From positions 1,736,001 through 1,800,000 of the forward strand of contig NZ_ABIZ01000001.1 in assembly GCF_000172155.1 (NCBI RefSeq): a stretch of DNA of 64,000 nt, read 5' to 3'. Under the pieces are notes generated by a model. That model did not search any database and was not told the origin of the DNA. It worked only from the letters and a program-made list of their open reading frames with translations. Below are positions 1 to 64,000 of the stretch, in pieces. The first letter of the stretch is position 1, and each line of letters starts with the position of its first letter. Source of the stretch: Verrucomicrobium spinosum DSM 4136 = JCM 18804. GTDB lineage: Bacteria > Verrucomicrobiota > Verrucomicrobiia > Verrucomicrobiales > Verrucomicrobiaceae. The translations under genes were made by a program, and so were the position numbers.

Positions 1-3000
1 CAGGAGCTTTGGTTCTCGGAAACACGAATACCTACACCGGCCACACGTACATCAATGGTGATGCGGGTGGCGGTGGCGTCGGGGAAATTCGCGTGTCCAC
101 ACTCTCCACTTCCGGCAATGACAACCTGGGGGCCTCGTCCAATGGCTTGTACCTGAATAACGGGCGTCTGCGCTACACCAACAGCGGCACCAATGCGGAG
201 ACAAGCCGGGAAATTCACCTGCTCTCGGGCGGCGGACGGTTTCAGGTGGATACTGCTGGTGTCACCCTGACGCTCAGCGGCAAGATCACAGGCGAGGCGC
301 TTGCTGCGGATGAAGGATGGTATTGGGGGCAGGGCACCTTGTTTAAAGACGGAGCAGGCACACTGGTCATCACCAATGGCACCAATGACTACACCGGTGG
401 CACTACGATTACGGCGGGAACGTTGCGCTTGAGCGGGGCTGGCAAGTTGGGGGCTGCCCATGGCTATCTCAGCGTGAGCAACGGCATCCTCGATCTGGGG
501 GACACCAGCCAGGCGGTGGGTTTGCTTTTGAGCACTTCCACGGGCGGCATCATCCAGAACAGTGGTAACGGTGTTTCAGTGCTCACCGTGGGAACTGGCA
601 ATGCGAGCAGCGGCGTGAACGGTTCGACGTATGGATCGGGCAGCGGCTATCAAGGTGTCATCCGGGACAATGCAGGCACGGGTACAGGAAGCGTGGCCCT
701 GGTCAAGACGGGCACGGGCCTTCAGATTCTGACGGGCACGAGTACTTACACCGGCACCACTCTGATTCAGCAGGGCATCCTTCAGATTGGTGCAGGTACA
801 GGCACTACCTCAACTGCCCGCACGGGAAGCGGCCTCCATACGGTCCTCACCGGAGCGACTCTGTCGGGAAATGGGATCATTGGTGGAAACACGGTGGTAA
901 ACAGCGGGGGGCTTATCAGTGTGGGCAACTTTGGCCAATCAGCCGCGCAGACGCTCTCATTTGCCGGTGGTCTAACCAATTCCGGGGTCCTTGCCCTGGA
1001 TGTATGGGGCGCGACCTCGGTGGATCAGATCAAATTCCTGGGCAATGCCACTGTGAATCTCGGTGGGAACCTGGTGCTCAACAATCAGGGTGCCGTGGCT
1101 GCCTACGGATGGCAGGTCGGTGAGGCTCTCTCGCTCATCGACTGGGGCGGCACCTGGCTGGACAACCGCAACCTGCAGAACCTGTCTCTCGACATGTCTC
1201 TGCTGGGGCTGGCCGACGGCGTGAACACCTACTGGGACGTCAGCCGTCTGGGTGTGGACGGTACCATTGTGGTGCGTTCCAATGACCTGGTCTGGGATGC
1301 TGACACCGGCACGACGGCAGCGCAGGATGGTGCCGGAACCTGGACGACGGACAATCGTTGGTGGAATGGCTCCTCCAACGTGAACTTTGTCTCCAATGGC
1401 ACCTCCAACGTGATCTTCGGGACGGGGTCCGGCAACGGGGCGGTGGTTCAGGTGAATAACACGGGCGGCATTTCTGTCCGCGACATCACCTTCAAATCAG
1501 GCACCGGCACCGGTGCGGCCAAGTACTACTCCATCTCCGGCGCTGCCGGTGCCAATGGTGTGCTGACACTGGCTGCGGGCAGTTGGGTGAAGGCTGATCA
1601 CGACTACGAGGTGGATTACGGCTCCACCATCAGCGCCGTGATTGCCGGGACCAACTGGTCCAAGGCAGGCCTTGGGCGCCTGATCCTGTCCGCCGACAAC
1701 ACCTTCACAGGAAACCTTTCCGTGCTGCAGGGCGTGTTGGATGTCCGCAGTGCTTTGGCGCTCGGCACCACCGCGGGAAATACCCAGGTGACGGGTGGCG
1801 CGACTCTGGAGGTGCGCGGCGGCATCACCGTGGCGGAGAACCTGGTGCTCAATGGCAGCGGCTACAACAACGGTGGTGCTTCCCTCGGTGCACTGCGCAA
1901 CCAATTAGGAAACAACACCTTCTCCGGCACCATCAGCCTGAACTCCGCCACCCAGGTGACCTCAGATGACGGGACGCTGTCTCTCTCTGGCGTGATCAGC
2001 GGCACCGGTGCCCTGAACGTGACCGGGGTGAAGAGCACTGCAATTGTCCAGTTGTCAGGCTCCTCCGCCAACACCTTCTCTGGTGGCGTGACGGTGACTT
2101 CCGGTGAGCTCCGCCTCAACAAGACCGCTGGGGTCAATGCCATTGCGGCCAACTCACGCATCCAGATTGGGACGGGTTCCTCCCGTGCCGTGTTGCGCCT
2201 GGCCCAGTCCAACCAGATTGCGGATGCAGGGACGATTCTCTCGTTTGGCGGCACAGGCTCAAATGCCGGTGTGTTCCAGATGATGGGACTCTCGGAAACC
2301 GTCGGTGCCATCGAGAGCACCGGAGGGGCCGGGATCATTGAGAACGGAAACACTTCTGCCACCAGCCTGAGTACCCTCACGGTCAATCACACCACCGATC
2401 ACGTGTTCAGCGGCATCATGCAGAATGGAGCCGCAGGTCTGCTGGCGTTCACCAAGAGCGGGACCGGAAAGCTCACTCTCACCGGGGCCAATACGTACAC
2501 AGGTGCCACCGCGATCCGCGGTGGTGTTCTTGAGCTCTCCGGAGCCAATGGCAGAATCACTGGCAGCAGCGGGATTCTGGTGACAGAAAACACGGTCTTG
2601 CGGCTGACCAACGCCAGCGGTGCTAACAACTCGGATCGCCTTGGCAGCGGGGTCTCGATCCTGCTGTCCGGCAGTACCCTGGACTTCAGCCATGATGGAG
2701 CGGCCAACTACTCTGAAACGGTCAGCGCGGTGCAGATCAGTGCAGGTTCCAATGTGATTTCCACTTCGCAGGCCGCGGGGAGGACTTCCGCATTGACGAT
2801 CGCTTCATTGCAAAGGCTGGATCGCAGTGTGCTGGCTCTCTCTGGAACACAACTCGGACAAAATGCCAGCAACCAGATCCTGGTCAGCAACTTCTCCCAG
2901 AATACTCTGGACCACGGCATGCTTCAGGCCTGGATCACCATTGGCAACAATTTCACCAAATACGGTGGCAACGGCGTGACGGCATTGTCCGGGAGCGACT

Positions 3001-6000
3001 ACCACACCGGGGCTGAATCCACTTGGGCGTTCGACAAGAACGTGAAGATCACCTCCAGCCAGACGCTGACCCAGGATCGCAACGTCAACTCGCTGAACAT
3101 TGATCAGACAGGAGGTGGCGCGAACCTGAACCTCGGTGGCAGGAACCTGCGTGTGGAGTCAGGCGGTCTGATGGTGGGCGGTGCCTATGATTCCTCCATC
3201 TCCAATGGTACACTCACCGCAGGGACGGGGACGCAGCAGGGTGGGGAACTTATCATCTATCAGAACTCCGGATCGGCCTACACGCTGAACATCTCAGCCA
3301 ACATCACGGACAACGCGGGTTATGCCGTAGGGGTGACCAAGGCAGGCAGTGGAAACTTGATCCTGTCTGGCCAGAACACCTTTACGGGTGGTCTTGCCGT
3401 GCAGTCCGGCAAGGTGACTCTGGCCGCAGGCGGAGCGCTCGCTGCGGGCAATGATCTGGTGGTCAACTCCGGCCGCTTTGACTTCAACGGTCAGAATCTC
3501 GTGCTGGGCAAGCTGGCCAGTGATGTGAACTCAACCTCTGGTGTGGTGGAGAACCTGGGCGCGGCCGCCAGCATGACCATTGGATCCGGTGGCGCCAGCA
3601 GCAGCTTCTACGGCAGTGTACGCGGAGCGGTGACGGTGACCAAAACCGGCACTGGCACCATTACCCTGGGAGGAAACAACACCTACACGGGGCAGACGAT
3701 TGTCTCCGGGGGCATCCTCCGGATTGGTCATGCCAATGCACTCGGTGCGCTGGGGAATGCCGGCAACGGCACCATCGTGCAGAACGGAGCCACGCTGGAT
3801 GTTTCTGACATGCCGCGACTGGGGGCACCCTATGGCGAGTACATCACCGTTTCCGGGCACGGCGTGGACGGGCTTGGTGTTATCACCAAGAACTCTGCGG
3901 AGGAGTGGAACTACGGCTTCGGTTACCTGTTCCTGGATGGCGATGTGACGCTGAACTCCAGCGGCGGTCGTTTCGATGTGGAAGCCGGCGGTTCGGATGC
4001 CCGCGGCCACAGCATCACGAAAATCGGCGGCAGCGGTCTGACCTTTGACGGCACGATGGCGAACCTGGGCAACCTCTACTCCAAACAGTCCAGCATTCAG
4101 TTTGCCGGTGCTGCGGACATGGGATACACCAATGATGCCTCCGGCCACAACTTCATCTATGTGCTGACCAATACCGGACTCAACTTCTGGGACAAGCAGT
4201 CTGACGCCAAAGGCGTGGTGCTGCGCGGCGGTTCGATGAACCGCAACGGCTCCAGCGCCACCTCGGTGACGGGCAGTGTGCTGGATGTGACGGAAGGTCT
4301 GTACATCGAGGCTGGCAACTCCGAACTGCGCTCCAGCAACTCTGCCCAGGTGTTCCAGCTGAACGCCATCAACCGCTCTGTGGGGGCCACGCTTAACGTG
4401 GTCTCCACCAGCAGCACACTGGCCACCACCACCAGCCAGAACGTGAACGGCATCATCGGCGGCTACGCCACCCATGGCGGCTCCACCTGGGCTGTTGGCT
4501 CCACGAACGGCACCGCTTCCGCGATCACGGGCCTTGGCACTTACGAGACCAGCACCACCGCCAGCAACTGGGCTGCGGACGAGAACATCAGTCTGGGAGG
4601 CAACGCCTCGGGGATCGTGACGCAGTCGATCAACTCCCTCCGCCTCACGGCGGCGGCTACGGTGACCATCGGAACCACCAATACCCTGACCATCAGCACG
4701 GGCGGTCTCTTGGTGACCGGCTCTGGAGCCACCCGGATCACCGGAGGCACCTTGGTGGGGGCTTCTGGGAAGGACCTGATCATCATCCAGAACGCGTCTG
4801 CGGCTCTGACGATTGACTCTGTCATCACCAACAACAGCGGAGCCACTGCGTTGACCAAGGTGGGTGCCGGGACCCTGGTCCTTACTGGAAACAACACCTA
4901 CACCGGCGGCACGCACATCCACGGCCAGGCGGGCGGGGGTACCCGCGGGATCCTGCAGGTGTCCAAGATCGCGGACGCGGGAGATAGCAACCTGGGGAAC
5001 TCCACCGGTGGAAGCAACGGCCTCTACCTGAACAACGGCCTCTTGGAATACACGGGCGCTGCGGCCGCCACCACCGGGCGTTCCGTGCAGCTGCTTTCCG
5101 GGGGCGGGGAGTTCCGCGTGACCACAGCCGCCGCATCGCTGGAACTGAACGGCGTGGTGTCGGGTGAAGCGCTGAACAGTGATGAAGGCTTCTATTCTGG
5201 TCAGGGAATCCTCGTGAAGAGCGGCGACGGCACCCTCATCCTGAGTGGCACCCAGGCCAACACCTACACAGGCGACACCACGGTGAACACCGGAACCCTG
5301 GCACTCAACAAGACGGGCTCTACGGAAATCAGCCCGGTGAATGCCGTCAATGGCAACATCATTCTGAACAACAGTGCCCGGCTGGTTCTGATGGCCTCCC
5401 ATCAAATCAAGGATACGGCACTCGTCACGCTCAACGGCTCCAGCGTGCTCCGTCTGGAAGCGGCGAATGAGACCATCGGAGGACTCGCAGGAACTTCTGC
5501 GACGGCCACGGTGCAAGACGGAATGGATGGCCTGAACTCGCTCACTCTCAAGGTGGCTGCCGGGAAGACTTACTCCTTTGCCGGATCCATCTCGGAGCCA
5601 GGCACCCTGCTAAAAATCATCAAGGACGGTGAGGGCACCCAGATTCTCACCAAAGGCCTTGGCACCTTCGGCGGCCTCGAGGTCAAACAAGGGAAGCTTC
5701 AAATCGGGGACGGTCAGACGATCACCGGTATCGGCATGGGGAGCGACATGAGCGTGGAGGAGGGTGCTGAGCTGATCCTGAACACGAGTTCCGCGGTGGA
5801 GTTCTCTCCCCAGCTTTCCGGACAGGGCACCCTCACGCAGGCGGGCACGGGGACCACCACCATCTCCAGCGGTAGCTTCAGTGCAAAGACGCTCAATGTT
5901 CTGGCGGGCCGGGTGCTCGCAAACTCCAGCAGCATGACGACGAACATCCAGGTCACCGGAGGCGTTCTCAGTGGCACCGGTGTCGTCACGGGGAACGTGA

Positions 6001-6620
6001 TGGTGAAGGGTGCCGGCCAGATCAATCAGAAGAACTCAAATGGGTTCGATGATGGCTATGGTGTATTTACGGTGAACGGGAACCTCACGCTGGCCCGGCC
6101 AGAAACGTCTTCTGTCCCAAGACTGGTTCTTGGAGTCAATTACGGAGGCGCCACCGTCAAAGATGCTGACTTGGCCAGCTGGATTAACACGAACGGGGCG
6201 GACGTCTCCGGGTACTTTGCTTCCGTGGGGGACGCGACCTTCATTCAAAACACCTACGACGTCAGCAACTACACGCATGACCAGTTGCTCGTGAACGGTG
6301 TGCTGACTCTCGAAGCGGGGGCACTCATTGTGCTGGAGAATACTCACGGCTATGAGTTTGAACTCGGGGATGTCTTCAACCTTCTTGACTGGACCAGTCT
6401 GAATCTCGTGGCATCGGGCACGGACAGGCTGTGGAACAAGGAGTGGGACCTGCTGTTGCCCACCCTCACCGGAGCCAACATGCGCTGGGACACCAGCCTC
6501 TTTGACCAGTACGGGATTGTGTTTGTCTCGGCACCTGAACCCGGGAGAGTTTGCCTGTTGTTGTTCGCCTTCGGAGGTGTTCTGCTGCGTCGCAGGCGTT
6601 CTGTCCGTCCGCAGTGCTGA
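1..6620 (+). CDS. Giant autotransporter-associated beta-strand repeat protein with PEP-CTERM signal (5' truncated)
   Basis: The frame is open to the left edge, so the true start lies upstream; about 2205 codons are visible. The protein is low-complexity, rich in Gly, Thr, Ser and Asn, and contains about ten copies of a G-x-L-x-L-x-G-x-N-T-Y-T-G-x-T motif followed by a G-x-L-x-(L/I) strand. This is the signature of autotransporter-associated (PATR, passenger) beta-helix repeats. The C-terminus has the PEP sorting layout: APEP, a hydrophobic stretch (VCLLLFAFGGVLL) and an Arg cluster (RRRR). No beta-barrel translocator follows, so export and anchoring probably rely on an exosortase system encoded elsewhere. 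The likely role is an extracellular or surface structural protein; the ligand is unknown. The first ~135 visible residues are repeated at about residues 1621-1760 (see findings). Base composition matches its neighbours. Confidence 0.88.
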   Translation, partial: GALVLGNTNTYTGHTYINGDAGGGGVGEIRVSTLSTSGNDNLGASSNGLYLNNGRLRYTNSGTNAETSREIHLLSGGGRFQVDTAGVTLTLSGKITGEALAADEGWYWGQGTLFKDGAGTLVITNGTNDYTGGTTITAGTLRLSGAGKLGAAHGYLSVSNGILDLGDTSQAVGLLLSTSTGGIIQNSGNGVSVLTVGTGNASSGVNGSTYGSGSGYQGVIRDNAGTGTGSVALVKTGTGLQILTGTSTYTGTTLIQQGILQIGAGTGTTSTARTGSGLHTVLTGATLSGNGIIGGNTVVNSGGLISVGNFGQSAAQTLSFAGGLTNSGVLALDVWGATSVDQIKFLGNATVNLGGNLVLNNQGAVAAYGWQVGEALSLIDWGGTWLDNRNLQNLSLDMSLLGLADGVNTYWDVSRLGVDGTIVVRSNDLVWDADTGTTAAQDGAGTWTTDNRWWNGSSNVNFVSNGTSNVIFGTGSGNGAVVQVNNTGGISVRDITFKSGTGTGAAKYYSISGAAGANGVLTLAAGSWVKADHDYEVDYGSTISAVIAGTNWSKAGLGRLILSADNTFTGNLSVLQGVLDVRSALALGTTAGNTQVTGGATLEVRGGITVAENLVLNGSGYNNGGASLGALRNQLGNNTFSGTISLNSATQVTSDDGTLSLSGVISGTGALNVTGVKSTAIVQLSGSSANTFSGGVTVTSGELRLNKTAGVNAIAANSRIQIGTGSSRAVLRLAQSNQIADAGTILSFGGTGSNAGVFQMMGLSETVGAIESTGGAGIIENGNTSATSLSTLTVNHTTDHVFSGIMQNGAAGLLAFTKSGTGKLTLTGANTYTGATAIRGGVLELSGANGRITGSSGILVTENTVLRLTNASGANNSDRLGSGVSILLSGSTLDFSHDGAANYSETVSAVQISAGSNVISTSQAAGRTSALTIASLQRLDRSVLALSGTQLGQNASNQILVSNFSQNTLDHGMLQAWITIGNNFTKYGGNGVTALSGSDYHTGAESTWAFDKNVKITSSQTLTQDRNVNSLNIDQTGGGANLNLGGRNLRVESGGLMVGGAYDSSISNGTLTAGTGTQQGGELIIYQNSGSAYTLNISANITDNAGYAVGVTKAGSGNLILSGQNTFTGGLAVQSGKVTLAAGGALAAGNDLVVNSGRFDFNGQNLVLGKLASDVNSTSGVVENLGAAASMTIGSGGASSSFYGSVRGAVTVTKTGTGTITLGGNNTYTGQTIVSGGILRIGHANALGALGNAGNGTIVQNGATLDVSDMPRLGAPYGEYITVSGHGVDGLGVITKNSAEEWNYGFGYLFLDGDVTLNSSGGRFDVEAGGSDARGHSITKIGGSGLTFDGTMANLGNLYSKQSSIQFAGAADMGYTNDASGHNFIYVLTNTGLNFWDKQSDAKGVVLRGGSMNRNGSSATSVTGSVLDVTEGLYIEAGNSELRSSNSAQVFQLNAINRSVGATLNVVSTSSTLATTTSQNVNGIIGGYATHGGSTWAVGSTNGTASAITGLGTYETSTTASNWAADENISLGGNASGIVTQSINSLRLTAAATVTIGTTNTLTISTGGLLVTGSGATRITGGTLVGASGKDLIIIQNASAALTIDSVITNNSGATALTKVGAGTLVLTGNNTYTGGTHIHGQAGGGTRGILQVSKIADAGDSNLGNSTGGSNGLYLNNGLLEYTGAAAATTGRSVQLLSGGGEFRVTTAAASLELNGVVSGEALNSDEGFYSGQGILVKSGDGTLILSGTQANTYTGDTTVNTGTLALNKTGSTEISPVNAVNGNIILNNSARLVLMASHQIKDTALVTLNGSSVLRLEAANETIGGLAGTSATATVQDGMDGLNSLTLKVAAGKTYSFAGSISEPGTLLKIIKDGEGTQILTKGLGTFGGLEVKQGKLQIGDGQTITGIGMGSDMSVEEGAELILNTSSAVEFSPQLSGQGTLTQAGTGTTTISSGSFSAKTLNVLAGRVLANSSSMTTNIQVTGGVLSGTGVVTGNVMVKGAGQINQKNSNGFDDGYGVFTVNGNLTLARPETSSVPRLVLGVNYGGATVKDADLASWINTNGADVSGYFASVGDATFIQNTYDVSNYTHDQLLVNGVLTLEAGALIVLENTHGYEFELGDVFNLLDWTSLNLVASGTDRLWNKEWDLLLPTLTGANMRWDTSLFDQYGIVFVSAPEPGRVCLLLFAFGGVLLRRRRSVRPQC

Positions 6621-6644
6621 AACGTCCAAGATTGCATCAGAGAG

Positions 6645-6666
6645 CCACCGCCTAATCCGGCGGTGG
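6645..6666. terminator. Hairpin between two convergent PEP-CTERM genes
   Basis: An 8-bp perfect stem (CCACCGCC / GGCGGTGG, loop TAATCC) lies 25 nt after the stop of the giant repeat protein and is followed by only a short T run (TTTGG). It may be a weak terminator or simply a stable hairpin. Confidence 0.3.
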
Positions 6667-6726
6667 TTTGGCCTCGCCCCAGGGTGGGGAAGGTTTCTGA
6701 CTGTCTTTGACCCTGTTTCTTCGATT

Positions 6727-7797
6727 TCACCTGCGCCTCGGCGCACTGATGAGCTGCATGGATCCAACAAATTCCGAAGCACCAAGAGGGCTTCGGACGG
6801 CAGTGTTTTTTTGCCATTTTCCTTCTGTGGATAAGAAGGTTGGCCGTGCGCCCGGCTTCAGCTCCGGGCCGGGAAAAGAATATTCCGTTGGCCGATGAGG
6901 AGAAGGTGCGGGGGCGCTCTTCCACGCAGAGACATCGCGGCGTCTTTGAGTGGCGATGGCAACAAAAGCAAAGAACACCAACACCACAATCCGCGGTTCC
7001 GGAACGGTCGAGAACTCGATGCCAGATGATGCCATGCTGTCCAGATAGAGTGCGATCAAGTCGTCAACCGAAGTGGTGCCTCCCACTCCGTAGTGGATGC
7101 CCACGAGGACGAGTTGCCCGTCAACGACCGTAAAGGTGGGGCTGCCGGAGTCGCCAGCCTGCAAGAGCGCTTCGCCAATGCTGGAATCTTGATCGTAAAC
7201 CAGTCCCTTCTTGATCACGCCGCCGCCCAAGTTCACGTCCACCAGTCCCTCGGAAGTGTTGGTTCCAATTCGTGGAGAGTACCAGGGGGCAGTGGTTTGT
7301 TCTGTCCCGTCACCATGGCCATACACCAGCAGGGAGAGGCCTTGATATTCGCTTGTGTCTCCCAGATCCAGAATGGCATATGAGGCGATGCTGGATGATA
7401 CGGTGGTGGTGAGGCGCCCGATCCTCAAGTCACCCAGGGCATCTGCAATCTCGGCAGTGGGTTCAAAAGTGTAGCTCGTGTCCACAGTGTAGGTCAGGAC
7501 GGTGCCGTCTGCCGTCACAAACGACACCTCGGACCCAATTCCGTAGTGTGCCGAATAGACAAAGTACTGGTCGCTGATCATGGTGATCGCGCGGGTGGGC
7601 AGAGCCGTGTCCCAGCCGACTCCCGAGAGGTCGTAGCTCGCCGCAACGGACCCTGCGCTGGAGTTTATCACCGGGGCGCTGGGGAAGCCGGAATCAAACC
7701 GGTCATGCAAGTCCGGGTTGTAACCCACAATCGTGATCGCGTGGGCGGACGCCGTGAGGCACAGCGCGAAGATGAAGAGAATGAAACGACGCAACAT
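6727..7797 (-). CDS. Trypsin-like serine protease with PEP-CTERM signal and unusual C-terminal tail
   Basis: A secreted protein of 356 residues from the chosen start (MLRRFILFIFALCLTASAHA, a clear signal peptide); an in-frame start at 7884 would put 29 odd residues before the signal, so it was not used. A trypsin-family fold is suggested by a candidate catalytic His in YSAHYG and by the nucleophile motif AGDSGSPTF; the catalytic Asp cannot be assigned with certainty. VPEP, a hydrophobic segment and QRRR form a PEP-CTERM signal, but about 65 further residues follow before the stop, where such proteins normally end within a few residues of the Arg cluster. The tail is Pro/Arg-rich with no recognisable domain and overlaps a hairpin plus T run read from the other strand, so a lost stop codon is likely. 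It is convergent with the giant PEP-CTERM gene. Substrate unknown. Confidence 0.75.
   Translation of the reverse strand: MLRRFILFIFALCLTASAHAITIVGYNPDLHDRFDSGFPSAPVINSSAGSVAASYDLSGVGWDTALPTRAITMISDQYFVYSAHYGIGSEVSFVTADGTVLTYTVDTSYTFEPTAEIADALGDLRIGRLTTTVSSSIASYAILDLGDTSEYQGLSLLVYGHGDGTEQTTAPWYSPRIGTNTSEGLVDVNLGGGVIKKGLVYDQDSSIGEALLQAGDSGSPTFTVVDGQLVLVGIHYGVGGTTSVDDLIALYLDSMASSGIEFSTVPEPRIVVLVFFAFVAIATQRRRDVSAWKSAPAPSPHRPTEYSFPGPELKPGARPTFLSTEGKWQKNTAVRSPLGASEFVGSMQLISAPRRR
6774..6812 (+). terminator. Possible rho-independent terminator for the giant repeat gene
   Basis: A 7-bp stem (CCGAAGC / GCTTCGG, loop of 9) is followed 9 nt later by seven T residues on the + strand. It lies inside the 3' end of the opposing protease reading frame, suggesting that the protease tail is translated terminator sequence. 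The stem-to-T spacing is longer than usual, so this is uncertain. Confidence 0.35.
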
Positions 7798-7961
7798 GAC
7801 ATGCCGTGGTGGATGATGCGGGGTGCTCAACAAGGCGTTGTCCAGATTCCAGCGCGGTTTCATCAGGAATAGAGGAAAGTGCAAATGATCGGCTGAAGAT
7901 GAAGGGCAATTTCATGGACCGGATCCATCGGGTTCGGTCTGCTACCCCGTGGAGGTCGGCG

Positions 7962-8309
7962 TCAGGCTGCATCAATGTGCCCATCGTTTTCCAGCAGTTT
8001 TGCCACGGATGACCATGTGTGAATCCATTCTTTGATGTGAGCGGGATCAACTTCGAAGAGGGAGGCGCAGGCTGACAGCTGCGTGTCCTGGGTGGATAGC
8101 ACCACCACCAGAGCTGCCATCAAGATCGGATTGCAAGCCATGGTGAAGTGAGGCCTCCCGCGAAATGTCCTGGGCACCGACTCGTGACGGGAGGCCTCCA
8201 ACAGCGCGATGACGTCACTCTCGTCATTCACCCGCAGCCAGAGCCGGATGACCAGATAGTGGCGTTCCTCCACTAAGAAACTGCTGATGATGCCTGAGCT
8301 TTGTTCCAT
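7962..8309 (-). CDS. Small hypothetical protein, 115 aa
   Basis: I do not recognise this family. It begins MEQSSGIISSFLVEERHYLV and has normal composition with no signal peptide. A short hydrophobic run (ILMAALVVVLS) sits in the middle and an acidic/aromatic helix-like stretch (FEVDPAHIKEWIHTW) near the end. It is upstream of, and co-directional with, the PEP-CTERM protease, with a gap of about 165 bp. It could be a real small cytoplasmic protein or a chance frame. The balanced amino-acid use favours a gene, but there is no independent support. Confidence 0.45.
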   Translation of the reverse strand: MEQSSGIISSFLVEERHYLVIRLWLRVNDESDVIALLEASRHESVPRTFRGRPHFTMACNPILMAALVVVLSTQDTQLSACASLFEVDPAHIKEWIHTWSSVAKLLENDGHIDAA

Positions 8310-8665
8310 GACGGTCGAGGGGTGACTCTCAGCCGGAACACTGCCCGTCCGACAGGAATGCTCAAATGGGATGGCTCAAAGGCGGTCAATTGTGTCATGA
8401 AGGCAGTGGATGCGATCATGAACCCCGCCCCTCACAGCTGCATGGAGCCGAAAAAAATTCAATTTCCAATGCCAATTTCAGAAGGGGACGACAATTCCAC
8501 TGTGTGAACGTATTTGAGCAAAACGCCCCCTCCGCCAAGGGCATTCGGCCAGCCCTCCGGCGTGGACGCCTGCCTTGCCGCTGGTGTCAGTCCTGGAAAC
8601 GAGGGTGGGGCTCAGTTTTGACGACAGACTGGACCGTCCCGGGTGTTTTTTGAGAGAGAAGATTC
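8310..8665. other. Intergenic stretch, no gene seen
   Basis: This 356-bp stretch contains a locally AT-rich patch near 8450-8490 that could hold a promoter for the following sigma-factor remnant. I see no convincing reading frame, repeat or RNA. Confidence 0.5.
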
Positions 8666-8971
8666 ATGGACCAGCCCGCCACCATACCAGAAGCCATCAC
8701 AGACGAACTCTTCGTCAGCCTGCTCGTAGCCAATCAGCCCCGGGTTTACCGCTTTCTCATGACGCTGGTGCCGCTGAGGGAGGGGGTGGAGTTTGCCGGG
8801 GGCAGTGTCATCGTGCGGCTGGCGGCAGACGGCGGGCTGGGCTGGCCCTTGAAAGGCTCTGCGGAAGACGTGGCCGTGGCCCGGCGCAAGGGCACGGCAC
8901 CCCTGCCACTAAAAGTTAGAAGACTGAACACCAGTGAGTTGCGCCTAAACGCCTCTTCACCTGCAAGATGA
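8666..8971 (+). pseudogene. Truncated ECF-type sigma factor remnant
   Basis: The first ~35 residues (DELFVSLLVANQPRVYRFLM then TLVP) match the start of region 2 of ECF sigma factors common in Verrucomicrobia and Planctomycetes, which recruit RNA polymerase core. The similarity stops at about residue 38, where a D/E-rich -10 recognition helix should begin. The remaining ~60 residues (FAGGSVIVRLAADGGLGW and onward) resemble nothing I know, and regions 2.4 and 4 are absent. A full ECF factor needs about 170-190 residues. A frameshift or deletion has probably destroyed the gene. The large secreted gene just downstream may once have been in its regulon. The family call rests on a short stretch. 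Confidence 0.5.
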
Positions 8972-9088
8972 GTTTGACGAACATCATCTAGCGTTCTGTG
9001 TCAGACACTTGACTCATAACCCGTAACCTCCAAGTCTGATTTTAGGGTTATTTCAAACAGCCCGTTCCATTTCAACCTCCGTTTCCTC

Positions 9089-12000
9089 ATGCGTTTGTCC
9101 CATTTTGTTTTCATGGCCGTCATGGTCATTGGACAGTTCTTGTCTCGCGCCCAGGCTGCGGGGGAGGGCGTGCCCGTCACTTTTGAGTTGCCCAACACGC
9201 CGGGGAAGACCTATCTGGTCACCCTGGCCACGGTGGAGGAGTCCCGGCCAGACTGGGTGGTGAGCACCTTCGTGGCGGGCGAGCCATTCACCGTCACGAC
9301 GGAAAACAAGGGGCGGTTCACGGTGCGATGGGATGGCTTGGATGAGAACTGCATGCCCGTGCCTCCCGGATCTTACGGTCTGAAGGGCATCTGCTCTGAG
9401 GCGCGCGTCTGGCCGGTGGACGGGGAGATGCATGCCATCACGCCGTGTTTCGCCGGTGGGGCTTCCCGCTGGTTGCCGTCACCCGATCGCTGGGAGCTTC
9501 CGGTGCCCTTTGGCGGGGATCCCGTCAATGCACCGCTTCAAGATGTGGCCGTGGGCCCGAACGGTGTGGCGGTCTTCTACTACCAGTACCTGGAGAACGG
9601 CACGAACTGCCCCATGTTCGACCTGAACAAGCCCGTGGGATATGAACAGTTCCTGAAAGCCTTCTCCTCGGGTGGCGCGGGTGGCGGGCCTGCGGTCGCC
9701 ACGGACGGTGAGACCGTCTGGGCCTTCAGCACCGATGGCGGGCCCAAGTTTGTGTATCGTGCGGACCAGAAGTCGTTTGGTCAGAGCCCCGGGGCGAATC
9801 GTCGCAACGGCTATCTTCCAGAAGGCTGGGTGACGGCCATGGCGGTGGCGCGGGAGTCGTCCGCCGCCCGACCCGTGGTTTATGTGGCCCAGCGCGGCAG
9901 GATTGTGACCGAATCCACTGCGGGGCCATCTTCCTACTCGCACCGGTTTGTGGAAAGCAAGACCGAAGCCGTGGACCAGATCACCGTGCACGACGGGGGC
10001 GTGGGCAAGGTGCTTCAGACCTTGACGCTGGAGCGGCCCCTGGGGCTCGTGATTCAAGGTGGCCGGCTGCATGCGCTTCACAAGCGGGCAGAGAGGTTCG
10101 TGGTAAGCACGATGGCTTTGAAGGACGGTCTCCCCGCCGCAGACTGGGAGCTGGCGTTTGAAGTGCCCGTCGAGGTGACGCCCGGAGACCTGGAGTGCGA
10201 TGCGTCCGGCCGGTACTACCTCAGCGATGCCCCCGCCAACAAGGTGTACCAGTACGACAGCCAGGGCAGGGTGCTGCGGACCTTTGGCCGTGCCGCCCGG
10301 CAGGAGCCAGGAAAATACGACCGGGAGACTTTCATGGCTCCCGGCAAGCTCGCAACGTGGCGGGACGCCGCAGGCAAGGACCGCCTGCTGGTCGTGGACC
10401 AGGAGGGGCCCAACCGCGTGAGCGAATGGGGCGCAGAGAGCGGCCAGCTCATCCGGGACTTCCCCTCCCACCAGACCAAGTGCAACAATGGTTATGCCAT
10501 CGATCCCGCGGACTCCTCCCTGGTCTATCTCCCGGGTCACGGTGGCTGGCTGACCCGGTTCAAGATTCACCCAAGCACCCGGGAGTGGCAGGTGGATGCC
10601 GTCTGGCCGGATGTGGAAGCGGGGCAGCGCAAGGGTCTGGACAAGCCGGTGGCCGTGCGGGTGCAGGACCGCCTCTATCTTGCCAGCGACCAAAACCTCT
10701 CCATCTACCGCCTTGAGGGCAACCGCTGGATGCGCTCCGCAGGGCTGGTGCAGCAGGAGAAGAAGTCCTTCTTCTGGAATGACGCCAACCACAATGGGGC
10801 GGCTGATCCGGAGGAGTTGCGCCCCACTGACGTGCCCAAGGGCGTCCTTACCTATCACGGCCAGCGCTGGCTGTCAGACCTCAGCTATGTGGCCCCGGCC
10901 ATGGGCGGGCAGGACGTCTGGCGTCTGGCTCCAGCGTCCTTTGATGAGCACGGCAATCCGGTGTTCCAGTCCTGGCAGAAGGTGCTCACAGACCCTGTCT
11001 TCGCCTCACGCAACGCAGGCACCGCCGATGCGCTGCACGGGGGCAACGAACTGGCGGACAACTTCTCCAGCGACTGGATGCAGGTGGATGGTTCGATGAA
11101 AGACGGGTTCTACATCCAGGCCCGGGGCGGGCGCAACTTTGATGCAAATCGCGGACCCCAGCACAAGATCTCCCGCTATGTGCCGGACGGGAAGGGGGGC
11201 TTTCAGTTGAAGTGGCGGGTGGGGCGGAGCGTGTTGGGCGGAGAGGCCCGGCGTGGCGAGCTGACCGGCGGCATGCGCCTCTTCAAACCGCTGAACGGAT
11301 TGCTCACGGTGGTGGACCAGAGCCGGAGCGGACTCTTCCTCTATACCGATGACGGGCTGTATGTGGACACGTTGTTCCCACCGGGCGAGAGGAAGGGCAC
11401 AGGCGTGTATCAGCAGCCTGGCGAATTCTTTGCCGGGACCGTCTTTACCGATGCGGCGAGCGGCAGGATCTACTACGGTTCAGGGAAGTACACCCCCCTG
11501 CTGTATGAGATGCGGGGCTGGTCTTTGCAGGAAAATCCCGTCCGCCGTCTCACCACGCTGCCCAAGGCCGTTGTCATTCGTTCCAGTGAAACAGCCTCCC
11601 CTCCGGAAATCGCGCTCAGCTTGCGAGGCGGGGCCGGGAAGGCGCGCGTGGCCCGTTTTGCCCCTGCGCTGGGCGGCGCCGTGCTGGATGGCTCATTGAC
11701 AGGATGGGAGAGTGCGGCCCCGGTCATCTTCGGGCCGGGTAAAGATCGCACGGTGGAGGTTCGAGGTCTCTATGATCCGGATCACCTTTACCTCCGGTGG
11801 CATGTGCGCCTGGGAGCCGCGTTCCAGCCAAGGTCCACGCCGCCGTTGGAGCGGTTGTTCACGCATGACCAGTCGGCAGAAACGGTGGGCCTCTATTTTC
11901 AAGGGGATGTCAATGCCCCGGCCAAGGGGCCTGCAGTGGGGCGCCCGGGAGATGTGCGACTGGTCTTTGGCTTGTTCAAGAATGGGGAAAAGCTCGTCCC

Positions 12001-12970
12001 GGCGGGAGTTGGTCTGTATCCCAAGTGGGAGGGGAACAAGGGCGTACGCCAGGTGTACCGGACTCCGGTGGGTGAGGCCGTCTTTGAGCATGTGGGGAAG
12101 GTGGAGGGGCTGAGGCTGGGCCACGCCATTGATGAGGACGGCAGGGGATTTGTCATTGTCGCCTCCATCCCGCGCAACGCGTTCCCGGCTTTGAAATCTG
12201 GGTTCGATGGAACACTTCGGACCCAGGTTAACTTTGATGCCAACCTTGGCGGGCATCAGAAGTTCTGGTGGGCGAACACCGATGGCTCAGCCAGCGTGGA
12301 GACCTATGATGAACCCAGCGAGGCGCGGCTTTACCCAGGATCGTGGGCACCGCTGACGTTTGAAGGCCTGGAGCGCGGCGTCGTGGCACAGCATTGGCAG
12401 TTGCTGGGCCCGTTCGGCGGTCCTGGGGCAGAGAAGTTCACGCGCGATCCGCAGAACAAAAAGGAGGTGCAAAAGTTCTATGAATCGGCAACCTTCCCGC
12501 CAGATGATGCCAGGGTGGATTTGAAGGCTGCCTATGAGGGGCCGCAAATCAAAGGCTACTGGCCAGATCAGAAACGGCTGATGTGGAAGCCAGCGAAAGC
12601 CGCGGACCTCGATACCCGCATCATCTGCGGAGAGGGGGCGCAGGTGAACTATGGGGTGACCTGGGTGCATGTGCCGGAGGACAAATCACTGATCCTTGAG
12701 TTCCAAGGGCACCGCATGACCTACCTCCGCTGGTCGCTGAATGGCGAAGCTCTGGAGGTGCCGGCCAAGGAGTACCTGGAAGCCGGGGCGAAGCAGCTCA
12801 TGACGGCGAGTCGCCCGGTCCTTCTGAAGAAAGGGTGGAATCAGATCTTCTTCCGCAGTTACAACGTGGGTTATGTCCCCTATCGCGTGGGCTTGGTGGT
12901 AAAGGGGCCCGCAAAGGACCTGTGGGACTTGCGCTTTACCGGGAACCCTCCGGAAGCTGGCGACAACTAG
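9089..12970 (+). CDS. Large secreted beta-propeller / DOMON-like protein, 1293 aa
   Basis: An N-terminal signal peptide (MRLSHFVFMAVMVIGQF, cleavage near AQA) is followed at about residues 28-105 by a FlgD-like Ig fold (RFTVRWDGLDENCMPVPPGSY). A long region (~110-800) has repeated NHL/YncE-like blades such as DLECDASGRYYLSD with DKPVAVRVQDRLYLASDQNL. Residues ~870-1090 look like a DOMON/CBM9-type domain (LDGSLTGWES, RGLYDPDHLYLRWHV), and ~1105-1293 form a final beta-rich domain (GVVAQHWQLLGPFGG). Such proteins are exported and are thought to bind polysaccharide or a redox partner; no catalytic motif is visible. It stands alone, with 114 bp before the hydrolase downstream. The start is supported by the signal peptide. 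Exact function unknown. Confidence 0.8.
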   Translation: MRLSHFVFMAVMVIGQFLSRAQAAGEGVPVTFELPNTPGKTYLVTLATVEESRPDWVVSTFVAGEPFTVTTENKGRFTVRWDGLDENCMPVPPGSYGLKGICSEARVWPVDGEMHAITPCFAGGASRWLPSPDRWELPVPFGGDPVNAPLQDVAVGPNGVAVFYYQYLENGTNCPMFDLNKPVGYEQFLKAFSSGGAGGGPAVATDGETVWAFSTDGGPKFVYRADQKSFGQSPGANRRNGYLPEGWVTAMAVARESSAARPVVYVAQRGRIVTESTAGPSSYSHRFVESKTEAVDQITVHDGGVGKVLQTLTLERPLGLVIQGGRLHALHKRAERFVVSTMALKDGLPAADWELAFEVPVEVTPGDLECDASGRYYLSDAPANKVYQYDSQGRVLRTFGRAARQEPGKYDRETFMAPGKLATWRDAAGKDRLLVVDQEGPNRVSEWGAESGQLIRDFPSHQTKCNNGYAIDPADSSLVYLPGHGGWLTRFKIHPSTREWQVDAVWPDVEAGQRKGLDKPVAVRVQDRLYLASDQNLSIYRLEGNRWMRSAGLVQQEKKSFFWNDANHNGAADPEELRPTDVPKGVLTYHGQRWLSDLSYVAPAMGGQDVWRLAPASFDEHGNPVFQSWQKVLTDPVFASRNAGTADALHGGNELADNFSSDWMQVDGSMKDGFYIQARGGRNFDANRGPQHKISRYVPDGKGGFQLKWRVGRSVLGGEARRGELTGGMRLFKPLNGLLTVVDQSRSGLFLYTDDGLYVDTLFPPGERKGTGVYQQPGEFFAGTVFTDAASGRIYYGSGKYTPLLYEMRGWSLQENPVRRLTTLPKAVVIRSSETASPPEIALSLRGGAGKARVARFAPALGGAVLDGSLTGWESAAPVIFGPGKDRTVEVRGLYDPDHLYLRWHVRLGAAFQPRSTPPLERLFTHDQSAETVGLYFQGDVNAPAKGPAVGRPGDVRLVFGLFKNGEKLVPAGVGLYPKWEGNKGVRQVYRTPVGEAVFEHVGKVEGLRLGHAIDEDGRGFVIVASIPRNAFPALKSGFDGTLRTQVNFDANLGGHQKFWWANTDGSASVETYDEPSEARLYPGSWAPLTFEGLERGVVAQHWQLLGPFGGPGAEKFTRDPQNKKEVQKFYESATFPPDDARVDLKAAYEGPQIKGYWPDQKRLMWKPAKAADLDTRIICGEGAQVNYGVTWVHVPEDKSLILEFQGHRMTYLRWSLNGEALEVPAKEYLEAGAKQLMTASRPVLLKKGWNQIFFRSYNVGYVPYRVGLVVKGPAKDLWDLRFTGNPPEAGDN

Positions 12971-13084
12971 CGGCATCGCGATTTAGGAGTCTGTCGTCAT
13001 GTGCCGGTGGAGTTGCTAATTTTGGTCGAAACGGCGCGTTAATATCTCACTGGTCTTTCGGCCAGCCTCACTCATCTCTCTACC

Positions 13085-13957
13085 ATGAAGTCAAAACCGT
13101 CCTTCTCCCGCCTCGCCATCGCGCTGGCCGCCTTGTCCGCCTTTGTCACCTCCCTTACGGCGGCAGATGCTCCTCTGGTCAAAACGGGCACCAAGGTCGC
13201 GTTCCTTGGCGATTCCATCACCCAGGGCGGAGCGAGCCATCCTGGTGGCTATGTGCGCCTGGTTGAGAGCGGGCTCAAAGCCGCTGGCATCAACATCGTG
13301 GCCATCCCGGCGGGCATCAGCGGCCACAAGTCCAACGACATGCTGGCCCGTCTGGACAAGGATGTGATCAGCAAGACGCCGGACGTCATGACCCTGAGCT
13401 GCGGCGTCAATGACGTCTGGCATGGGCCTCGTGGTGTGGAGCTGGATGCCTACAAGAAGAACATCACGGAGATCGTGGATCGCGCTCAAAAAGCCGGCAT
13501 CCAGGTGGTCATCCTCACTTCCACCCTCATCGGCCCCAAGCTGGATGATGCCAACAACACCAAGGCCAAGGCCTACAACGAATTCCTTCGTGATCTGGCC
13601 AAGGAGCGCAAGCTGCCGGTCGCAGACCTCAATGCCGACATGATCGAAGCACAGTCCAAAGACGCCCCTGGCGGCGGCAAAGTAAATGTCACCACCGACG
13701 GCGTGCACATGAACTACCTGGGCAATCTCATGATGGCCAAAGGGGTGCTGAAGAGCTTCGGCCTCAGCAGTGCCGATCTCGCCAAGGCAGAAGCGAGCTG
13801 GCAGACCATTCCCGATGCGGTGACCGTGACCGCCAAGGCCAAGCTCAGCTTGAAACAGATGGAGGCCCTGGAAGCCTACGCCGCTAAACAGAAGAAGTCT
13901 GTGGATGCGGTGATCGCGGAGATGCTGCAGGCCGCGGTGGCGGGAGCGGTGAAATAG
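13085..13957 (+). CDS. Secreted SGNH/GDSL-family hydrolase
   Basis: A 290-residue protein with an N-terminal signal peptide (cleavage near TAA at ~26). The four SGNH blocks are visible: block I GDSITQGG (Ser44), block II with the oxyanion Gly in PAGISGHKSNDM, block III GVND (Asn109), and block V DGVHMN (Asp205, His208). The family cleaves ester bonds on lipids or acetylated carbohydrates; in Verrucomicrobia such proteins are often deacetylases for plant or algal polysaccharides, which is inference here. A C-terminal helical extension (~235-290, rich in Ala and Lys) follows the catalytic domain. It follows the propeller protein by 114 bp and may share its expression. Confidence 0.88.
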   Translation: MKSKPSFSRLAIALAALSAFVTSLTAADAPLVKTGTKVAFLGDSITQGGASHPGGYVRLVESGLKAAGINIVAIPAGISGHKSNDMLARLDKDVISKTPDVMTLSCGVNDVWHGPRGVELDAYKKNITEIVDRAQKAGIQVVILTSTLIGPKLDDANNTKAKAYNEFLRDLAKERKLPVADLNADMIEAQSKDAPGGGKVNVTTDGVHMNYLGNLMMAKGVLKSFGLSSADLAKAEASWQTIPDAVTVTAKAKLSLKQMEALEAYAAKQKKSVDAVIAEMLQAAVAGAVK

Positions 13958-13981
13958 TTTGCCGGTTGCGCGCGCTTTCTG

Positions 13982-14078
13982 GCACCCCTTCAGGGTGCAA
14001 TGAAATATCAAAGATACCAGGGGCAGGGCTCGTCAGACTCGCCCGGCCCCTGGCTACCCTCTGAGATGCCTTCGGCAT
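13982..14078. repeat. Triple-hairpin intergenic element, copy 1
   Basis: Three palindromes stand in a row: 13982-13998 (GCACCC / GGGTGC), 14017-14053 (CCAGGGGC / GCCCCTGG, with a long loop containing AGACTCGCC), and 14066-14078 (ATGCC / GGCAT). The same order and hairpin types recur at 59490-59579, indicating a dispersed element rather than a one-off terminator. It begins 24 nt after the SGNH hydrolase stop. Confidence 0.6.
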
Positions 14079-14430
14079 GGCGGAGATGACGGCTAGAGTG
14101 GGAGCGGGGGGAGCTTCGCCGCGGGCCGCACGTGACGCTGGAGGCTGATACGCTTTATCTTACGTGACAGATGACCATCACCTGGATGCGAAGCATCTTT
14201 AGGAGTGCGGCGAGAATCGCCGCTTTCGGGAGTCCTGTGCAGGATAGGCGGCGAGAAAGCGTCGTCGAAGGGAGGCGGCGCTGCGGGAGAGCGAAGGGTG
14301 ACAGGAAATCACAAGGGGTGCCCAAGCGGCGGTTCCCGCGCGCACTCCAAAATCCCGCTTCGCGGGATCAGGTGCTGGCTGCGCTGGGTGATGTGGGAGC
14401 GCTGGGGCCTTGATCTGGAGTTCCATTCTC
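14079..14430. other. Intergenic stretch, no gene seen
   Basis: No plausible gene. The region has short GC-rich palindromes (for example a hairpin around 14353-14370, ATCCCGCTTCGCGGGAT) and resembles degenerate dispersed-repeat sequence. Its short open frames have skewed composition and no start context. Confidence 0.5.
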
Positions 14431-14502
14431 CATCACTCCACCACTCCGTCACTCCACCACTCCGTCACTCCATCACTCCATCACTCCATCACTCCATCAC
14501 TC
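14431..14502. repeat. Octanucleotide tandem array (CATCACTC-type)
   Basis: Nine head-to-tail 8-bp units of the form C-(A/G)-(T/C)-C-ACTC, most often CATCACTC, end 22 bp past the stop of the LysR gene. The period of exactly 8 and the ACTCC core are shared with the array at 39998-40117. Confidence 0.9.
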
Positions 14503-14523
14503 CACCCTGTCCACCGCCCCCCC

Positions 14524-15411
14524 TCACGACTCCGCCGCCAGCTCTTTGAAACAACCCCGGAAGTTCGCCAGGATCGGGGACTCATCCTGCTTCCGCCAGA
14601 CCAGCACGGTTTGCACCTTGGGCAGCCCTTTGGGCAGCGGGCGGAAGATGAGGCCGGGGCGTTTGACCTGGGCCAGGGTCGCTGTGGTGGGGGCGACGCC
14701 GAAGCCGGCGGAGATGAGCCACATCTTGGTCTGGATGTCGTGAGCATACTGTACTGCTCGTGGCGTGGCACCCACTTTGGCGCACTCGGCGAGGAATGAA
14801 TCGTAGTACCCGTGCTGCACCCGCGGGTCCATCATCACGAGCCCCTCGCCGTCAAAGTCAGCCCAGGTCAGCTTCTCTTTGCGTGACAGGCGGTGGCCGG
14901 TGGGCATGGCCAGGAGCTGGCTGGATTCCTCCACATGCATGGAGTCCAGCTCCGCGAAACCCACCGGCGGCCGCAGCAAGCCGGCGTCCAATTCCCCGGC
15001 GCGGAGTCGATGCAGTTGCTCCGTGCTCGTCAGGTCAAAGAGGGACAGCTGCACGCCCGGGAACTTCTGATGGAAACAACGAAGGATCTTGGCCAGCCAC
15101 GCATTCGCCGTGGGCGCAATGATGCCTACTCTCAAGGTGCCCACCAGCCCCTGGTCCGCATGGCGTGCCCGTTTCTCCGCCTGATTGGCGGCAGACAATA
15201 CGATGCGAGCTTCCTCAAGAAAGACTCTTCCCGCGTGGGTGAGATTGACGGATCGCGTGTTGCGAATGAAAAGCTGGACGTTGAGTTCTTCCTCCAGAGA
15301 TTTGATCTGCGAACTCAAAGCGGGCTGTGCGACATGAAGAATCTCCGCTGCACGGTGAAAGTTTAAAGTGTCTGCCACCGCAGTAAAGTAACGCAAATGT
15401 CGCAGTTCCAT
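14524..15411 (-). CDS. LysR-family transcriptional regulator
   Basis: A 295-residue DNA-binding regulator. The winged helix-turn-helix covers residues 1-60 (MELRHLRYFTAVADTLNFHR, AQPALSSQIKSLEEEL), and the effector-binding periplasmic-like fold follows from ~90 (GTLRVGIIAPTANAWL). Length is typical. The start at 15411 gives the canonical LysR N-terminus; a start two codons earlier (15417) is possible. It is divergent from the RND pump gene with ~108 bp between them, the classic arrangement in which a LysR protein controls its neighbour and itself. It therefore probably regulates the efflux genes in response to an unknown small molecule. Confidence 0.93.
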   Translation of the reverse strand: MELRHLRYFTAVADTLNFHRAAEILHVAQPALSSQIKSLEEELNVQLFIRNTRSVNLTHAGRVFLEEARIVLSAANQAEKRARHADQGLVGTLRVGIIAPTANAWLAKILRCFHQKFPGVQLSLFDLTSTEQLHRLRAGELDAGLLRPPVGFAELDSMHVEESSQLLAMPTGHRLSRKEKLTWADFDGEGLVMMDPRVQHGYYDSFLAECAKVGATPRAVQYAHDIQTKMWLISAGFGVAPTTATLAQVKRPGLIFRPLPKGLPKVQTVLVWRKQDESPILANFRGCFKELAAES

Positions 15412-15519
15412 GGCCATTGATACGTTTGGCCTATCAGTGCGGGACCAAGCTTATATTGGGAAAATGTGTGCAAATCGTTTATTTGCCCGCCCAGCAATTA
15501 TTGAAAGGAACCCCCCCTA
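15412..15519. promoter_or_regulatory. Divergent promoter region, LysR / RND pump
   Basis: This short AT-richer gap separates two divergent start codons. It contains a dyad-like GCAAAT-N(5)-ATTTGC (around 15470-15487) that could be a LysR operator, and AGGAA just before the pump start as a ribosome binding site. Assignment of the operator is inference. Confidence 0.4.
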
Positions 15520-18500
15520 ATGTGGATTGTCCGTCTTGCGCTTCGGCGTCCTTATACCTTTGTCGTTCTGGCATTGGTGCTCCTCCTGTCCACGCCGGTC
15601 ATCCTTCTCAGGACCCCTACGGACATCTTCCCGTCGATCAACATCCCGGTGATCTCCATCATCTGGCAGTATGCAGGATTGAGCCCGCAGGAGGTGGAGC
15701 AGCGCATTCTCTACATTCACGAGCGCTCGTTGAGCGCGACGGTCAATGACATTGAGCACATTGAGTCGAACTCCTATAACGGGGTGGGGATTATCAAAGT
15801 GTTCCTCCGCCCAGGTGCCTCCGTGGATGCGGGCGTGGCCCAGTTGACAGCGGTGGCGCAGACCATCTTGAGACAGATGCCGCCGGGCCAGACGCCGCCG
15901 CTGGTGATCCGGTACAACGCCTCCACGGTGCCGATTCTGCAGTATGCCTTTACCAGCAACAAGATGTCCGAGCAGGAGATCTATGACACGGCGCAGAATC
16001 AGGTGCGCGTGGCTCTGGCCAGTGTGCAGGGGGCACAGATCCCCTGGCCCTATGGTGGCAAGACGCGGGTGGTTTCCGTGGACCTGGACCTCACGGCGCT
16101 CAAGTCCAAGAACCTCACAGCGCGGGATGTGGTGAACGCCATGGATGCGCAGAACCTCATTCTCCCGGCCGGTACGGCCAAGATCAAGGAGACGGAATAC
16201 AACGTGGGGGTGAACAGCAGCCCGCGGGTGCTGGATGAACTCAACAACCTGCCGGTGAAGACGGTGAACGGGGCCACCATCTATGTGCGGGATGTGGCGC
16301 AGGTGCGCGATGGTTATCAACCGCAGCAGAACGTGGTGCGCAAGGACGGCGTGCGCGGGGTGTTGCTCACCATCATGAAGAGCGGCATGGCCTCCACTCT
16401 CCAGGTGGTGGACAGTGTGAAGGGCGAGTTGCCGCGACTGCTGGCGGGCCTCCCGGACGATCTGAAGGTGGAAGAGTTTGCCGACCAGTCCCTCTTCGTG
16501 CGGGCGGCGGTGAATGGGGTGGTGCATGAGGGCATCATCGCGGCGGCGCTGACAGCGTTGATGATCCTCCTCTTCCTTGGCTCATGGCGCAGCACCGTTA
16601 TCATTGCCGTCTCCATCCCGCTGTCGGTATTGGCCTCCATTGCCATCCTGAGTGCGCTGGGGGAGACCATCAACCTCATGACGCTGGGCGGCCTGGCCCT
16701 GGCCGTGGGCATCCTGGTGGACGATGCCACGGTGGAGATTGAGAACGTGCACCGGCACATGAGCATGGGGAAACCCTTCGTGCAGGCCATTCTGGACGGG
16801 TCCAAGGAAATTGCGCTCCCTGCCTTCGTGTCCACCCTCTGTATCTGCATCGTGTTCGTGCCCATGTTCTTCCTCACGGGGGTGGCGCGTTACCTCTTTG
16901 TGCCGCTGGCAGAGGCGGTGGTGTTCGCCATGATGGCCAGCTACTTCATCTCCCGTACGCTGGTGCCCACCTTGATCGCCTGGTTCTACAAGAACGTGCC
17001 CCATCATGCCCCGGAAGATGCGGCTCACGGCGGACAGGGCCAGGGTGCCCCCGGGAAGAAGCCGTTCCTTCTGGCGCGTCCTTTCGTGGCTTTCCAGCGC
17101 GGCTTCGAGCGTGCGTTCGCCAGCTTCCACGCCGGCTATCAGCGGTTGTTGGGGGCGGTGCTGCAGCAGCGGGTGGCCTTTGTCATCCTTTTCCTGGCCA
17201 TGGCCGCAGGGTCCCTGGCCCTGGTGCCGCAGTTGGGACAGGATTTCTTCCCGCAGGTGGATGCCGGGCAGATGAAGCTCCACCTCCGTGCCCGCAGCGG
17301 GACGCGGATCGAGGAAACCGCCCGGCTGGTGGACGCGGTGGAGCAGGTCATCCGCAAGGAGATCCCCTCCCATGAGATTGCCGGCATCCTGGACAACATC
17401 GGGATTCCCAACTCCGGCATCAGCCTTTCGTACTCCAACAACGGCCTCTACGGCACGGGGGATGCGGACGTTTTGGTGTCCCTGAAACATGGCCACCAGC
17501 CCACAGAGGAGCATGTGCGCCGTCTGCGCCTGCGCCTGAACAAGGAGTTTCCCGGAACCACCTTCTACTTCCTGCCGGCCGACATCGTGAGCCAGACGCT
17601 GAACTTCGGTCTGCCGGCGCCCTTTGACGTGCAGATCTACGGGCGTAATCAGACGGCCAACCGGGCGCTGGCGGCGAGGCTGGCCGACAAGATTCGCGCC
17701 ATTCCCGGCGCGGTGGATGTGCGGGTGCAGCAGCCTGCGGACCAGCCCCAGTTCACCGTGGAGGTGGATCGCGAGAAGGCCGCCGAGATCGGCCTCACCG
17801 AGCGTGATGTGGCCAACTCTGTGCTGCTGAGCCTGAGCGGCAGCGGCCAGGTGCAGCCCCTCTACTGGCTGAACCCCACCAATGGCATTCAGTACCTCAT
17901 CAATGCTCGTACCCCGGAGCGTGAGATGGACTCCCTGGCGAATCTGGAGGCCATTCCGGTAAGCCGCAGCCAGGCGGGTGAAGGAGACGGGCAGCTCCTG
18001 TCCAACCTGGCCACCCTGAAGCGCGGTCAGGGGCCGGGCGTGATCTCGCACTTCAACGTGCAGCCGGTGATCGACGTCTTCGGCGGCGTGAGCGGCCGGG
18101 ACCTGGGCGGCGTGGTGAGCGATGTGCAGAAGCTGGTGGATGAGATGCAGCATGAACTGCCCAAGGGCACCTACATCCTGATGCGGGGCCAGGCAGAGAC
18201 CATGCGGAGCAGCTTCCACGGACTGGGCCTGGGCATGATCATGGCCATTGCTCTGATCTACATGCTGCTGGTGGTGAACTTCCAGAGCTGGGTGGACCCC
18301 TTCATCATCATCACCGCGCTGGTGGGCGCCATTGCCGGGGTGGTGTGGGGCCTGTTCCTCACCCAGACCACGCTGAACGTGCCTGCGCTGATGGGTGCCA
18401 TCATGAGCCTGGGTGTTGCTACCGCGAACTCGGTGCTCATTGTGAGCTTTGCCCGGGACAACGTGTTGCAGGGGGCGACCCCGCTGCAGGCGGCCTTCAA

Positions 18501-18783
18501 CGCCGGCAGCACCCGCATCCGTGCCGTGCTCATGACGGCCCTGGCCATGGTCATCGGCATGGTGCCCATGAGTCTCGGCGTGGGTGAGGGGGGCGAACAG
18601 AACGCCCCGCTCGCCCGGGCGGTGATCGGTGGTCTGACCCTGGCCACGCTGGCCACCCTCTTCTTCGTGCCGGCGGTGTTCTCCCTGCTGCATCGCCCTA
18701 AGGTGACCGTGCTGGATCCGCTCCTCATGGACGAGGACGACGCTGCCCTGCCCGCCGCAGCCATGAAGTCCGCAGTTTCCTAG
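15520..18783 (+). CDS. RND-family efflux pump, inner-membrane subunit (AcrB/MexB-like)
   Basis: A 1087-residue protein with the RND layout: N-terminal TM helix (residues ~12-30), a large periplasmic porter domain, six clustered TM helices, then a second copy of the same arrangement. The proton-relay aspartates are visible in TM4 (LAVGILVDDATVEIENV). The family drives drug/H+ antiport from the periplasm as a trimer through a tripartite channel. It is followed 54 bp later by its periplasmic adaptor, but no TolC-type outer-membrane factor gene is present here, so the pump must borrow one. Order pump-then-adaptor is the reverse of acrAB. An AGGAA ribosome site precedes the start, and the divergent LysR gene is the probable regulator. 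Confidence 0.95.
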   Translation: MWIVRLALRRPYTFVVLALVLLLSTPVILLRTPTDIFPSINIPVISIIWQYAGLSPQEVEQRILYIHERSLSATVNDIEHIESNSYNGVGIIKVFLRPGASVDAGVAQLTAVAQTILRQMPPGQTPPLVIRYNASTVPILQYAFTSNKMSEQEIYDTAQNQVRVALASVQGAQIPWPYGGKTRVVSVDLDLTALKSKNLTARDVVNAMDAQNLILPAGTAKIKETEYNVGVNSSPRVLDELNNLPVKTVNGATIYVRDVAQVRDGYQPQQNVVRKDGVRGVLLTIMKSGMASTLQVVDSVKGELPRLLAGLPDDLKVEEFADQSLFVRAAVNGVVHEGIIAAALTALMILLFLGSWRSTVIIAVSIPLSVLASIAILSALGETINLMTLGGLALAVGILVDDATVEIENVHRHMSMGKPFVQAILDGSKEIALPAFVSTLCICIVFVPMFFLTGVARYLFVPLAEAVVFAMMASYFISRTLVPTLIAWFYKNVPHHAPEDAAHGGQGQGAPGKKPFLLARPFVAFQRGFERAFASFHAGYQRLLGAVLQQRVAFVILFLAMAAGSLALVPQLGQDFFPQVDAGQMKLHLRARSGTRIEETARLVDAVEQVIRKEIPSHEIAGILDNIGIPNSGISLSYSNNGLYGTGDADVLVSLKHGHQPTEEHVRRLRLRLNKEFPGTTFYFLPADIVSQTLNFGLPAPFDVQIYGRNQTANRALAARLADKIRAIPGAVDVRVQQPADQPQFTVEVDREKAAEIGLTERDVANSVLLSLSGSGQVQPLYWLNPTNGIQYLINARTPEREMDSLANLEAIPVSRSQAGEGDGQLLSNLATLKRGQGPGVISHFNVQPVIDVFGGVSGRDLGGVVSDVQKLVDEMQHELPKGTYILMRGQAETMRSSFHGLGLGMIMAIALIYMLLVVNFQSWVDPFIIITALVGAIAGVVWGLFLTQTTLNVPALMGAIMSLGVATANSVLIVSFARDNVLQGATPLQAAFNAGSTRIRAVLMTALAMVIGMVPMSLGVGEGGEQNAPLARAVIGGLTLATLATLFFVPAVFSLLHRPKVTVLDPLLMDEDDAALPAAAMKSAVS

Positions 18784-18837
18784 TCCCTTTCATTCGTAAG
18801 GTATTTTCATCAAACCCCCCGTCGTCCTTTTCAGAAC

Positions 18838-20058
18838 ATGAACGCTGACATTCCCGCCACCCCCGGCGCTCCGGTGACCCGTCCGCCTGAACCCTTCTCC
18901 GTGCCTCCCGGCAGACGCCCCCGGCTGAGTCTCTATTACCTGGGCACCATCCTCCTGGCAGGTGCCGGGGTGTACTTTGGCATGGTTCCCCGTTTGCAGC
19001 AGAAGGCGCTCGTGGCCGCAGAGACGCAGGAACTCTCCACGCCCACGTTTGACACGGTCAACCCCGGGCCAGGCAAGGTGCCGGAAGGTCTGACCCTGTC
19101 TGCCGAGCTTAAGCCGATCATCGAAACACCCGTGTACGCCCGTGCGAGCGGATATGTGCGGGCCTGGTCGGTGGACCTCGGCGCGGTGGTGAAGGCGGGC
19201 GACCTGCTGGCGGAACTGGAGACGCCGGAGCTGGATCGTGAAGTGGCCGAGGCCCATGCGACCCTGCAGCAGGCCGAGGCGGCTCGTGCCCTGGCAGAGA
19301 CCACCGCCAAGCGGTGGGCGACTCTGGCAGAAACCCGCCTGGTGAGCACGCAGGAGGTGGATGAAAAACGCGCTGACCTCACGCTGAAAACGGCCGCTGT
19401 CAATGCCGAGCGCGCCCGCGTGCAGAGGCTGGAGCAGTTGGTGGATTTCTCAAAGATCACCGCGCCCTTTGCCGGCACCATCACCGCCCGCCAGGTGGAT
19501 GTGGGGGAGCTCGTGAGCGCGGGCAGCAGCCATGAGCTCTTTCGCCTTGCCCGTACGGACCGCTTGCGTGCGTACATCCGTGTTCCCCAGAGCCAGTCTC
19601 GCGCCGTGAAGCTGGGGCAGATTGCGGAGATCGCCCTCCCTGAGGCGCAGGGACGCACGTTTGAGGCCAAAGTCGTGCGCACCGCCGGTGCGATCGATGC
19701 GGCCTCCCGCACGCTGCTGACCGAGCTGGAGATCGACAACTCCAAGGGCGAGATCCTCGCCGGCAGCTATGCCCGGGTGCGCCTGGCACATGCCCAGGAG
19801 AATGTGACGCTGACGCTCCCTGCCAACACCCTTCTCTTCCGTGCCGAGGGCATCCAGGCTGGCGTCATCGACGCCAACAACAAGGTGCAACTCCGCACGC
19901 TCAAGCTGGGGCGTGACTTCGGACCCAGTGTGGAGATCCTGGACGGCGTGACCGTGGCCGACCGTGTGATCTTGAACCCGCCCGACTCCCTGTTGCAGGG
20001 AGCGATGGTGCGGCCTGCCACGCCCGCCAAGCCGGAAGTGACCACGGCGGCGCGGTGA
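18838..20058 (+). CDS. RND efflux periplasmic adaptor subunit (membrane-fusion protein)
   Basis: A 406-residue adaptor. A single N-terminal TM helix (LYYLGTILLAGAGVYFG, ~33-50) is followed by a lipoyl/barrel-sandwich half (VYARASGYVRAWSVDLGAVV), an alpha-helical hairpin rich in Ala and Glu (~125-195), the second lipoyl half (KITAPFAGTITARQVDVGEL), a beta-barrel (LRAYIRVPQSQSRAV) and a membrane-proximal domain. It links the upstream inner-membrane pump to an outer-membrane channel. The 54-bp spacing suggests a two-gene operon. The last residues are short and polar. Downstream begins a long palindromic element. Confidence 0.93.
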   Translation: MNADIPATPGAPVTRPPEPFSVPPGRRPRLSLYYLGTILLAGAGVYFGMVPRLQQKALVAAETQELSTPTFDTVNPGPGKVPEGLTLSAELKPIIETPVYARASGYVRAWSVDLGAVVKAGDLLAELETPELDREVAEAHATLQQAEAARALAETTAKRWATLAETRLVSTQEVDEKRADLTLKTAAVNAERARVQRLEQLVDFSKITAPFAGTITARQVDVGELVSAGSSHELFRLARTDRLRAYIRVPQSQSRAVKLGQIAEIALPEAQGRTFEAKVVRTAGAIDAASRTLLTELEIDNSKGEILAGSYARVRLAHAQENVTLTLPANTLLFRAEGIQAGVIDANNKVQLRTLKLGRDFGPSVEILDGVTVADRVILNPPDSLLQGAMVRPATPAKPEVTTAAR

Positions 20059-20064
20059 GGATTT

Positions 20065-20311
20065 CGAACCCGGAGGGTTCACCACGAATAGCCACGGGTT
20101 AGGCGAGTCTAGCGAGCTCAACCCGTGGGAAGTCGTCTGCACCGAACTACCGCGGAGCGGTAGGCCCTGAGCGGGGAGCTTAGAATGTGGCGTTTGGTCG
20201 CCCTGATGGCCTACCGCTCCGCGGTAGAGCTTCTGCCCCACCTGTCCCATGGGTTTCACTCGCTACGCTCGTTTCACCGCATGGCTATTCATGGTGAACC
20301 CTTCGGGTTCG
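20065..20311. repeat. Nested ~250-bp palindromic element
   Basis: The outer arms 20065-20095 and 20281-20311 are inverted repeats matching at 28 of 31 positions; the inner arms 20147-20166 and 20208-20227 are perfect 20-bp inverted repeats. A smaller hairpin (CCACGGGTT / AACCCGTGG) lies at 20092-20128, and its loop core GCGAGTCTAGCGAG resembles that of the element at 38.1 kb read in reverse. No reading frame of note spans it. It fits a non-autonomous palindromic intergenic element rather than a terminator. Confidence 0.8.
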
Positions 20312-20383
20312 GGGCGGTGCGCGCCTTATATCGTCGGCGCATGACTTCTTGCCTTCTCCCGACAATCTTGCTTGGATGATGGC

Positions 20384-20899
20384 ATGCCTGCCGCACCTGC
20401 TGATGGGGACGTGAACAAGGAGATCACAGACCTTTACCACCACCTGCTGGCAGCGTGGAATGCCCGGGACGCCAGCGGGATGGCGGCCCTTTTTCACGGG
20501 GATGGCAGCGTGGTGGGCTTCGACGGCAGTCAGATGAATGGACGGGCCGCGATCGCCGCAGAGCTGGGCGACATCTTTGCCAGGTATCCCACCGCCGCGT
20601 TTGTGGGGCTGATCCGGGAGATCCGTGCTCTGGGGCCGGAGGGCGTGCTGCTGCGTGCGGAGGTGGGGATGGTGCCGCGGGATCTGGCGGACATCAATCC
20701 GGCGCTGAATGCCATCCAGAGTCTGGTGGCGGTGCGCCTGCCGTCTGGCGTGTGGAGGATCGCGTTGTTTCAAAACACCCCGGCGGCGTTTCACGGCCGG
20801 CCAGAGTTGAGTGAGAGACTGACGGAAGAGCTGCGTGCGGAGGTGCAAAGATTGCACTCAAACCCGCACGCGCATTCCCAGCCGCCTACGGCGAGCTGA
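20384..20899 (+). CDS. SgcJ/EcaC-type SnoaL-like protein
   Basis: A small cone-shaped NTF2-like (SnoaL/DUF4440) protein of ~171 residues. The motif DLYHHLLAAWNARDASGMAA, then GDGSVVGFDGSQMNGRAAI, is typical of the SgcJ/EcaC group, which is usually annotated as stress-related or oxidoreductase-like without a proven reaction. No catalytic residues can be named. The ATG at 20384 was chosen over an upstream in-frame TTG (20372). Its 3' end is 4 bp from the convergent alcohol dehydrogenase. No signal peptide. Confidence 0.8.
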   Translation: MPAAPADGDVNKEITDLYHHLLAAWNARDASGMAALFHGDGSVVGFDGSQMNGRAAIAAELGDIFARYPTAAFVGLIREIRALGPEGVLLRAEVGMVPRDLADINPALNAIQSLVAVRLPSGVWRIALFQNTPAAFHGRPELSERLTEELRAEVQRLHSNPHAHSQPPTAS

Positions 20900-20903
20900 T
20901 CGA

Positions 20904-21968
20904 TCAGCCTTCCGGCGTCAGCACCACCTTGAGCAGGCCGTTGCCCGGCTGCACGCCCTTGTGGAACCAGTCGCCGCCCTCGCTGAGCGGGGCCACCACG
21001 CTGAGAAGGGGCTGTACCTGGATGGTGCCGTCTTCGATGCGCTCGATCGCCTCGGGATACTCCCCGGCGCAGGCGCAGGAGCCACGCAGCGTGATCTGGC
21101 GGGTCACCACTTCCTGGAGCGGGAAGGGCACATTTGGCTGGAGGTTGCCCACCAGCACCACCGTGCCGCCCTTGCGCACACTGCGGATGGCGAGGTCCAC
21201 CGGCGCGGCGGCACCCACCACCTCGAAGCTGGCGTCCACGCCATCGCCGCCACCCAGTTCGCGCAGCTTGGCGGCCAGGCCTTCTTCTTTGGCGTTAAAG
21301 GCGTCTTCCGCGCCCAGTTGTTTGGCCAGAGCCAGACGGGAGTCGTCCAGATCCACGGCGTACACCTTGTTCCAGCCGCGAGCCTTTAGCGCCTGCAGCA
21401 CCAGCAGGCCGATGAGGCCTGCGCCCACCACCACAGCCATCTCCTGACGGGTGGTCAGGGCGGGGGAGTGGGCATTCGGCTTGGGGGCCAGGTTCACCGC
21501 GTGCAGGGCAATGCTCACGGGCTCGGCGAAGGCGGCCTTCTCATAGGCGAGGCCGTCTGGCAGGCGGTAGAGGATGTGCTGGGGCAGGGCCACCTGGTCG
21601 GCGAAGCAGCCGTGGCGGCGGTAGTCGCCACAGGAGACCCCCAGGACTTTGCGGTTCTTGCACAGGTTCACATTGCCCGCCTTGCAGTCGGGGCAGTGTC
21701 CGCAGTACTCCGTGGAGTCGAAGGTCACGCGGTCCCCCACCTTCCAGTCGGTCACGCCTTCACCCACGGCGGAGATTTCACCGGCAGCCTCATGGCCCAT
21801 GATGATGGGGGGGATGCGGCGGCCGCTGCGGCCGTCCATGCCGTGCAGATCACTGCCGCAGATGCCGCAGGCCTTGATGTCCACCAGCACCTCGCCCTGC
21901 TGGGGCTGGGGGGCGGGAGCATCACCAAATTCGAAAGTAGAGGGGGCGACAAGGGTCAGTGCTTTCAT
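20904..21968 (-). CDS. Zinc-dependent medium-chain alcohol/polyol dehydrogenase
   Basis: A 354-residue MDR-superfamily enzyme. The catalytic zinc site is visible as CGICGSDLHGMDG plus GHEAAGEI, and the four-Cys structural zinc lobe as C-x2-C-x2-C-x7-C (CGHCPDCKAGNVNLC). The Rossmann domain has VVVGAGLIGLLVLQALKARG, with YAVDLDD at the end of beta-2, the acidic residue that favours NAD+ over NADP+. It resembles sorbitol, threonine or galactitol-1-phosphate dehydrogenases and probably oxidises a sugar alcohol or similar; the exact substrate cannot be read from sequence. Convergent with the SnoaL-like gene and divergent from the macroglobulin. Confidence 0.93.
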   Translation of the reverse strand: MKALTLVAPSTFEFGDAPAPQPQQGEVLVDIKACGICGSDLHGMDGRSGRRIPPIIMGHEAAGEISAVGEGVTDWKVGDRVTFDSTEYCGHCPDCKAGNVNLCKNRKVLGVSCGDYRRHGCFADQVALPQHILYRLPDGLAYEKAAFAEPVSIALHAVNLAPKPNAHSPALTTRQEMAVVVGAGLIGLLVLQALKARGWNKVYAVDLDDSRLALAKQLGAEDAFNAKEEGLAAKLRELGGGDGVDASFEVVGAAAPVDLAIRSVRKGGTVVLVGNLQPNVPFPLQEVVTRQITLRGSCACAGEYPEAIERIEDGTIQVQPLLSVVAPLSEGGDWFHKGVQPGNGLLKVVLTPEG

Positions 21969-22167
21969 GGAGGGAGGAGGAAAAAATCAGCCCCGGCTCA
22001 AATCCGGGGAAAGGAAGAAACGCCGGTCAGGAAAGGACTTTTCAAGGGGGGAGTCAAACAGTCTTGGAGAATCTGCGTGGATTCAAAAATATCGCCCAAC
22101 AGTTCTTTCTCCGCGCTGTCTTGTAATTCCGCGTCACAATCTTTAACACAGTGCGAAGCACAACCAT

Positions 22168-25100
22168 ATGTCCCGCTGGTCAGGAATTTTCGTGCCGCGC
22201 AATTGGGGGAAGTTGCCCGGCGCGGTCTTTGGAGAGTTTAAATACCGTCCCCCGGCATGGGGGGTTGCGGCATTCCAAGCCACGTTCGAGAGCATGTCCC
22301 GACGGCCTGGCACCTGGGCGGGCACCATCGTCGCGGCCGGTCTGCTGAGCATCGGCGGCTGGCATGGCTACCACTGGTGGGAGGCTCACAAGCCGCGTCC
22401 CACCGTGCTCACCGTCCAGCGGGAGGTCATCGGCAAGCTGACCGCCCCGCCGGTGACGCCGGTGGTGAAGGGCAAGGCCCAACCCCAACCCCTGCGGCTG
22501 GACTTTGACCAGTCCCTGGCACAACTGGATGAACTCGGCAAAGCCGGGGCCAAGGGGATGGAACTGGACCCGCCCCTGCCCGGCACCTGGAAATGGGTGG
22601 ACGACAAGCACCTCATCTTTGAACCTGGGCGCGACTGGCCCGCCGGGGTGGACTATGAGGTGAAGCTGGACACGAGCGCCTTTGCCAAGGAGGCAAAGCT
22701 CAAGGAGTCCGTCTTCAAATTCACCACCGTGCCCTTGCAGCCTGCGGTGGTGAAGGCAGAGTTCTACACAGACCCCCAAGACCCCACCCTGCATCAGGCG
22801 GTGATGGAGTTGAAGTTCACCCATCCCGTGGAGCGGACGGATCTGGAGAAGCTCTTGAAGGTGGAAATGCTCGGGAAGACGCCCGTCTTCGGCAAGCGTG
22901 ATGCTTCCGCCCCTCTCTTCACCGTGGTGGAAGGCGCTCATCAGCGGCAGTTCTGGGTGCGCACCAGCCGCATCAGCATCCCGGAGAAGGAGGACTTCAT
23001 CAAGTTGACCCTCGAACCGGGGCTGAAGACCACCAACGGAGGCGGGGGCACCAGCAAGCCGGTGGGCTCGAACGTGCGCGTTCCGGACATCTACAGCGGC
23101 TTCAACGTGGAAAGCGCGGACACCCGCATCATTCGCACGGATGAAGGCGAGCCCGAGCAGTATCTGTTTGTCGAAGCGAGCGGCTATGCCCGCGGGGAGG
23201 AGATGGAGAAGCACATCCAGGCCTGGCTGCTCCCCAAGGACAAACCTGCGGACAAGGACGGCAAGGTGGTGGAAGACTACAACTGGCCGGGCACCGGTGA
23301 GGTGACGCCGGAGGTGCTGAAGCTGGCCAAGCCGGTGAAACTCACCCGCGTGGAGACGGAAGTGGAGGAGGGCGAGCCCCTGAGCACTTCGCATGCCTTC
23401 AAGCTCCTGGTGGAAGAAGCGGGCCGTCTCTATGTGCGGGTGACAAAGGGCGTGGAGGCCCTGGGTGGCTTCAAGTTGGGCAAAGACTTCGCCGCCGTGG
23501 CGGATGTGCCTGAGTTCCCGAACGAGGTGGACATCCTGGGTGAGGGCGGGCTCCTGGCGCTCAATGGAGAACGCAAGATCTCCATCAAGTCCCGCGGCGT
23601 GGGCCATGTGCGCTACACGCTGGCGCGCGTTCCCTTCAGTCAGGTGAATCACGTGGCCCGCTTTGCCAAGGGCGACTTCCAGGACCCCTACTGGTCTGGG
23701 GACGTGGATGAGGAGAACATCTCCCGCATCAAGCGCGAGATCAAACCCACGGCGATGCGCAATGAGTACCAGGCCAACTACCTGACCTTTGACTTTGCCG
23801 AGGCGCTGACTGCTGCGGATCCGGCCGATCCCGATGCCTCCCGTGGTCTCTTCTTCCTGGATGTGGAAGGGGTGCGCCAGCGTGCCGATGACGAGAAGGA
23901 GGAAGCAGATGACGAAGAGGAGGGGAGCGATCCTGAGGAGGCCTGGGTGCGGGTGGAGGAGGACTGCCACGCGCGCCGCTTCATCCTGGTGACCGATCTC
24001 GGCCTGCTGGTGAAGCGCAACGCGGACGGTTCTCGTGAAGTCTTCGTGCAGAGCATCCAGAAGGGGGAACCGGTGGAAGGCGCAAAGATCATCATCCTGG
24101 CGAAGAATGGCGAGTTCATCAGTGAAGGCACCACCACCGCCGACGGCCACTGGCATGCGGATGCAGTGGAGCACCTGAAGCGTGAAAAGACCCCCGTGGC
24201 CATCCTTGCCCGCCTGGGGAACGATGTGTCGTTTATTCCCTTTAACCGTCCGGACCGGCTGGTGGACTTCTCCCGGTTCGACACGGGCGGGGTGCAGGCC
24301 TCGCAGAATGAGGCGCTGGATGCCTTCCTCTTCACAGAGCGGGGCGTCTATCGTCCGGGGGACACCGTGCACGTCAGCGGCGTGGTGCGTCGCCGGGACT
24401 GGGGCGGTGAGTTGGGTGGGCTTCCCGTGAAGATGCTGTTCTACGATGCCAAGGGCAACCAGACCGGCTCAGAGGAAGTGGCGCTGCCTGAAGACGGCTT
24501 CTTTGACCTGGAACTCCCCACGGATGAAGCCGACCCCACCGGCACCTTCCAGGCCCGACTCTATCTCATGCAGGGTGAGGATGAGGAACGCAAGATCCTC
24601 CTCGGTCGCACCACGTTCCGTCTGGAGGACTTCCAGCCTGATCGCATGAAGCTGGCGGTGAACTTCAACTCGGACGTCGGCACTGGCTGGGTGCAACCGC
24701 GCGAGGTCACGGCCTCCCTGTCGTTGCAGTCCCTGTTTGGTTTCCCCGCCGCAGACCGCACCATCAAGGCGCGGCTGGAGCTCAATCCCGCGTGGTTCGC
24801 CTTCGACAAGTTCCCAGACTACACCTTCCACACCTGGGCCAAGAGCAACCTCAATGAAGAGGATGCGGAGGAGGGGTCAGATGCCGCCAAGACGGTGGAC
24901 CTGGGTGAGCAGGTGACGGATGCCCGCGGCGAGGCGACCTTTAATCTCGCGCTGGAGCGCTTTGCAGAGGGCAGCTTCTTCCTGAACTTCCTGGCCGAAG
25001 GGTTTGAGAAGGACGGGGGGCGCAGCGTGCGCACCGCCCAGTCCATGCTGGTCTCGCCCCAGCCCTTTGTGGTGGGTTACAAGCCAGATGGTGACCTGTC

Positions 25101-28080
25101 CTACATCTCGAAGGACAGCCAGCGCAACCTGCACCTGATCTCCCTGGCGCCCAATCTGGCCCAGGTGGCGCAGGCCGGGCTCAAACAACGCATCGTGGAG
25201 GTGCGGCATGTCTCCGTGCTGACGAAGCAGCCCAACGGCAGCTATGCGTATGAATCCACAGCGCGTGACAAGACCGTGTCTGAGGTGGACTTCAGCCTGC
25301 CTGCCGATGGCCTGACGGTGGCCCTGCCTTCCCAGCAGCCTGGCGAGTTCCGCTATGAGTTGCTGGATGGTGACAACCAGGTAGTCTGTGTCTGCCCCTT
25401 CACCGTGGTGGGCAAGGGGGAGAGCAATCGCAGCCTCGACCGCAATGCCGAACTGGATCTCAAACTGGCCAAGGGCTCCTGGAACACGGGTGAAACCCTC
25501 GAACTCAGCCTGAATGCCCCCTACACCGGGGCCGGGCTGATCACCGTAGAGCGGGAAAAGGTGCTGGGCTGGCAGTGGTTCAAATCCCCCACCACGGGAA
25601 GCACCCAGCACATCCCCGTGCCAGAGGGCATAGAGGGGAATGCGTATGTGAACGTCTCGTTCGTGCGTGCTCTGGACTCGAAAGAAATCTTCATGTCTCC
25701 GCTGAGTTATGCCGTGCATTCGTTCGCGGTGAACACGGACCAGCGCAAGATGGCGGTGGAGCTGGATGCACCTGCTCTGGTGAAGCCCAACCAGGAACTG
25801 AAGATCGGCTTCAAGGCATCCAAACCCTGCCGTCTGGTGGTGTACGCGGTGGATGAAGGCATCCACCAGATCACCGGGTACAAGCTGCCCCAGCCGCTGC
25901 CGCACTTCATGCGCAAGCGCTCCCTGGAGGTGGAGTCTTCCCAGTTGATGGATCTCATCCTGCCGGAGTTCTCCCTGCTCACGCAGTCCAGCGCCTTCGG
26001 CGGTGATGACGGCACGAAGATCAAGATGCACCTGAACCCCTTCAAGCGGAAGAAAGAGCCGCCGGTGGTCTTCTGGAGCGGGCTGGTGGAGGCCGGTCCT
26101 GAGCGGAAGGAAGTTTCCTATACCGTGCCGGATTACTTTGCCGGTCGCCTCAAGATCATGGCCGTGGCCGTGGCATCGGATGCCGTGGGCACGGCGGAAA
26201 CGGCCTGCACGGTGCGTGGTCCGTTTGTCCTCAGCCCGAATGTGCCGGTCTTTGCCGCACCGGGTGACGAGTTCACCGCCAGCCTCACCGTGGCGAACAA
26301 CCTGGAAGGGGCTCAAGCAGGTCCTGCCATCAAGATCTCTGCCGCTGGCGATGACCGCGTGGAGATCGTGGACGGTGCCGACCGCGACCTGGAGGTGGCA
26401 GTGGGCACGGAGGGGACCGCGAGGTTCCGCGTACGGGTGAAGAACCATCTGGGTGGCGCAGAGCTGGTCTTCAAGGCCAGCGGCGGCGGGGAACTCATGG
26501 AGCGCCGTGCCACCCTGAGTGTGCGCCCGGCGGCTCCGTTCCTCACGCACGTGCAGAGCGGTTACTTCCGCCTCGCCAAGCAGGATGTACCGGTGGAGCG
26601 TGTCATGTACCCGCAGTTCCAGAAGCATCAGGCCACGGCCAGCGCTGTGCCCATGGGGCTGGCCCGCGGTCTGGAGGCCTATCTCTCCGGCTATCCGCAT
26701 GGGTGCTCAGAGCAGATCACCAGCAAGGCGGTCTCACGTCTGCTGGTGTCCAACGAGGCCGACTTTGGCTTCGACAAGGCAGAATCGGTGAAGCAGCTCG
26801 ACAGCGCCTTTGGCCTGCTTCAGGCCCGGCAGAACAACAACGGTGGCTTTGGCTACTGGAGTGATGCCTGCTCAGGCGGGTTCGACTTCCTCACCATCTA
26901 TGTGAGCCAGTTTCTGACCGAGGCCAAGGACGCCGGATTCGCCGTGCCTGCAGACCTGCTTGACGGTGCCAGGAGGCGTCTCTTGCAGATGGCCAAGGGG
27001 AAACCCTCCGGCCTGAACGAGACCTATCTCCAGGCGGCGGCCATTTATCTGCTGACCCGCCAGGGGGAGGTGACGACGAATTATGTCCTGAACCTGCGAG
27101 ACACGCTGGAGAGCAAGTACAAGGATCAGTGGGGCAGAGATCTCACCGCTCCCTACCTTGCCGCCACCTATGCGCTGCTCAAGCAGCCCAAGGAGGGCCT
27201 CGCTCTCATCACCCAGTACCGCAAGCTGGCCAAGGCCAAGGCACCTTCGGCACGCTGGCTGGGGCCGTACTATGATGATCCGCAGGTGAACAATGCCCTG
27301 GTATTCGCCCTGGTCTGCCGGCACTTCCCGGAACTCGCGGGTGAAATCGGGTATGATGACCTCGCAGTCATCACGGATCCCATCGTGAAAGGCCGCTTCA
27401 ACACCATCAGCGCGGCCAGCACCATCCTGGCGCTCAAGGCCTATTCACAGCTCGCCCAGAAGGCAGAGGTGCAGGTCTCCATCGCTGAACTGGCCCGCAG
27501 CGGCGGTGCTTTGAAGATGCTCATTCCCGGTTCGACAGGGCTGCTCTCCACGCCCTTCTCACCGGATGCCGGAACGATCCGCTTCCAGCTGGACCAGGGG
27601 GGCAAGTCGGATCTGGGAGCCTTCTATCAGGTGGTGGAGGAGGGCTTTGATGCCGGTGAGGCCAAGAATGCGATCACCGACGGCCTGGAAGTCTATCGGG
27701 AGTTCGTGGACAAGGACGGAAACCCGGTGACGAAGCTGAAAGTGGGAGAAGGCGCGGTCGTTCGTGTGCATGTGCGCAACGTGAGCGAAGGCAACCTGGA
27801 GAACATCGCCGTGCTGGACCTCATGCCCGGCGGGTTCGAGGTGGAACCCAACGCCCTCCGCCCCGGTCTGGGCACCGTCCCCGGTGCCGTGTATGTGGAT
27901 GTCCGCGAGGATCGCAACGTGTTCTTCTGCTCCCTGGACAAGGGCGCGGTCAAGACCTTTGCCTACCGCATCAAGCCCGTCGCTGCCGGCTCCTACACCG
28001 TGCCTCCCGTCTTCGCCGAGGCGATGTATGACCGCGGCTTGAAGGGACGCGGGGCGTCGGGGAAGGTGGTGGTGGAGTAG
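22168..28080 (+). CDS. Bacterial alpha-2-macroglobulin family protein
   Basis: A 1970-residue protein. A TM segment near residues 50-66 (TIVAAGLLSIGGWHGY) anchors it in the inner membrane, so the start at 22168 leaves a 50-residue cytoplasmic lead; an ATG at 22294 would start just before the TM and is a credible alternative. MG-type beta-sandwich domains follow (VYRPGDTVHVSGVVRRRDW is the typical MG3/4 motif). The thioester is intact as GCSEQ (Cys1513, Gln1516), with the helical TED domain after it (QARQNNNGGFGYWSD). A strongly acidic Glu/Asp insertion lies at ~570-595. Bacterial members trap invading proteases in the periplasm and are typically paired with penicillin-binding protein 1C for wall repair; here the pair is interrupted by a transposase. 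Confidence 0.93.
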   Translation: MSRWSGIFVPRNWGKLPGAVFGEFKYRPPAWGVAAFQATFESMSRRPGTWAGTIVAAGLLSIGGWHGYHWWEAHKPRPTVLTVQREVIGKLTAPPVTPVVKGKAQPQPLRLDFDQSLAQLDELGKAGAKGMELDPPLPGTWKWVDDKHLIFEPGRDWPAGVDYEVKLDTSAFAKEAKLKESVFKFTTVPLQPAVVKAEFYTDPQDPTLHQAVMELKFTHPVERTDLEKLLKVEMLGKTPVFGKRDASAPLFTVVEGAHQRQFWVRTSRISIPEKEDFIKLTLEPGLKTTNGGGGTSKPVGSNVRVPDIYSGFNVESADTRIIRTDEGEPEQYLFVEASGYARGEEMEKHIQAWLLPKDKPADKDGKVVEDYNWPGTGEVTPEVLKLAKPVKLTRVETEVEEGEPLSTSHAFKLLVEEAGRLYVRVTKGVEALGGFKLGKDFAAVADVPEFPNEVDILGEGGLLALNGERKISIKSRGVGHVRYTLARVPFSQVNHVARFAKGDFQDPYWSGDVDEENISRIKREIKPTAMRNEYQANYLTFDFAEALTAADPADPDASRGLFFLDVEGVRQRADDEKEEADDEEEGSDPEEAWVRVEEDCHARRFILVTDLGLLVKRNADGSREVFVQSIQKGEPVEGAKIIILAKNGEFISEGTTTADGHWHADAVEHLKREKTPVAILARLGNDVSFIPFNRPDRLVDFSRFDTGGVQASQNEALDAFLFTERGVYRPGDTVHVSGVVRRRDWGGELGGLPVKMLFYDAKGNQTGSEEVALPEDGFFDLELPTDEADPTGTFQARLYLMQGEDEERKILLGRTTFRLEDFQPDRMKLAVNFNSDVGTGWVQPREVTASLSLQSLFGFPAADRTIKARLELNPAWFAFDKFPDYTFHTWAKSNLNEEDAEEGSDAAKTVDLGEQVTDARGEATFNLALERFAEGSFFLNFLAEGFEKDGGRSVRTAQSMLVSPQPFVVGYKPDGDLSYISKDSQRNLHLISLAPNLAQVAQAGLKQRIVEVRHVSVLTKQPNGSYAYESTARDKTVSEVDFSLPADGLTVALPSQQPGEFRYELLDGDNQVVCVCPFTVVGKGESNRSLDRNAELDLKLAKGSWNTGETLELSLNAPYTGAGLITVEREKVLGWQWFKSPTTGSTQHIPVPEGIEGNAYVNVSFVRALDSKEIFMSPLSYAVHSFAVNTDQRKMAVELDAPALVKPNQELKIGFKASKPCRLVVYAVDEGIHQITGYKLPQPLPHFMRKRSLEVESSQLMDLILPEFSLLTQSSAFGGDDGTKIKMHLNPFKRKKEPPVVFWSGLVEAGPERKEVSYTVPDYFAGRLKIMAVAVASDAVGTAETACTVRGPFVLSPNVPVFAAPGDEFTASLTVANNLEGAQAGPAIKISAAGDDRVEIVDGADRDLEVAVGTEGTARFRVRVKNHLGGAELVFKASGGGELMERRATLSVRPAAPFLTHVQSGYFRLAKQDVPVERVMYPQFQKHQATASAVPMGLARGLEAYLSGYPHGCSEQITSKAVSRLLVSNEADFGFDKAESVKQLDSAFGLLQARQNNNGGFGYWSDACSGGFDFLTIYVSQFLTEAKDAGFAVPADLLDGARRRLLQMAKGKPSGLNETYLQAAAIYLLTRQGEVTTNYVLNLRDTLESKYKDQWGRDLTAPYLAATYALLKQPKEGLALITQYRKLAKAKAPSARWLGPYYDDPQVNNALVFALVCRHFPELAGEIGYDDLAVITDPIVKGRFNTISAASTILALKAYSQLAQKAEVQVSIAELARSGGALKMLIPGSTGLLSTPFSPDAGTIRFQLDQGGKSDLGAFYQVVEEGFDAGEAKNAITDGLEVYREFVDKDGNPVTKLKVGEGAVVRVHVRNVSEGNLENIAVLDLMPGGFEVEPNALRPGLGTVPGAVYVDVREDRNVFFCSLDKGAVKTFAYRIKPVAAGSYTVPPVFAEAMYDRGLKGRGASGKVVVE

Positions 28081-28085
28081 GGAGG

Positions 28086-28691
28086 ATGGCGATGTACTCT
28101 TGGAGAAGCATGAGTGAACTGCAGCGTGGTGAGACGCTGCGGCTGCGGCAGCAGTTAAAGCTGCCGCAGCATGGCCCTGCTCACCGTAGAAGTTTTGGAC
28201 CTGGACAATGGATGTTGACTGGGGCGTGTTTCGAACATCAGCCGTGGATCGGGGCGAGCGTTGACAGGATGGAGGAATTCGAGTCGGAGTTGGTTCAGGC
28301 ATTGCAGGGGTGTTGCGATTCCGTGATGGCCTGGGTGGTGCTTCCAAATCACTACCATGCGCTTGTGCAGACGGCCGATATCCGGGCGGTGCTCGCATCG
28401 ATTGGCAGAGTGCATGGCAGAACCGCCCACAAGTGGAATGGTGAAGACGATAGGCGGGGTCGGCAGGTGTGGTTCAGATGTGCGGAAACCCTGATGAAGA
28501 GCGAAGCTCACTTTTGGGCGACAACGAACTATGTTCACCACAATCCTGTGAAGCACGGGTATGTGAGAAAGTGGACGGAGTGGCCTTTTAGCAGTGCGTC
28601 CAGTTATCTGAGCGAGGTAGGGGAGACTGAGGCGGCATTGATATGGAAGAAGTTTCCCATTCATGAATATGGAGCGGGCTGGGATGAATGA
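28086..28691 (+). CDS. REP-associated tyrosine transposase (RAYT)
   Basis: A Y1-type HUH single-strand transposase of ~201 residues. The HUH motif appears as VVLPNHYHALVQ (His89, His91), and the catalytic Tyr149 as TTNYVHHNPVKHGY, the diagnostic RAYT block, followed by WPFSSASSYL. RAYTs are domesticated relatives of IS200/IS605 transposases that cut REP palindromes. It starts 5 bp after the macroglobulin stop; a start at 28110 is possible. It is followed immediately by a pair of REP palindromes in inverted orientation. Its last 26 nt are duplicated 293 bp downstream at the head of the pbpC region. The gene looks intact. Confidence 0.92.
   Translation: MAMYSWRSMSELQRGETLRLRQQLKLPQHGPAHRRSFGPGQWMLTGACFEHQPWIGASVDRMEEFESELVQALQGCCDSVMAWVVLPNHYHALVQTADIRAVLASIGRVHGRTAHKWNGEDDRRGRQVWFRCAETLMKSEAHFWATTNYVHHNPVKHGYVRKWTEWPFSSASSYLSEVGETEAALIWKKFPIHEYGAGWDE
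28144..28168. repeat. Palindrome inside the RAYT 5' region
   Basis: An 8-bp perfect stem (TGCGGCAG / CTGCCGCA) with a 9-nt loop containing TTAAAG lies within the first 30 codons of the RAYT frame. It resembles a REP hairpin, suggesting either a regulatory hairpin or that the transposase starts further downstream. Confidence 0.5.
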
Positions 28692-28955
28692 TGATCAAAT
28701 ACCGCCGACTAAAGTCGGTACTCCAACCATGCTGCCGGGGTTGAACCTACTTGGGAGGTTCGGAAGCCGGGTTGGAGTACCGACTTTAGTCGGCTCAGTG
28801 GCGAGGCGGATAGTCCGCGTGGGGCTCATCACCACCCTCACCCTGGCCCTCCTCTACCTCCTCCTCCCCAAGCCGGAGCTCTACCCGCCCAGCACCCCTT
28901 TCGTCCGCCAGGTCTATGACCGGCACTTCGAGACAAACCTTGCTGTGAACCCGAT
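28663..28955 (+). pseudogene. Tandem-duplicated, internally deleted pbpC 5' fragment
   Basis: Positions 28663-28926 and 28956-29219 are near-identical 264-bp copies (about 6 mismatches, offset 293). The unit holds the last 26 nt of the RAYT gene, a REP pair and the TM-encoding 5' end of pbpC. After the shared VYDRH the first copy does not continue as pbpC does; it has FETNLAVNPI, which aligns with HFYTHPGVNPV of the intact gene 22 residues further on, then stops. This implies a deletion between two DRH codons (GACCGGCAC / GACCGCCAC) or recombination with a diverged copy. It is not a working gene. Confidence 0.85.
28704..28794. repeat. REP palindrome pair (inverted, BIME-like), copy 1
   Basis: Two perfect 25-bp inverted repeats lie at 28704-28728 and 28770-28794. 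Each has a CCGAC-TAAA-GTCGG hairpin followed by GTACTCCAACC. The pairing of two REPs head to head just after a RAYT is the known REP/RAYT arrangement, and the GTAC tail corresponds to the conserved tetranucleotide beside REP hairpins in other bacteria. Confidence 0.9.
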
Positions 28956-28996
28956 ATGAATATGGAGCGGGCTGGGATGAATGATGATCAAATACC

Positions 28997-29087
28997 GCCG
29001 ACTAAAGTCGGTACTCCAACCATGCTGCCGGGGTTGAGCCTACTTGGGAGGTTCGGAAGCCGGGTTGGAGCACCGACTTTAGTCGGC
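28997..29087. repeat. REP palindrome pair, copy 2
   Basis: The duplicated copy of the REP pair: 28997-29021 is identical to the first REP, while 29063-29087 carries one substitution (T to C at 29071). It lies inside the apparent N-terminal extension of pbpC, which argues that translation really begins after it. Confidence 0.9.
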
Positions 29088-29090
29088 TCA

Positions 29091-31388
29091 GTGGCGAGGC
29101 GGATAGTCCGCGTGGGGCTCATCACCACCCTCACCCTGGCCCTCCTCTACCTCCTCCTCCCCAAGCCGGAGCTCTACCCGCCCAGCACCACCTTCTCCCG
29201 CCAGGTCTATGACCGGCACGGTCAACTCCTGAACCTCACGCTCACGGCGGACGGCAAATACCGTGTCCGGCTCGCGCTCGACGACTTCAGCCCGGATCTC
29301 ATCGCGGCCACGCTCCAGCACGAGGACCGCCACTTCTACACGCACCCGGGCGTGAACCCCGTCTCCCTCCTGCGGGGCTTCTGGGGCATGGTATCTCGCA
29401 CACCGCGCGGGGGCGGGTCCACCATCACCATGCAGTTCGCGCGCCTGCGTTATGATCTGGAAACGCGCTCGATCAGCGGCAAGCTCGTTCAGGTCTTCCG
29501 CGCGCTGCAACTGGAGCGCCACTACTCCAAACCCCAACTGCTGGAAGCGTACCTCAATCTCGCACCCTATGGCGGCAATGTGGAAGGCGCGGGTGCGGCC
29601 AGCCTGCTCTGGTGTGGCAAGCCGGTTCATGAAATTTCCCTGCGCGAGGCGGTGGCGCTGAGCGTCATTCCGCAGAGCCCCTCCCGCCGCACGCCCAAGA
29701 CCAAGGAGGACAACGAGAAGCTCGCGGCCGCGCAGTATCGCTTGTTCCAAAGGGTGCAGACCGCTCGCGGACTCCGGGCAGATCCGCTGGATGGCACTTT
29801 TACCCTGCGGCCGGATCGCACCGTGCCCCGCGATGCGCCGCACCTGTCCCGGCGTTTGCTGGAGGAGACCCGCAACGACCTCGTGCAGAGCACGCTCGAC
29901 GCCGACAAACAAAGAACCGTGGAGGCGGCTCTGGCTGACTACCTGGGTCGCAAGCGGGAGTTGGGCATCCGCAACACCTGCGCGATCCTCGTGCACGCCC
30001 CCTCACGGGAGGTGCTGGCTTATGTGGGCTCCGGTGGCTTCCTCAATGAGGCCATTCAAGGTCAGGTGGACGGCGTGGTGGCCCGGCGGTCTCCGGGTTC
30101 TGCGCTCAAGCCCTTCATCTATGGCCTGGCTCTCGACCAGGGATTGATCCATCCCCGCACCTTGCTGCGGGACTCCAAGGCCAGCTTCGGCGAGTACAAT
30201 CCGGAAAATTTCGACCGCGGCTTTGCCGGTCCCATTTCTGCCTCGGAGGCGCTCTACCGGAGCCGGAACATCCCGGCCGTGTCCCTGACCCAGCGACTGG
30301 CCGCTCCGGGGCTGTACGGCTTCATGAAACAAGCTGGCGTGGCCCTGCCGAAGTCGGCGGATCACTACGGTCTCTCGCTGCCGCTGGGAGGGGGTGAGGT
30401 GACCATGGAGGAGCTGGCGGGCCTGTACTCGCTGCTGCTCGACGATGGCCGCCCGCGCCCGCTCCGGTATCTGCATGAAAAGGTGAAGGAGGGCGCGCCT
30501 CAGCAAATCGCCGAGCCGCTGCTCACTCCGGAGGCTTGTTTCCTCGTCCGGGACATGCTCACCCTGCGGGAGGGGGACGATGCTGCGTTCGACGATCCCA
30601 ACGTGCACTGGAAGACCGGCACCTCCCACCGCTTTCGCGATGCCTGGGCGGCGGGCATGCGGGGCGACTACGTGCTGGTGGTCTGGATTGGCAACTTTGA
30701 CGGCCGGGCCAATCCCGCCTTTGTGGCCAGGGAGTGTGCCGCGCCCCTCTTGTTTGAGACCTATCGCCGCCTGCGTCTGCCCTTAAAGGAATCGCCCCCG
30801 CCCGCTGGAGTGGAGCGCATTGAGCTGTGTGCCGTATCGGGCCAGATGCCCACGCCTCATTGCCAGCACCGCCTGCATGGGTGGTTCATCCCCGGCGTTT
30901 CACCGGTCACGCCGTGCGACATCCATCGCGAGATCCTGGTGGATCCGCTGACGCACCTGCGGGTGCTGCGGGACGATGGAACCCGGGAGCTGCAAAGAGA
31001 GGTGCATGAATTCTGGACGCCTGACCTTCTTGAGTTGTTCCGGCAGGCGGGTGTTCCGCGCCGGGAAGCACCTGCCCTGGAGCCGGGATCGGCCCCCTCC
31101 TTGGCAGGGGGAGACAGCCGGACTGCGCCCCGCATCGTCTCGCCCCGCCCGGCGCTGGTGTACACCATCCGCGCCAGTGATCCCAGCCATCGCACCATCT
31201 CGCTCCTCGCGGAGACTTCGGCCGGCGTGCGGAAGGTCTTCTGGTTTGCGGGGCAGCAGTTCCTCGGGGCCTCAGAGCCAGCCAAGCCGCTGTCTTGGGA
31301 GCCGCGTGCGGGGAAGTGGACGGTCCAGGTCATGGATGACCGGGGCCAGTCTTCCTCCTGCCACATCCGGGTGGAGATGGTGGAGTAG
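29091..31388 (+). CDS. pbpC: Penicillin-binding protein 1C (bifunctional glycosyltransferase/transpeptidase)
   Basis: A class A penicillin-binding protein. A TM helix (ITTLTLALLYLLL) is followed by the glycosyltransferase domain (catalytic Glu in LQHEDRHFYTHPGV; RGGGSTITMQFAR), the transpeptidase with SxxK (SPGSALKPF), SxN (YRSRNIPAV) and KTG (WKTGTSHRF), and a C-terminal BiPBP_C domain. It polymerises and crosslinks peptidoglycan. The frame is open from 28956, but codons 28956-29090 are RAYT tail and REP sequence, so the GTG at 29091 (giving MARRIVRVGLITT, ~765 residues) was chosen. It normally sits directly beside the alpha-2-macroglobulin gene. Convergent with queA (15-bp gap). Confidence 0.93.
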   Translation: MARRIVRVGLITTLTLALLYLLLPKPELYPPSTTFSRQVYDRHGQLLNLTLTADGKYRVRLALDDFSPDLIAATLQHEDRHFYTHPGVNPVSLLRGFWGMVSRTPRGGGSTITMQFARLRYDLETRSISGKLVQVFRALQLERHYSKPQLLEAYLNLAPYGGNVEGAGAASLLWCGKPVHEISLREAVALSVIPQSPSRRTPKTKEDNEKLAAAQYRLFQRVQTARGLRADPLDGTFTLRPDRTVPRDAPHLSRRLLEETRNDLVQSTLDADKQRTVEAALADYLGRKRELGIRNTCAILVHAPSREVLAYVGSGGFLNEAIQGQVDGVVARRSPGSALKPFIYGLALDQGLIHPRTLLRDSKASFGEYNPENFDRGFAGPISASEALYRSRNIPAVSLTQRLAAPGLYGFMKQAGVALPKSADHYGLSLPLGGGEVTMEELAGLYSLLLDDGRPRPLRYLHEKVKEGAPQQIAEPLLTPEACFLVRDMLTLREGDDAAFDDPNVHWKTGTSHRFRDAWAAGMRGDYVLVVWIGNFDGRANPAFVARECAAPLLFETYRRLRLPLKESPPPAGVERIELCAVSGQMPTPHCQHRLHGWFIPGVSPVTPCDIHREILVDPLTHLRVLRDDGTRELQREVHEFWTPDLLELFRQAGVPRREAPALEPGSAPSLAGGDSRTAPRIVSPRPALVYTIRASDPSHRTISLLAETSAGVRKVFWFAGQQFLGASEPAKPLSWEPRAGKWTVQVMDDRGQSSSCHIRVEMVE

Positions 31389-31403
31389 TCCTTCTGGAGA
31401 GCC

Positions 31404-32378
31404 CTACAGGATCAGCATGCAGTCGCCATAGCTGTAGAAGCGGTAGCGCTCGCGGATGGCCTCCTCATAGGCACGGAAGATGAGGTCCTTCCCCGCCAGG
31501 GCGCTCACCAGCATCATCAGAGTGGACTTGGGCAGGTGGAAATTCGTCACCAGAGCGTCCACCACTCTAAACTCATAAGGCGGATAGATGAAGATGCTGG
31601 TCTCTCCTTCGGCTGCTTTCAACCCGCCGTGCTTCTGTGCGATGGATTCCAGCACGCGGGTGGCGGTGGTGCCGACGGCAATGACCCGGCCGGCTTCGTT
31701 GATACGCTGTGCTGACGCTTCACTGAGGAAATAACGCTCGGAATGCATCACATGGTCGGTGATGCGGTCTGCCTTCACTGGCTGGAAGGTGCCCACGCCC
31801 ACATGCAGCGTCACAAACGTGTGCGGCACGCTCGCCAGCAGTTCGGGGGTGAAGTGAAGGCCCGCGGTGGGAGCGGCGATGGAGCCCTCGTGTTTGGCAA
31901 AGACTGTTTGGTAGCGCTCCTTGTCCTCAGTGCGCTCCTCACGCTCCATGTACGGAGGCAGCGCCAGGTGGCCAAAAGCCGCCTCGTCCACCATTTGGTC
32001 GAACTCGATGAGGCGGTCACCGTTCTCGTAGATCTCCTTCACCGTGCCGGTGGCGGAGCCGATGGCGATGGTGTGGCCCACGCGCAGCTTTTTGCCGGGC
32101 TTCACCATGCAGCGCCACAGGGTGGGCGTGGCAAAGGTGAGCCTGAGGAGCTCCTTCGTGCCGTCATTGGAGAAATACCGGGCGGGAAGCACCCGGGTGT
32201 CATTGAGCACCAGGAGGTCGTCGGGTCGCAGATACTTCGGCAGATCCGTGAAGGAGCGATGCTCAATCGTCCCGGATTCCCGATGCACCACCAGCATCCT
32301 TGAGGCGGAGCGGTCTGCCAGAGGTTCGCTGGCGATGAGCTCCTCCGGGAGCTGGTAGTCGAAGTCTGAGGTCAGCAT
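31404..32378 (-). CDS. queA: S-adenosylmethionine:tRNA ribosyltransferase-isomerase
   Basis: A 324-residue QueA. The N-terminal motif MLTSDFDYQLPEELIASEPL and the conserved blocks VLNDTRVLPARYF, GLHFTPELL, TLHVGVGTFQPVK and ALVTNFHLPKSTLMMLVSA are all present. It transfers the ribosyl part of SAM to 7-aminomethyl-7-deazaguanine in tRNA, forming epoxyqueuosine. It is the last gene of a minus-strand run (lnt, SDR, DUF3592, queA). A little shorter than the usual 340-360 residues but with no missing block. Confidence 0.97.
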   Translation of the reverse strand: MLTSDFDYQLPEELIASEPLADRSASRMLVVHRESGTIEHRSFTDLPKYLRPDDLLVLNDTRVLPARYFSNDGTKELLRLTFATPTLWRCMVKPGKKLRVGHTIAIGSATGTVKEIYENGDRLIEFDQMVDEAAFGHLALPPYMEREERTEDKERYQTVFAKHEGSIAAPTAGLHFTPELLASVPHTFVTLHVGVGTFQPVKADRITDHVMHSERYFLSEASAQRINEAGRVIAVGTTATRVLESIAQKHGGLKAAEGETSIFIYPPYEFRVVDALVTNFHLPKSTLMMLVSALAGKDLIFRAYEEAIRERYRFYSYGDCMLIL

Positions 32379-32402
32379 GCGGTGGGGAACCGGCGCAAAG
32401 TT

Positions 32403-32951
32403 CTAGGCGTTAACACGAGGTGCCTCGTCCTTCTTGATGGCGGAGGGCAGGTAGTACGCCAGGGCGCAGCCGACAAGGAAGAACACGGCCCCAAGGCCAG
32501 GCAGCAGCAGGGTGACACCGGTCACGCCGGGTTCCAGCACGGCCAGAGACGGCTCCTTGGGGGAGTAGTGCACCGGCACCTCCGTGCCGAGTTTGTACTT
32601 GTTCTGGATGGTGCGCGCTCCGGCGGGATTGCTCGACCTGCTGTCACCAAAGGAGACCCGCTTCGCAGAGTAGGTGGTCCCTTCCACCTGGTAGTCATAG
32701 ACCACGTTGGCGCTGTAGTTCGTGGAGCCCTTTTCACTGCGGTGACGGTCCACCTCTGAGATCACCACCTTGCCCGGCACGGTCGGCCAGTTCTTGCTGG
32801 CGGAGGCGTTGCGGAGGTTTGTCACTCCGGCATACATGATGCCGCCTCCCACCAGGATGAAGATCCAGGGGAAGATGATGGTCATGAAAAACCGCATGCC
32901 CGGCCCCATGGGGGCGCTGGGCGTGGATGAGTGGGTGGTGCGCTTGAGCAT
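32403..32951 (-). CDS. DUF3592 membrane protein
   Basis: A 182-residue protein with two TM helices (FFMTIIFPWIFILVGGGIMY at ~20-40; TLLLPGLGAVFFLVGCALAYY near 150-170) and a central extracytoplasmic beta-rich domain. The pattern WPTVPGKVVISEV, then YDYQVEGTTYSAKRV and VHYSPKEPSLAVLEPG, is the DUF3592 signature. Function unknown; the family is widespread and often described simply as membrane-bound. It lies 24 bp upstream of queA in the same direction. Confidence 0.88.
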   Translation of the reverse strand: MLKRTTHSSTPSAPMGPGMRFFMTIIFPWIFILVGGGIMYAGVTNLRNASASKNWPTVPGKVVISEVDRHRSEKGSTNYSANVVYDYQVEGTTYSAKRVSFGDSRSSNPAGARTIQNKYKLGTEVPVHYSPKEPSLAVLEPGVTGVTLLLPGLGAVFFLVGCALAYYLPSAIKKDEAPRVNA

Positions 32952-33008
32952 AGGTTGGCAGGCGATGGATAAAACAGGAACGTGCGAGCCCCGTTCGGCT
33001 TAGGCCCA

Positions 33009-33782
33009 TCAGATCGTCATGGAGGAGTAGCCGCCGTCCACCACCATCTCGTGACCGGTGATGAAGGAACCCGCCGCATTGCTGGCGAGCAGGAGGGCGG
33101 CACCCACCAGTTCCCTGGCCTCGCCGAAGCGGGCGGCCGGGGTGTGCGCCATGATCTTGGCGATGCGCTCTGGCACGAGCACCTTCTTGTTCTGCTCGGC
33201 GGGGAAGAAGCCGGGCACCAGGGTGTTCACGCGAATGCCGAGCGGGGCCCACTCACGGGCGAGGTTCTTGCTCAGGTTGTGCACCGCTGCCTTGCTCATG
33301 GAGTACGTAAACACGCGGCTCAGGGGCAGCAGGCCGGACATGGAGCCCAGGTTGATGATGGAGGCTTCCACCTTGTTGTCCACGAAGTAGCGGCCGAACA
33401 CCTGGCAGGCAATCACGACGGCCTTGGTGTTGATGTTCATGATGCGGTCATACTCCTCCTCCGGGATGTCGAGGAACGGGGTGGGGGAGTTCACTCCGGC
33501 GCCGTTGACCAGGATGTCCACTTTGCCTTGCTCGGCCACCACTTGGGCCAGCAGGGCTTCCAGCTCAGCGCGCTTGGAGGCGTCTGCGGCGATGAAGCTG
33601 CCCTTGCCACCGGCTTCAGTGATCGCGGCCAGGCGCTTTTCCGCCTTGGCTGCATCCCGACCCACCAGCACCACATGCGCCCCGGCAGCAGCAAAACCTT
33701 CAGAAATGGCACCGCAGAGTTCGCCGGTGCCGCCAATCACAACAGCGGTTTTGCCAGACAGATCGAAGAGGGAAGTGGACAT
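33009..33782 (-). CDS. SDR-family oxidoreductase, D-mannonate-oxidoreductase-like
   Basis: A 257-residue short-chain dehydrogenase. The cofactor loop is seen as [20 protein letters not shown] (TGxxxGxG variant), NAG as NGAGVNS, and the Ser-Tyr-Lys catalytic set as LGSMSG, then YSMSKAAV. The C-terminus ([36 protein letters not shown]) strongly recalls bacterial SDR-type fructuronate reductases (UxuB-like), which reduce fructuronate to mannonate. A sugar-acid role is supported by the KDG-kinase-like gene 2.4 kb away. The ATG at 33782 was chosen because the upstream 25 codons are unlike SDR N-termini. Confidence 0.85.
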
Positions 33783-33866
33783 GGAACGGATCGTTGGGAG
33801 GGATGGAATTGAGCCCTTAAGGGCGGTCAAACATGGCGGGATGACCGGGGAGAGCAACCCCCAGTG

Positions 33867-35252
33867 TCAGCTTCTTGACCGGGAAAGGCAGCCCCAGAGC
33901 ATCCAGATCCCTGCCGCCGTGATCACGACCCCGGGGAACATCCACCCCCAGCGGGTGTAGAAGGTGAGTTGCTGCTCCCGACCGACGACTCCCTGGAGAG
34001 TGCCTTCCGTGAGGGTGGGGAGGCGGGCGGTGACCTTCCCCTTGGGACTGACGATCTGGGTCACTCCAGAGGAGGAGGCCACGGCGAACCAGCGACGGTT
34101 TTCCGCAGCGCGGATGCGGACGAGTTCGGCGTGCTGCTCATGCTGACGGGCCCCCCAGCGGGCGGGATCCATGCTCGGAACGGCAAAGAACTCGGCCCCT
34201 GCCAGCGTCATGCGGCGGGGGACATCTTCGAAGTCGTTGTCGAAGCAGATGGAGGTGCCGATCTGGCCGAGAGTCGTGGGGATGGGCACGAAGCTCTGCC
34301 CAGGAATGCCTTCGTTGAAGAAGTGTACCAGGTGGTGCTTCACGTGCGTGCCGAGAGCTCCGGTGGCATCCAGCGTGAGGGCGGTGTTGTACCAGCCCCG
34401 CTCGTCTGGAGAGGGGGTGTAGGTGCCCAAGGTGAAAGTGCGCTGATGCAGTTGCGCCTCGTTTTTCAGCCGGGCCCATTGATCTGGCACTCGTCGCGGA
34501 TCTCTGGACGTGCTGATTTCCGGCCAGACCACGAGCTGGACATCTGCTCCGGCCTTTTGGCTGGCCGCCAAGTGCTGCTCGAAGTCCGAGGACTCGTTCT
34601 GCACGAGCATCACTTTTACGGGCGACTTGGGGGCAGCAGGCTTCTGGGATTCAGAGACCCAGACTCCGTAGAGGAATGGGGACAGAATGACGATCCCGCC
34701 ATGGATGGTGGAGTTTTTCTGTAGGAAGCCGGTCCCCAGCACCACGCCAAAGCTGGCCCCATACACCCCGATGAGCTGGAGCATCTGATGTGGACCCATG
34801 GCCAGCCCCGGCGTCGCCCAGGAGAACTCCAGCCAGAAGTGTTCTGAGCGGATGTACTCACACGCCAGCCAGCAGGCCGCGATGGCCAGATTTCGTTTTC
34901 CAAAGCTGGCGATGCGGGATTCGATGATCCCGTGAAGCCAGCCAAAGACCCCCGTGAAGAGCGCCAGGATGGCAAAGAGCGCCAGGCTGAAGGCTCCGAA
35001 TACCTGCCACAGCCAGGTGAGCGTGCAGGCATAAGCTGAGAAGCCGAAAACAAAACCCAGCCGCGCACCCGTCTTCGGCGACTGCCCTTGCAGCGCTTTT
35101 AGCAGGAGAAAAAGGGCGGGCACCACCGCCCAGCGCCATGTCAACGGAGCGAATGCCAGGGAGAAACATCCTCCGGCAAGGATCACTTGTAGCCAGTGAC
35201 GGAGGCGAGCGCCAGCGGCTGCGGCGGGAGGAGTTTTTTGTGCGAATGACAC
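33867..35252 (-). CDS. lnt: Apolipoprotein N-acyltransferase
   Basis: A 461-residue membrane protein. Several N-terminal TM helices (VILAGGCFSLAFAPLTWRW, then ALFAILALFTGVFGW) are followed by a nitrilase-fold domain with the catalytic triad: Glu in VVWPEIST, Lys in HVKHHLVHFFNEGIPG, Cys in IGTSICFDNDF. It closes with a final TM (FPGVVITAAGIWMLWGC). It adds the third acyl chain to lipoproteins at the periplasmic face of the inner membrane. Somewhat shorter than the E. coli enzyme (~510) but all catalytic blocks are present. First gene of the minus-strand run toward queA. Confidence 0.92.
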   Translation of the reverse strand: MSFAQKTPPAAAAGARLRHWLQVILAGGCFSLAFAPLTWRWAVVPALFLLLKALQGQSPKTGARLGFVFGFSAYACTLTWLWQVFGAFSLALFAILALFTGVFGWLHGIIESRIASFGKRNLAIAACWLACEYIRSEHFWLEFSWATPGLAMGPHQMLQLIGVYGASFGVVLGTGFLQKNSTIHGGIVILSPFLYGVWVSESQKPAAPKSPVKVMLVQNESSDFEQHLAASQKAGADVQLVVWPEISTSRDPRRVPDQWARLKNEAQLHQRTFTLGTYTPSPDERGWYNTALTLDATGALGTHVKHHLVHFFNEGIPGQSFVPIPTTLGQIGTSICFDNDFEDVPRRMTLAGAEFFAVPSMDPARWGARQHEQHAELVRIRAAENRRWFAVASSSGVTQIVSPKGKVTARLPTLTEGTLQGVVGREQQLTFYTRWGWMFPGVVITAAGIWMLWGCLSRSRS

Positions 35253-35428
35253 GCCGCATCCTGCCGGAAGTTTCTGCTACAGGCAAGTAAAGCATCTCCA
35301 GCAGCGGATGAGCTGTGGCAACATTCCAGGTGAACGCGATAAGCAGGGGCGAGCTGCCGACAGGTCCCAGAAGACCTTTCGCGGCCGTCCCTACGTATCC
35401 CTTTGGAGATGTAGGTCCTACCGCCAGT

Positions 35429-35458
35429 CCTTGACCGGACCCGCATGTCCGACCAAGG
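35429..35458. repeat. Imperfect palindrome before a membrane-protein gene
   Basis: CCTTG / CAAGG with an inner GGAC / GTCC pair form an interrupted hairpin 14 bp before the start at 35473. A second hairpin-like stretch lies at 35389-35412. They may be part of a REP-like element or a 5'-leader structure. Confidence 0.4.
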
Positions 35459-35472
35459 TTGCATCAACGGCA

Positions 35473-36174
35473 ATGTGGAAAGAGATACTCATATTTTTGG
35501 CGGGCCTCGTCTGCGGGATGGGTGGCCTGTTCATATGGTATGGCCTCCGTTTCATGTCGGATCTCAAGACGGCCCGCCACGCCTCGGCAGCGGAGCTTTT
35601 CACCCATGAGCCGGGCGAACGGGACCGGGCAGCTCTGGCCGTGGTAGAGGCCTGCAAGAACCGCATGCGCTGGCACACGAACCCGAATCCAGAGTGGTTC
35701 CCACCCCTCGTGGAGGAGATTCCCCGGCTGGTAAAGGAGATCGCCGTGGTGTACCACCCTGACTCGCCGCACCCGCTGCTGGCACCGGGCTTGAGCCACT
35801 TCACGCGCGCCATTCAGCTCGCAGCCACGGATGTGACCGACTTCCTGCAAACCCGCACGGTGGGCAAGCTGGTGGACGTCAGTGCGCACACCGCCTACAA
35901 GACCTGGGAAAAGGGGAAGGAAATGATGCAGCACGAGACCGTGCAGAAGCTCAACAAGTGGTACAAGCGGCTGCTGCCCGTGTGGCAGGTGCTGCGCTGG
36001 AACAGCCCCCTGACCTGGGCCTCCATGGCGGTCTCCAACGTGGCGGCGCGGACCCTGCAGCCTGCCATTGTGGACATCGTGGCGCGTCGCGCCGTGGAGC
36101 TCTACAGCGGCCGGGTCATGACCAAGGGCACGGCCCCCGGCCTGCTGAAAATGGAGAACGGGGAGCACCCGTAG
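35473..36174 (+). CDS. Hypothetical membrane-anchored protein, 233 aa
   Basis: It begins MWKEILIFLAGLVCGMGGLF, a single N-terminal TM anchor with a short cytoplasmic lead. The rest is helical and amphipathic, with conserved-looking tracts NPEWFPPLVEEIPRLVKEIA and WNSPLTWASMAVSNVAARTL. I do not recognise a named family; the latter part resembles proteins that bind or anchor to membranes but no enzyme motif is seen. The start at 35473 was chosen over 35308 because the upstream 55 codons read through palindromic sequence. Divergent from lnt and convergent with the sugar kinase. Confidence 0.72.
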   Translation: MWKEILIFLAGLVCGMGGLFIWYGLRFMSDLKTARHASAAELFTHEPGERDRAALAVVEACKNRMRWHTNPNPEWFPPLVEEIPRLVKEIAVVYHPDSPHPLLAPGLSHFTRAIQLAATDVTDFLQTRTVGKLVDVSAHTAYKTWEKGKEMMQHETVQKLNKWYKRLLPVWQVLRWNSPLTWASMAVSNVAARTLQPAIVDIVARRAVELYSGRVMTKGTAPGLLKMENGEHP

Positions 36175-36188
36175 GCGACTCCCCGTTT
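36159..36188 (+). terminator. Candidate terminator overlapping a stop codon
   Basis: A 7-bp stem (CGGGGAG / CTCCCCG, loop of 13) followed by TTTC spans the stop codon of the membrane-protein gene, in the gap before the convergent sugar kinase. Confidence 0.4.
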
Positions 36189-36208
36189 CAAAGAATGGCT
36201 GCTACAGC

Positions 36209-37291
36209 CTATCGCTGCACCTTGGCATCGCCGCCTTGAGCCAGCTTCAGCACCTCGGCCAGCGTGGCCATGCTGGTGTCTCCCGGCGTGCTCATGGCGA
36301 GAGCGCCGTGGGCCGCACCCAGATCCAGGCTGAGCTGTGGCGTCTGGCCAGTGAGCATGCCATACACAAGGCCTGCCACAAAGCCGTCGCCCCCGCCAAT
36401 GCGATCCATCAGATCGAGGTGGGGGTAATTTTTGGCGCGGTGGAACGCTCCATCCATCCAAGCCAGCGCACCCCAGTCATTGCGGGAGGCGGTGTGCACG
36501 CGGCGGAGGGTGGCGGCGGCCACTTTGATGTTGGGATAGCGCTCCAGCATGCCGGTGATGCCCTTTTGCAAGGCGGCGGATTGGGCCGCGAAGATGTCGT
36601 TGGGATCGTCGTTCCCGGCAATCGCCGCTGGCTCGTCGTCCGTCAGTACGCCGAACATGACATCCACATACGGAGCCAGGCGGTGGTTCAGGGCCTGGGC
36701 TGTGGGGAAGCCGCCCCGGGACTGCCAGAGGGAGGGGCGGTAGTTGAGGTCGTAGGAGACCGTCACGCCGTGGCGCTTGGCGGCTTCGCAGGCCTCGATG
36801 GTGAGCTGGGCCGTGGTCTCGGAAAGGCCGGCGAAGATGCCGCCCGTGTGCAGCCAGCGCACACCGCCATTGGCAAAGATCTCATCCCAGTTGTAGTCGC
36901 CCGGCTTGAGCTGGGAGGCAGCGCTATGGCCGCGATCCACGCAGCCCTTGGCTCCGCGAATGCCAAAACCGCGCTCGGTGAAGTTGATGGGGTTGCGCAC
37001 GGCGCGACCGATGCCGTCGTACGGCACCCATTTCACGTGCGTGGTGTCCACCCCGCCTTGCAGGATGAAGTCTTCCAGCAGGCGGCCGATCTCATTGTCC
37101 GCAAACGCCGTCAGCACCCCCGTGCGGAGGCCGAAGCAGCGCCGCAATCCGCGGGCCACATTGTATTCCCCGCCACCTTCCCAGGCGGTGAACTGGCGGG
37201 ACGTGCGAACGCGGGACTCGCCCGGGTCGAGGCGCAAAAGGACTTCACCCAGGGCGAGGAGATCGAAAGAGGCGGTGGACGGAACGGACAT
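36209..37291 (-). CDS. PfkB-family sugar kinase, probable 2-keto-3-deoxygluconate kinase
   Basis: A 360-residue ribokinase-fold enzyme. N-terminal ALGEVLLRLDPGESRVRTSR with EGGGEYNVARGLRR (sugar-binding half), central VSYDLNYRPSLW, and the PfkB signature MDRIGGGDGFVAGLVYG with the catalytic Asp. The GGGD form instead of the common GAGD occurs in KDG kinases. It would phosphorylate 2-keto-3-deoxygluconate to KDPG in uronate catabolism, in keeping with the mannonate-oxidoreductase-like SDR nearby. Substrate by homology only. Confidence 0.85.
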   Translation of the reverse strand: MSVPSTASFDLLALGEVLLRLDPGESRVRTSRQFTAWEGGGEYNVARGLRRCFGLRTGVLTAFADNEIGRLLEDFILQGGVDTTHVKWVPYDGIGRAVRNPINFTERGFGIRGAKGCVDRGHSAASQLKPGDYNWDEIFANGGVRWLHTGGIFAGLSETTAQLTIEACEAAKRHGVTVSYDLNYRPSLWQSRGGFPTAQALNHRLAPYVDVMFGVLTDDEPAAIAGNDDPNDIFAAQSAALQKGITGMLERYPNIKVAAATLRRVHTASRNDWGALAWMDGAFHRAKNYPHLDLMDRIGGGDGFVAGLVYGMLTGQTPQLSLDLGAAHGALAMSTPGDTSMATLAEVLKLAQGGDAKVQR

Positions 37292-37861
37292 GAGCCCGGT
37301 CAGCTAAGCGAGCGGGAGACCGGGCGCAAGTTTCCAGTGGGCGGTGGGCAGTGGGCAGTCAGAGTGGCTTGAGACCAAGGTTCTTCAGAAGGTGCTCGAT
37401 CTTGCGCTGGCTATAGAAACCCTGGATCGGAAATCTGACTGGGGACTTAGAGATTCGCTCTCAATCGCGAGGATCGGCGGCGAGGACGCCATGTGAAATT
37501 GAACACAAGCTGCTGGAAGGTGCCGACTCCGAGGATCAGAGAGGCGATCAGCCCCTCATGCGAGTGAGTGGCCAGTCTGCGACGAACGGGGCTGGGTGGT
37601 GTCATCGGGGTGTTGGGAACGTGCTCGCCTAGCTCCAGCAGGTCCGAATGATGACCGTGCCCCGGTTTGGAAGCCTGCACAAACGTCCCATGACGTTTCC
37701 TCCGCACCTCACACCCAGACCACCCTGGGTTGTAGGCGACCGCTCCGGTTGCCTCAGTCCGTCAGGAGACACTTGCGGCAAGCGGAGCGCTTGCCCTACA
37801 GGGCGTCTGGGGCGGGGCGGAGTAGTCACAGTTCCGCATGCGGGCCTGTTCCGCCCGATTT
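37292..37861. other. Gene-poor stretch with small palindromes
   Basis: No gene that I can support. Two GC-rich palindromes (near 37731-37752 and 37780-37798, GGCAAGC-GGAGC-GCTTGCC) look like REP-type hairpins. On the minus strand at 37350-37450 a 33-codon stop-bounded frame ending HLLKNLGLKPL could be a remnant of a lost gene, but the family cannot be named. Confidence 0.45.
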
Positions 37862-37956
37862 TGCGACACCATCGACACCCTTTTTGTAAGTTCACCAAAA
37901 CAGGGAGGGGGTGTTTTTTTGGCGTAACTTGGAAAAAGGGTGTCGATGGTGTCGCA
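37862..37956. repeat. Perfect 24-bp long-hairpin palindrome
   Basis: Arms 37862-37885 and 37933-37956 are perfect inverted repeats (TGCGACACCATCGACACCC plus T5 on the left). The next ~15 bp inside also match imperfectly, so nearly the whole 95 bp folds back. No reading frame is associated. It is much longer than a terminator stem. Confidence 0.85.
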
Positions 37957-38045
37957 GTTTGGTGATATCGGCGTGAAGACGAAGCTCGGGCAGCACACGA
38001 CATCGCATTTGTGTGACTTGGAGGTGTTGATGGCAGTGGGGAGAA

Positions 38046-38320
38046 AGCAGATGCGGTCGGCCTTCCCACCTGATCAACCTTTACGGAGGTACCCAACGTT
38101 GACTCGCTTAGGGCTCGTCCAACGTTGGGCTGTGTTAGAGATCCCCGTTGGGGATCAACTTCGAACTGAGGTGGCGACCAAGGAACCGGCTCTGCTCAAT
38201 CCGAAGTCAATCCCTGAAAGGGATTTATAGCCCAGCCCAGGGGTTGGACGAGCCTCAAGCGAGTCAACCCTGGGTACCTCCAAGGACGATGATCAGGTGG
38301 GAAGGCCGACCGCATCTGCT
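38046..38320. repeat. Large nested palindromic element (~275 bp)
   Basis: Outer arms 38046-38076 and 38290-38320 are perfect 31-bp inverted repeats; the weaker match continues outward to about 38022 and 38352. The inner arms 38085-38131 and 38229-38281 match at most positions. Two small hairpins lie in the centre (38140-38156 GATCCCC / GGGGATC; 38209-38225 AATCCCT / AGGGATT). The inner-arm core TTGACTCGCTTAGGGCTCG resembles the core of the 20.1-kb element in reverse complement. No gene inside. Confidence 0.85.
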
Positions 38321-38381
38321 TCCTCCCCTCCGTCCTCAACACCCCCACGTCAGTTGGACCTGATGTCATGCGCTGACTGAC

Positions 38382-38422
38382 GTTCGCGGCAAGATGCCGC
38401 GAACAGCACGCAAGATGCGTGC
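38382..38422. repeat. Two adjacent hairpins with AAGAT loops
   Basis: GTTCGCGGC-AAGAT-GCCGCGAAC (38382-38404) and GCACGC-AAGAT-GCGTGC (38406-38422) share the same loop sequence, which marks them as one REP-like family. They lie just downstream of the Uma2 fragment. Confidence 0.6.
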
Positions 38423-38441
38423 GCTCCCCGAGCCGCCCCCT

Positions 38442-38603
38442 CGTTTCCTTGACCCCCTCAGGATGGATGTCTGACTGCTGCTGGCTGTGTCGGTGTTTCT
38501 TAGGACTCAAGACAATCTGCCCGTAGCGATTGGTCTCAATTTTGTAAGGCAGATCGGCCAGAGACCGATCTGCGCAGATTTCGTCCCAAGTGAGCGTAGG
38601 CAT
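38442..38603 (-). pseudogene. Uma2-family endonuclease remnant (N-terminal ~45 codons)
   Basis: The frame starts MPTLTWDEICADRSLADLPY and continues KIETNRYGQIVLSPKKHRH, which is the N-terminal beta-sheet of Uma2/DUF820 restriction-fold proteins (normally ~180-200 residues, with D-x(n)-E-x-K catalytic residues further on). Similarity ends around residue 45 and the frame then runs into AAGAT-loop hairpins and the large palindrome. The nuclease core is therefore missing; it is a truncated relic, probably broken by insertion of repeats. Confidence 0.6.
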
Positions 38604-38843
38604 GGTAGCTGGGGCTGTTCCAAGCTAAGAATCCGCCAGTCGCTGGAGACTGGCAATGGCACCCATCTCGAATCTGTGCGTTGTAGAGCTTCGCTAGTCC
38701 TGAGTCCCTATCCGAGATTGTCCCTTCTGCGATGCCTGCCAGTACGAGTTGGTTCGAACGGAACACCATAGGAGCATTGCCCTCATTAGTGTTCCGTTAG
38801 TGTCAATTAGTGGTTAAATGCGCTCGCTCTTGAACGCGGTGTC

Positions 38844-39962
38844 CTACACCTCGTAGCTTGGCAAGGCTGCCACGTCGAACTTCGGCAGGCCGCACTCTTC
38901 GGCGATCTCGTTGAGCGCCTCCACTTCCGCATCTGTGAAGAGCAGGCCACCCGCCTTGGCGGTGTGGCGGGCATTGTCTGCCTCGGGCTGGCCGGGCAGC
39001 ATGCACTTCTCATTGCCGTGGCCCAGGATGTCCTGGAGGACGGCTTTCACGTTCTGGGACTGGTTGCGGCCCTTCGCGAAGAGGCCGGAGCCGATCGCGT
39101 CGGGATGAATCACCTGGAAGTAGAAGCTGCTGGTGCGCTTCTCGCCTGCTTCCAGAGGCTTGTCCTTGAAGTCAGGATGGCCGCCGCCGCCGCGGATAGT
39201 CGGCAGGGAGCCGCCGATGAGTGCTCCCATCACCTCGATCAAGAGGGAGAGACCGTAGCCCTTGTGGGCACCGAAGGGCAGCAGCCACTGGGCCTTGTGT
39301 GGGTCGTCAGTCGGGTTGCCTTCGGCATCCACGGCCGCACCGGGAGGCAGGGGCTTGTTCTCACGGCGGAGCTGCTGCACGCGGCCCATGGCCACAGTGG
39401 AGGTCGCCCAGTCGATCACAATCGGGAACCCGCAGGCCTCGGTGGTCGGCAGGCCCCAGGAGTGCGGGTTGGTGCCCAGCACGGGGAACTTGCCGCCAAA
39501 GGGCACCACCTCACCGAGGGTGGAGGTGCAGTTCGTGTAGGCGATGTAGCCTTTCTTGGCCGCATCCATGACATAACCACCGCCCCAGAGGTAGTGGAAG
39601 GCGTTGTCCACGCTCACCTGGCCGATGCCGTATTGGTCGGCAAGCTTCATGCAAGTCTCCATGGCCTCGAACGCCACGCTCTGGCCGAGCTTGAGCTGGG
39701 CGTCCCAGACCTGGCTGGCGGCGAAGGGCTTCTCAATGACCTTGATCTCCGCACCGGGTTTGCAACCGCCCACAGCCGAACCAAACAGGTGGTCCAGATG
39801 CAGCGCCTTGATGGCATTATGGGTGCGGATGCCGTGGACGGAAGCCATCTCACAGAAGCGGGCGGCGTCTTCCGCCTCGGCGGCGGTGTAGCCGCGGTGG
39901 GTGTAGGCTTTGCGCACCAGATCGTTGTGCGCCGCGGTGGGAAGAATGCGATACGTTGGCAT
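38844..39962 (-). CDS. Ldh-family (malate/L-lactate/gulonate-type) oxidoreductase
   Basis: A 372-residue NAD(P)H-dependent dehydrogenase of the Ldh_2 / YiaK fold, unrelated to Rossmann LDHs. Conserved blocks seen: ASVHGIRTHNAIKALHLDHL (catalytic His region), VSVDNAFHYLWGGGYVMDAA, YTNCTSTLGEVVPFGGKFPVLGTNP, and LPFGAHKGYGLSLLIEVMGALIGG. Members reduce 2-oxo acids such as oxaloacetate, 2,3-diketo-L-gulonate or ureidoglycolate precursors; the precise substrate is open. Co-directional with the downstream-numbered D-2-hydroxyacid dehydrogenase, separated from it by an octamer array, suggesting a small sugar-acid operon. Confidence 0.92.
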   Translation of the reverse strand: MPTYRILPTAAHNDLVRKAYTHRGYTAAEAEDAARFCEMASVHGIRTHNAIKALHLDHLFGSAVGGCKPGAEIKVIEKPFAASQVWDAQLKLGQSVAFEAMETCMKLADQYGIGQVSVDNAFHYLWGGGYVMDAAKKGYIAYTNCTSTLGEVVPFGGKFPVLGTNPHSWGLPTTEACGFPIVIDWATSTVAMGRVQQLRRENKPLPPGAAVDAEGNPTDDPHKAQWLLPFGAHKGYGLSLLIEVMGALIGGSLPTIRGGGGHPDFKDKPLEAGEKRTSSFYFQVIHPDAIGSGLFAKGRNQSQNVKAVLQDILGHGNEKCMLPGQPEADNARHTAKAGGLLFTDAEVEALNEIAEECGLPKFDVAALPSYEV

Positions 39963-39997
39963 TTCGGTAGATCAGTAATTCGGTGACTCAGTAATCC

Positions 39998-40117
39998 AAT
40001 ACTCCAATACTCCAGGACTCCAATACTCCAGGACTCCAGGACTCCAGGACTCCAGGACTCCAGGACTCCAGGACTCCAGGACTCCAGGACTCCAGGACTC
40101 CAGGACTCCGGGACTCC
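39998..40117. repeat. Octanucleotide tandem array (AGGACTCC), 15 units
   Basis: Fifteen 8-bp units run without a break; most are AGGACTCC, the first few alternate with AATACTCC and the last is GGGACTCC. It fills nearly the entire gap between two co-directional dehydrogenase genes (7 bp before the stop of one, 35 bp from the start of the other). Confidence 0.95.
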
Positions 40118-40124
40118 ATCCGCC

Positions 40125-41084
40125 CTAGAACTTGTTGGCCTGGATGACGTCCTTCTCGCCCTTGAGGTAGTTCACGAGGTTGAGGGTGGCGCGCATGGCC
40201 TGGCGGGGCACGCTCTCGTAGGTGCGGGAGCCGATGTGCGGGGTGATGAGGGCCTTGGGGTGCTTGAGCAGCGGGTGGTCGGCCGGCGGGGGCTCTTCGT
40301 CGAGCACGTCCGTGGCGTAGCCGCCCACGGTGCCGGCGTCCAGCGCGGCGATCATGTCGGGCATGTTCACCAGCTCGGCGCGGGAGGTGTTCACCACCAG
40401 CAGGTCCTTGCGGCAGAGTTTGATGCGTTCGGCATTGACCAGATGGCGGGTGGATTCGCTGAGGTTGGCGTGCAGGCTCAGCACGTCGATCTCCGGCAGC
40501 ATGGTCTCGATCTTCTCATGGCGGGTCACGCCGTTTTCGGTGGCAAACGCCTCGGGCCAGTAGGGGTCCAGAGCGTGCACCTTCATGCCAAAGGCGATGG
40601 CGCGTTTGGCCACTTCCTGACCGATTCGGCCCAGACCGACGATGCCGATGGATTTGTTCCAGATCTCATGACCGGTGACGCGCTTCCACTGGCCGTTGCG
40701 GACGGCATTGGCGGAGTCCACAAGGTTGCGCACCTGGGCCAGCAGCAGGCAGAAGGTGTGCTCGGCCACGGTGGTGTGGTTCACGCCCGGGGTGAAGAGC
40801 ACCGGCAGCTTGGCGGCAGTGCAGGCGGTGACGTCGATCTTGTCCAGGCCGATGCCGTATTTGCTGATGACCTTGAGGCGGGGCAGGGATTTCTCCAAGA
40901 CAGCCTGGGTGATTTCGTCGTCGCCGCAGAGGAAGGCGTCGAACTCGCCAGCGAGTTCCAGCATGCGGCTCTCTGGGAGGGGCCCGCGCTCACGATGGAT
41001 CTCGAAGCCCTGGGATTCAAGGAGGGCGTGGTGGTCGCCAGGAGTGTCCTGGTACGAGGTGGTGGTGAGGAGGACTCGGGTCAT
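40125..41084 (-). CDS. D-2-hydroxyacid dehydrogenase (phosphoglycerate-dehydrogenase-like)
   Basis: A 319-residue enzyme. The NAD-binding motif GIVGLGRIGQEVAKRA and the catalytic set Arg (NTSRAELV), Glu (VLDEEPPPADHPLL) and His (ALITPHIGSRTYES) are all present. The fold matches SerA/GyaR-type enzymes but the C-terminal ACT domain of serine-pathway SerA is absent, so it may act on another hydroxy acid such as glycerate or a sugar acid. Upstream of and co-directional with the Ldh-family gene, hinting at shared metabolism. Confidence 0.92.
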   Translation of the reverse strand: MTRVLLTTTSYQDTPGDHHALLESQGFEIHRERGPLPESRMLELAGEFDAFLCGDDEITQAVLEKSLPRLKVISKYGIGLDKIDVTACTAAKLPVLFTPGVNHTTVAEHTFCLLLAQVRNLVDSANAVRNGQWKRVTGHEIWNKSIGIVGLGRIGQEVAKRAIAFGMKVHALDPYWPEAFATENGVTRHEKIETMLPEIDVLSLHANLSESTRHLVNAERIKLCRKDLLVVNTSRAELVNMPDMIAALDAGTVGGYATDVLDEEPPPADHPLLKHPKALITPHIGSRTYESVPRQAMRATLNLVNYLKGEKDVIQANKF

Positions 41085-41244
41085 GGGCTGGGCAAAATGG
41101 GCGGAGAGGGGGACATAGCAGAAGCTCCGCGAGAGTCCAGCAAGATGGCAGTGAGGGGATCAGTCGATGGACAAGGACGGGGAAACGGGTAAGTTTATTG
41201 CCCCCTTTCACCTTCCCGGAATCCTGAAGTTCTAACCAATTTAT

Positions 41245-41490
41245 ATGGAAAAGCAGCTCGACAATGGCCCCCAGCCGCTGGACGCCATCCTCACGGAACT
41301 GACGATCAGCAATCACGACCTCGTGGCCGCCTGCTCAGAGCCGCTGACTCACAAGGCGGTGCAGCGGGCCCGCAAAGGCCGTCGCCTCACGCCCAAAATG
41401 AAAGTCCGCATCACAGAAGCCCTCAACGGCCTCCTGCGCGACCGCACCCTGGACCGCCAGTTTGCGCTGAAGCAGCTCTTTACGTATTGA
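41245..41490 (+). CDS. Small conserved-looking basic protein, 81 aa
   Basis: No named family recognised. The sequence (LDAILTELTISNHDLVAACS, then LTHKAVQRARKGRRLTPKMK) reads like a compact helix-turn-helix with a basic recognition helix, similar to short proteins often seen in Verrucomicrobia and Planctomycetes. It could bind DNA or RNA. It is divergent from the hydroxyacid dehydrogenase, and its 3' side runs into a dispersed element. Confidence 0.65.
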   Translation: MEKQLDNGPQPLDAILTELTISNHDLVAACSEPLTHKAVQRARKGRRLTPKMKVRITEALNGLLRDRTLDRQFALKQLFTY

Positions 41491-41563
41491 GCCGGTTTTT
41501 TTGCCGCGCGGTCCTCATGTCGTCCGGCGCCGCAGTCGTATGGCGAACCGAGCCGCCTAAAGG

Positions 41564-41932
41564 CCAATGCCATCGGGGAAAACGCATCGTCTTGCTGTTT
41601 GCCTTGGCGCGCCTCGGAGCCGCGATGGTGCAACCGCCACGACTGTAACTGGTGAGCCCCTTTCAGAAGGGCCGAAGGTCCGGGTTCATACCAGCCTGGG
41701 GCAGCGCCCCAGGTTAGGGGTTGAAAGAAAATCGGAGGGCTGAAGGCCCGGCCTCATCAATCCTGCCCACGACGAGCATCCCTGAATGACGTCGGGCCTA
41801 CAGCCCTCAACATCTAAAACGAGCGCCTACCTTGGGTGTTGCCCAAGGCTGCAATGATGCCGGACCTTCGGCCCTCAATACTTTCACAAAAGGGAGATGC
41901 TCGACCTCTCCACTTTTCCCTGATGGCATTGG
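41564..41932. repeat. 369-bp palindromic element with 19-bp terminal inverted repeats (copy A)
   Basis: Ends are CCAATGCCATC-x-GGGAAAA (41564-41582) and its inverse (41914-41932), 18 of 19 matching. Inside is a string of hairpins: CCTGGGGC / GCCCCAGG (41695-41713), GGGCT-GAAG-GCCC near 41738, GGGC-CTAC-AGCCC near 41795, CCTTGGG / CCCAAGG near 41830. The segment from ~41661 to 41932 recurs inverted at 63724-64000 at high identity. It carries no gene and fits a miniature inverted-repeat element. Confidence 0.85.
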
Positions 41933-41959
41933 TCCCGCATGCGGGACGGTACTCCAACC
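41932..41959. repeat. REP hairpin with conserved 12-nt tail
   Basis: GTCCCGC-AT-GCGGGAC (41932-41947) is followed directly by GGTACTCCAACC, the same tail that follows the REP hairpins beside the RAYT at 28.7-29.1 kb. The stem differs while the tail is identical. Confidence 0.75.
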
Positions 41960-42040
41960 CCGCTGCGGAACGGAGGAGGTAGTCCGGCTGTCCCCAGCCG
42001 GGGTCGGAGCGGAGGAGAGGGTGCTCTGTGGCACCGCGCT

Positions 42041-44230
42041 TCAGAAGCGAAGCTCAGCACCAAAAATGAAGTTCACACCTGGCTCATTCACCCCCGAGCC
42101 GTGGATCCGGTAGTCCTCGTCGAAGACATTTTCCACGGCGGCAGTGAGGGTAAAGGAGTCGGAGACACGCCATCCGCTGCGGACGGTCGCCACGGTGTAA
42201 CCCGGAGTGCCGCCAGGAGGGATGCGTTGGGTGTCGCGCCGGTCAGAGGCGCTCAAACGGTCTTGGCGGTCGGCAATGAGTACGTTGCCTTCCACCCAAT
42301 AGCGCCGGGAGGGGCTGTCCCAGCGCAGGCCGGCCAGACCCGTGATGGGCAGGAGACGGCTCAGAGGTTCTTCCACGCGGCGGGTGGTGGAGTCCGGGTA
42401 GCCCTCCACCTGACCGTCCTGCCAGGCAATGCTGCCATACAGGTGCCAGTCATCTGCGAACTGCCAGTTGAACTCAAACTCGATGCCCTGCACATAGCCG
42501 TCGCCAGCGTTAAGCTTGGTCACTTCGTCGAGTCCATCGATGACTCGTCCGGTGGGGGCCCGCACGATCATGTCGCTGATGTCCGTGTAAAAGTAAGTGA
42601 GGCTGGTGCTCAGACGCTCTGAGCTCCAGCGGATGCCCGCCTCAGCGGTCAGGTATTTTTCCGGGTCGAGCCCCTGAGAGGGAGTCTCCAGCTCATTGGA
42701 CCGCGCGGTGTCGAGCCGGGAGAGGTCGGACAGGTTGGGCGCGCGGAAGCTCTGGGAGACACCGGTAAAGATCTTGAACCGCTTCGCCTCGTCCACGCTG
42801 TAGAGCAGGCGGGCGCTGCCGGAGAAGTCATGCCAGTCATCATCGAAGGAGATTTCGTCTCCGCTGATCGGGTCCTGGGCCTTGCCGACATCGGCCGCCG
42901 CGTAGGTGTAGCGGCCTCCCAGAGTGAGATCGAGGCGGTCACTGAGGGCCACGAGATCCTGGAAATAAACTCCGGCCAGATGGTACTCGGAGTCATCGGC
43001 CACGGGGCCCTGGATGGCGCTGCGATTGAAGCTGCCGTCCGCCTTGTAACGGTCGGAGAAGGAGTCAACGTTGTCGAAGTAGTAGTTGGCCCCGTAAGTG
43101 AGCGTGCCGATGGAGGTAAGGGTCTCGAACTGAAGGTCAATCCCCCAGGTGGAGACATCGAACCCGTCCACCCGGCTGGTGTGGTCTGCCGCCTTCCGGT
43201 GGTTGTCCTCGCTCTGCCAGTGGTGGGACAGCGTCAACTGCCAGCGGTCTGCGAAGCCGGTGTCAGGCGTGCCTTCCAGCCGGATGTAGCTCAGGTACCG
43301 GTCCTGGTCGAAGTAGTGTTCCAGTTCATTGCCCACCGTGCTGCCGGCATAGGGCACTGCGTAGATGGTGCGGTGCGTGCGCCAGACATCGTCCTGGATG
43401 AACTGGTTGTGCGCCACCGTCAGCTTGAGGTCGTCTGCCAGGAACACCTCCAGCTTGGCATCGATGCCCAGTTCATCATAGCCGGTGTGGGAGAGATCCC
43501 CCAGTTCAGCGGCATGCAGATCCCCGTACGTGCGACCGGTGACGCCGATGTAGAACCCGTACTTGTTGTACTCGCTGATGCTGCCTTCCAACCGGCCCAT
43601 CCAACTGTCTTCGGCGGTGGCATAGCGGGTGGAGGCGGCACCCGTGATGTAGGGGCCAGTGGGGACAGGGGGCGCAACAGGGGCGACCTCCTTGGGCGAC
43701 TTGCCGGAGCGTGTGGTGGTGACCGTTGGCGGCTCCATGTAGATGGGGCCCTTCGTCAAGGCATTGACAATACCGCCGATGGCGTCACTGCCGTAAAGAA
43801 ATGATCCCTGTCCTTTGACCACCTCGATGGAACTCAAGCTGAGGGGATCGATCGTGCTGAAGTACTGGTTGGGACCGTCGCGAAAGACAGAGTTGTTCAG
43901 GCGGATGCCGTCGATGAGCCCCAGTGTCCGGAAACCGGTGAAACCGCGGATAAAGGGTGACCCTTGGCCATGCCCTGTTTGTTGGATGAACACCCCGGGC
44001 ACCTCCTTCAGAGCTTCAGGGAAGCTTTGGGGTTGCATCTCGAGGATGCGGCGGGCGTCCACATCGCTTACGCTGTAAGGGACGTTTTTTGCCGGGGATT
44101 TTCCCCGTGTCGCCGTGACGATGACTTCGTCCGTTTCTGTCAGCGGCAGCTCTGCACCGGCAGCGGAAAGGCAAAAGCCAGTCGCCGTGGCGAAGAGCAT
44201 TCTTTGGAGGGAGTGTGCGAGGGATTGCAT
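42041..44230 (-). CDS. TonB-dependent outer-membrane receptor
   Basis: A 729-residue receptor. The signal peptide ends near AAGA; then follow the plug domain (ETDEVIVTATRG, RRILEMQPQSFPEALKEVPG, RGFTGFRTLGLIDGIRLNNS, DPLSLSSIEVVKGQGSFLYG, AIGGIVN) and a ~22-strand barrel ending FGAELRF, the typical terminal Phe. It imports a bulky ligand (siderophore, heme, metal complex or carbohydrate) using TonB-ExbBD energy; the ligand cannot be read, though the plug resembles the heme/hemoglobin-type group. The ATG at 44230 was chosen because it gives a clean signal peptide. Divergent from the sensor kinase, which may regulate it. Confidence 0.92.
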   Translation of the reverse strand: MQSLAHSLQRMLFATATGFCLSAAGAELPLTETDEVIVTATRGKSPAKNVPYSVSDVDARRILEMQPQSFPEALKEVPGVFIQQTGHGQGSPFIRGFTGFRTLGLIDGIRLNNSVFRDGPNQYFSTIDPLSLSSIEVVKGQGSFLYGSDAIGGIVNALTKGPIYMEPPTVTTTRSGKSPKEVAPVAPPVPTGPYITGAASTRYATAEDSWMGRLEGSISEYNKYGFYIGVTGRTYGDLHAAELGDLSHTGYDELGIDAKLEVFLADDLKLTVAHNQFIQDDVWRTHRTIYAVPYAGSTVGNELEHYFDQDRYLSYIRLEGTPDTGFADRWQLTLSHHWQSEDNHRKAADHTSRVDGFDVSTWGIDLQFETLTSIGTLTYGANYYFDNVDSFSDRYKADGSFNRSAIQGPVADDSEYHLAGVYFQDLVALSDRLDLTLGGRYTYAAADVGKAQDPISGDEISFDDDWHDFSGSARLLYSVDEAKRFKIFTGVSQSFRAPNLSDLSRLDTARSNELETPSQGLDPEKYLTAEAGIRWSSERLSTSLTYFYTDISDMIVRAPTGRVIDGLDEVTKLNAGDGYVQGIEFEFNWQFADDWHLYGSIAWQDGQVEGYPDSTTRRVEEPLSRLLPITGLAGLRWDSPSRRYWVEGNVLIADRQDRLSASDRRDTQRIPPGGTPGYTVATVRSGWRVSDSFTLTAAVENVFDEDYRIHGSGVNEPGVNFIFGAELRF

Positions 44231-44463
44231 GCGGGTTGCCCCCATTGGCACATTACATGCCAGCGCTTGCACAAATCCTCCAATCCCTAGTGGGACAAGG
44301 GTTTGGCAGCTTCGGGCAGGTGTGGCAACCAGGGGCAAAAGGGATAAAATTTACTCATGCGTGAAGCGGTGTGGACGATATTCAGCCATGGAAAATTCTC
44401 ATGGTGTTGCGCCTTTGCAACTGCCCGGTTCTGTACCAGTTTTGCCGCTTCAATAACGATTCC

Positions 44464-45795
44464 ATGCCTGCTCAACGTCTTCCCTGGCGCATTGTCCTCC
44501 CGTTCGCCGGGTTGGTGCTGGCGGGGTCGCTGGCGCTTTTGGTATGGATGGTGGTGATGGTGGGGCGTGAGGATCGGGCCCGGTTCGAGTCGCTGGCGCG
44601 CACGAATGCCGGCTTCATGGGGGAGGCTGGATTTCCTCCCACGGAGCGGATGGCGCGTCAGTTGGGGGAGGTGCTGGACATGGCGGTGGCCTTCCGCCGG
44701 CAGGGTAAGTTGATTCCTGAATCCCTGCCTGGTGTGCCGGTCGGTGAACTTCAGAGCTTTCCCGCAGACGGCTTTTGTCATGCGGTGGCGGCTTGGGAGG
44801 TGGTCGGCGTCGGTCTTCCGTCTGGTGGGGATCTTTTGTTGATCCGGCCGCTGAGGCCCGTGTGGCGGGGAGTCTCGCAGCCGCTGACCTTTGCGGTGCT
44901 GGGTGCCTTCTGGCTGCTGGCTCTGGGAGTGGGGTGGTTGGTGTCCCAGGGGTTGGTCCTGCCGCTGCGGAATCTCGCCTCGCGTCTGCCTGAGATTGAG
45001 AAGCCGGGCGAACTGGTGCTTCCAGAGGCGGAAAGGAACGATGAAATAGGCGATGTGGCGCGGGCCTTTGTGCGCACCCGGGATGCCTTGCATGAGGAGC
45101 GTGCCAAACGGGAGCAGGCGGAGAAGCTGGCGGTCCTGGGGCGGATGACCGCAGCGCTGGCCCATGAGATCCAGAACCCTGTCTCCGCCATCAAGATGCA
45201 CGCTGAGCTGGCGGCCCTGGATGGGAATGCCCCGATCGCAGAAGTGATTGCCAGCGAGGCGGCCCGCATCGAGGGGCTCGTCAACCAGTGGATGTTCCTC
45301 AGCCGTCCGGAGCCACCGGCGCTTCAGATGGTGGATCTGAAGCCCCTGTTGGAGGCCGTGGTGGTCACGCATGGTCCGCAGATGCGCCATGCTGGTGTGC
45401 AGGTTCAGTTGGAGGTGCCGGGTGGCATCCAGATCATGGCGGACCGCAGGCGTCTGGTGCAGGTGTTCAGCAATCTGCTCATCAATGCCACCCAGGCAAT
45501 GCCTCTGGGGGGGCTGACCCTGGTGACAGCCATCCAGGAGCAGGGGATGGTGAAAATCTCCTTTGCGGATGAGGGGAAGGGGTTCTCTCCTGAAGCCCTG
45601 GCAAGGTTCGCGGAATTTTTCTATTCTGAGCGTGAGGGGGGCATGGGTATCGGTCTCACCGTGGCCAACGAGATCGTCAAAGCCCATGGTGGCACGCTTT
45701 CCGTCGTCAATCTTGCGCGCGGCGCGGTGGTCACGGTGGAGCTTTCTCCGGCTCCTTCAGTGTCCGCCTCGCCCCTTCCCCAGTCTCTCCACTAG
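44464..45795 (+). CDS. Membrane sensor histidine kinase
   Basis: A 443-residue kinase. TM1 (IVLPFAGLVLAGSLALLVWM) and TM2 (PLTFAVLGAFWLLALGVGWL) enclose a ~110-residue periplasmic sensor; a HAMP linker follows (LPLRNLASRLPEIE), then the dimerisation/phosphoacceptor helix with His in ALAHEIQNPVSAIKMHAE and an HATPase domain (NLLINATQAMPLGG, FADEGKGFSPEAL, GIGLTVANEIVKAHGG). The ATG at 44464 was chosen for the clean TM start. It is followed 24 bp later by an NtrC-type regulator, its evident partner, and is divergent from the TonB receptor. Signal unknown. Confidence 0.92.
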   Translation: MPAQRLPWRIVLPFAGLVLAGSLALLVWMVVMVGREDRARFESLARTNAGFMGEAGFPPTERMARQLGEVLDMAVAFRRQGKLIPESLPGVPVGELQSFPADGFCHAVAAWEVVGVGLPSGGDLLLIRPLRPVWRGVSQPLTFAVLGAFWLLALGVGWLVSQGLVLPLRNLASRLPEIEKPGELVLPEAERNDEIGDVARAFVRTRDALHEERAKREQAEKLAVLGRMTAALAHEIQNPVSAIKMHAELAALDGNAPIAEVIASEAARIEGLVNQWMFLSRPEPPALQMVDLKPLLEAVVVTHGPQMRHAGVQVQLEVPGGIQIMADRRRLVQVFSNLLINATQAMPLGGLTLVTAIQEQGMVKISFADEGKGFSPEALARFAEFFYSEREGGMGIGLTVANEIVKAHGGTLSVVNLARGAVVTVELSPAPSVSASPLPQSLH

Positions 45796-45819
45796 ATCAT
45801 CCATTCAACGACTCGTCCC

Positions 45820-47214
45820 ATGTCTCGCATACTCATTATAGAAGATGAAGCCGCACTGGCTTCCGCCATCGGGCAGTTGACTCGCCGCATGGGATTTGAG
45901 CCATTGCTGGCTGCCTCCGCCGCGCAGGGGTTGGAGCAGTTGCGACGCCGTCGTCCCGACCTGGTGGTGCTGGACATCGGGCTGCCGGATCGCAGCGGTC
46001 TGGAGGTGTTGCAGGAGATCCGGAGCATCGATGCGGATCTGCCCGTGCTCATCATCACCGCCCACGGGCATCTGCAGAATGCCGTGGAGGCGAAAAAGCG
46101 GGGTGCCTCAGGTTATTTGGTAAAACCCCTGGACCTTCGCGAGCTGGAAAAGTCTCTGCAGGTGCTCCTTCAGTCCCAGGGGGATGGAGCCGTGGCGGCC
46201 GCGGTCCCGGACGCCTCCTCAGATTCCGCGTTGCTGATTGGCAGTGCTCCGGCCATGCAGCCGGCCTTTGCCGCCATCGCGCATGCGACCACCTCAGACG
46301 CCCCGGTGCTCATCACCGGTCCCACCGGCATCGGCAAGTCGCTGGCGGCCCGCGTCATCCATCTGCACAGCCGCCGCCATGCCGGGCCCTTTGTCACGCT
46401 CTCGTGTGCCAGCCTTCCGGAGAATCTGCTGGAGAGCGAGGTCTTCGGTCATGAGAAGGGCGCCTTCACCGGAGCGCTCGCCACCAAGGCGGGCCACATT
46501 GAGCGCGCTGCGGGCGGGACCTTGTTTCTGGATGAGATCGGTGAGCTCTCTCCCGCGCTGCAGGTAAAGCTGCTCCGTTTTGTGGAGGAAAAGGTCTTCT
46601 CCCGCGTGGGGGGGCGGGAGGACCTGAAGGTGGACCTGCGCATCATCGCCGCCACCAACCAGGACCTGGCGCAGGCGGCGGCCGAGAAAAGGTTTCGTGA
46701 AGACCTCTTGTACCGCCTGCGGGTGTTGGAGGTGCACTTGCCCCCGTTGCGGGAGCGTCTGAGTGACATTCCCGGTCTCTGCTCCTACCTCCTCGCCTCC
46801 GTCGCCGGTGACCGGAAGCTGGCGGTATCTGAAGAGGCACTCAGCGTCCTCCTTCGTCACGACTGGCCGGGCAACGTCAGGGAACTGCGGAATGTCATTG
46901 AGCATGCCGCCGCCGTGTGCACCGGCCCTCTCATCCTGCCCACCCATCTCCCCAGGGATGTGGTGAGCTCCCCTGCGGGGGAGACCTCCGGCTTCATCAG
47001 CGGGCTGGATGCCGCGCTCCACGAGTGGATTGAGGCCAGGCTTCGTGAAGGGATGAAGTACGACGCCCTGCATGAGGAGCTGGAATCGCGACTTTTGGCA
47101 GCGCTCTTGCCCCGGTTTGAGAATAAACCGACGGTTTTGGCCCGAGAAATGGACATGAACCGCGCCACGCTCCGCAAAAAACTGCGCGACCCAAGCAGTA
47201 TGGAGGAAAACTAA
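45820..47214 (+). CDS. Sigma-54-dependent response regulator (NtrC family)
   Basis: A 464-residue activator. Receiver domain with acidic pair IIEDEA and phospho-acceptor Asp in LVVLDIGLPDRSG, then Thr (IITAHG) and Lys (YLVKPL). The AAA+ domain has Walker A GPTGIGKS, the sigma-54 contact loop EKGAFTGA, Walker B GGTLFLDEIGEL and the arginine-finger region; a Fis-type HTH closes it (KPTVLAREMDMNRATLRKKL). All parts look functional. Partner of the upstream kinase. The genes it turns on are not shown by sequence; I did not find a clear -24/-12 promoter in the nearby gaps. Confidence 0.94.
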   Translation: MSRILIIEDEAALASAIGQLTRRMGFEPLLAASAAQGLEQLRRRRPDLVVLDIGLPDRSGLEVLQEIRSIDADLPVLIITAHGHLQNAVEAKKRGASGYLVKPLDLRELEKSLQVLLQSQGDGAVAAAVPDASSDSALLIGSAPAMQPAFAAIAHATTSDAPVLITGPTGIGKSLAARVIHLHSRRHAGPFVTLSCASLPENLLESEVFGHEKGAFTGALATKAGHIERAAGGTLFLDEIGELSPALQVKLLRFVEEKVFSRVGGREDLKVDLRIIAATNQDLAQAAAEKRFREDLLYRLRVLEVHLPPLRERLSDIPGLCSYLLASVAGDRKLAVSEEALSVLLRHDWPGNVRELRNVIEHAAAVCTGPLILPTHLPRDVVSSPAGETSGFISGLDAALHEWIEARLREGMKYDALHEELESRLLAALLPRFENKPTVLAREMDMNRATLRKKLRDPSSMEEN

Positions 47215-47346
47215 CGAAAAAGTTAATCAAGAAACAAAGAAGAGGCGGCTGCGGGTCGTTTCAGATGCGTAGTCGTACCGATGTCTCGTGGGATCTCTTC
47301 ACCCTGATGGTGAAAAGGTCGCTCAAGACCTCGTTTTGTGGTCCGA

Positions 47347-47376
47347 TTGCCGGACATTCCGTCAAAAAACTAAACA
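47347..47376 (+). promoter_or_regulatory. Candidate promoter of the rhodanese gene
   Basis: TTGCCG at 47347-47352 and TAAACA at 47371-47376 are separated by 18 bp and lie ~20 bp before the start codon in an AT-richer gap. Weak match to a sigma-70 type promoter; no -24/-12 sigma-54 motif was found here. Confidence 0.25.
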
Positions 47377-47394
47377 TAACCTGCATCAGATATC

Positions 47395-47778
47395 ATGAAG
47401 AAAGCACTCGCATTCCTTGCCGCAGCATTCCTCGCCATCCCAGCCGTATTCGCTGGTGAGTATCCCGATATCAGCATCGAGGACCTGAAGAAGGCCATCT
47501 CTGAGAAGAAGGTGACAGTCATCGACGTGAACGGCAGCAAGTCCTATGAAAAGGGCCACATCCCCGGGGCGATCGACTACACCGCCAACAAGGAGGCCCT
47601 TGCCTCCAAGCTTCCTGCTGACAAAGGCTCCCTTGTCGTGGCCTATTGTGGTGGCCCTACCTGCAGCGCCTACGCCAAGGCTGCTACGGCTGCCAAGGAG
47701 CTCGGCTACACCAACGTGAAGCACCTCTCCGCTGGCATCTCCGGCTGGCTCCAGGCGGGTGAGAAGACTGAGAAGTAA
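47395..47778 (+). CDS. Exported rhodanese-like protein
   Basis: A 127-residue secreted single-domain rhodanese. Signal peptide MKKALAFLAAAFLAIPAVFA precedes the fold: VTVIDVNGSKSYEKGHIPGA, then the active-site loop with Cys in VVAYCGGPTCSAYA, and LSAGISGWLQAG. Rhodaneses carry a persulfide on the active Cys and transfer sulfur or report on sulfur/metal status. It is followed by a terminator-like hairpin, then by an exported HMA protein and an exported thioredoxin, suggesting a periplasmic sulfur/metal/redox theme. Confidence 0.9.
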   Translation: MKKALAFLAAAFLAIPAVFAGEYPDISIEDLKKAISEKKVTVIDVNGSKSYEKGHIPGAIDYTANKEALASKLPADKGSLVVAYCGGPTCSAYAKAATAAKELGYTNVKHLSAGISGWLQAGEKTEK

Positions 47779-47794
47779 ATTCTCTTGAATTGGA

Positions 47795-47838
47795 ATGCAG
47801 TCTGGCTTGGATTTTTCCCGGTCAGGCTGCATTTTTTG
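47795..47838 (+). terminator. Rho-independent terminator or attenuator after rhodanese gene
   Basis: The stem ATGCAG-T-CTG / CAG-G-CTGCAT (47795-47804 with 47823-47832) is followed by TTTTTT. It lies between the rhodanese and HMA genes, so these may be partly separate transcripts. Confidence 0.7.
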
Positions 47839-47876
47839 TTTCCCGGTCTGACTTTTCTCTCGTTTCGTTATCTGTC

Positions 47877-48194
47877 ATGAAGCGCCTTCTCTCCGTACTT
47901 CTCGCTGTCGCCGCCCTGCCTCTCTTTGGTGCGGATCCCGCCGCCAAAGGAACCGAGTACACCGCCACCGTGTCCGGCATGGTCTGCGCTTCCTGCAAAG
48001 CCCATGTCACCGAGGCGCTCAAAAAGCTCCCCGGCGTGACCGCAGTGGAAGTGACCAAGGGAGCAGAAGCCAACACCCAGAAGGTCACCTTTGCCGCTCA
48101 GGCCGACAATCTGACCAAGCAAGATGCCGTGAATGCCCTGGGGGAAAGCGCCAGCCGTTACCAGGTGCTAAGCCTCGAAAAGACTGCCAAATAA
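47877..48194 (+). CDS. Exported HMA (heavy-metal-associated) metal-binding protein
   Basis: A 105-residue protein: signal peptide MKRLLSVLLAVAALPLFGA, then a ferredoxin-fold HMA domain with the metal site MVCASCKAHVTEALKKLPGV (C-x2-C). Like MerP/CopZ-type carriers, it should bind a soft metal ion (copper, mercury or zinc), but here in the periplasm. The second Cys pair typical of export ATPases is absent. The ATG at 47877 was chosen for the clean signal; an upstream in-frame frame (47790) lies in terminator sequence. Next gene is an exported thioredoxin. Confidence 0.87.
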   Translation: MKRLLSVLLAVAALPLFGADPAAKGTEYTATVSGMVCASCKAHVTEALKKLPGVTAVEVTKGAEANTQKVTFAAQADNLTKQDAVNALGESASRYQVLSLEKTAK

Positions 48195-48276
48195 GTTTTT
48201 TGGAATATTTCCGACCCTTTGGGAGTCGTAGCTTCAGTGACCCGCGAGGGTCGCCCGTTCAACCACCCTGCCCTCC

Positions 48277-48744
48277 ATGAAAACACTCATCAAATCGTTC
48301 GCCCTCGTTCTTCTCGCTTCTGCAGCCCTGGTTCACGCGGGTGACTTCCCCAAGGGGAGCCCCAAGTTTGAAACCAGCCTCCGGTCCGCCCTGAATGACG
48401 CCAAAAAGAACGGCAAGCCCATTGTGGCGGTGTACTCCGCCGTCTGGTGCGGCCCGTGCCAGGCCATGAAGAACAACGTTTATCCCAGTGATGCGGTGAA
48501 GCCGCTCCATGACAAGTTTAACTGGGCCTACCTGGATGCGGATGACCAGCGCAACGAAAAGGACATGAAGAAGTTTGGCGTGAGTGGCATTCCCCACATT
48601 GAATTTCTCAATGCCGCCGGGGAATCTGTGGGCAAGCAGGTGGGGGGCAACTCGCCAGAAGCCTTCGCCAGCAAGCTCAACGAAGTGCTCACCAAGGCTG
48701 GCACAGCCCCCGCAACGGCGGCCGCTGACAGCGCCAAAAAATAA
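48277..48744 (+). CDS. Exported thioredoxin-fold protein
   Basis: A 155-residue protein with signal peptide (MKTLIKSFALVLLASAALVH) and a thioredoxin fold: the redox site WCGPCQAM, central DADDQRNEKDMKKFGVSG and the cis-Pro loop IPHIEFL. Because it is exported it likely keeps thiols of periplasmic proteins or of metal/sulfur carriers reduced. It follows the HMA gene by 82 bp and ends with a strong terminator, closing the small exported-protein cluster. Confidence 0.9.
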   Translation: MKTLIKSFALVLLASAALVHAGDFPKGSPKFETSLRSALNDAKKNGKPIVAVYSAVWCGPCQAMKNNVYPSDAVKPLHDKFNWAYLDADDQRNEKDMKKFGVSGIPHIEFLNAAGESVGKQVGGNSPEAFASKLNEVLTKAGTAPATAAADSAKK

Positions 48745-48770
48745 CCGGCCACCAGCCCCTTCCATCTCTC

Positions 48771-48808
48771 AAAACCGTGACTTCGCCAGAGCGATGTCAC
48801 GGTTTTTT
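48771..48808 (+). terminator. Rho-independent terminator after thioredoxin gene
   Basis: A perfect 11-bp stem AAAACCGTGAC / GTCACGGTTTT (48771-48781 with 48796-48806) is followed by a T run; it lies 27 bp after the stop. Confidence 0.85.
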
Positions 48809-48898
48809 CACATAGGGGGAGTGGTGGGGCGGTGCCTGCCGGGAATCCCATCTTGCATCACCTGGAAAATGCGGGTAAGTCGCCCCATCGCACAATAG

Positions 48899-50068
48899 AT
48901 GAAAGCCATTCTTGCACTGGAAGACGGACGTTACTTTGAAGGGGAAGCTTTTGGAGCCCCGGTCACACGCACCGGGGAAATCTGCTTTAACACCTCAATG
49001 ACCGGATATCAGGAGGTGCTGACAGACCCGTCCTACCGCGGTCAGATGGTGGCCATGACCTACCCGCTGATCGGCAACTACGGCGTCAACCCGCTGGACA
49101 CAGAGAGCGATCAGCCTCATGTGCGAGGCTTCATCATCGAAGAGCTCTGCGAAATCCCCAGCAACTGGCGCAGCCAGCAGTCCCTGGACGACTACTTGAA
49201 ACACTGGGCGATTCCCGGCATCCAGGGCATCGATACCCGGGCGCTGACCAAGCACCTGCGCACGCGGGGTGCCATGCGTGCCGTCATCACGAGCGAAGTT
49301 TCCTCCGTCGCGGAGGCCGTGGCTCTGGCCCAGGCCAGCCCTTCCATGGAAGGCAGTGACTATGTCAAAGAAGTCTCCACCGTGAATCCCTATCACTGGG
49401 ATGCAGACAACTCCGACAGCTGCCGCTGGGACATTCCGAATCCCAGCCAAGGCACGCTTGGTGGAGAGACGGGAGTTTTCCATCCTCTGGGTGAGACCCG
49501 GCATCGCGTGGTCGCCTATGATTTCGGCATCAAGCGCAACATCCTGCGCCGTCTCCGGCAGGAAGGATTTGAAGTTCAGGTCGTTCCCTCCACCGCCAAG
49601 GCGGAAGACGTGCTTGCGCTCAAGCCAGACGGCGTCTTTCTGAGCAACGGCCCCGGGGATCCGGCGGCCCTGGACTACATTCATGGGGAGATTCGCAAGC
49701 TCATCCCGCACCAGCCCATCTTCGCCATCTGCCTGGGGCATCAGATCCTGGGTCACGCGTTCGGCGGCAAGACCTTTAAGCTCAAGTTTGGGCACCGCGG
49801 CGGCAACCAGCCCGTCAAAGACCTGCGCAGCGGTAAAGTGTCTATCACCAGCCAGAACCACGGCTTCGCGGTGGATGGGGAGTCTCTGCCCTCGAATGTG
49901 GAGGTGACCCACCTCAACCTCAACGACCAGACGGTCGAAGGTCTGCGGCACAAGGAATGGCCCGTGTTCAGCGTCCAGTACCATCCTGAGGCAGCTCCCG
50001 GGCCGAACGACGCGAGCTACTTCTTCCGTGAGTTTGCCACCCTGATCGACCAGACCAAGGGCAAATAA
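48899..50068 (+). CDS. carA: Carbamoyl-phosphate synthase, small (glutaminase) subunit
   Basis: A 389-residue CarA. The N-terminal domain ([36 protein letters not shown]) precedes the class I glutamine amidotransferase domain with the catalytic Cys in [15 protein letters not shown] and His/Glu in [10 protein letters not shown]. It hydrolyses glutamine and delivers ammonia to CarB for pyrimidine and arginine synthesis. The large-subunit gene carB is not adjacent downstream, where an FHA gene follows. Length and motifs are normal. Confidence 0.97.
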
Positions 50069-50099
50069 AGCCCGGTGGGAAGTGCACCCGGAGGGGAAA

Positions 50100-50116
50100 A
50101 GAGCCGGCCCGGCTCT
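50100..50116 (+). terminator. Hairpin after carA
   Basis: AGAGCCG / CGGCTCT with a 3-nt loop, then a pyrimidine-rich but T-poor run; a weak terminator candidate 31 bp after the carA stop. Confidence 0.45.
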
Positions 50117-50273
50117 TCTGCTTTCAAACGTGAGCGTCAGGCGGACTTCGCTTGAGAGGGGGGGCGTGGCAGCCGATGGGGCGGGACGCGACCGGGCACT
50201 GCTGACGTTCGCAGCTTGGATTCACGGTATTGGTCTTGCCTCGGCATTCGCGCCCTGCTAAAAAACTCGCGAT

Positions 50274-50852
50274 ATGCCGAAAATTCAATTCACCACGCCT
50301 GATGGCGGCACCCTGGAGCTGGACCTGACGACTGAACGCGTCCGCGTGGGTCGTGCTGAGGACAACGACTTTGTCATCCCGGACGGTTCCGTCTCCAGCT
50401 ACCATGGTGAGATCATCAACAAGGGTGAGAGCGTCGAACTGCGCGACCTCGGCTCCACGAACGGCACGCATTTTGATGGAGCCCGCGTCGAGCAGGCTGA
50501 AGTAGGCCCTGGGCAGAGCTTTCGTCTGGGCAGTGTCACCGGCTATGTGGAAGGGGAGGCGGTGGCGGAAGCCCCGGCTGGCTACGATGAATCTGCGGCC
50601 CCTGCCTATGAGGAGGAAGCGATGCCGCAAACCGCAGCTGCCCCATCCCGCTCCTGGTCCCAATCTTCTGCGGCCTCCGCCGCTCCTTTGGTCACGGGTC
50701 TGGGCTCCACCCCCTGCCCGACAGGTCAACGCCGTGGATTTGGCCCCAAGGCCAAGCCGAAGAACGGCGGCGGCGGCTTGATGGCCCTCGCTTTTGTGGG
50801 GCTCGCCGCCTGTGGCGCGGCTGTTTTTATGATTCTTAAGATGGGCGCTTGA
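50274..50852 (+). CDS. FHA-domain protein with C-terminal TM anchor
   Basis: A 192-residue protein. The N-terminal FHA phosphopeptide-binding domain is clear: VRVGRAEDNDFVIPDGSVSS, YHGEII, then LRDLGSTNGTHFDGARV (key Arg, Ser, Asn-Gly). A low-complexity Ala/Pro/Glu linker follows, then a single C-terminal TM (LMALAFVGLAACGAAVFMIL). It likely reads Thr-phosphorylated partners at the membrane; no kinase is adjacent. Stands between carA and purA, in the same direction. Confidence 0.85.
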   Translation: MPKIQFTTPDGGTLELDLTTERVRVGRAEDNDFVIPDGSVSSYHGEIINKGESVELRDLGSTNGTHFDGARVEQAEVGPGQSFRLGSVTGYVEGEAVAEAPAGYDESAAPAYEEEAMPQTAAAPSRSWSQSSAASAAPLVTGLGSTPCPTGQRRGFGPKAKPKNGGGGLMALAFVGLAACGAAVFMILKMGA

Positions 50853-50972
50853 TTTTTTCGCGTCCCGGTCAAGGGAATCAGGCTGGCCAATTGGGGTTCA
50901 GACGTGCGCTCTACGGGGTGGACGGGCTGAGCCTTCTTTTTGCCGCTTCCCGTCAGTTCTTACTTTCATCTC

Positions 50973-52247
50973 ATGAGCAATACCATCATCGTCGGCCTCC
51001 AGTGGGGGGACGAAGGCAAAGGAAAAATCGTGGACTATCTTACGGAGCGTAGCGACGTGGTCGCACGCGCCCAGGGTGGCAGCAATGCCGGCCACACGGT
51101 GATCAGCGGTGGCACGAAGTACATCCTGCACCTCATTCCCAGCGGCATCCTCTGGCCGGAGAAGAAGTGCGTGATCGGCAACGGCGTGGTGATTGACCCG
51201 CTCGGCCTGCTCAAGGAGATGGAGAAGCTCCGCTCCCAGGGCGTGCACATTTCCCCGGAGAACTTGCTCATCAGTGAGCATGCGCACCTCACCATGCCCT
51301 ACCACTGCTCTCTGGACAAGGCCCGGGAGGCCCGTCGCGGCGTCAACGCCATCGGCACCACGGGCCGTGGCATCGGACCCACCTATGCCGACAAGATTGA
51401 GCGGCAGGGTCTCCGCGTGACCGATCTTCGCGACCCGGACAAGCTCACCCATGAGATCACCTGGCGCGCCGCCCTGCACAATCAGGAACTGGAGTCCGCC
51501 GGATTTGAAAAGGTGAACGTGGAAGAGGTGGTGGCCCAGATCGTGGCCGCCGCAGAGCTGCTGCGCCCCCACATCGCCAACACGGTGGTTTACCTCAACG
51601 AGGCTCTTGCCGCTGGCAAGATGGTCCTCTTTGAGGGTGCCCAGGGGAGCTACCTCGACATCGACCACGGCACCTATCCCTTTGTCACCTCCTCCAACAC
51701 CACCGCTGGCGGTGCCTGCACCGGCTCCGGCGTGTCCCCGCGCAAGATCGACAAAGTCATTGGCGTGGCCAAAGCCTACACCACCCGCGTCGGCGGCGGT
51801 CCGTTCGTCACGGAAAATGAAGCCATCTCCGACATGCTCCACAACATGGGGCGGGAGTACGGTGCCACCACGGGGCGCGCCCGCCGCTGCGGCTGGCTGG
51901 ATGCCGTGCTGCTGAACTACGCCGTCATGGTGAACGGATGCGATGAAATCGCCATCACGAACCTCGATGGTCTGGATGGCCTGGACGAGATCAAGATCTG
52001 CCGTGCCTACCTCTTGGACGGCAAGGAGATCCATCATCCCCCGGCTACCATTCCTGAGCTGGAGCGTTGTGAGCCGGTTTATGAAACGCACCAGGGCTGG
52101 AAACAGGATCTCAGCGGCCTCACCAACGCCGCCGACCTGCCGCCTCTCGCCAAGACCTATCTCAACCGTCTGGCGGAACTCGCTGGCGCGCGGGTGAGCC
52201 TGCTCGGCATCGGCCCGGCACGTGAACAGACCCTTGTGGTCGATTGA
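50973..52247 (+). CDS. purA: Adenylosuccinate synthetase
   Basis: A 424-residue enzyme. The P-loop-like motif VGLQWGDEGKGKIVDYL, GIGPTYADKIERQG, FEGAQGSYLDIDHGTYPFVT and TGRARRCGWLDAV are all present. It joins IMP and aspartate using GTP in AMP synthesis. Start at 50973 (MSNTIIVG) fits the family; the frame also opens 33 bp earlier. Length normal. Followed by a highly structured gap before uppS. Confidence 0.97.
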   Translation: MSNTIIVGLQWGDEGKGKIVDYLTERSDVVARAQGGSNAGHTVISGGTKYILHLIPSGILWPEKKCVIGNGVVIDPLGLLKEMEKLRSQGVHISPENLLISEHAHLTMPYHCSLDKAREARRGVNAIGTTGRGIGPTYADKIERQGLRVTDLRDPDKLTHEITWRAALHNQELESAGFEKVNVEEVVAQIVAAAELLRPHIANTVVYLNEALAAGKMVLFEGAQGSYLDIDHGTYPFVTSSNTTAGGACTGSGVSPRKIDKVIGVAKAYTTRVGGGPFVTENEAISDMLHNMGREYGATTGRARRCGWLDAVLLNYAVMVNGCDEIAITNLDGLDGLDEIKICRAYLLDGKEIHHPPATIPELERCEPVYETHQGWKQDLSGLTNAADLPPLAKTYLNRLAELAGARVSLLGIGPAREQTLVVD

Positions 52248-52285
52248 TCTGGCCGGGACCAAGGTCAAGCGACCGCCGATGCAAA

Positions 52286-52379
52286 CCCTGAGCCGGGGGT
52301 GCTGGGAAACCAGTCGCCCCGGTACACAGGGGGTGTCGCCCGCCCCAAGCGGAATTTCAAATCGCTTGAACCCTCAGGG
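52286..52379 (+). ncRNA. Candidate structured leader RNA of uppS (no known class)
   Basis: The purA-uppS gap folds into a closed multi-stem form. P1 CCCTGAG / CTCAGGG (52286-52292 with 52373-52379) encloses P2 (CCGGGG / CCCCGG at 52293-52298 and 52317-52322, capped by CTGG-GAAA-CCAG, a GNRA tetraloop), a G/C-rich P3 (near 52329-52346) and P4 AAGCG / CGCTT (52347-52351 with 52363-52367). It ends 26 nt before the uppS start codon. I compared it mentally with the main riboswitch classes and it fits none; no ligand can be proposed. Folding was done by eye. Confidence 0.4.
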
Positions 52380-52405
52380 GTCGTCTATCAGAGTGCGTTC
52401 CTCCC

Positions 52406-53119
52406 ATGCCGGAAGATCTCGTCATCCCCCGCCACGTTGCCATCATCATGGATGGCAACGGCCGTTGGGCCAAGGAGCGGGGCCTGCCGCGCACTGAGGG
52501 GCATCGCCGCGGTGCGGAGTCCGTGCAGGCAGCCGTCGAGTCCTGTGGCGATCTGGGCATTGAGTTTCTCACGCTGTACGCGTTTTCCACCGAGAACTGG
52601 AAACGGCCCAAGAGCGAGGTGGACTCGCTCATGAAAATGCTCGAGCGCTTCCTGAAACAGAAGACGCCGGACATGGTGAAGAAAAATGTGCGCCTTCAGG
52701 CCATCGGTCGGTTGCACGATCTTCCCCAGTCCTGCCAGGACCAGCTTCACAAGTCCATTGAGGTCACTTCCGGCAACACTGGCCTGACTTTGATTTTTGC
52801 CCTCAGCTATGGCTCCCGTGAGGAGATCATTGATGGCATCAAGAGCCTGATCGACAGCGTGGAGAAAGGCCACCTCGACAAGGGGATGATCGATGCGGAA
52901 GTGTTCAGCAAGCATCTGTACACCCGGTACTATCCTGATCCGGATCTGCTCATCCGCACCAGCGGGGAGATGCGTCTCTCCAACTTCCTTCTCTGGCAGC
53001 TTAGCTACACGGAGTTCTACATCACCCAGACGCTCTGGCCTGACTTCCGGCGGGAGCAGTTGGTGGAGGCGGTGAGGGACTTTGGCAGGCGGCAGCGGCG
53101 CTTTGGGGGAGTATCCTGA
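52406..53119 (+). CDS. uppS: Isoprenyl transferase (undecaprenyl diphosphate synthase)
   Basis: A 237-residue cis-prenyltransferase. The substrate motif VAIIMDGNGRWAKERGLPR with the key Asp, GHRRGAE, YAFSTENWKRP, ALSYGSREEI and DLLIRTSGEMRLSNFLLWQ (conserved Arg-Ser region) are present. It builds the C55 lipid carrier for peptidoglycan and other wall polymers. The ATG at 52406 gives the usual short lead. Separated from purA by a structured gap. Confidence 0.96.
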   Translation: MPEDLVIPRHVAIIMDGNGRWAKERGLPRTEGHRRGAESVQAAVESCGDLGIEFLTLYAFSTENWKRPKSEVDSLMKMLERFLKQKTPDMVKKNVRLQAIGRLHDLPQSCQDQLHKSIEVTSGNTGLTLIFALSYGSREEIIDGIKSLIDSVEKGHLDKGMIDAEVFSKHLYTRYYPDPDLLIRTSGEMRLSNFLLWQLSYTEFYITQTLWPDFRREQLVEAVRDFGRRQRRFGGVS

Positions 53120-53126
53120 CCGGCCA

Positions 53127-53144
53127 ACTAGCCAATCGGCTAGT
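53127..53144. repeat. Hairpin after uppS
   Basis: A perfect 7-bp stem (ACTAGCC / GGCTAGT, loop AATC) begins 8 bp after the uppS stop. No T run follows, so its role as terminator is uncertain. Confidence 0.45.
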
Positions 53145-53250
53145 CATCATCAGGTCAGAGTCATTCTGCCTTCGCTTGACACTGCGTCTGCGTTGCAGAA
53201 AGGAACGTAACCTTTGCGCATCTCCTCAATTGTGTGAAAGTGCCTTTCCG

Positions 53251-54732
53251 ATGCTGACCAACGACACTCCTCCCGAATCCACGCGGCTGTTCATCGTGGA
53301 TCCGGACACAGACTTTCTTGCTTGGGCTGTATCACACCTCAAGTCCCCCAATGTGACGATCGAGAGTTTCGAGCGTGGGGAAGAGGCGCTCGCAGCCTAT
53401 ATGAAGCAGCGGGCGGATCTGGTGTTGAGCGAAGCCCGCCTGCCGCAGATGAGCGGCATTGAGTTGCTCAAGCGCCTGCGCCAGCAGGATCCCAATGCCA
53501 TGGTGCTGCTCTTCAGCGGGCTGGCAGGGACGAGCGCCGTCATTGAATCCATGCGCCTCGGTGCGTATGATTTTTTGCGTAAGGAACAGATGCCTTACGA
53601 CCTGCGCTCCATTGTGGAGAGCGCCCTGCGTGCGGTGGAGGCCAGAAAGGTCACGCTCGCCAGCGCCCAGCCGGTTTCCTCGGAGAGCATTCAGGAAACG
53701 ATCATTGGGCGCAGCGGGCCCATGCAGGAGGTTTTCAAGCTCATCGGTCGCGTGTCCCGCTCGGATGCCGCGGTGATGATCACCGGCGAGAGCGGCTGCG
53801 GCAAGGAGCTGGTGGCGCGGGCCGTGCACAAGTTCAGTCCACGCACGCAAAAGGAGTTTGTGGCGATCAACGTCACCGCCATTCCTGACAACCTGCTGGA
53901 GAGCGAGCTTTTTGGTCACGAGAAGGGTTCCTTCACCGGAGCCGTCGCCCAGCGCATGGGACGCTTTGAGCAATGTGACGGCGGCACCCTTTTCCTGGAT
54001 GAGATCGGTGACATGCCTCTGACCGTGCAGAGCAAGCTGCTGCGCGTGCTTCAGGAGGGCGAATTCAGCCGCGTGGGCGGCAACTCCACCCTGAAGACGG
54101 ACGTCCGGGTGCTGGCTGCCACCAACAAAGATCTGGAAAAGGAAGTCACGGAAGGCAGCTTCCGTGAGGACCTCTTCTACCGCCTCAATGTGGTGCGCAT
54201 CCACATTCCGCCGCTTCGTGAGCGCCGTGAAGACGTTCGGATTCTCGCAGAGTTCTTCCTTCAGAAGATGGCCGCGCGCAAGCGCACCCCGCAGATGCGG
54301 TTCAGTGAAGATGCCCTGGCATTGCTTGAGGCCTATGACTGGCCGGGCAACGTTCGTGAGCTGGAAAATACGCTTCAACGCGCCTGTGCCCTCTGCAACA
54401 CAGACGTGCTCCTGCCCAGTGACATCCCGCTGGGGAGCAATACCCAGCGGATCGCGACACCCATCCACACGCTGATGCGCATGCAGGACGCCCTGCAGTC
54501 CCTGCTGCACGGTGCCCAGGCCCTGCCGGACTTTGAGCTGATCCCCTGGCTGGACCGCGAACTGAAGAAGATGGCGTTGCGCAACTGCCATCAGGATTTG
54601 GATGAGGCCGCCAAGCTGCTCGGCATCCCAGCGATCACGCTGGCCAAGTCCGACGTGAAGCTGGGGGACGAAAAGAAGCCGGATCTCAAGCCCGCTGACC
54701 CCAAAGCGGCCAAAGCCCGCAAGGCTTCCTAG
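53251..54732 (+). CDS. NtrC-family regulator with Glu at the phospho-acceptor site
   Basis: A 493-residue sigma-54 activator. In the receiver domain the acidic pair is present (FIVDPDTD), and Ser89 and Lys111 keep the switch geometry, but the acceptor Asp is replaced by Glu61 (LVLSEARLPQMSG), the same change that partly activates NtrC without phosphorylation. The AAA+ core looks functional: GESGCGKE, EKGSFTGA (Ser variant of the sigma-54 loop), GGTLFLDEIGDM and LRERREDV. The C-terminal region (LDEAAKLLGIPAITLAK) is a degenerate Fis-type HTH with a Lys/Asp/Pro-rich tail. The ATG at 53251 removes a non-homologous lead. No kinase is adjacent. Confidence 0.9.
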   Translation: MLTNDTPPESTRLFIVDPDTDFLAWAVSHLKSPNVTIESFERGEEALAAYMKQRADLVLSEARLPQMSGIELLKRLRQQDPNAMVLLFSGLAGTSAVIESMRLGAYDFLRKEQMPYDLRSIVESALRAVEARKVTLASAQPVSSESIQETIIGRSGPMQEVFKLIGRVSRSDAAVMITGESGCGKELVARAVHKFSPRTQKEFVAINVTAIPDNLLESELFGHEKGSFTGAVAQRMGRFEQCDGGTLFLDEIGDMPLTVQSKLLRVLQEGEFSRVGGNSTLKTDVRVLAATNKDLEKEVTEGSFREDLFYRLNVVRIHIPPLRERREDVRILAEFFLQKMAARKRTPQMRFSEDALALLEAYDWPGNVRELENTLQRACALCNTDVLLPSDIPLGSNTQRIATPIHTLMRMQDALQSLLHGAQALPDFELIPWLDRELKKMALRNCHQDLDEAAKLLGIPAITLAKSDVKLGDEKKPDLKPADPKAAKARKAS

Positions 54733-54854
54733 CCGGGTGAAAGGAGTCTGGTCGGGCACGCCGGACGGTTGCAGTCGTTGCGCCTCAGGTTTATCGATTT
54801 AGCAGCAGAATCTGCGCGGCTTTCCCCGCCAGCAGGTTCTGCTCCATTGTGTTC

Positions 54855-57800
54855 ATGGCCAAGGAAAAAGAGCTGCATGTGGACGAGCACCACCTGGCGG
54901 AAAGCCTGGTGAAGGTGGCCCATGGGGCCAAACCTTTCGGGACCGTTTGGAAGGCGCTGAAGAGTGGCGGGATCATTCTGGACCATGTGGCCAAAGAAGC
55001 CTGGCCCTTCGCCACGGCGCTCGCGGCCCAGGCTCTGCCCAAGCGGCGGTTGTGGGTGGTCTGCCCAGATGCCCGCGTGCAGGAGCAAGTTCAGGGGGAG
55101 TTGAGGGTCTGGGGTTTGCCAGCGTTGTTCTTCCCCAGGCTTTCCCAGATGGGAGATGCCGCAGGGTTGCCAGACCCCGATGCGCTGGCGGAGCGAATCA
55201 CGGCCCTGACGCGCTTTTCCGAGTCCATGGCTGGAAAGGGGCATGGCAAGGGCAAAGCCCGGCCTGGCGACAGTGGGGAGGCCACGGGTGGCGACGAAGG
55301 TCAACCACGGGTGCTGGTGATATGCGCGGACAGTCTGGATGAGGAGGTGCCGGCGCTGCACGAGCTGGAGGCGGGCAAGATGTCCCTCCAGACCGGCATG
55401 AAGCTGGATGTGGAGGCCCTCCTGCAGGATCTGGGGAGCGCGGGGTACGAGAGGGTGCCAGTGGTGACTGAGCGTGGCCAGGTAGCCCGGCGCGGCGGCA
55501 TTGTGGATGTCTTCTCCTGGCAGGCGGAGGAGCCGCTGCGGATGGAGTTTTTTGACGATGAGCTTGAGTCGCTCAGAAGTTTCGACATCCACACCCAGAC
55601 CTCGGTGCAACGCTTTCAGCGCATGCAGTTGCTGTTGCACTCTGCGGACACGACTGGGGAGACGACCACGGTGCGGCAGTTCATTCAGGAGCAGGATGCG
55701 GTGATCGCCCTGGAGGTGGAGACGCTGTCACCCGCAACCGTTACCATCACCTCCGGGGCGCGTGCTGACCTGGCTGAGGAGGACTTTTCCACGGCCATCT
55801 TCGAGAATCCCCTGGGGGTCTTCCACGCGGGGGACTTCGTGGTGCAGGAGGCCCGTCGTGAGCAGTTCACCAGGCAGGTGGAGGACTGGCGCAAGCAGAA
55901 GTGGCGGGTGGTCATGTTCTTCCACAATCCCGGGGAGCGGGAGCGCTTTGAGGAGCTGGTGGGAGGGGAGTGGTTGCAGAAACACGACCTGGAGCTTGCC
56001 CTGGGCCTGCTGCACCGGGGGTTTGTCATCCCTGCCGCCAAGCTGGCTGTCTTGACCGGCGCAGAGGTCTTCGGTCGCTACCAGAACACGCGCCGTTTCC
56101 GCGGCTCCAAGCTGGATGAGGCCCAGGTGCTGAGGCAGGCGCGGGACCACCTGCGGGAGTTGCGGGAGGGGGATCTGGTAGTTCATCTGGACTACGGGAT
56201 CGGGAAGTATGGCGGCATAGAAGTGCGTGAAGGCGCCCGCCGTGAGGAGGTGATGGTCATCCGGTACGCGGAGGATGCGAAGGTCTTCGTCCCCGTGTCC
56301 CAGGCTCATCTGGTTTCCCGTTATGTCGGGGTGGGGAGCAGGGCTCCCACGCTCAACAAGCTGGGAGACGCCCGCTGGGTGAAGACCCGGGCCCAGGCGG
56401 AGAAGAGCGTGGAAGAGTTTGCCGCCGGCATGCTCAGCATCGCGGCGCAGCGCCAGACGCTGAAGGGCCATGCCCACCCGCCCGATACCAAGTGGCAGGT
56501 GGAGTTCGAGCAATCCTTCCTCTACCGGGAGACGCCGGATCAGTTGAAATCCATCGCCGAGATCAAGCGCGACATGGAGCAGGAGAAGCCCATGGACCGC
56601 CTGCTCTGCGGGGATGTGGGCTTTGGCAAGACCGAGGTGGCGATCCGGGCGGCCTTCAAGGCGGTGATGGGGGGGAAGCAAGTGGCCGTGCTGGTGCCGA
56701 CGACCGTGCTGGCCCAGCAGCACCTGGCCACCTTCAAGGAGCGCATGTCTGACTATCCCGTGACGGTGGAGATGCTCAGCCGCCTGACCCCGGCGAAACG
56801 GGAGAAGGAGATTCTCAAAGGAGTGAAGGACGGGACGGTGGACATCGTGGTGGGTACCCACCGCGTGATTTCCAAGGATGTGCAGTTCAAGCAGTTGGGG
56901 CTGGCGGTCATTGATGAGGAGCAGCGCTTCGGCGTGAAACACAAGGAGCGGTTCAAGCAGCTCTTCCGCTTGGTGGATGTGCTCACGCTCAGTGCGACCC
57001 CCATTCCCCGCACGCTGTACCTGGGTCTCGTGGGCATGCGGGACATGTCCACCCTGGACACCCCGCCGCCCAACCGGCACGCTGTGCAGACGAGCGTGTG
57101 CGGCTATGACGAGCGGATCATTCGTGATGCGATCAACAAGGAGATCGAGCGGGGCGGGCAGGTCTTCTTCCTCCACAACCGGGTGATGGACATGGAGAAG
57201 ATGAAGGCCAAGCTGGAGGCCCTGTCGCCCAAGGCCCGGGTCGTCATCGGCCATGGCCAGATGGATGAGACCCTGCTGGAGGACGTGATGCGCCGCTTCA
57301 TCGCCGGGGAGGCGGATGTGCTGCTCTGCACGACCATCATCGAGAGCGGGGTGGACATCCCCAACGCCAACACCATCATCATCGACCGCGCGGACCGGTT
57401 TGGCCTGGCGGACCTCTATCAGTTGCGCGGCCGGGTGGGACGCGGGGGCGAGCGGGCCCATGCCTACCTCATGCTGCCCCGCGACCTCATGACCGTGGGC
57501 GACGCGCGAAAACGGGTGACCGCCATCAAGCAGTACACCGCACTCGGCAGCGGGTTCAAAATCGCCATGCGGGATCTGGAAATTCGCGGAGCGGGCAATT
57601 TGCTCGGAACAGAGCAAAGTGGGCACATTTTTGCGATCGGCTTTGATCTATATTGCCAGATGTTGAAGTCCGCCACCGCCCGCCTCCAGGGCCGCCGCAC
57701 CCCTCCGCCCATGGAGGTGAGCCTGCGTGTGGACTTCCTGTGCATGAGTGAGGCGCAGTGGCTCCAGGAGGCGGATGGCACTCCCCAAAAACGGGTGACC

Positions 57801-58208
57801 GCCGCCACGGCCCACCGGCCGCCTGATCGCCAGAAGCTGGTCACCGCCAACGAGTGGCGCATCCCCTGCTTCATTCCCCAGAGCTACATCGAGGACGCCC
57901 GCTCCCGCATCACCGCCTATCGCCTGCTGGGGGAGGTGTTGACCCGCAAGGAGCTGGATACCCTGGAGCGCAACTGGCGCGACCAGTACGGCCCGCCTCC
58001 TCCCGCTGTGGAGAACCTCCTCGTCTGCGCTGGCATCAAGCTTGCTGCTGCACATGCCAGCATTTCCGCAGTGGAGGTCAAAGAGGGCAAGCTCATGCTT
58101 ACCCGAAATGGTCAATATGTCCTGCTGAGCGGCAAGTTTCCCCGTTTGACAGCGAATGACCCAACCCTACAATTGCGCGAGTCTTTCCACCTGCTGAGAA
58201 GTTTTTGA
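54855..58208 (+). CDS. mfd: Transcription-repair coupling factor
   Basis: About 1117 residues. UvrB-like N-terminal region, the RNA-polymerase-binding domain ([18 protein letters not shown], then [20 protein letters not shown]), and a RecG-like motor: Walker [81 protein letters not shown]. It removes stalled RNA polymerase and recruits UvrA to lesions. The ATG at 54855 is preferred over an upstream GTG (54849). Ends 2 bp before the PPIase gene, so the two are probably co-transcribed. Confidence 0.97.
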
Positions 58209-58210
58209 TC

Positions 58211-59245
58211 ATGAAGTACCGTCCCCTCTTATTGAGCCTGACCCTGGCGCTCACCCTGTCTGCCGTGAGCTCTGCCGTGGCCCAAAGCTCCAACGGCATC
58301 GCGGTGGTGGTGAACGGCAAGGTCGTCACCAAATCTGAAGTGAAGGAGGCGGTGGAAGCTCAGGAGCAGCTCATCCGCATGACCGTGCGTGACCCCAATG
58401 AGCAGACCGCCCGGCTTGCCCAGCTCCGTGAAGGCGCGCTCTACGCGCTGATCGAGCGCCAGCTGGTCCTCTCAGAGTTCGACAAACTCGGTGGCTCCAT
58501 CAAGCCCCAGTACATCGATGACGACATCAACGGCATCGTGCGCGACAACTTCGAAGGCAACCGCGAGAAGTTCCTCATGGAGCTGGCCAAAACCGGCATG
58601 ACGCTCAAGAAGTTCCGCGAACAGCGCCAGAAGATGATGGTCGTCTCCGTGTTGCGTGCCCGCCAGACCAAGGATCTGGCTCCCCCCACACCCGCGCAGG
58701 TGGAGGAGTTCTACCGCAAGAACGCCGACAAGTTCCGCGACAAGGACTACATCAAGTTCAGCACCATCACGATCCCCAAGTATCCGATCGGCAATGTCGG
58801 TGCCTCTCCTGAATCCCAGAAGAAACTCGCCGAAGAGATCCGCGGCAAAGTGACAAACGGTTCGGACTTTGCGAATCTGGCCAAGACCTACTCCCAGGAC
58901 AGCCGTGCCGAGTCCGGCGGTGACTGGGGCCTGCAGGAGCGTGCCACGCTGAGCCGCGAGATCGCGGAGGTGGCCTTTGCCCTCAAAGTGGGCGGAGTCA
59001 GCCGCGTGGTGGAGATCGGCGGCAACTACATGATCATCTACTGCGAAGCCAAGCAGCCCGGCAACATGGAGCCGCTGGAAAAGGTCCGCCCGCAGATCGA
59101 AAAATTCATCCAGAGCGAACAGGGCCGCAACGCCGTCAACCGTTGGTTGTCCGGTCTGGCCAGCAAGGCCATCATCCAGCCAGACTCCGTGCGCAAAGGC
59201 TTCCTGGCCTGGTTGAGCAAGCAGTCCGATCTGGTGCAGCCCTAA
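58211..59245 (+). CDS. Periplasmic peptidyl-prolyl isomerase, SurA/PrsA-like
   Basis: A 344-residue exported parvulin. Signal peptide MKYRPLLLSLTLALTLSAVS (cleavage near VAQ), a SurA_N-type chaperone region (VVNGKVVTKSEVKEAVEAQE and onward), then one PpiC rotamase domain (IKFSTITIPKYPIG, FANLAKTYSQDSRAESGGDW, EVAFALKVGGVSRVVEIGG), and a C-terminal helix. It assists outer-membrane protein folding. SurA has two rotamase domains; this has only one, so it is closer to PrsA. Starts 2 bp after mfd. A strong terminator follows. Confidence 0.92.
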   Translation: MKYRPLLLSLTLALTLSAVSSAVAQSSNGIAVVVNGKVVTKSEVKEAVEAQEQLIRMTVRDPNEQTARLAQLREGALYALIERQLVLSEFDKLGGSIKPQYIDDDINGIVRDNFEGNREKFLMELAKTGMTLKKFREQRQKMMVVSVLRARQTKDLAPPTPAQVEEFYRKNADKFRDKDYIKFSTITIPKYPIGNVGASPESQKKLAEEIRGKVTNGSDFANLAKTYSQDSRAESGGDWGLQERATLSREIAEVAFALKVGGVSRVVEIGGNYMIIYCEAKQPGNMEPLEKVRPQIEKFIQSEQGRNAVNRWLSGLASKAIIQPDSVRKGFLAWLSKQSDLVQP

Positions 59246-59286
59246 GCTGACCCAAAAGGGCCCTGCCTCCCGCAAGTTTATTTTTC

Positions 59287-59321
59287 AGAGCCTCGTTCCG
59301 CTTGGGACGAGGCTCTTTTTT
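59287..59321 (+). terminator. Rho-independent terminator after PPIase gene
   Basis: Perfect 10-bp stem AGAGCCTCGT / ACGAGGCTCT followed by TTTTTT, 41 bp after the stop. Ends the mfd-PPIase unit. Confidence 0.9.
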
Positions 59322-59489
59322 GTGGTGGAGTGAGCGAGCCGGAGCAATGACGAGAGCGCCGTATGAAACAACTCTTTGAAGTTCGCGGCGAGGTGGATGT
59401 CGCCGGGAGGGTGCACCCCTGCTATGCGGAGCGGATGGGTGTCCCGGAGTGGATGCCAGCGACGTCCATCAGCCGGCTCCCGTTGCTGT

Positions 59490-59579
59490 CACTCCTCCGG
59501 GGTGAATCCCTACTATGGCCCCCCCGGGGGTATCGCTGCGCTCAACCCCCGGCTCATAGCTGGGATGCCTCCGGCATCC
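59490..59579. repeat. Triple-hairpin intergenic element, copy 2
   Basis: The same three-palindrome order as at 13982-14078: CACTCCTCCGGGGTG (59490-59504), a CCCCCGGGGG...ACCCCCGG hairpin with a loop containing TATCGCTGCGCTC (59520-59552), and GGATGCC / GGCATCC (59563-59579). Loop sequences differ but the layout, spacing and the AAT after the first hairpin agree. Confidence 0.55.
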
Positions 59580-59658
59580 AACTTCCCCACCGCGCTGTCC
59601 ACACTTGTTCGGTTCTTGCCGCTGTAGGGAGCCTCACTACCTGCCACGAGCGCCCCCG

Positions 59659-59705
59659 GGTCTTTTGTCTTGAGTCTTTCAGTCTTCTGTCTCCCGCAGA
59701 GCGGG
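59659..59705. repeat. GTCTT heptamer array plus hairpin, copy 1
   Basis: Units end in GTCTT with lengths 6, 7, 7, 8 and a closing CTGTCTC, directly followed by a CCCGC-AGA-GCGGG hairpin. The very same order and unit lengths recur at 62888-62935. The remaining bases of the 59246-59752 gap show no gene. Confidence 0.7.
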
Positions 59706-59752
59706 CGGAATTCAGTTGCCAAAGCGGGGCAGTTCCGGTGAGATGTGCGGCC

Positions 59753-60826
59753 ATGAACCGCCGCTGCTTCCTTCAAACCTCCGCTGCTGCTGCCGCCACG
59801 CTGCCTGGCGTATCCACCTTCGCTCAAGGTGGGCCGCTCAAGGTCCGGATCGGCCTGGACCACTTTGCGGTGCGGTCAACCGGGTGGAAGGCTCCTCAGT
59901 TCATCGAGTATGCCGGATCTCAGAAGGTGGACACCCTGTTCCTCTCGGAACTCCTGCCGTTTGAGAGCTTCGAGGACGCGTATCTGAAAGGGCTGAAGGA
60001 GCAGGCAGACCGCGCAGGATTGGCCTTGTACGTGGGGACCTCAAGCGTCTGCCCCACCTCCGCACGATTCAAGGACACCTTTGGCACCGCGGAGGAGCAT
60101 CTCGCCCTCTGCATTCGCGTGGCCAAAGCGTTGGGCTCTCCGGTGGCGCGCTGCTACCTGGGCAGCAATGACGACCGCAAGGGGGATGGCGGCATTCAGC
60201 GGCATATCGAATCGCTGCTGAAGGTGTTCCAGGCCTGCAAGAGCCGGGCTCATGAAGCGGGCATCCGCATCTCGATCGAAAACCATGCGGGAGACATGCA
60301 GTCCCACGAACTGAAGGCGCTGATCGAGGCCGCCGGGAAAGACTGGGTGGGGGCCAATATTGACCCCGGCAACGCCACCTGGGTGATGGAGGATCCGCTG
60401 CGGCACCTGGAGGTGCTCGGGCCCTATGTGAACTGCTCCAGCGTGCGCGATTCCATGATCTGGGAGAGCGAAAATGGCGCGACGGTGCAGTGGACGGCCA
60501 TCGGTGAAGGCATCGTGGACTTCAAAGCGTACACCAAACGGTTTGCCGAGCTTTGCCCGGGCGTCCCGCTCAACATCGAGACCATCTCCGGCTTTGCCAA
60601 ACCACTGCCCTTCAAGAAGCCAGAGTTCCTGAAAGAGCTGGGCTATGAGAAAATGCCGTCAGAAGATCTGGCGGCGTTTGAAGCCCTGGCCAGGAAAGGG
60701 AAGCCCATCCCCCCCTTCAAGGCCCCCAACAAGGAAGCAGACATCGCCTACCAGAAGGGCGAGTTCGAGCGCAGTGTGGCGGCTCTGCGCACCTATGGAG
60801 CCGGTGTGAACGGCGGTGCCCGCTAG
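59753..60826 (+). CDS. Xylose-isomerase-like TIM-barrel (sugar phosphate isomerase/epimerase)
   Basis: A 357-residue protein. The start MNRRCFLQTSAAAAATLPGV is a Tat-like signal (RR-x-FL), so it is exported. The AP-endonuclease-2/xylose-isomerase barrel follows: FAVRSTGWKAPQFIEYAG, ALCIRVAKALGSPVARCYLG, RISIENHAGDMQSHELK (metal-binding Glu/His region), GANIDPGNATWVMEDP and LNIETISGFAK. Such proteins in this phylum are often of unknown sugar specificity. The ATG at 59753 was chosen over the frame opening at 59363, which runs through repeats. Divalent metal binding is inferred. Confidence 0.87.
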   Translation: MNRRCFLQTSAAAAATLPGVSTFAQGGPLKVRIGLDHFAVRSTGWKAPQFIEYAGSQKVDTLFLSELLPFESFEDAYLKGLKEQADRAGLALYVGTSSVCPTSARFKDTFGTAEEHLALCIRVAKALGSPVARCYLGSNDDRKGDGGIQRHIESLLKVFQACKSRAHEAGIRISIENHAGDMQSHELKALIEAAGKDWVGANIDPGNATWVMEDPLRHLEVLGPYVNCSSVRDSMIWESENGATVQWTAIGEGIVDFKAYTKRFAELCPGVPLNIETISGFAKPLPFKKPEFLKELGYEKMPSEDLAAFEALARKGKPIPPFKAPNKEADIAYQKGEFERSVAALRTYGAGVNGGAR

Positions 60827-60850
60827 CCGTCAAAGGCAACCCTACCCCGC

Positions 60851-61768
60851 ATGAAGACCACCCGCCCCCACCTTTCCTGGAGTGCCGCTCTGGTGGCGGC
60901 TGTCGTATGTCTGGGATCGCTGAATCTCGCCGCTGCCCCCATCCCGGCCAAGGGGGGCGTGGTGGTCATTGGCAGTTCCGCCAGCAGCGGGGACGAGTTT
61001 GCCACGGCGCACGAGTTTGTGTCTGTGGAGACGTTTGGCATGACCAGCACCTTCACTTTTGCAGATGGTTCGTCTAAACAACTCCAGCCACCGGTGCTGC
61101 GCAAGATGGTGCCGTACCCGAGCTACGGTCAACTGACCCTGGTGAGTGAGGAGGACTGGCAGGGGCTGGAGAAAATCGCAGCGGACGCCCGGGAGACCGC
61201 CCGGCGGTATCCCAAAGCGGTGGCCCTGATGCAGCCGCTCATCGGCCAGATCGTTGCAGCCTTGGACAAGCACCGCCAGGGCAATGTGGTGGTGGCCGGT
61301 CGTTGGATGCCGCTGCAGGAGTTTCAGCGCCAGCATGCGAATGCCAGGGCGGACTATGTGCAGGTGCTGGAAATCGCGGGCAAGACCTACAAGAACGTGC
61401 GGATGTCTGCTGTGAAAGACCAGGAGATCAAGCTCATGCATGACGGAGGCTTCTCCACCGTGCCACTGGACGATCTGAAAAAACTCCCCGACGCCCCGCG
61501 CAGGGAACTGGCCCGGACGAATCCCCGCATGGCCCCCTTGTTGGGCTTCAAGGCGGAGGACCTGGGGGCATCCGCCGGATCCATCGCCGCCGCGGCCGTC
61601 AGTGATGCGAGCCGCCCCACCACTTTTTCCTTCTCCATCAGCGGCAAGAACGTCATCATCAACCGCATTGGCGGGCAGGAGACGTATGCGCTGGACAAGG
61701 TGCCCCAGGAGTTGCTGGAGGCCAATGTGGATCTGGCCCGGGCGGTGAAGGCGGCGGGCGCGCGGTGA
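60851..61768 (+). CDS. Secreted hypothetical protein, 305 aa
   Basis: It has a signal peptide (SAALVAAVVCLGSLNLAAA) after an 11-residue lead. Two segments, TAHEFVSVETFGMTSTFTFA and VLEIAGKTYKNVRMSAVKDQ, look like small beta-domains, the second resembling a DUF in which a Lys/Tyr pair flanks a V-x-hydrophobic strand. No enzyme motif seen; probably exported and Verrucomicrobia-typical. It overlaps the next gene's possible first start (61765) by 4 bp, suggesting coupling. Confidence 0.75.
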   Translation: MKTTRPHLSWSAALVAAVVCLGSLNLAAAPIPAKGGVVVIGSSASSGDEFATAHEFVSVETFGMTSTFTFADGSSKQLQPPVLRKMVPYPSYGQLTLVSEEDWQGLEKIAADARETARRYPKAVALMQPLIGQIVAALDKHRQGNVVVAGRWMPLQEFQRQHANARADYVQVLEIAGKTYKNVRMSAVKDQEIKLMHDGGFSTVPLDDLKKLPDAPRRELARTNPRMAPLLGFKAEDLGASAGSIAAAAVSDASRPTTFSFSISGKNVIINRIGGQETYALDKVPQELLEANVDLARAVKAAGAR

Positions 61769-61866
61769 TGCGGTGCTTCAGCAGGGCGGTGTCGCCCCCC
61801 CCCACGCGGGACCACCGATCCCGGCCAGAGCCTTGCGCCGACCGCAACTCCGGGCTACCAGCACAG

Positions 61867-62832
61867 ATGCCCTCTTCCTCGAAGCATCGTGACCTTCTCA
61901 TCATCAGCGGCTTTGTGTTGCTGGTGCTGCTGCTGGGTGCCCTGCTCACGCCCGCGTTGTTTTTTCCCGCCCAGGCCGTCATCTCCGCCGACCCGCAGGG
62001 TGGGGTGGCCCAGCTCTTGGGGGAGAAGGAGTTCCCCAGCTATTTCAATCGAGCCGCACTGCTGGCGGCCCTGATCGGGCTGCCCTTCTTGCTCAAAGCG
62101 TTGCACATGCCGTTCCGCGAGATCGTGGGCAATGTGCCCTTTGCCCGCGGCATCAGGCAGTTTGGCACCACCTTCCTGGTCGCGCTCCTCTCCGTGGGCG
62201 TGCTGGCCTGGGTGTGTCTCACCTTCGGAGTCTCCCGGCTCAAGCCAGCGCCAGACTATCTGGACTTTGGCTCCGCCCTTGCCTCCGGGCTCACGGTCGG
62301 CATTCTGGAGGAGTTCCTCTTTCGCGGGGTCATCCTGGTCATTCTCTGCCGCTCCTTGGGGAGCCGTTCCGGCCTGTTCTGGACCACCGCCTTCTTTTCC
62401 ATCCTGCACTTCCTCAAGCCTCCGCTGGATGGAGCGCTGCCCAATGATCAGGTCACCTGGTTCAGCGGCTTCTGGGTCATCACCCAGCTCTTCCGGGGCT
62501 TTGGCCTCTGGCAGAATGTCGTGGGCGAGTTCCTGGTGCTGGCCGCCGTCGGCTGGGCCCTGGGGCGCGCCCGGCTCGGCAGTGGCGGGCTCTGGTACAG
62601 CATCGGCCTTCACGCCGGCTGGGTCTTTGGCATGAAGTACTTCAGCAGCCTGGTCTTCACCACCCGGATCCTCCGCAACGGGGAACTCGACCCCTGGCTG
62701 GTGCGGAACACCTGCCGCGCCATCGTCAGCCCCGTAGTGGGCATCGTACCGCTCCTCATCATCTTCTCCACCGGCATGGTGGCCGTCTGGATCGCCTCGC
62801 GGAAGAAGGAGGAGAAGGTGCTTGGTGCTTAG
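61867..62832 (+). CDS. CPBP-family intramembrane glutamic protease (CAAX protease-like)
   Basis: A multi-TM protein of ~321 residues. The catalytic motif EEFLFRGVILVILC (E-E-x3-R) is followed by the second motif FSILHFLKP (H) and the third ALGRARLGSGGLWYSIGLHAGWVF (H). Family members cleave CAAX-like or membrane substrates and often act in self-immunity. The ATG at 61867 puts the first TM at a normal distance; a GTG at 61765 overlaps the upstream gene stop and would add 34 residues. The gene ends inside a GGTGCTT heptamer array (LGA then stop). Confidence 0.88.
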   Translation: MPSSSKHRDLLIISGFVLLVLLLGALLTPALFFPAQAVISADPQGGVAQLLGEKEFPSYFNRAALLAALIGLPFLLKALHMPFREIVGNVPFARGIRQFGTTFLVALLSVGVLAWVCLTFGVSRLKPAPDYLDFGSALASGLTVGILEEFLFRGVILVILCRSLGSRSGLFWTTAFFSILHFLKPPLDGALPNDQVTWFSGFWVITQLFRGFGLWQNVVGEFLVLAAVGWALGRARLGSGGLWYSIGLHAGWVFGMKYFSSLVFTTRILRNGELDPWLVRNTCRAIVSPVVGIVPLLIIFSTGMVAVWIASRKKEEKVLGA

Positions 62833-62845
62833 TGCTTGGTTCGGC
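62818..62845. repeat. Heptamer array (GGTGCTT) overlapping a stop codon
   Basis: Units GGTGCTT, GGTGCTT, AGTGCTT and GGTTCGG. The first two span the final codons and stop of the CPBP protease gene. Related AGTGCTT / GGTTCTT units recur at 63630-63678. Confidence 0.65.
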
Positions 62846-62887
62846 GGGGTCGTCTCCAGTGGCGGAACGGCAAGCCACTGGCGGCTC

Positions 62888-62935
62888 AGGTCTTGTGTCT
62901 TTCGTCTTCCCGTCTTGTGTCTCCGCCGCAGGCGG
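62888..62935. repeat. GTCTT heptamer array plus hairpin, copy 2
   Basis: AGGTCTT, GTGTCTT, TCGTCTT, CCCGTCTT and GTGTCTC, immediately followed by CCGCC-GCA-GGCGG. This repeats the composite at 59659 in order and unit length (7, 7, 8, 7). Confidence 0.7.
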
Positions 62936-63005
62936 CAAAAGATCCGCAAAAACCCGTTGCCACATCCGCAGGTAGCCCCTTAAATCGCCGCTCTTATTCC
63001 CGTAC

Positions 63006-63087
63006 GCCAGAGTGGCGGAATTGGTAGACGCGCCAGACTTAGGATCTGGTTTGGAAACAAGTGCAGGTTCGAGTCCTGTCTCTGGTA
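63006..63087 (+). tRNA. tRNA-Leu (anticodon UAG)
   Basis: An 82-nt class II tRNA. The acceptor stem GCCAGAG pairs with CTCTGGT (G-U closing), discriminator A at 63087; the anticodon stem CCAGA / TCTGG has loop CTTAGGA with TAG at 63040-63042. The T arm GCAGG-TTCGAGT-CCTGT is standard, and the D arm contains GGTAGACGC. A long variable arm identifies leucine. CCA is not encoded. Confidence 0.98.
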
Positions 63088-63143
63088 CGGGGTTGAGGTT
63101 CGGTCTCTTGAGGGCAGTCGAGAAGTGGTCCCTTTTGTCAGCC

Positions 63144-63560
63144 TCAATGGTCCCCTGCCGGGGCCGCAGCATGACCCGCCCGATGGAAGATGGCGGCTTC
63201 CAGAATGGAGTCGAGTTGTTCAAGCCCAAAGGGCTTGGGCAGGTGGTGACATCCGTCGATGAGGGCGCTTTCGACATCGCGATCCGTGGCGGCCCCGCTC
63301 ATGGCCACGCGATACGGTGGGGCAGGGGCGTGTGGGCCCACGAAGAGCAGGTCCCATCCGTCTCCGTCAGGGAGATGTTTGTCGCAGATCAGCAGGTCCC
63401 ATTTACCTTCAGGGAAGGTCCTCCGGGCATGGTCCATGTCACAGGCCGAAACCACGGTGTGACCCTTGGCCCTCAAGTAAAACGACAAGAGCCTGAGGAT
63501 GGCTTCTTGGTCCTCCACAATAAAAATGCGAAGGCTATCCTCGGGGGTGACAGGCTTCAT
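63144..63560 (-). CDS. Single-domain response regulator
   Basis: A 138-residue receiver protein with no output domain. The acidic pair is IVEDQE, the phospho-acceptor Asp is in LLICDKHLPDGDG, the switch Ser in VAMSGAAT, and Lys in HLPKPF. The C-terminus is a short tail rich in Ala and His. It probably works as a phospho-relay or protein-interaction module with a kinase elsewhere. It faces the tRNA-Leu gene, 56 bp beyond its end. The 440-bp region after it holds only repeats. Confidence 0.9.
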   Translation of the reverse strand: MKPVTPEDSLRIFIVEDQEAILRLLSFYLRAKGHTVVSACDMDHARRTFPEGKWDLLICDKHLPDGDGWDLLFVGPHAPAPPYRVAMSGAATDRDVESALIDGCHHLPKPFGLEQLDSILEAAIFHRAGHAAAPAGDH

Positions 63561-63629
63561 GATACCCTATCGTAGGCCCCTGTTGGATCTGCACAACCCC
63601 TTCATTGCCACTCAATTGAGGGGAAGGAA

Positions 63630-63678
63630 AGTGCTTAGTGCTTGGTTCTTGGTTCTTGGTTCTTGGTTCTTGGTTCTT
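63630..63678. repeat. Heptamer array (AGTGCTT x2, GGTTCTT x5)
   Basis: Seven contiguous 7-bp units without interruption, in a stretch with no gene. The AGTGCTT form links it to the array at the end of the CPBP gene. Confidence 0.85.
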
Positions 63679-63723
63679 GGGGCGGCGCAGGCGCGGGCGA
63701 TAGGGCTGTGTCCTGGATTCAGC

Positions 63724-64000
63724 CCAATGCCATCAGGGAAAAGCTGGTGAGGTCGATGATTCGCCTTTGGCGAACGAGCTGAGGGCTGAAAGCCCGGCAT
63801 GATAGCAGCCTTGGGCAACGCCCAAGGTTGGCGTTGGTTTTAGAGGTTGAGGGCTGTAGGCCCGGGGTCATTCAGGGATGCTCGTCGTGGGCAGGATGGA
63901 TGAGGCCGGGCCTTCAGCCCTCCGATTCTCTTTCAACCCCTAACCTGGGGCGCTGCCCCAGGCTGGTATGACACCGGACCGTTGGTCCTCAGTTTCATCA
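63724..64000. repeat. Palindromic element copy B (inverted, cut by the window edge)
   Basis: Read on the minus strand, it matches 41661-41932 almost throughout, including the terminal CCAATGCCATCAGGGAAAA (63724-63742), both CCAAGG/CCTTGG and CCAGG/CCTGG hairpins and the intervening GACGAGCATCCCTGAATGA. The other terminal repeat should lie just beyond the window. No gene is present from 63561 to the end. Confidence 0.85.

Follow-up and report, generated by a model that had tools for sequence, protein, structure and literature searches.

Introduction

Among described elements, the one that most invites comparison is ISRm22 of Sinorhizobium meliloti. The passages that treat it place it in the IS4 family, subgroup IS4Sa, and describe a transposase-bearing element with 6-bp repeats and 9 chromosomal copies (PMC1525189, PMC2266710), and unequal repeats at its flanks are ascribed to recombination between copies (PMC1525189). 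The element analysed here, element E of Verrucomicrobium spinosum, is like ISRm22, so far as those passages describe it, in having IS4-family ends at the symmetry axis of a REP palindrome and in having some copies with unequal flanks. It differs, in a comparison made by description, in being gene-less, in having 8- or 10-bp repeats and many more copies, and in the fixed 14-bp palindrome found at half of its copies.

A transposase gene without a frameshift is named as a hallmark of the IS4 family (PMC2266710), and the entry for subgroup IS4 in Table 1 of the same source gives a length of 1400-1650 bp, ends of the form -AATR--------WTW---- and direct repeats of 10-13 bp. By that entry, a transposase-bearing carrier of E-type ends described below is like subgroup IS4 in its length (1456 bp, within the range) and in a YREK signature read by eye. 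The ends of E, CAATG, fit -AATR only if the outer C is counted as target, no WTW was found by inspection, and 10-bp repeats are obtained only under the correspondingly shifted reading. Of bacterial MITEs, the part of the literature consulted names NEMIS, RUP and ERIC (PMC3733652), which by description are, like E, short, gene-less, hairpin-rich and multicopy with inverted ends, whereas strict landing in REP centres is a feature of E. A literature search returned no paper joining 'Verrucomicrobium spinosum' with 'miniature inverted-repeat'.

Results

The window, that is the whole stretch of 64,000 nucleotides that was analysed, corresponds to C1:1736001-1800000 of a single-contig genome of 8,220,857 bp, and the features of E within it are collected in Table 1. 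The preliminary description gave the ends as inverted at 18 of 19 positions, and the two terminal repeats are indeed complementary at 18/19 (95% of 19 nt); the element is free of overlap with ORFs of 100 aa or more. The inverted second copy that it placed at the right edge is likewise real, with its other end past the window: the entire copy is C1:1799724-1800049 (326 bp), and its right flank 8-mer, GCTTCAGC, which lies beyond the window, is identical at 7/8 positions to the left flank, GATTCAGC. Tandem GGTTCTT repeats lie beside this second copy at about 63640-63680 of the window, and a similar run is found beside the E copy at genome position 6509843.

Table 1. Features of element E and its surroundings, in window coordinates
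Feature	Position	Strand	Remarks
Element E copy 1, 371 class, non-coding MITE	41564..41932	+	369 bp, 93.8% to class consensus
Left terminal inverted repeat	41564..41582	+	CCAATGCCATCGGGGAAAA
Right terminal inverted repeat	41914..41932	-	reverse complement CCAATGCCATCAGGGAAAA
Left REP half with core	41550..41563	.	GAGCCG + 8-bp core CCTAAAGG (41556-41563)
14-bp palindrome	41933..41946	.	TCCCGCATGCGGGA, adjoining E where the duplicated core is expected
Right REP half	41947..41961	.	CGGTACTCCAACCCC
Two local hairpins, one arm	41669..41713	.	41669-41681, 41695-41713
Two central local hairpins	41737..41806	.	41737-41749, 41794-41806
Two local hairpins, opposite arm	41830..41875	.	41830-41848, 41862-41874
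Weak Acido-Lenti-1 match	41668-41713	-	23.2 bits, gathering 37
Weak Acido-Lenti-1 match	41830-41875	+	24.1 bits, gathering 37
Element E copy 2, 325 class	63724..64000	-	cut by window edge
Copy 2 left flank 8-mer	63716..63723	.	GATTCAGC

The pair of copies recognised at first belongs to a dispersed repeat with inverted ends and far more than two copies. BLAST of E against its own genome gave 86 match rows, which include matches of the inverted arms to one another, and 22 of these rows span positions 1-369. The end motif CCAATGCCATCNGGGAAAA occurs 107 times at up to 2 mismatches in this genome, against 0 for a reversed-pattern control. When ends with at most 3 mismatches each and less than 2.5 kb apart were paired, the genome stretches examined contained 43 end-bounded elements and 15 single ends. 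The terminal inverted repeats are 19 bp long, with the sequence CCAATGCCATCAGGGAAAA, and are complementary at 19/19 positions in the majority consensus of the 22 copies of the 371 class. There are two main classes, of about 371 bp and 325 bp, with 22 of the 43 elements measuring 368-374 bp and 10 measuring 319-326 bp; the other 11 measure 160, 231, 237, 378, 383 (three) and 430 bp or, bearing inserts, 1688, 1734 and 2133 bp. Within the 371 class, identity to the consensus is 97.6% or more in 15/22 copies and 80.2% in the most divergent one. The 369-bp query matched 14 of 57 genomes, its own included, but near-full-length elements were found only in its own genome, in G001 and in the genome of a sister species (G003), with pieces of 24-111 bp elsewhere. 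In 386 genomes of the order, the end motif at one mismatch matched 66, and more than three places were found only in these same three genomes.

The flanks of E indicate where it lands. Reading outward, most consist of an 8-bp core (CCTTTAGG, CTTTTAAG, CATTTATG, CGTTTACG), then CGG, then either NACTCCAACC or NTCAGG, and these two flank types make up a palindrome that is dispersed in the genome, GGTTGGAGTNCCG[core]CGGNTCAGG, each being one half of it; a search for GGTTGGAGTNCCG followed by CGG within 34 bases gave 218 places, some of them overlapping, against 3 for the control. A second palindrome, GCAGGCTTTAGCCTGC and its variants, is also struck by E. Among the 62 flanks without the exact 14-bp palindrome, 43 are core-CGG, 7 core-CTG and 12 other. 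In the 20 elements that lack this palindrome the flank 8-mers are identical in 6, within one mismatch in 12 (these 6 included) and different at two or more positions in the other 8, whereas 10,000 shuffled flank pairings gave means of 0.55 identical and 1.50 within one mismatch and never reached the observed values. A search of the flanks for target-site duplications, as the preliminary description had proposed, was therefore successful in 12/20 testable copies. The agreement of the flanks together with the core-CGG pattern indicates that E inserts at the centre of the REP palindrome, CCG[core]CGG, and that the 8-bp core is duplicated. The core is preceded by G and followed by C, both together in 17/20, and given that G and C stand outside the core in REPs, a 10-bp duplication with element ends CAATG...CATTG fits equally well.

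Since E inserts in the middle of a REP, its flanks are REP halves. The REP reported earlier as abutting the window copy does adjoin it, but as one half of the broken target and not as an incidental neighbour. In the window copy the 14-bp palindrome occupies the right flank, so that no duplication is visible there. A search for its empty orthologous site gave no match in G003 or G002, and the G001 contig starts inside the query.

The 14-bp palindrome TCCCGCATGCGGGA stands in place of the duplicated core at one side at least in 22/43 elements (right end in 15, left end in 5, both ends in 2), giving 24 junctions in all, and one further element (genome 6392783) has a one-base variant of it. CGG follows the palindrome in 24/24 junctions, and the REP half is ACTCC in 22, near-ACTCC (GTGCTCC) in 1 and CAG in 1. 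The palindrome was considered as a fixed extension of E and this was rejected, as it tracks the REP half and not one end of E. Long common flanks behind the palindrome were also rejected, the sequences diverging, by eye, after about CGGNACTCCAACC. Of 41 exact palindromes in the genome, at least 29 adjoin the E ends listed, and two of the other 12 are uninterrupted REPs (5058840, 7674946). G001 has 62 palindromes and G003 has 14, several of which adjoin E. Two loci could be aligned with G003 across one E-flank junction, and at these G003 has an 8-bp core, CTCAAAAG or ACTTTAGT, where the own genome has the palindrome; at the first locus the left flanks are unalignable, and at the second E is cut off by the end of the contig. 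The palindrome is also found in a different kind of repeat at three loci (L112, L115 and L121; genome 2634215, 4929745 and 8055521), where it adjoins GTAGTCANNG, a sequence that resembles GTAG-tagged REPs.

Transposase-bearing elements with the ends of E were found in other genomes. The sister species G003 holds a 1456-bp element (L196, 910-2365) with exact E ends and a transposase in two overlapping frames, which give 78.5 and 45.9 bits against NF033592 over profile positions 1-221 and 259-329; neither frame alone reaches the 115-bit cut-off of the family. A Y-2-R-3-E-6-K signature is recognisable by eye. Measured against the frameshift-free transposase of the IS4 family this element, the only copy in G003, deviates in its two overlapping frames, and the split is taken, as a so far unproven reading of the sequence, to be decay. 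The second carrier (G018, L195) has the same ends, a more decayed transposase and an IS5-type insert. Neither carrier has clean duplications (ACTGAAGT versus CTTTTGTG in G003, GCTTCAGT versus ACTTCAGC in G018). With the first G003 frame as query 6/57 genomes were matched, and no transposase of the carrier type was found in the own genome at an expectation value of 1e-8 or less. Of four further homologues examined, two (L216, L220) are enclosed by AATGCC-type inverted ends, AATGCCGTTAAGGATTC and CCCAATGCCGTTAAGTTT, and such ends were not found around L218 and L219. By eye, E and the G003 carrier share little besides their ends, and a simple internal deletion of this carrier was for this reason rejected as the origin of E. 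As to an autonomous relative, then, carriers with the same ends exist in G003 and G018, but the transposase is broken in both, and the search of the own genome brought up none; the source transposase, first entered as unknown, now probably belongs to an IS4-family transposon, to judge from the 1456-bp element.

Three copies of E hold inserts. Two units with E ends, of 1688 bp (L061:1011-2698) and 1734 bp (L063:1003-2736), are flanked by the duplications GCTGAAGC and GCTTTAGC, and in each there is an intact gene for an IS4-family transposase of 382 aa (177.7 and 176.9 bits against a cut-off of 115). This gene lies in a nested IS that is bounded by inverted ends of its own, ATAAGCGCTAACTTAA, and by a duplication separate from that of E, GGGGCAACGCCCC or GGGGCAGCGCCCC, with a length of 13 bp, or of 11 bp on the assumption of CAT ends. 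The site of the nested IS is the tip of an E hairpin (the second of the 41669..41713 arm), which is unbroken in E371 and E325, and the two nested ISs have opposite orientations relative to E. The nested IS has 2 copies in the own genome and none in 56 other genomes at 1e-20, and a wider scan of the contig collection with its transposase gave 2 loci, L171 and L172, relatives with the same inner ends without E, L171 beside GGGGCTAGCCCC. The nested IS is a second palindrome-targeting IS. In the third copy, of 2133 bp (L062:1002-3134), a group II intron occupies the middle (RF00029 at 49.0 bits, gathering 40; RVT_1 at 119 bits), with the group II maturase model at 265 bits, below its cut-off of 300, and a reverse transcriptase apparently split over two frames. 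By eye the intron starts just past the first E hairpin, at GGGCCCGGGGTC/GTGCG, and given that about 160 bp of the E middle were not found in this copy, it is not a plain insertion.

The fold of the window copy is far below that of shuffled sequences (z -11.3, 100 shuffles). Its six local hairpins were tested on 14 chosen elements, 10 from the own genome and 4 from G003. Cells were paired in 94.4%, against 91.8 in shuffles; changes on both sides occurred in 5/36 pairs, located in helices 1, 2 and 6, against 2.9 in shuffles, of which 21/500 reached this number; and the covariation score was 0.110, against 0.058 shuffled and at most 0.045 slid. Further pair types, one of five measures, were not above shuffles (8 against 9.4), and one pair of the second central hairpin never forms. 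A single long conserved hairpin was rejected, its covariation term being +0.71 with 4/76 pairs compensatory. The conservation of interior hairpins asserted at the outset is thus upheld by some compensatory change in the local ones, but the long consensus hairpin lacks covariation.

The arms of E resemble the Acido-Lenti-1 family (RF01687) in their two-hairpin layout, with weak matches in several copies, and E differs in its further hairpins, its transposon ends and its scores. No match reached the gathering score over the whole window, the other E elements scanned gave at most 34.0 bits (gathering 37), and since all matches are below gathering, E was not filed under RF01687. The family itself matched 45/57 genomes at an expectation value of 0.001 or less, 39 of them over the cut-off, with controls at 0/14; there are up to 46 matches per genome and 23 in the own genome. 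At 8/30 RF01687 loci of relatives (L141-L170) there is an IS200-type Y1 transposase (PF01797, 73.8-109 bits), and the same motif search gave 0/20 chance loci and 2/29 E loci, those two by motif only. In L158, L160 and L165 the Y1 gene lies between the arms of an inverted repeat of which the RF01687 match is a part, an arrangement absent from most of the 30 loci; Y1 genes flanked by inverted repeats are mentioned in the literature (PMC3733652, in the part consulted). This raises the possibility that Acido-Lenti-1 'sRNA' loci in these bacteria are often repeat DNA next to, or part of, Y1 transposons. Upstream of one E-type element there is a match to the Guanidine-II (mini-ykkC) riboswitch (L067:381-428, 40.4 bits, gathering 32).

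Discussion

It is suggested that E is a non-autonomous IS4-family MITE that was moved in trans into REP centres with duplication of the core, a reading to which a probability of about 85% is given. The form of a MITE without a coding region, proposed from the window alone, is supported by the number of copies, the conserved inverted ends, the target duplications and the ORF search, and is backed also by elements of other genomes in which these ends enclose a transposase. In this scheme a working IS4-type transposase, once present, would have bound the ends of E in trans, and E would have been joined to staggered cuts across the centre of the REP palindrome, a joining that would leave the core duplicated on both sides. 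The hairpins of E would later have become targets for other elements, namely the two nested ISs and the one group II intron. As the search of the own genome yielded no transposase of this kind, E can probably no longer move there, and is most likely an orphaned IS4-type MITE.

Other origins of E were weighed against this one. The 1688- and 1734-bp units have E ends, duplications and an intact IS4-family gene, from which it might be concluded that E is a deletion derivative of the IS4-type IS inside them and that this IS is its mobiliser. This is extremely unlikely: the nested gene has its own ends and its own duplication and belongs to a separate IS, its site is unbroken in E371 and E325, the two insertions have opposite orientations and the relatives L171 and L172 have the inner ends in the absence of E. 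The nested gene was accordingly rejected as the transposase of E. An involvement of the REPs themselves, with E being spread by a RAYT-like Y1 (HUH) transposase or by REP recombination and its inverted ends being incidental, would agree with the location of E in REPs and with the REP-type 14-bp palindrome at one side at least in 22/43 copies. It is nonetheless very unlikely, given that the 8-bp flank matches lie far above shuffling, which is the mark of a DDE transposase, and that identical ends surround IS4-type transposase frames in two other genomes. To our knowledge, HUH insertion leaves no target duplication.

The compensatory changes in the local hairpins, the strong fold and the weak RF01687 matches could also mean that E persists chiefly for a role as structured RNA, for instance one like Acido-Lenti-1, or as a regulatory element, and is not a transposon remnant. 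This too has a very small probability, slightly below that of a spread with the REPs: the RF01687 scores are all below gathering (best 34.0 of 37), the end motif and the duplications are of transposon type and the fold of the whole element lacks covariation support. An RNA role as such would not exclude the reading of E as a MITE.

The palindrome junctions are the one puzzling feature of an element that otherwise combines known kinds, a REP-targeting MITE with IS4-type ends. The preferred, if unproven, explanation is that E copies underwent ectopic gene conversion with one another, which the longer common sequence of the ACTCC half would favour. It is also conceivable, but unlikely, that a dedicated activity, for example a RAYT-like enzyme that swaps hairpins, acted on E once inserted and put the fixed palindrome in place of the duplicated core beside one REP half; if this were true, a hairpin would be rebuilt beside that REP half.

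In summary, E adds a gene-less element with IS4-type ends that lands in REP centres. REPs in this way become nested landing pads, from REP to E and from E to an IS or a group II intron, and annotation should heed that the intact gene carried by two E copies codes for the transposase of another element.
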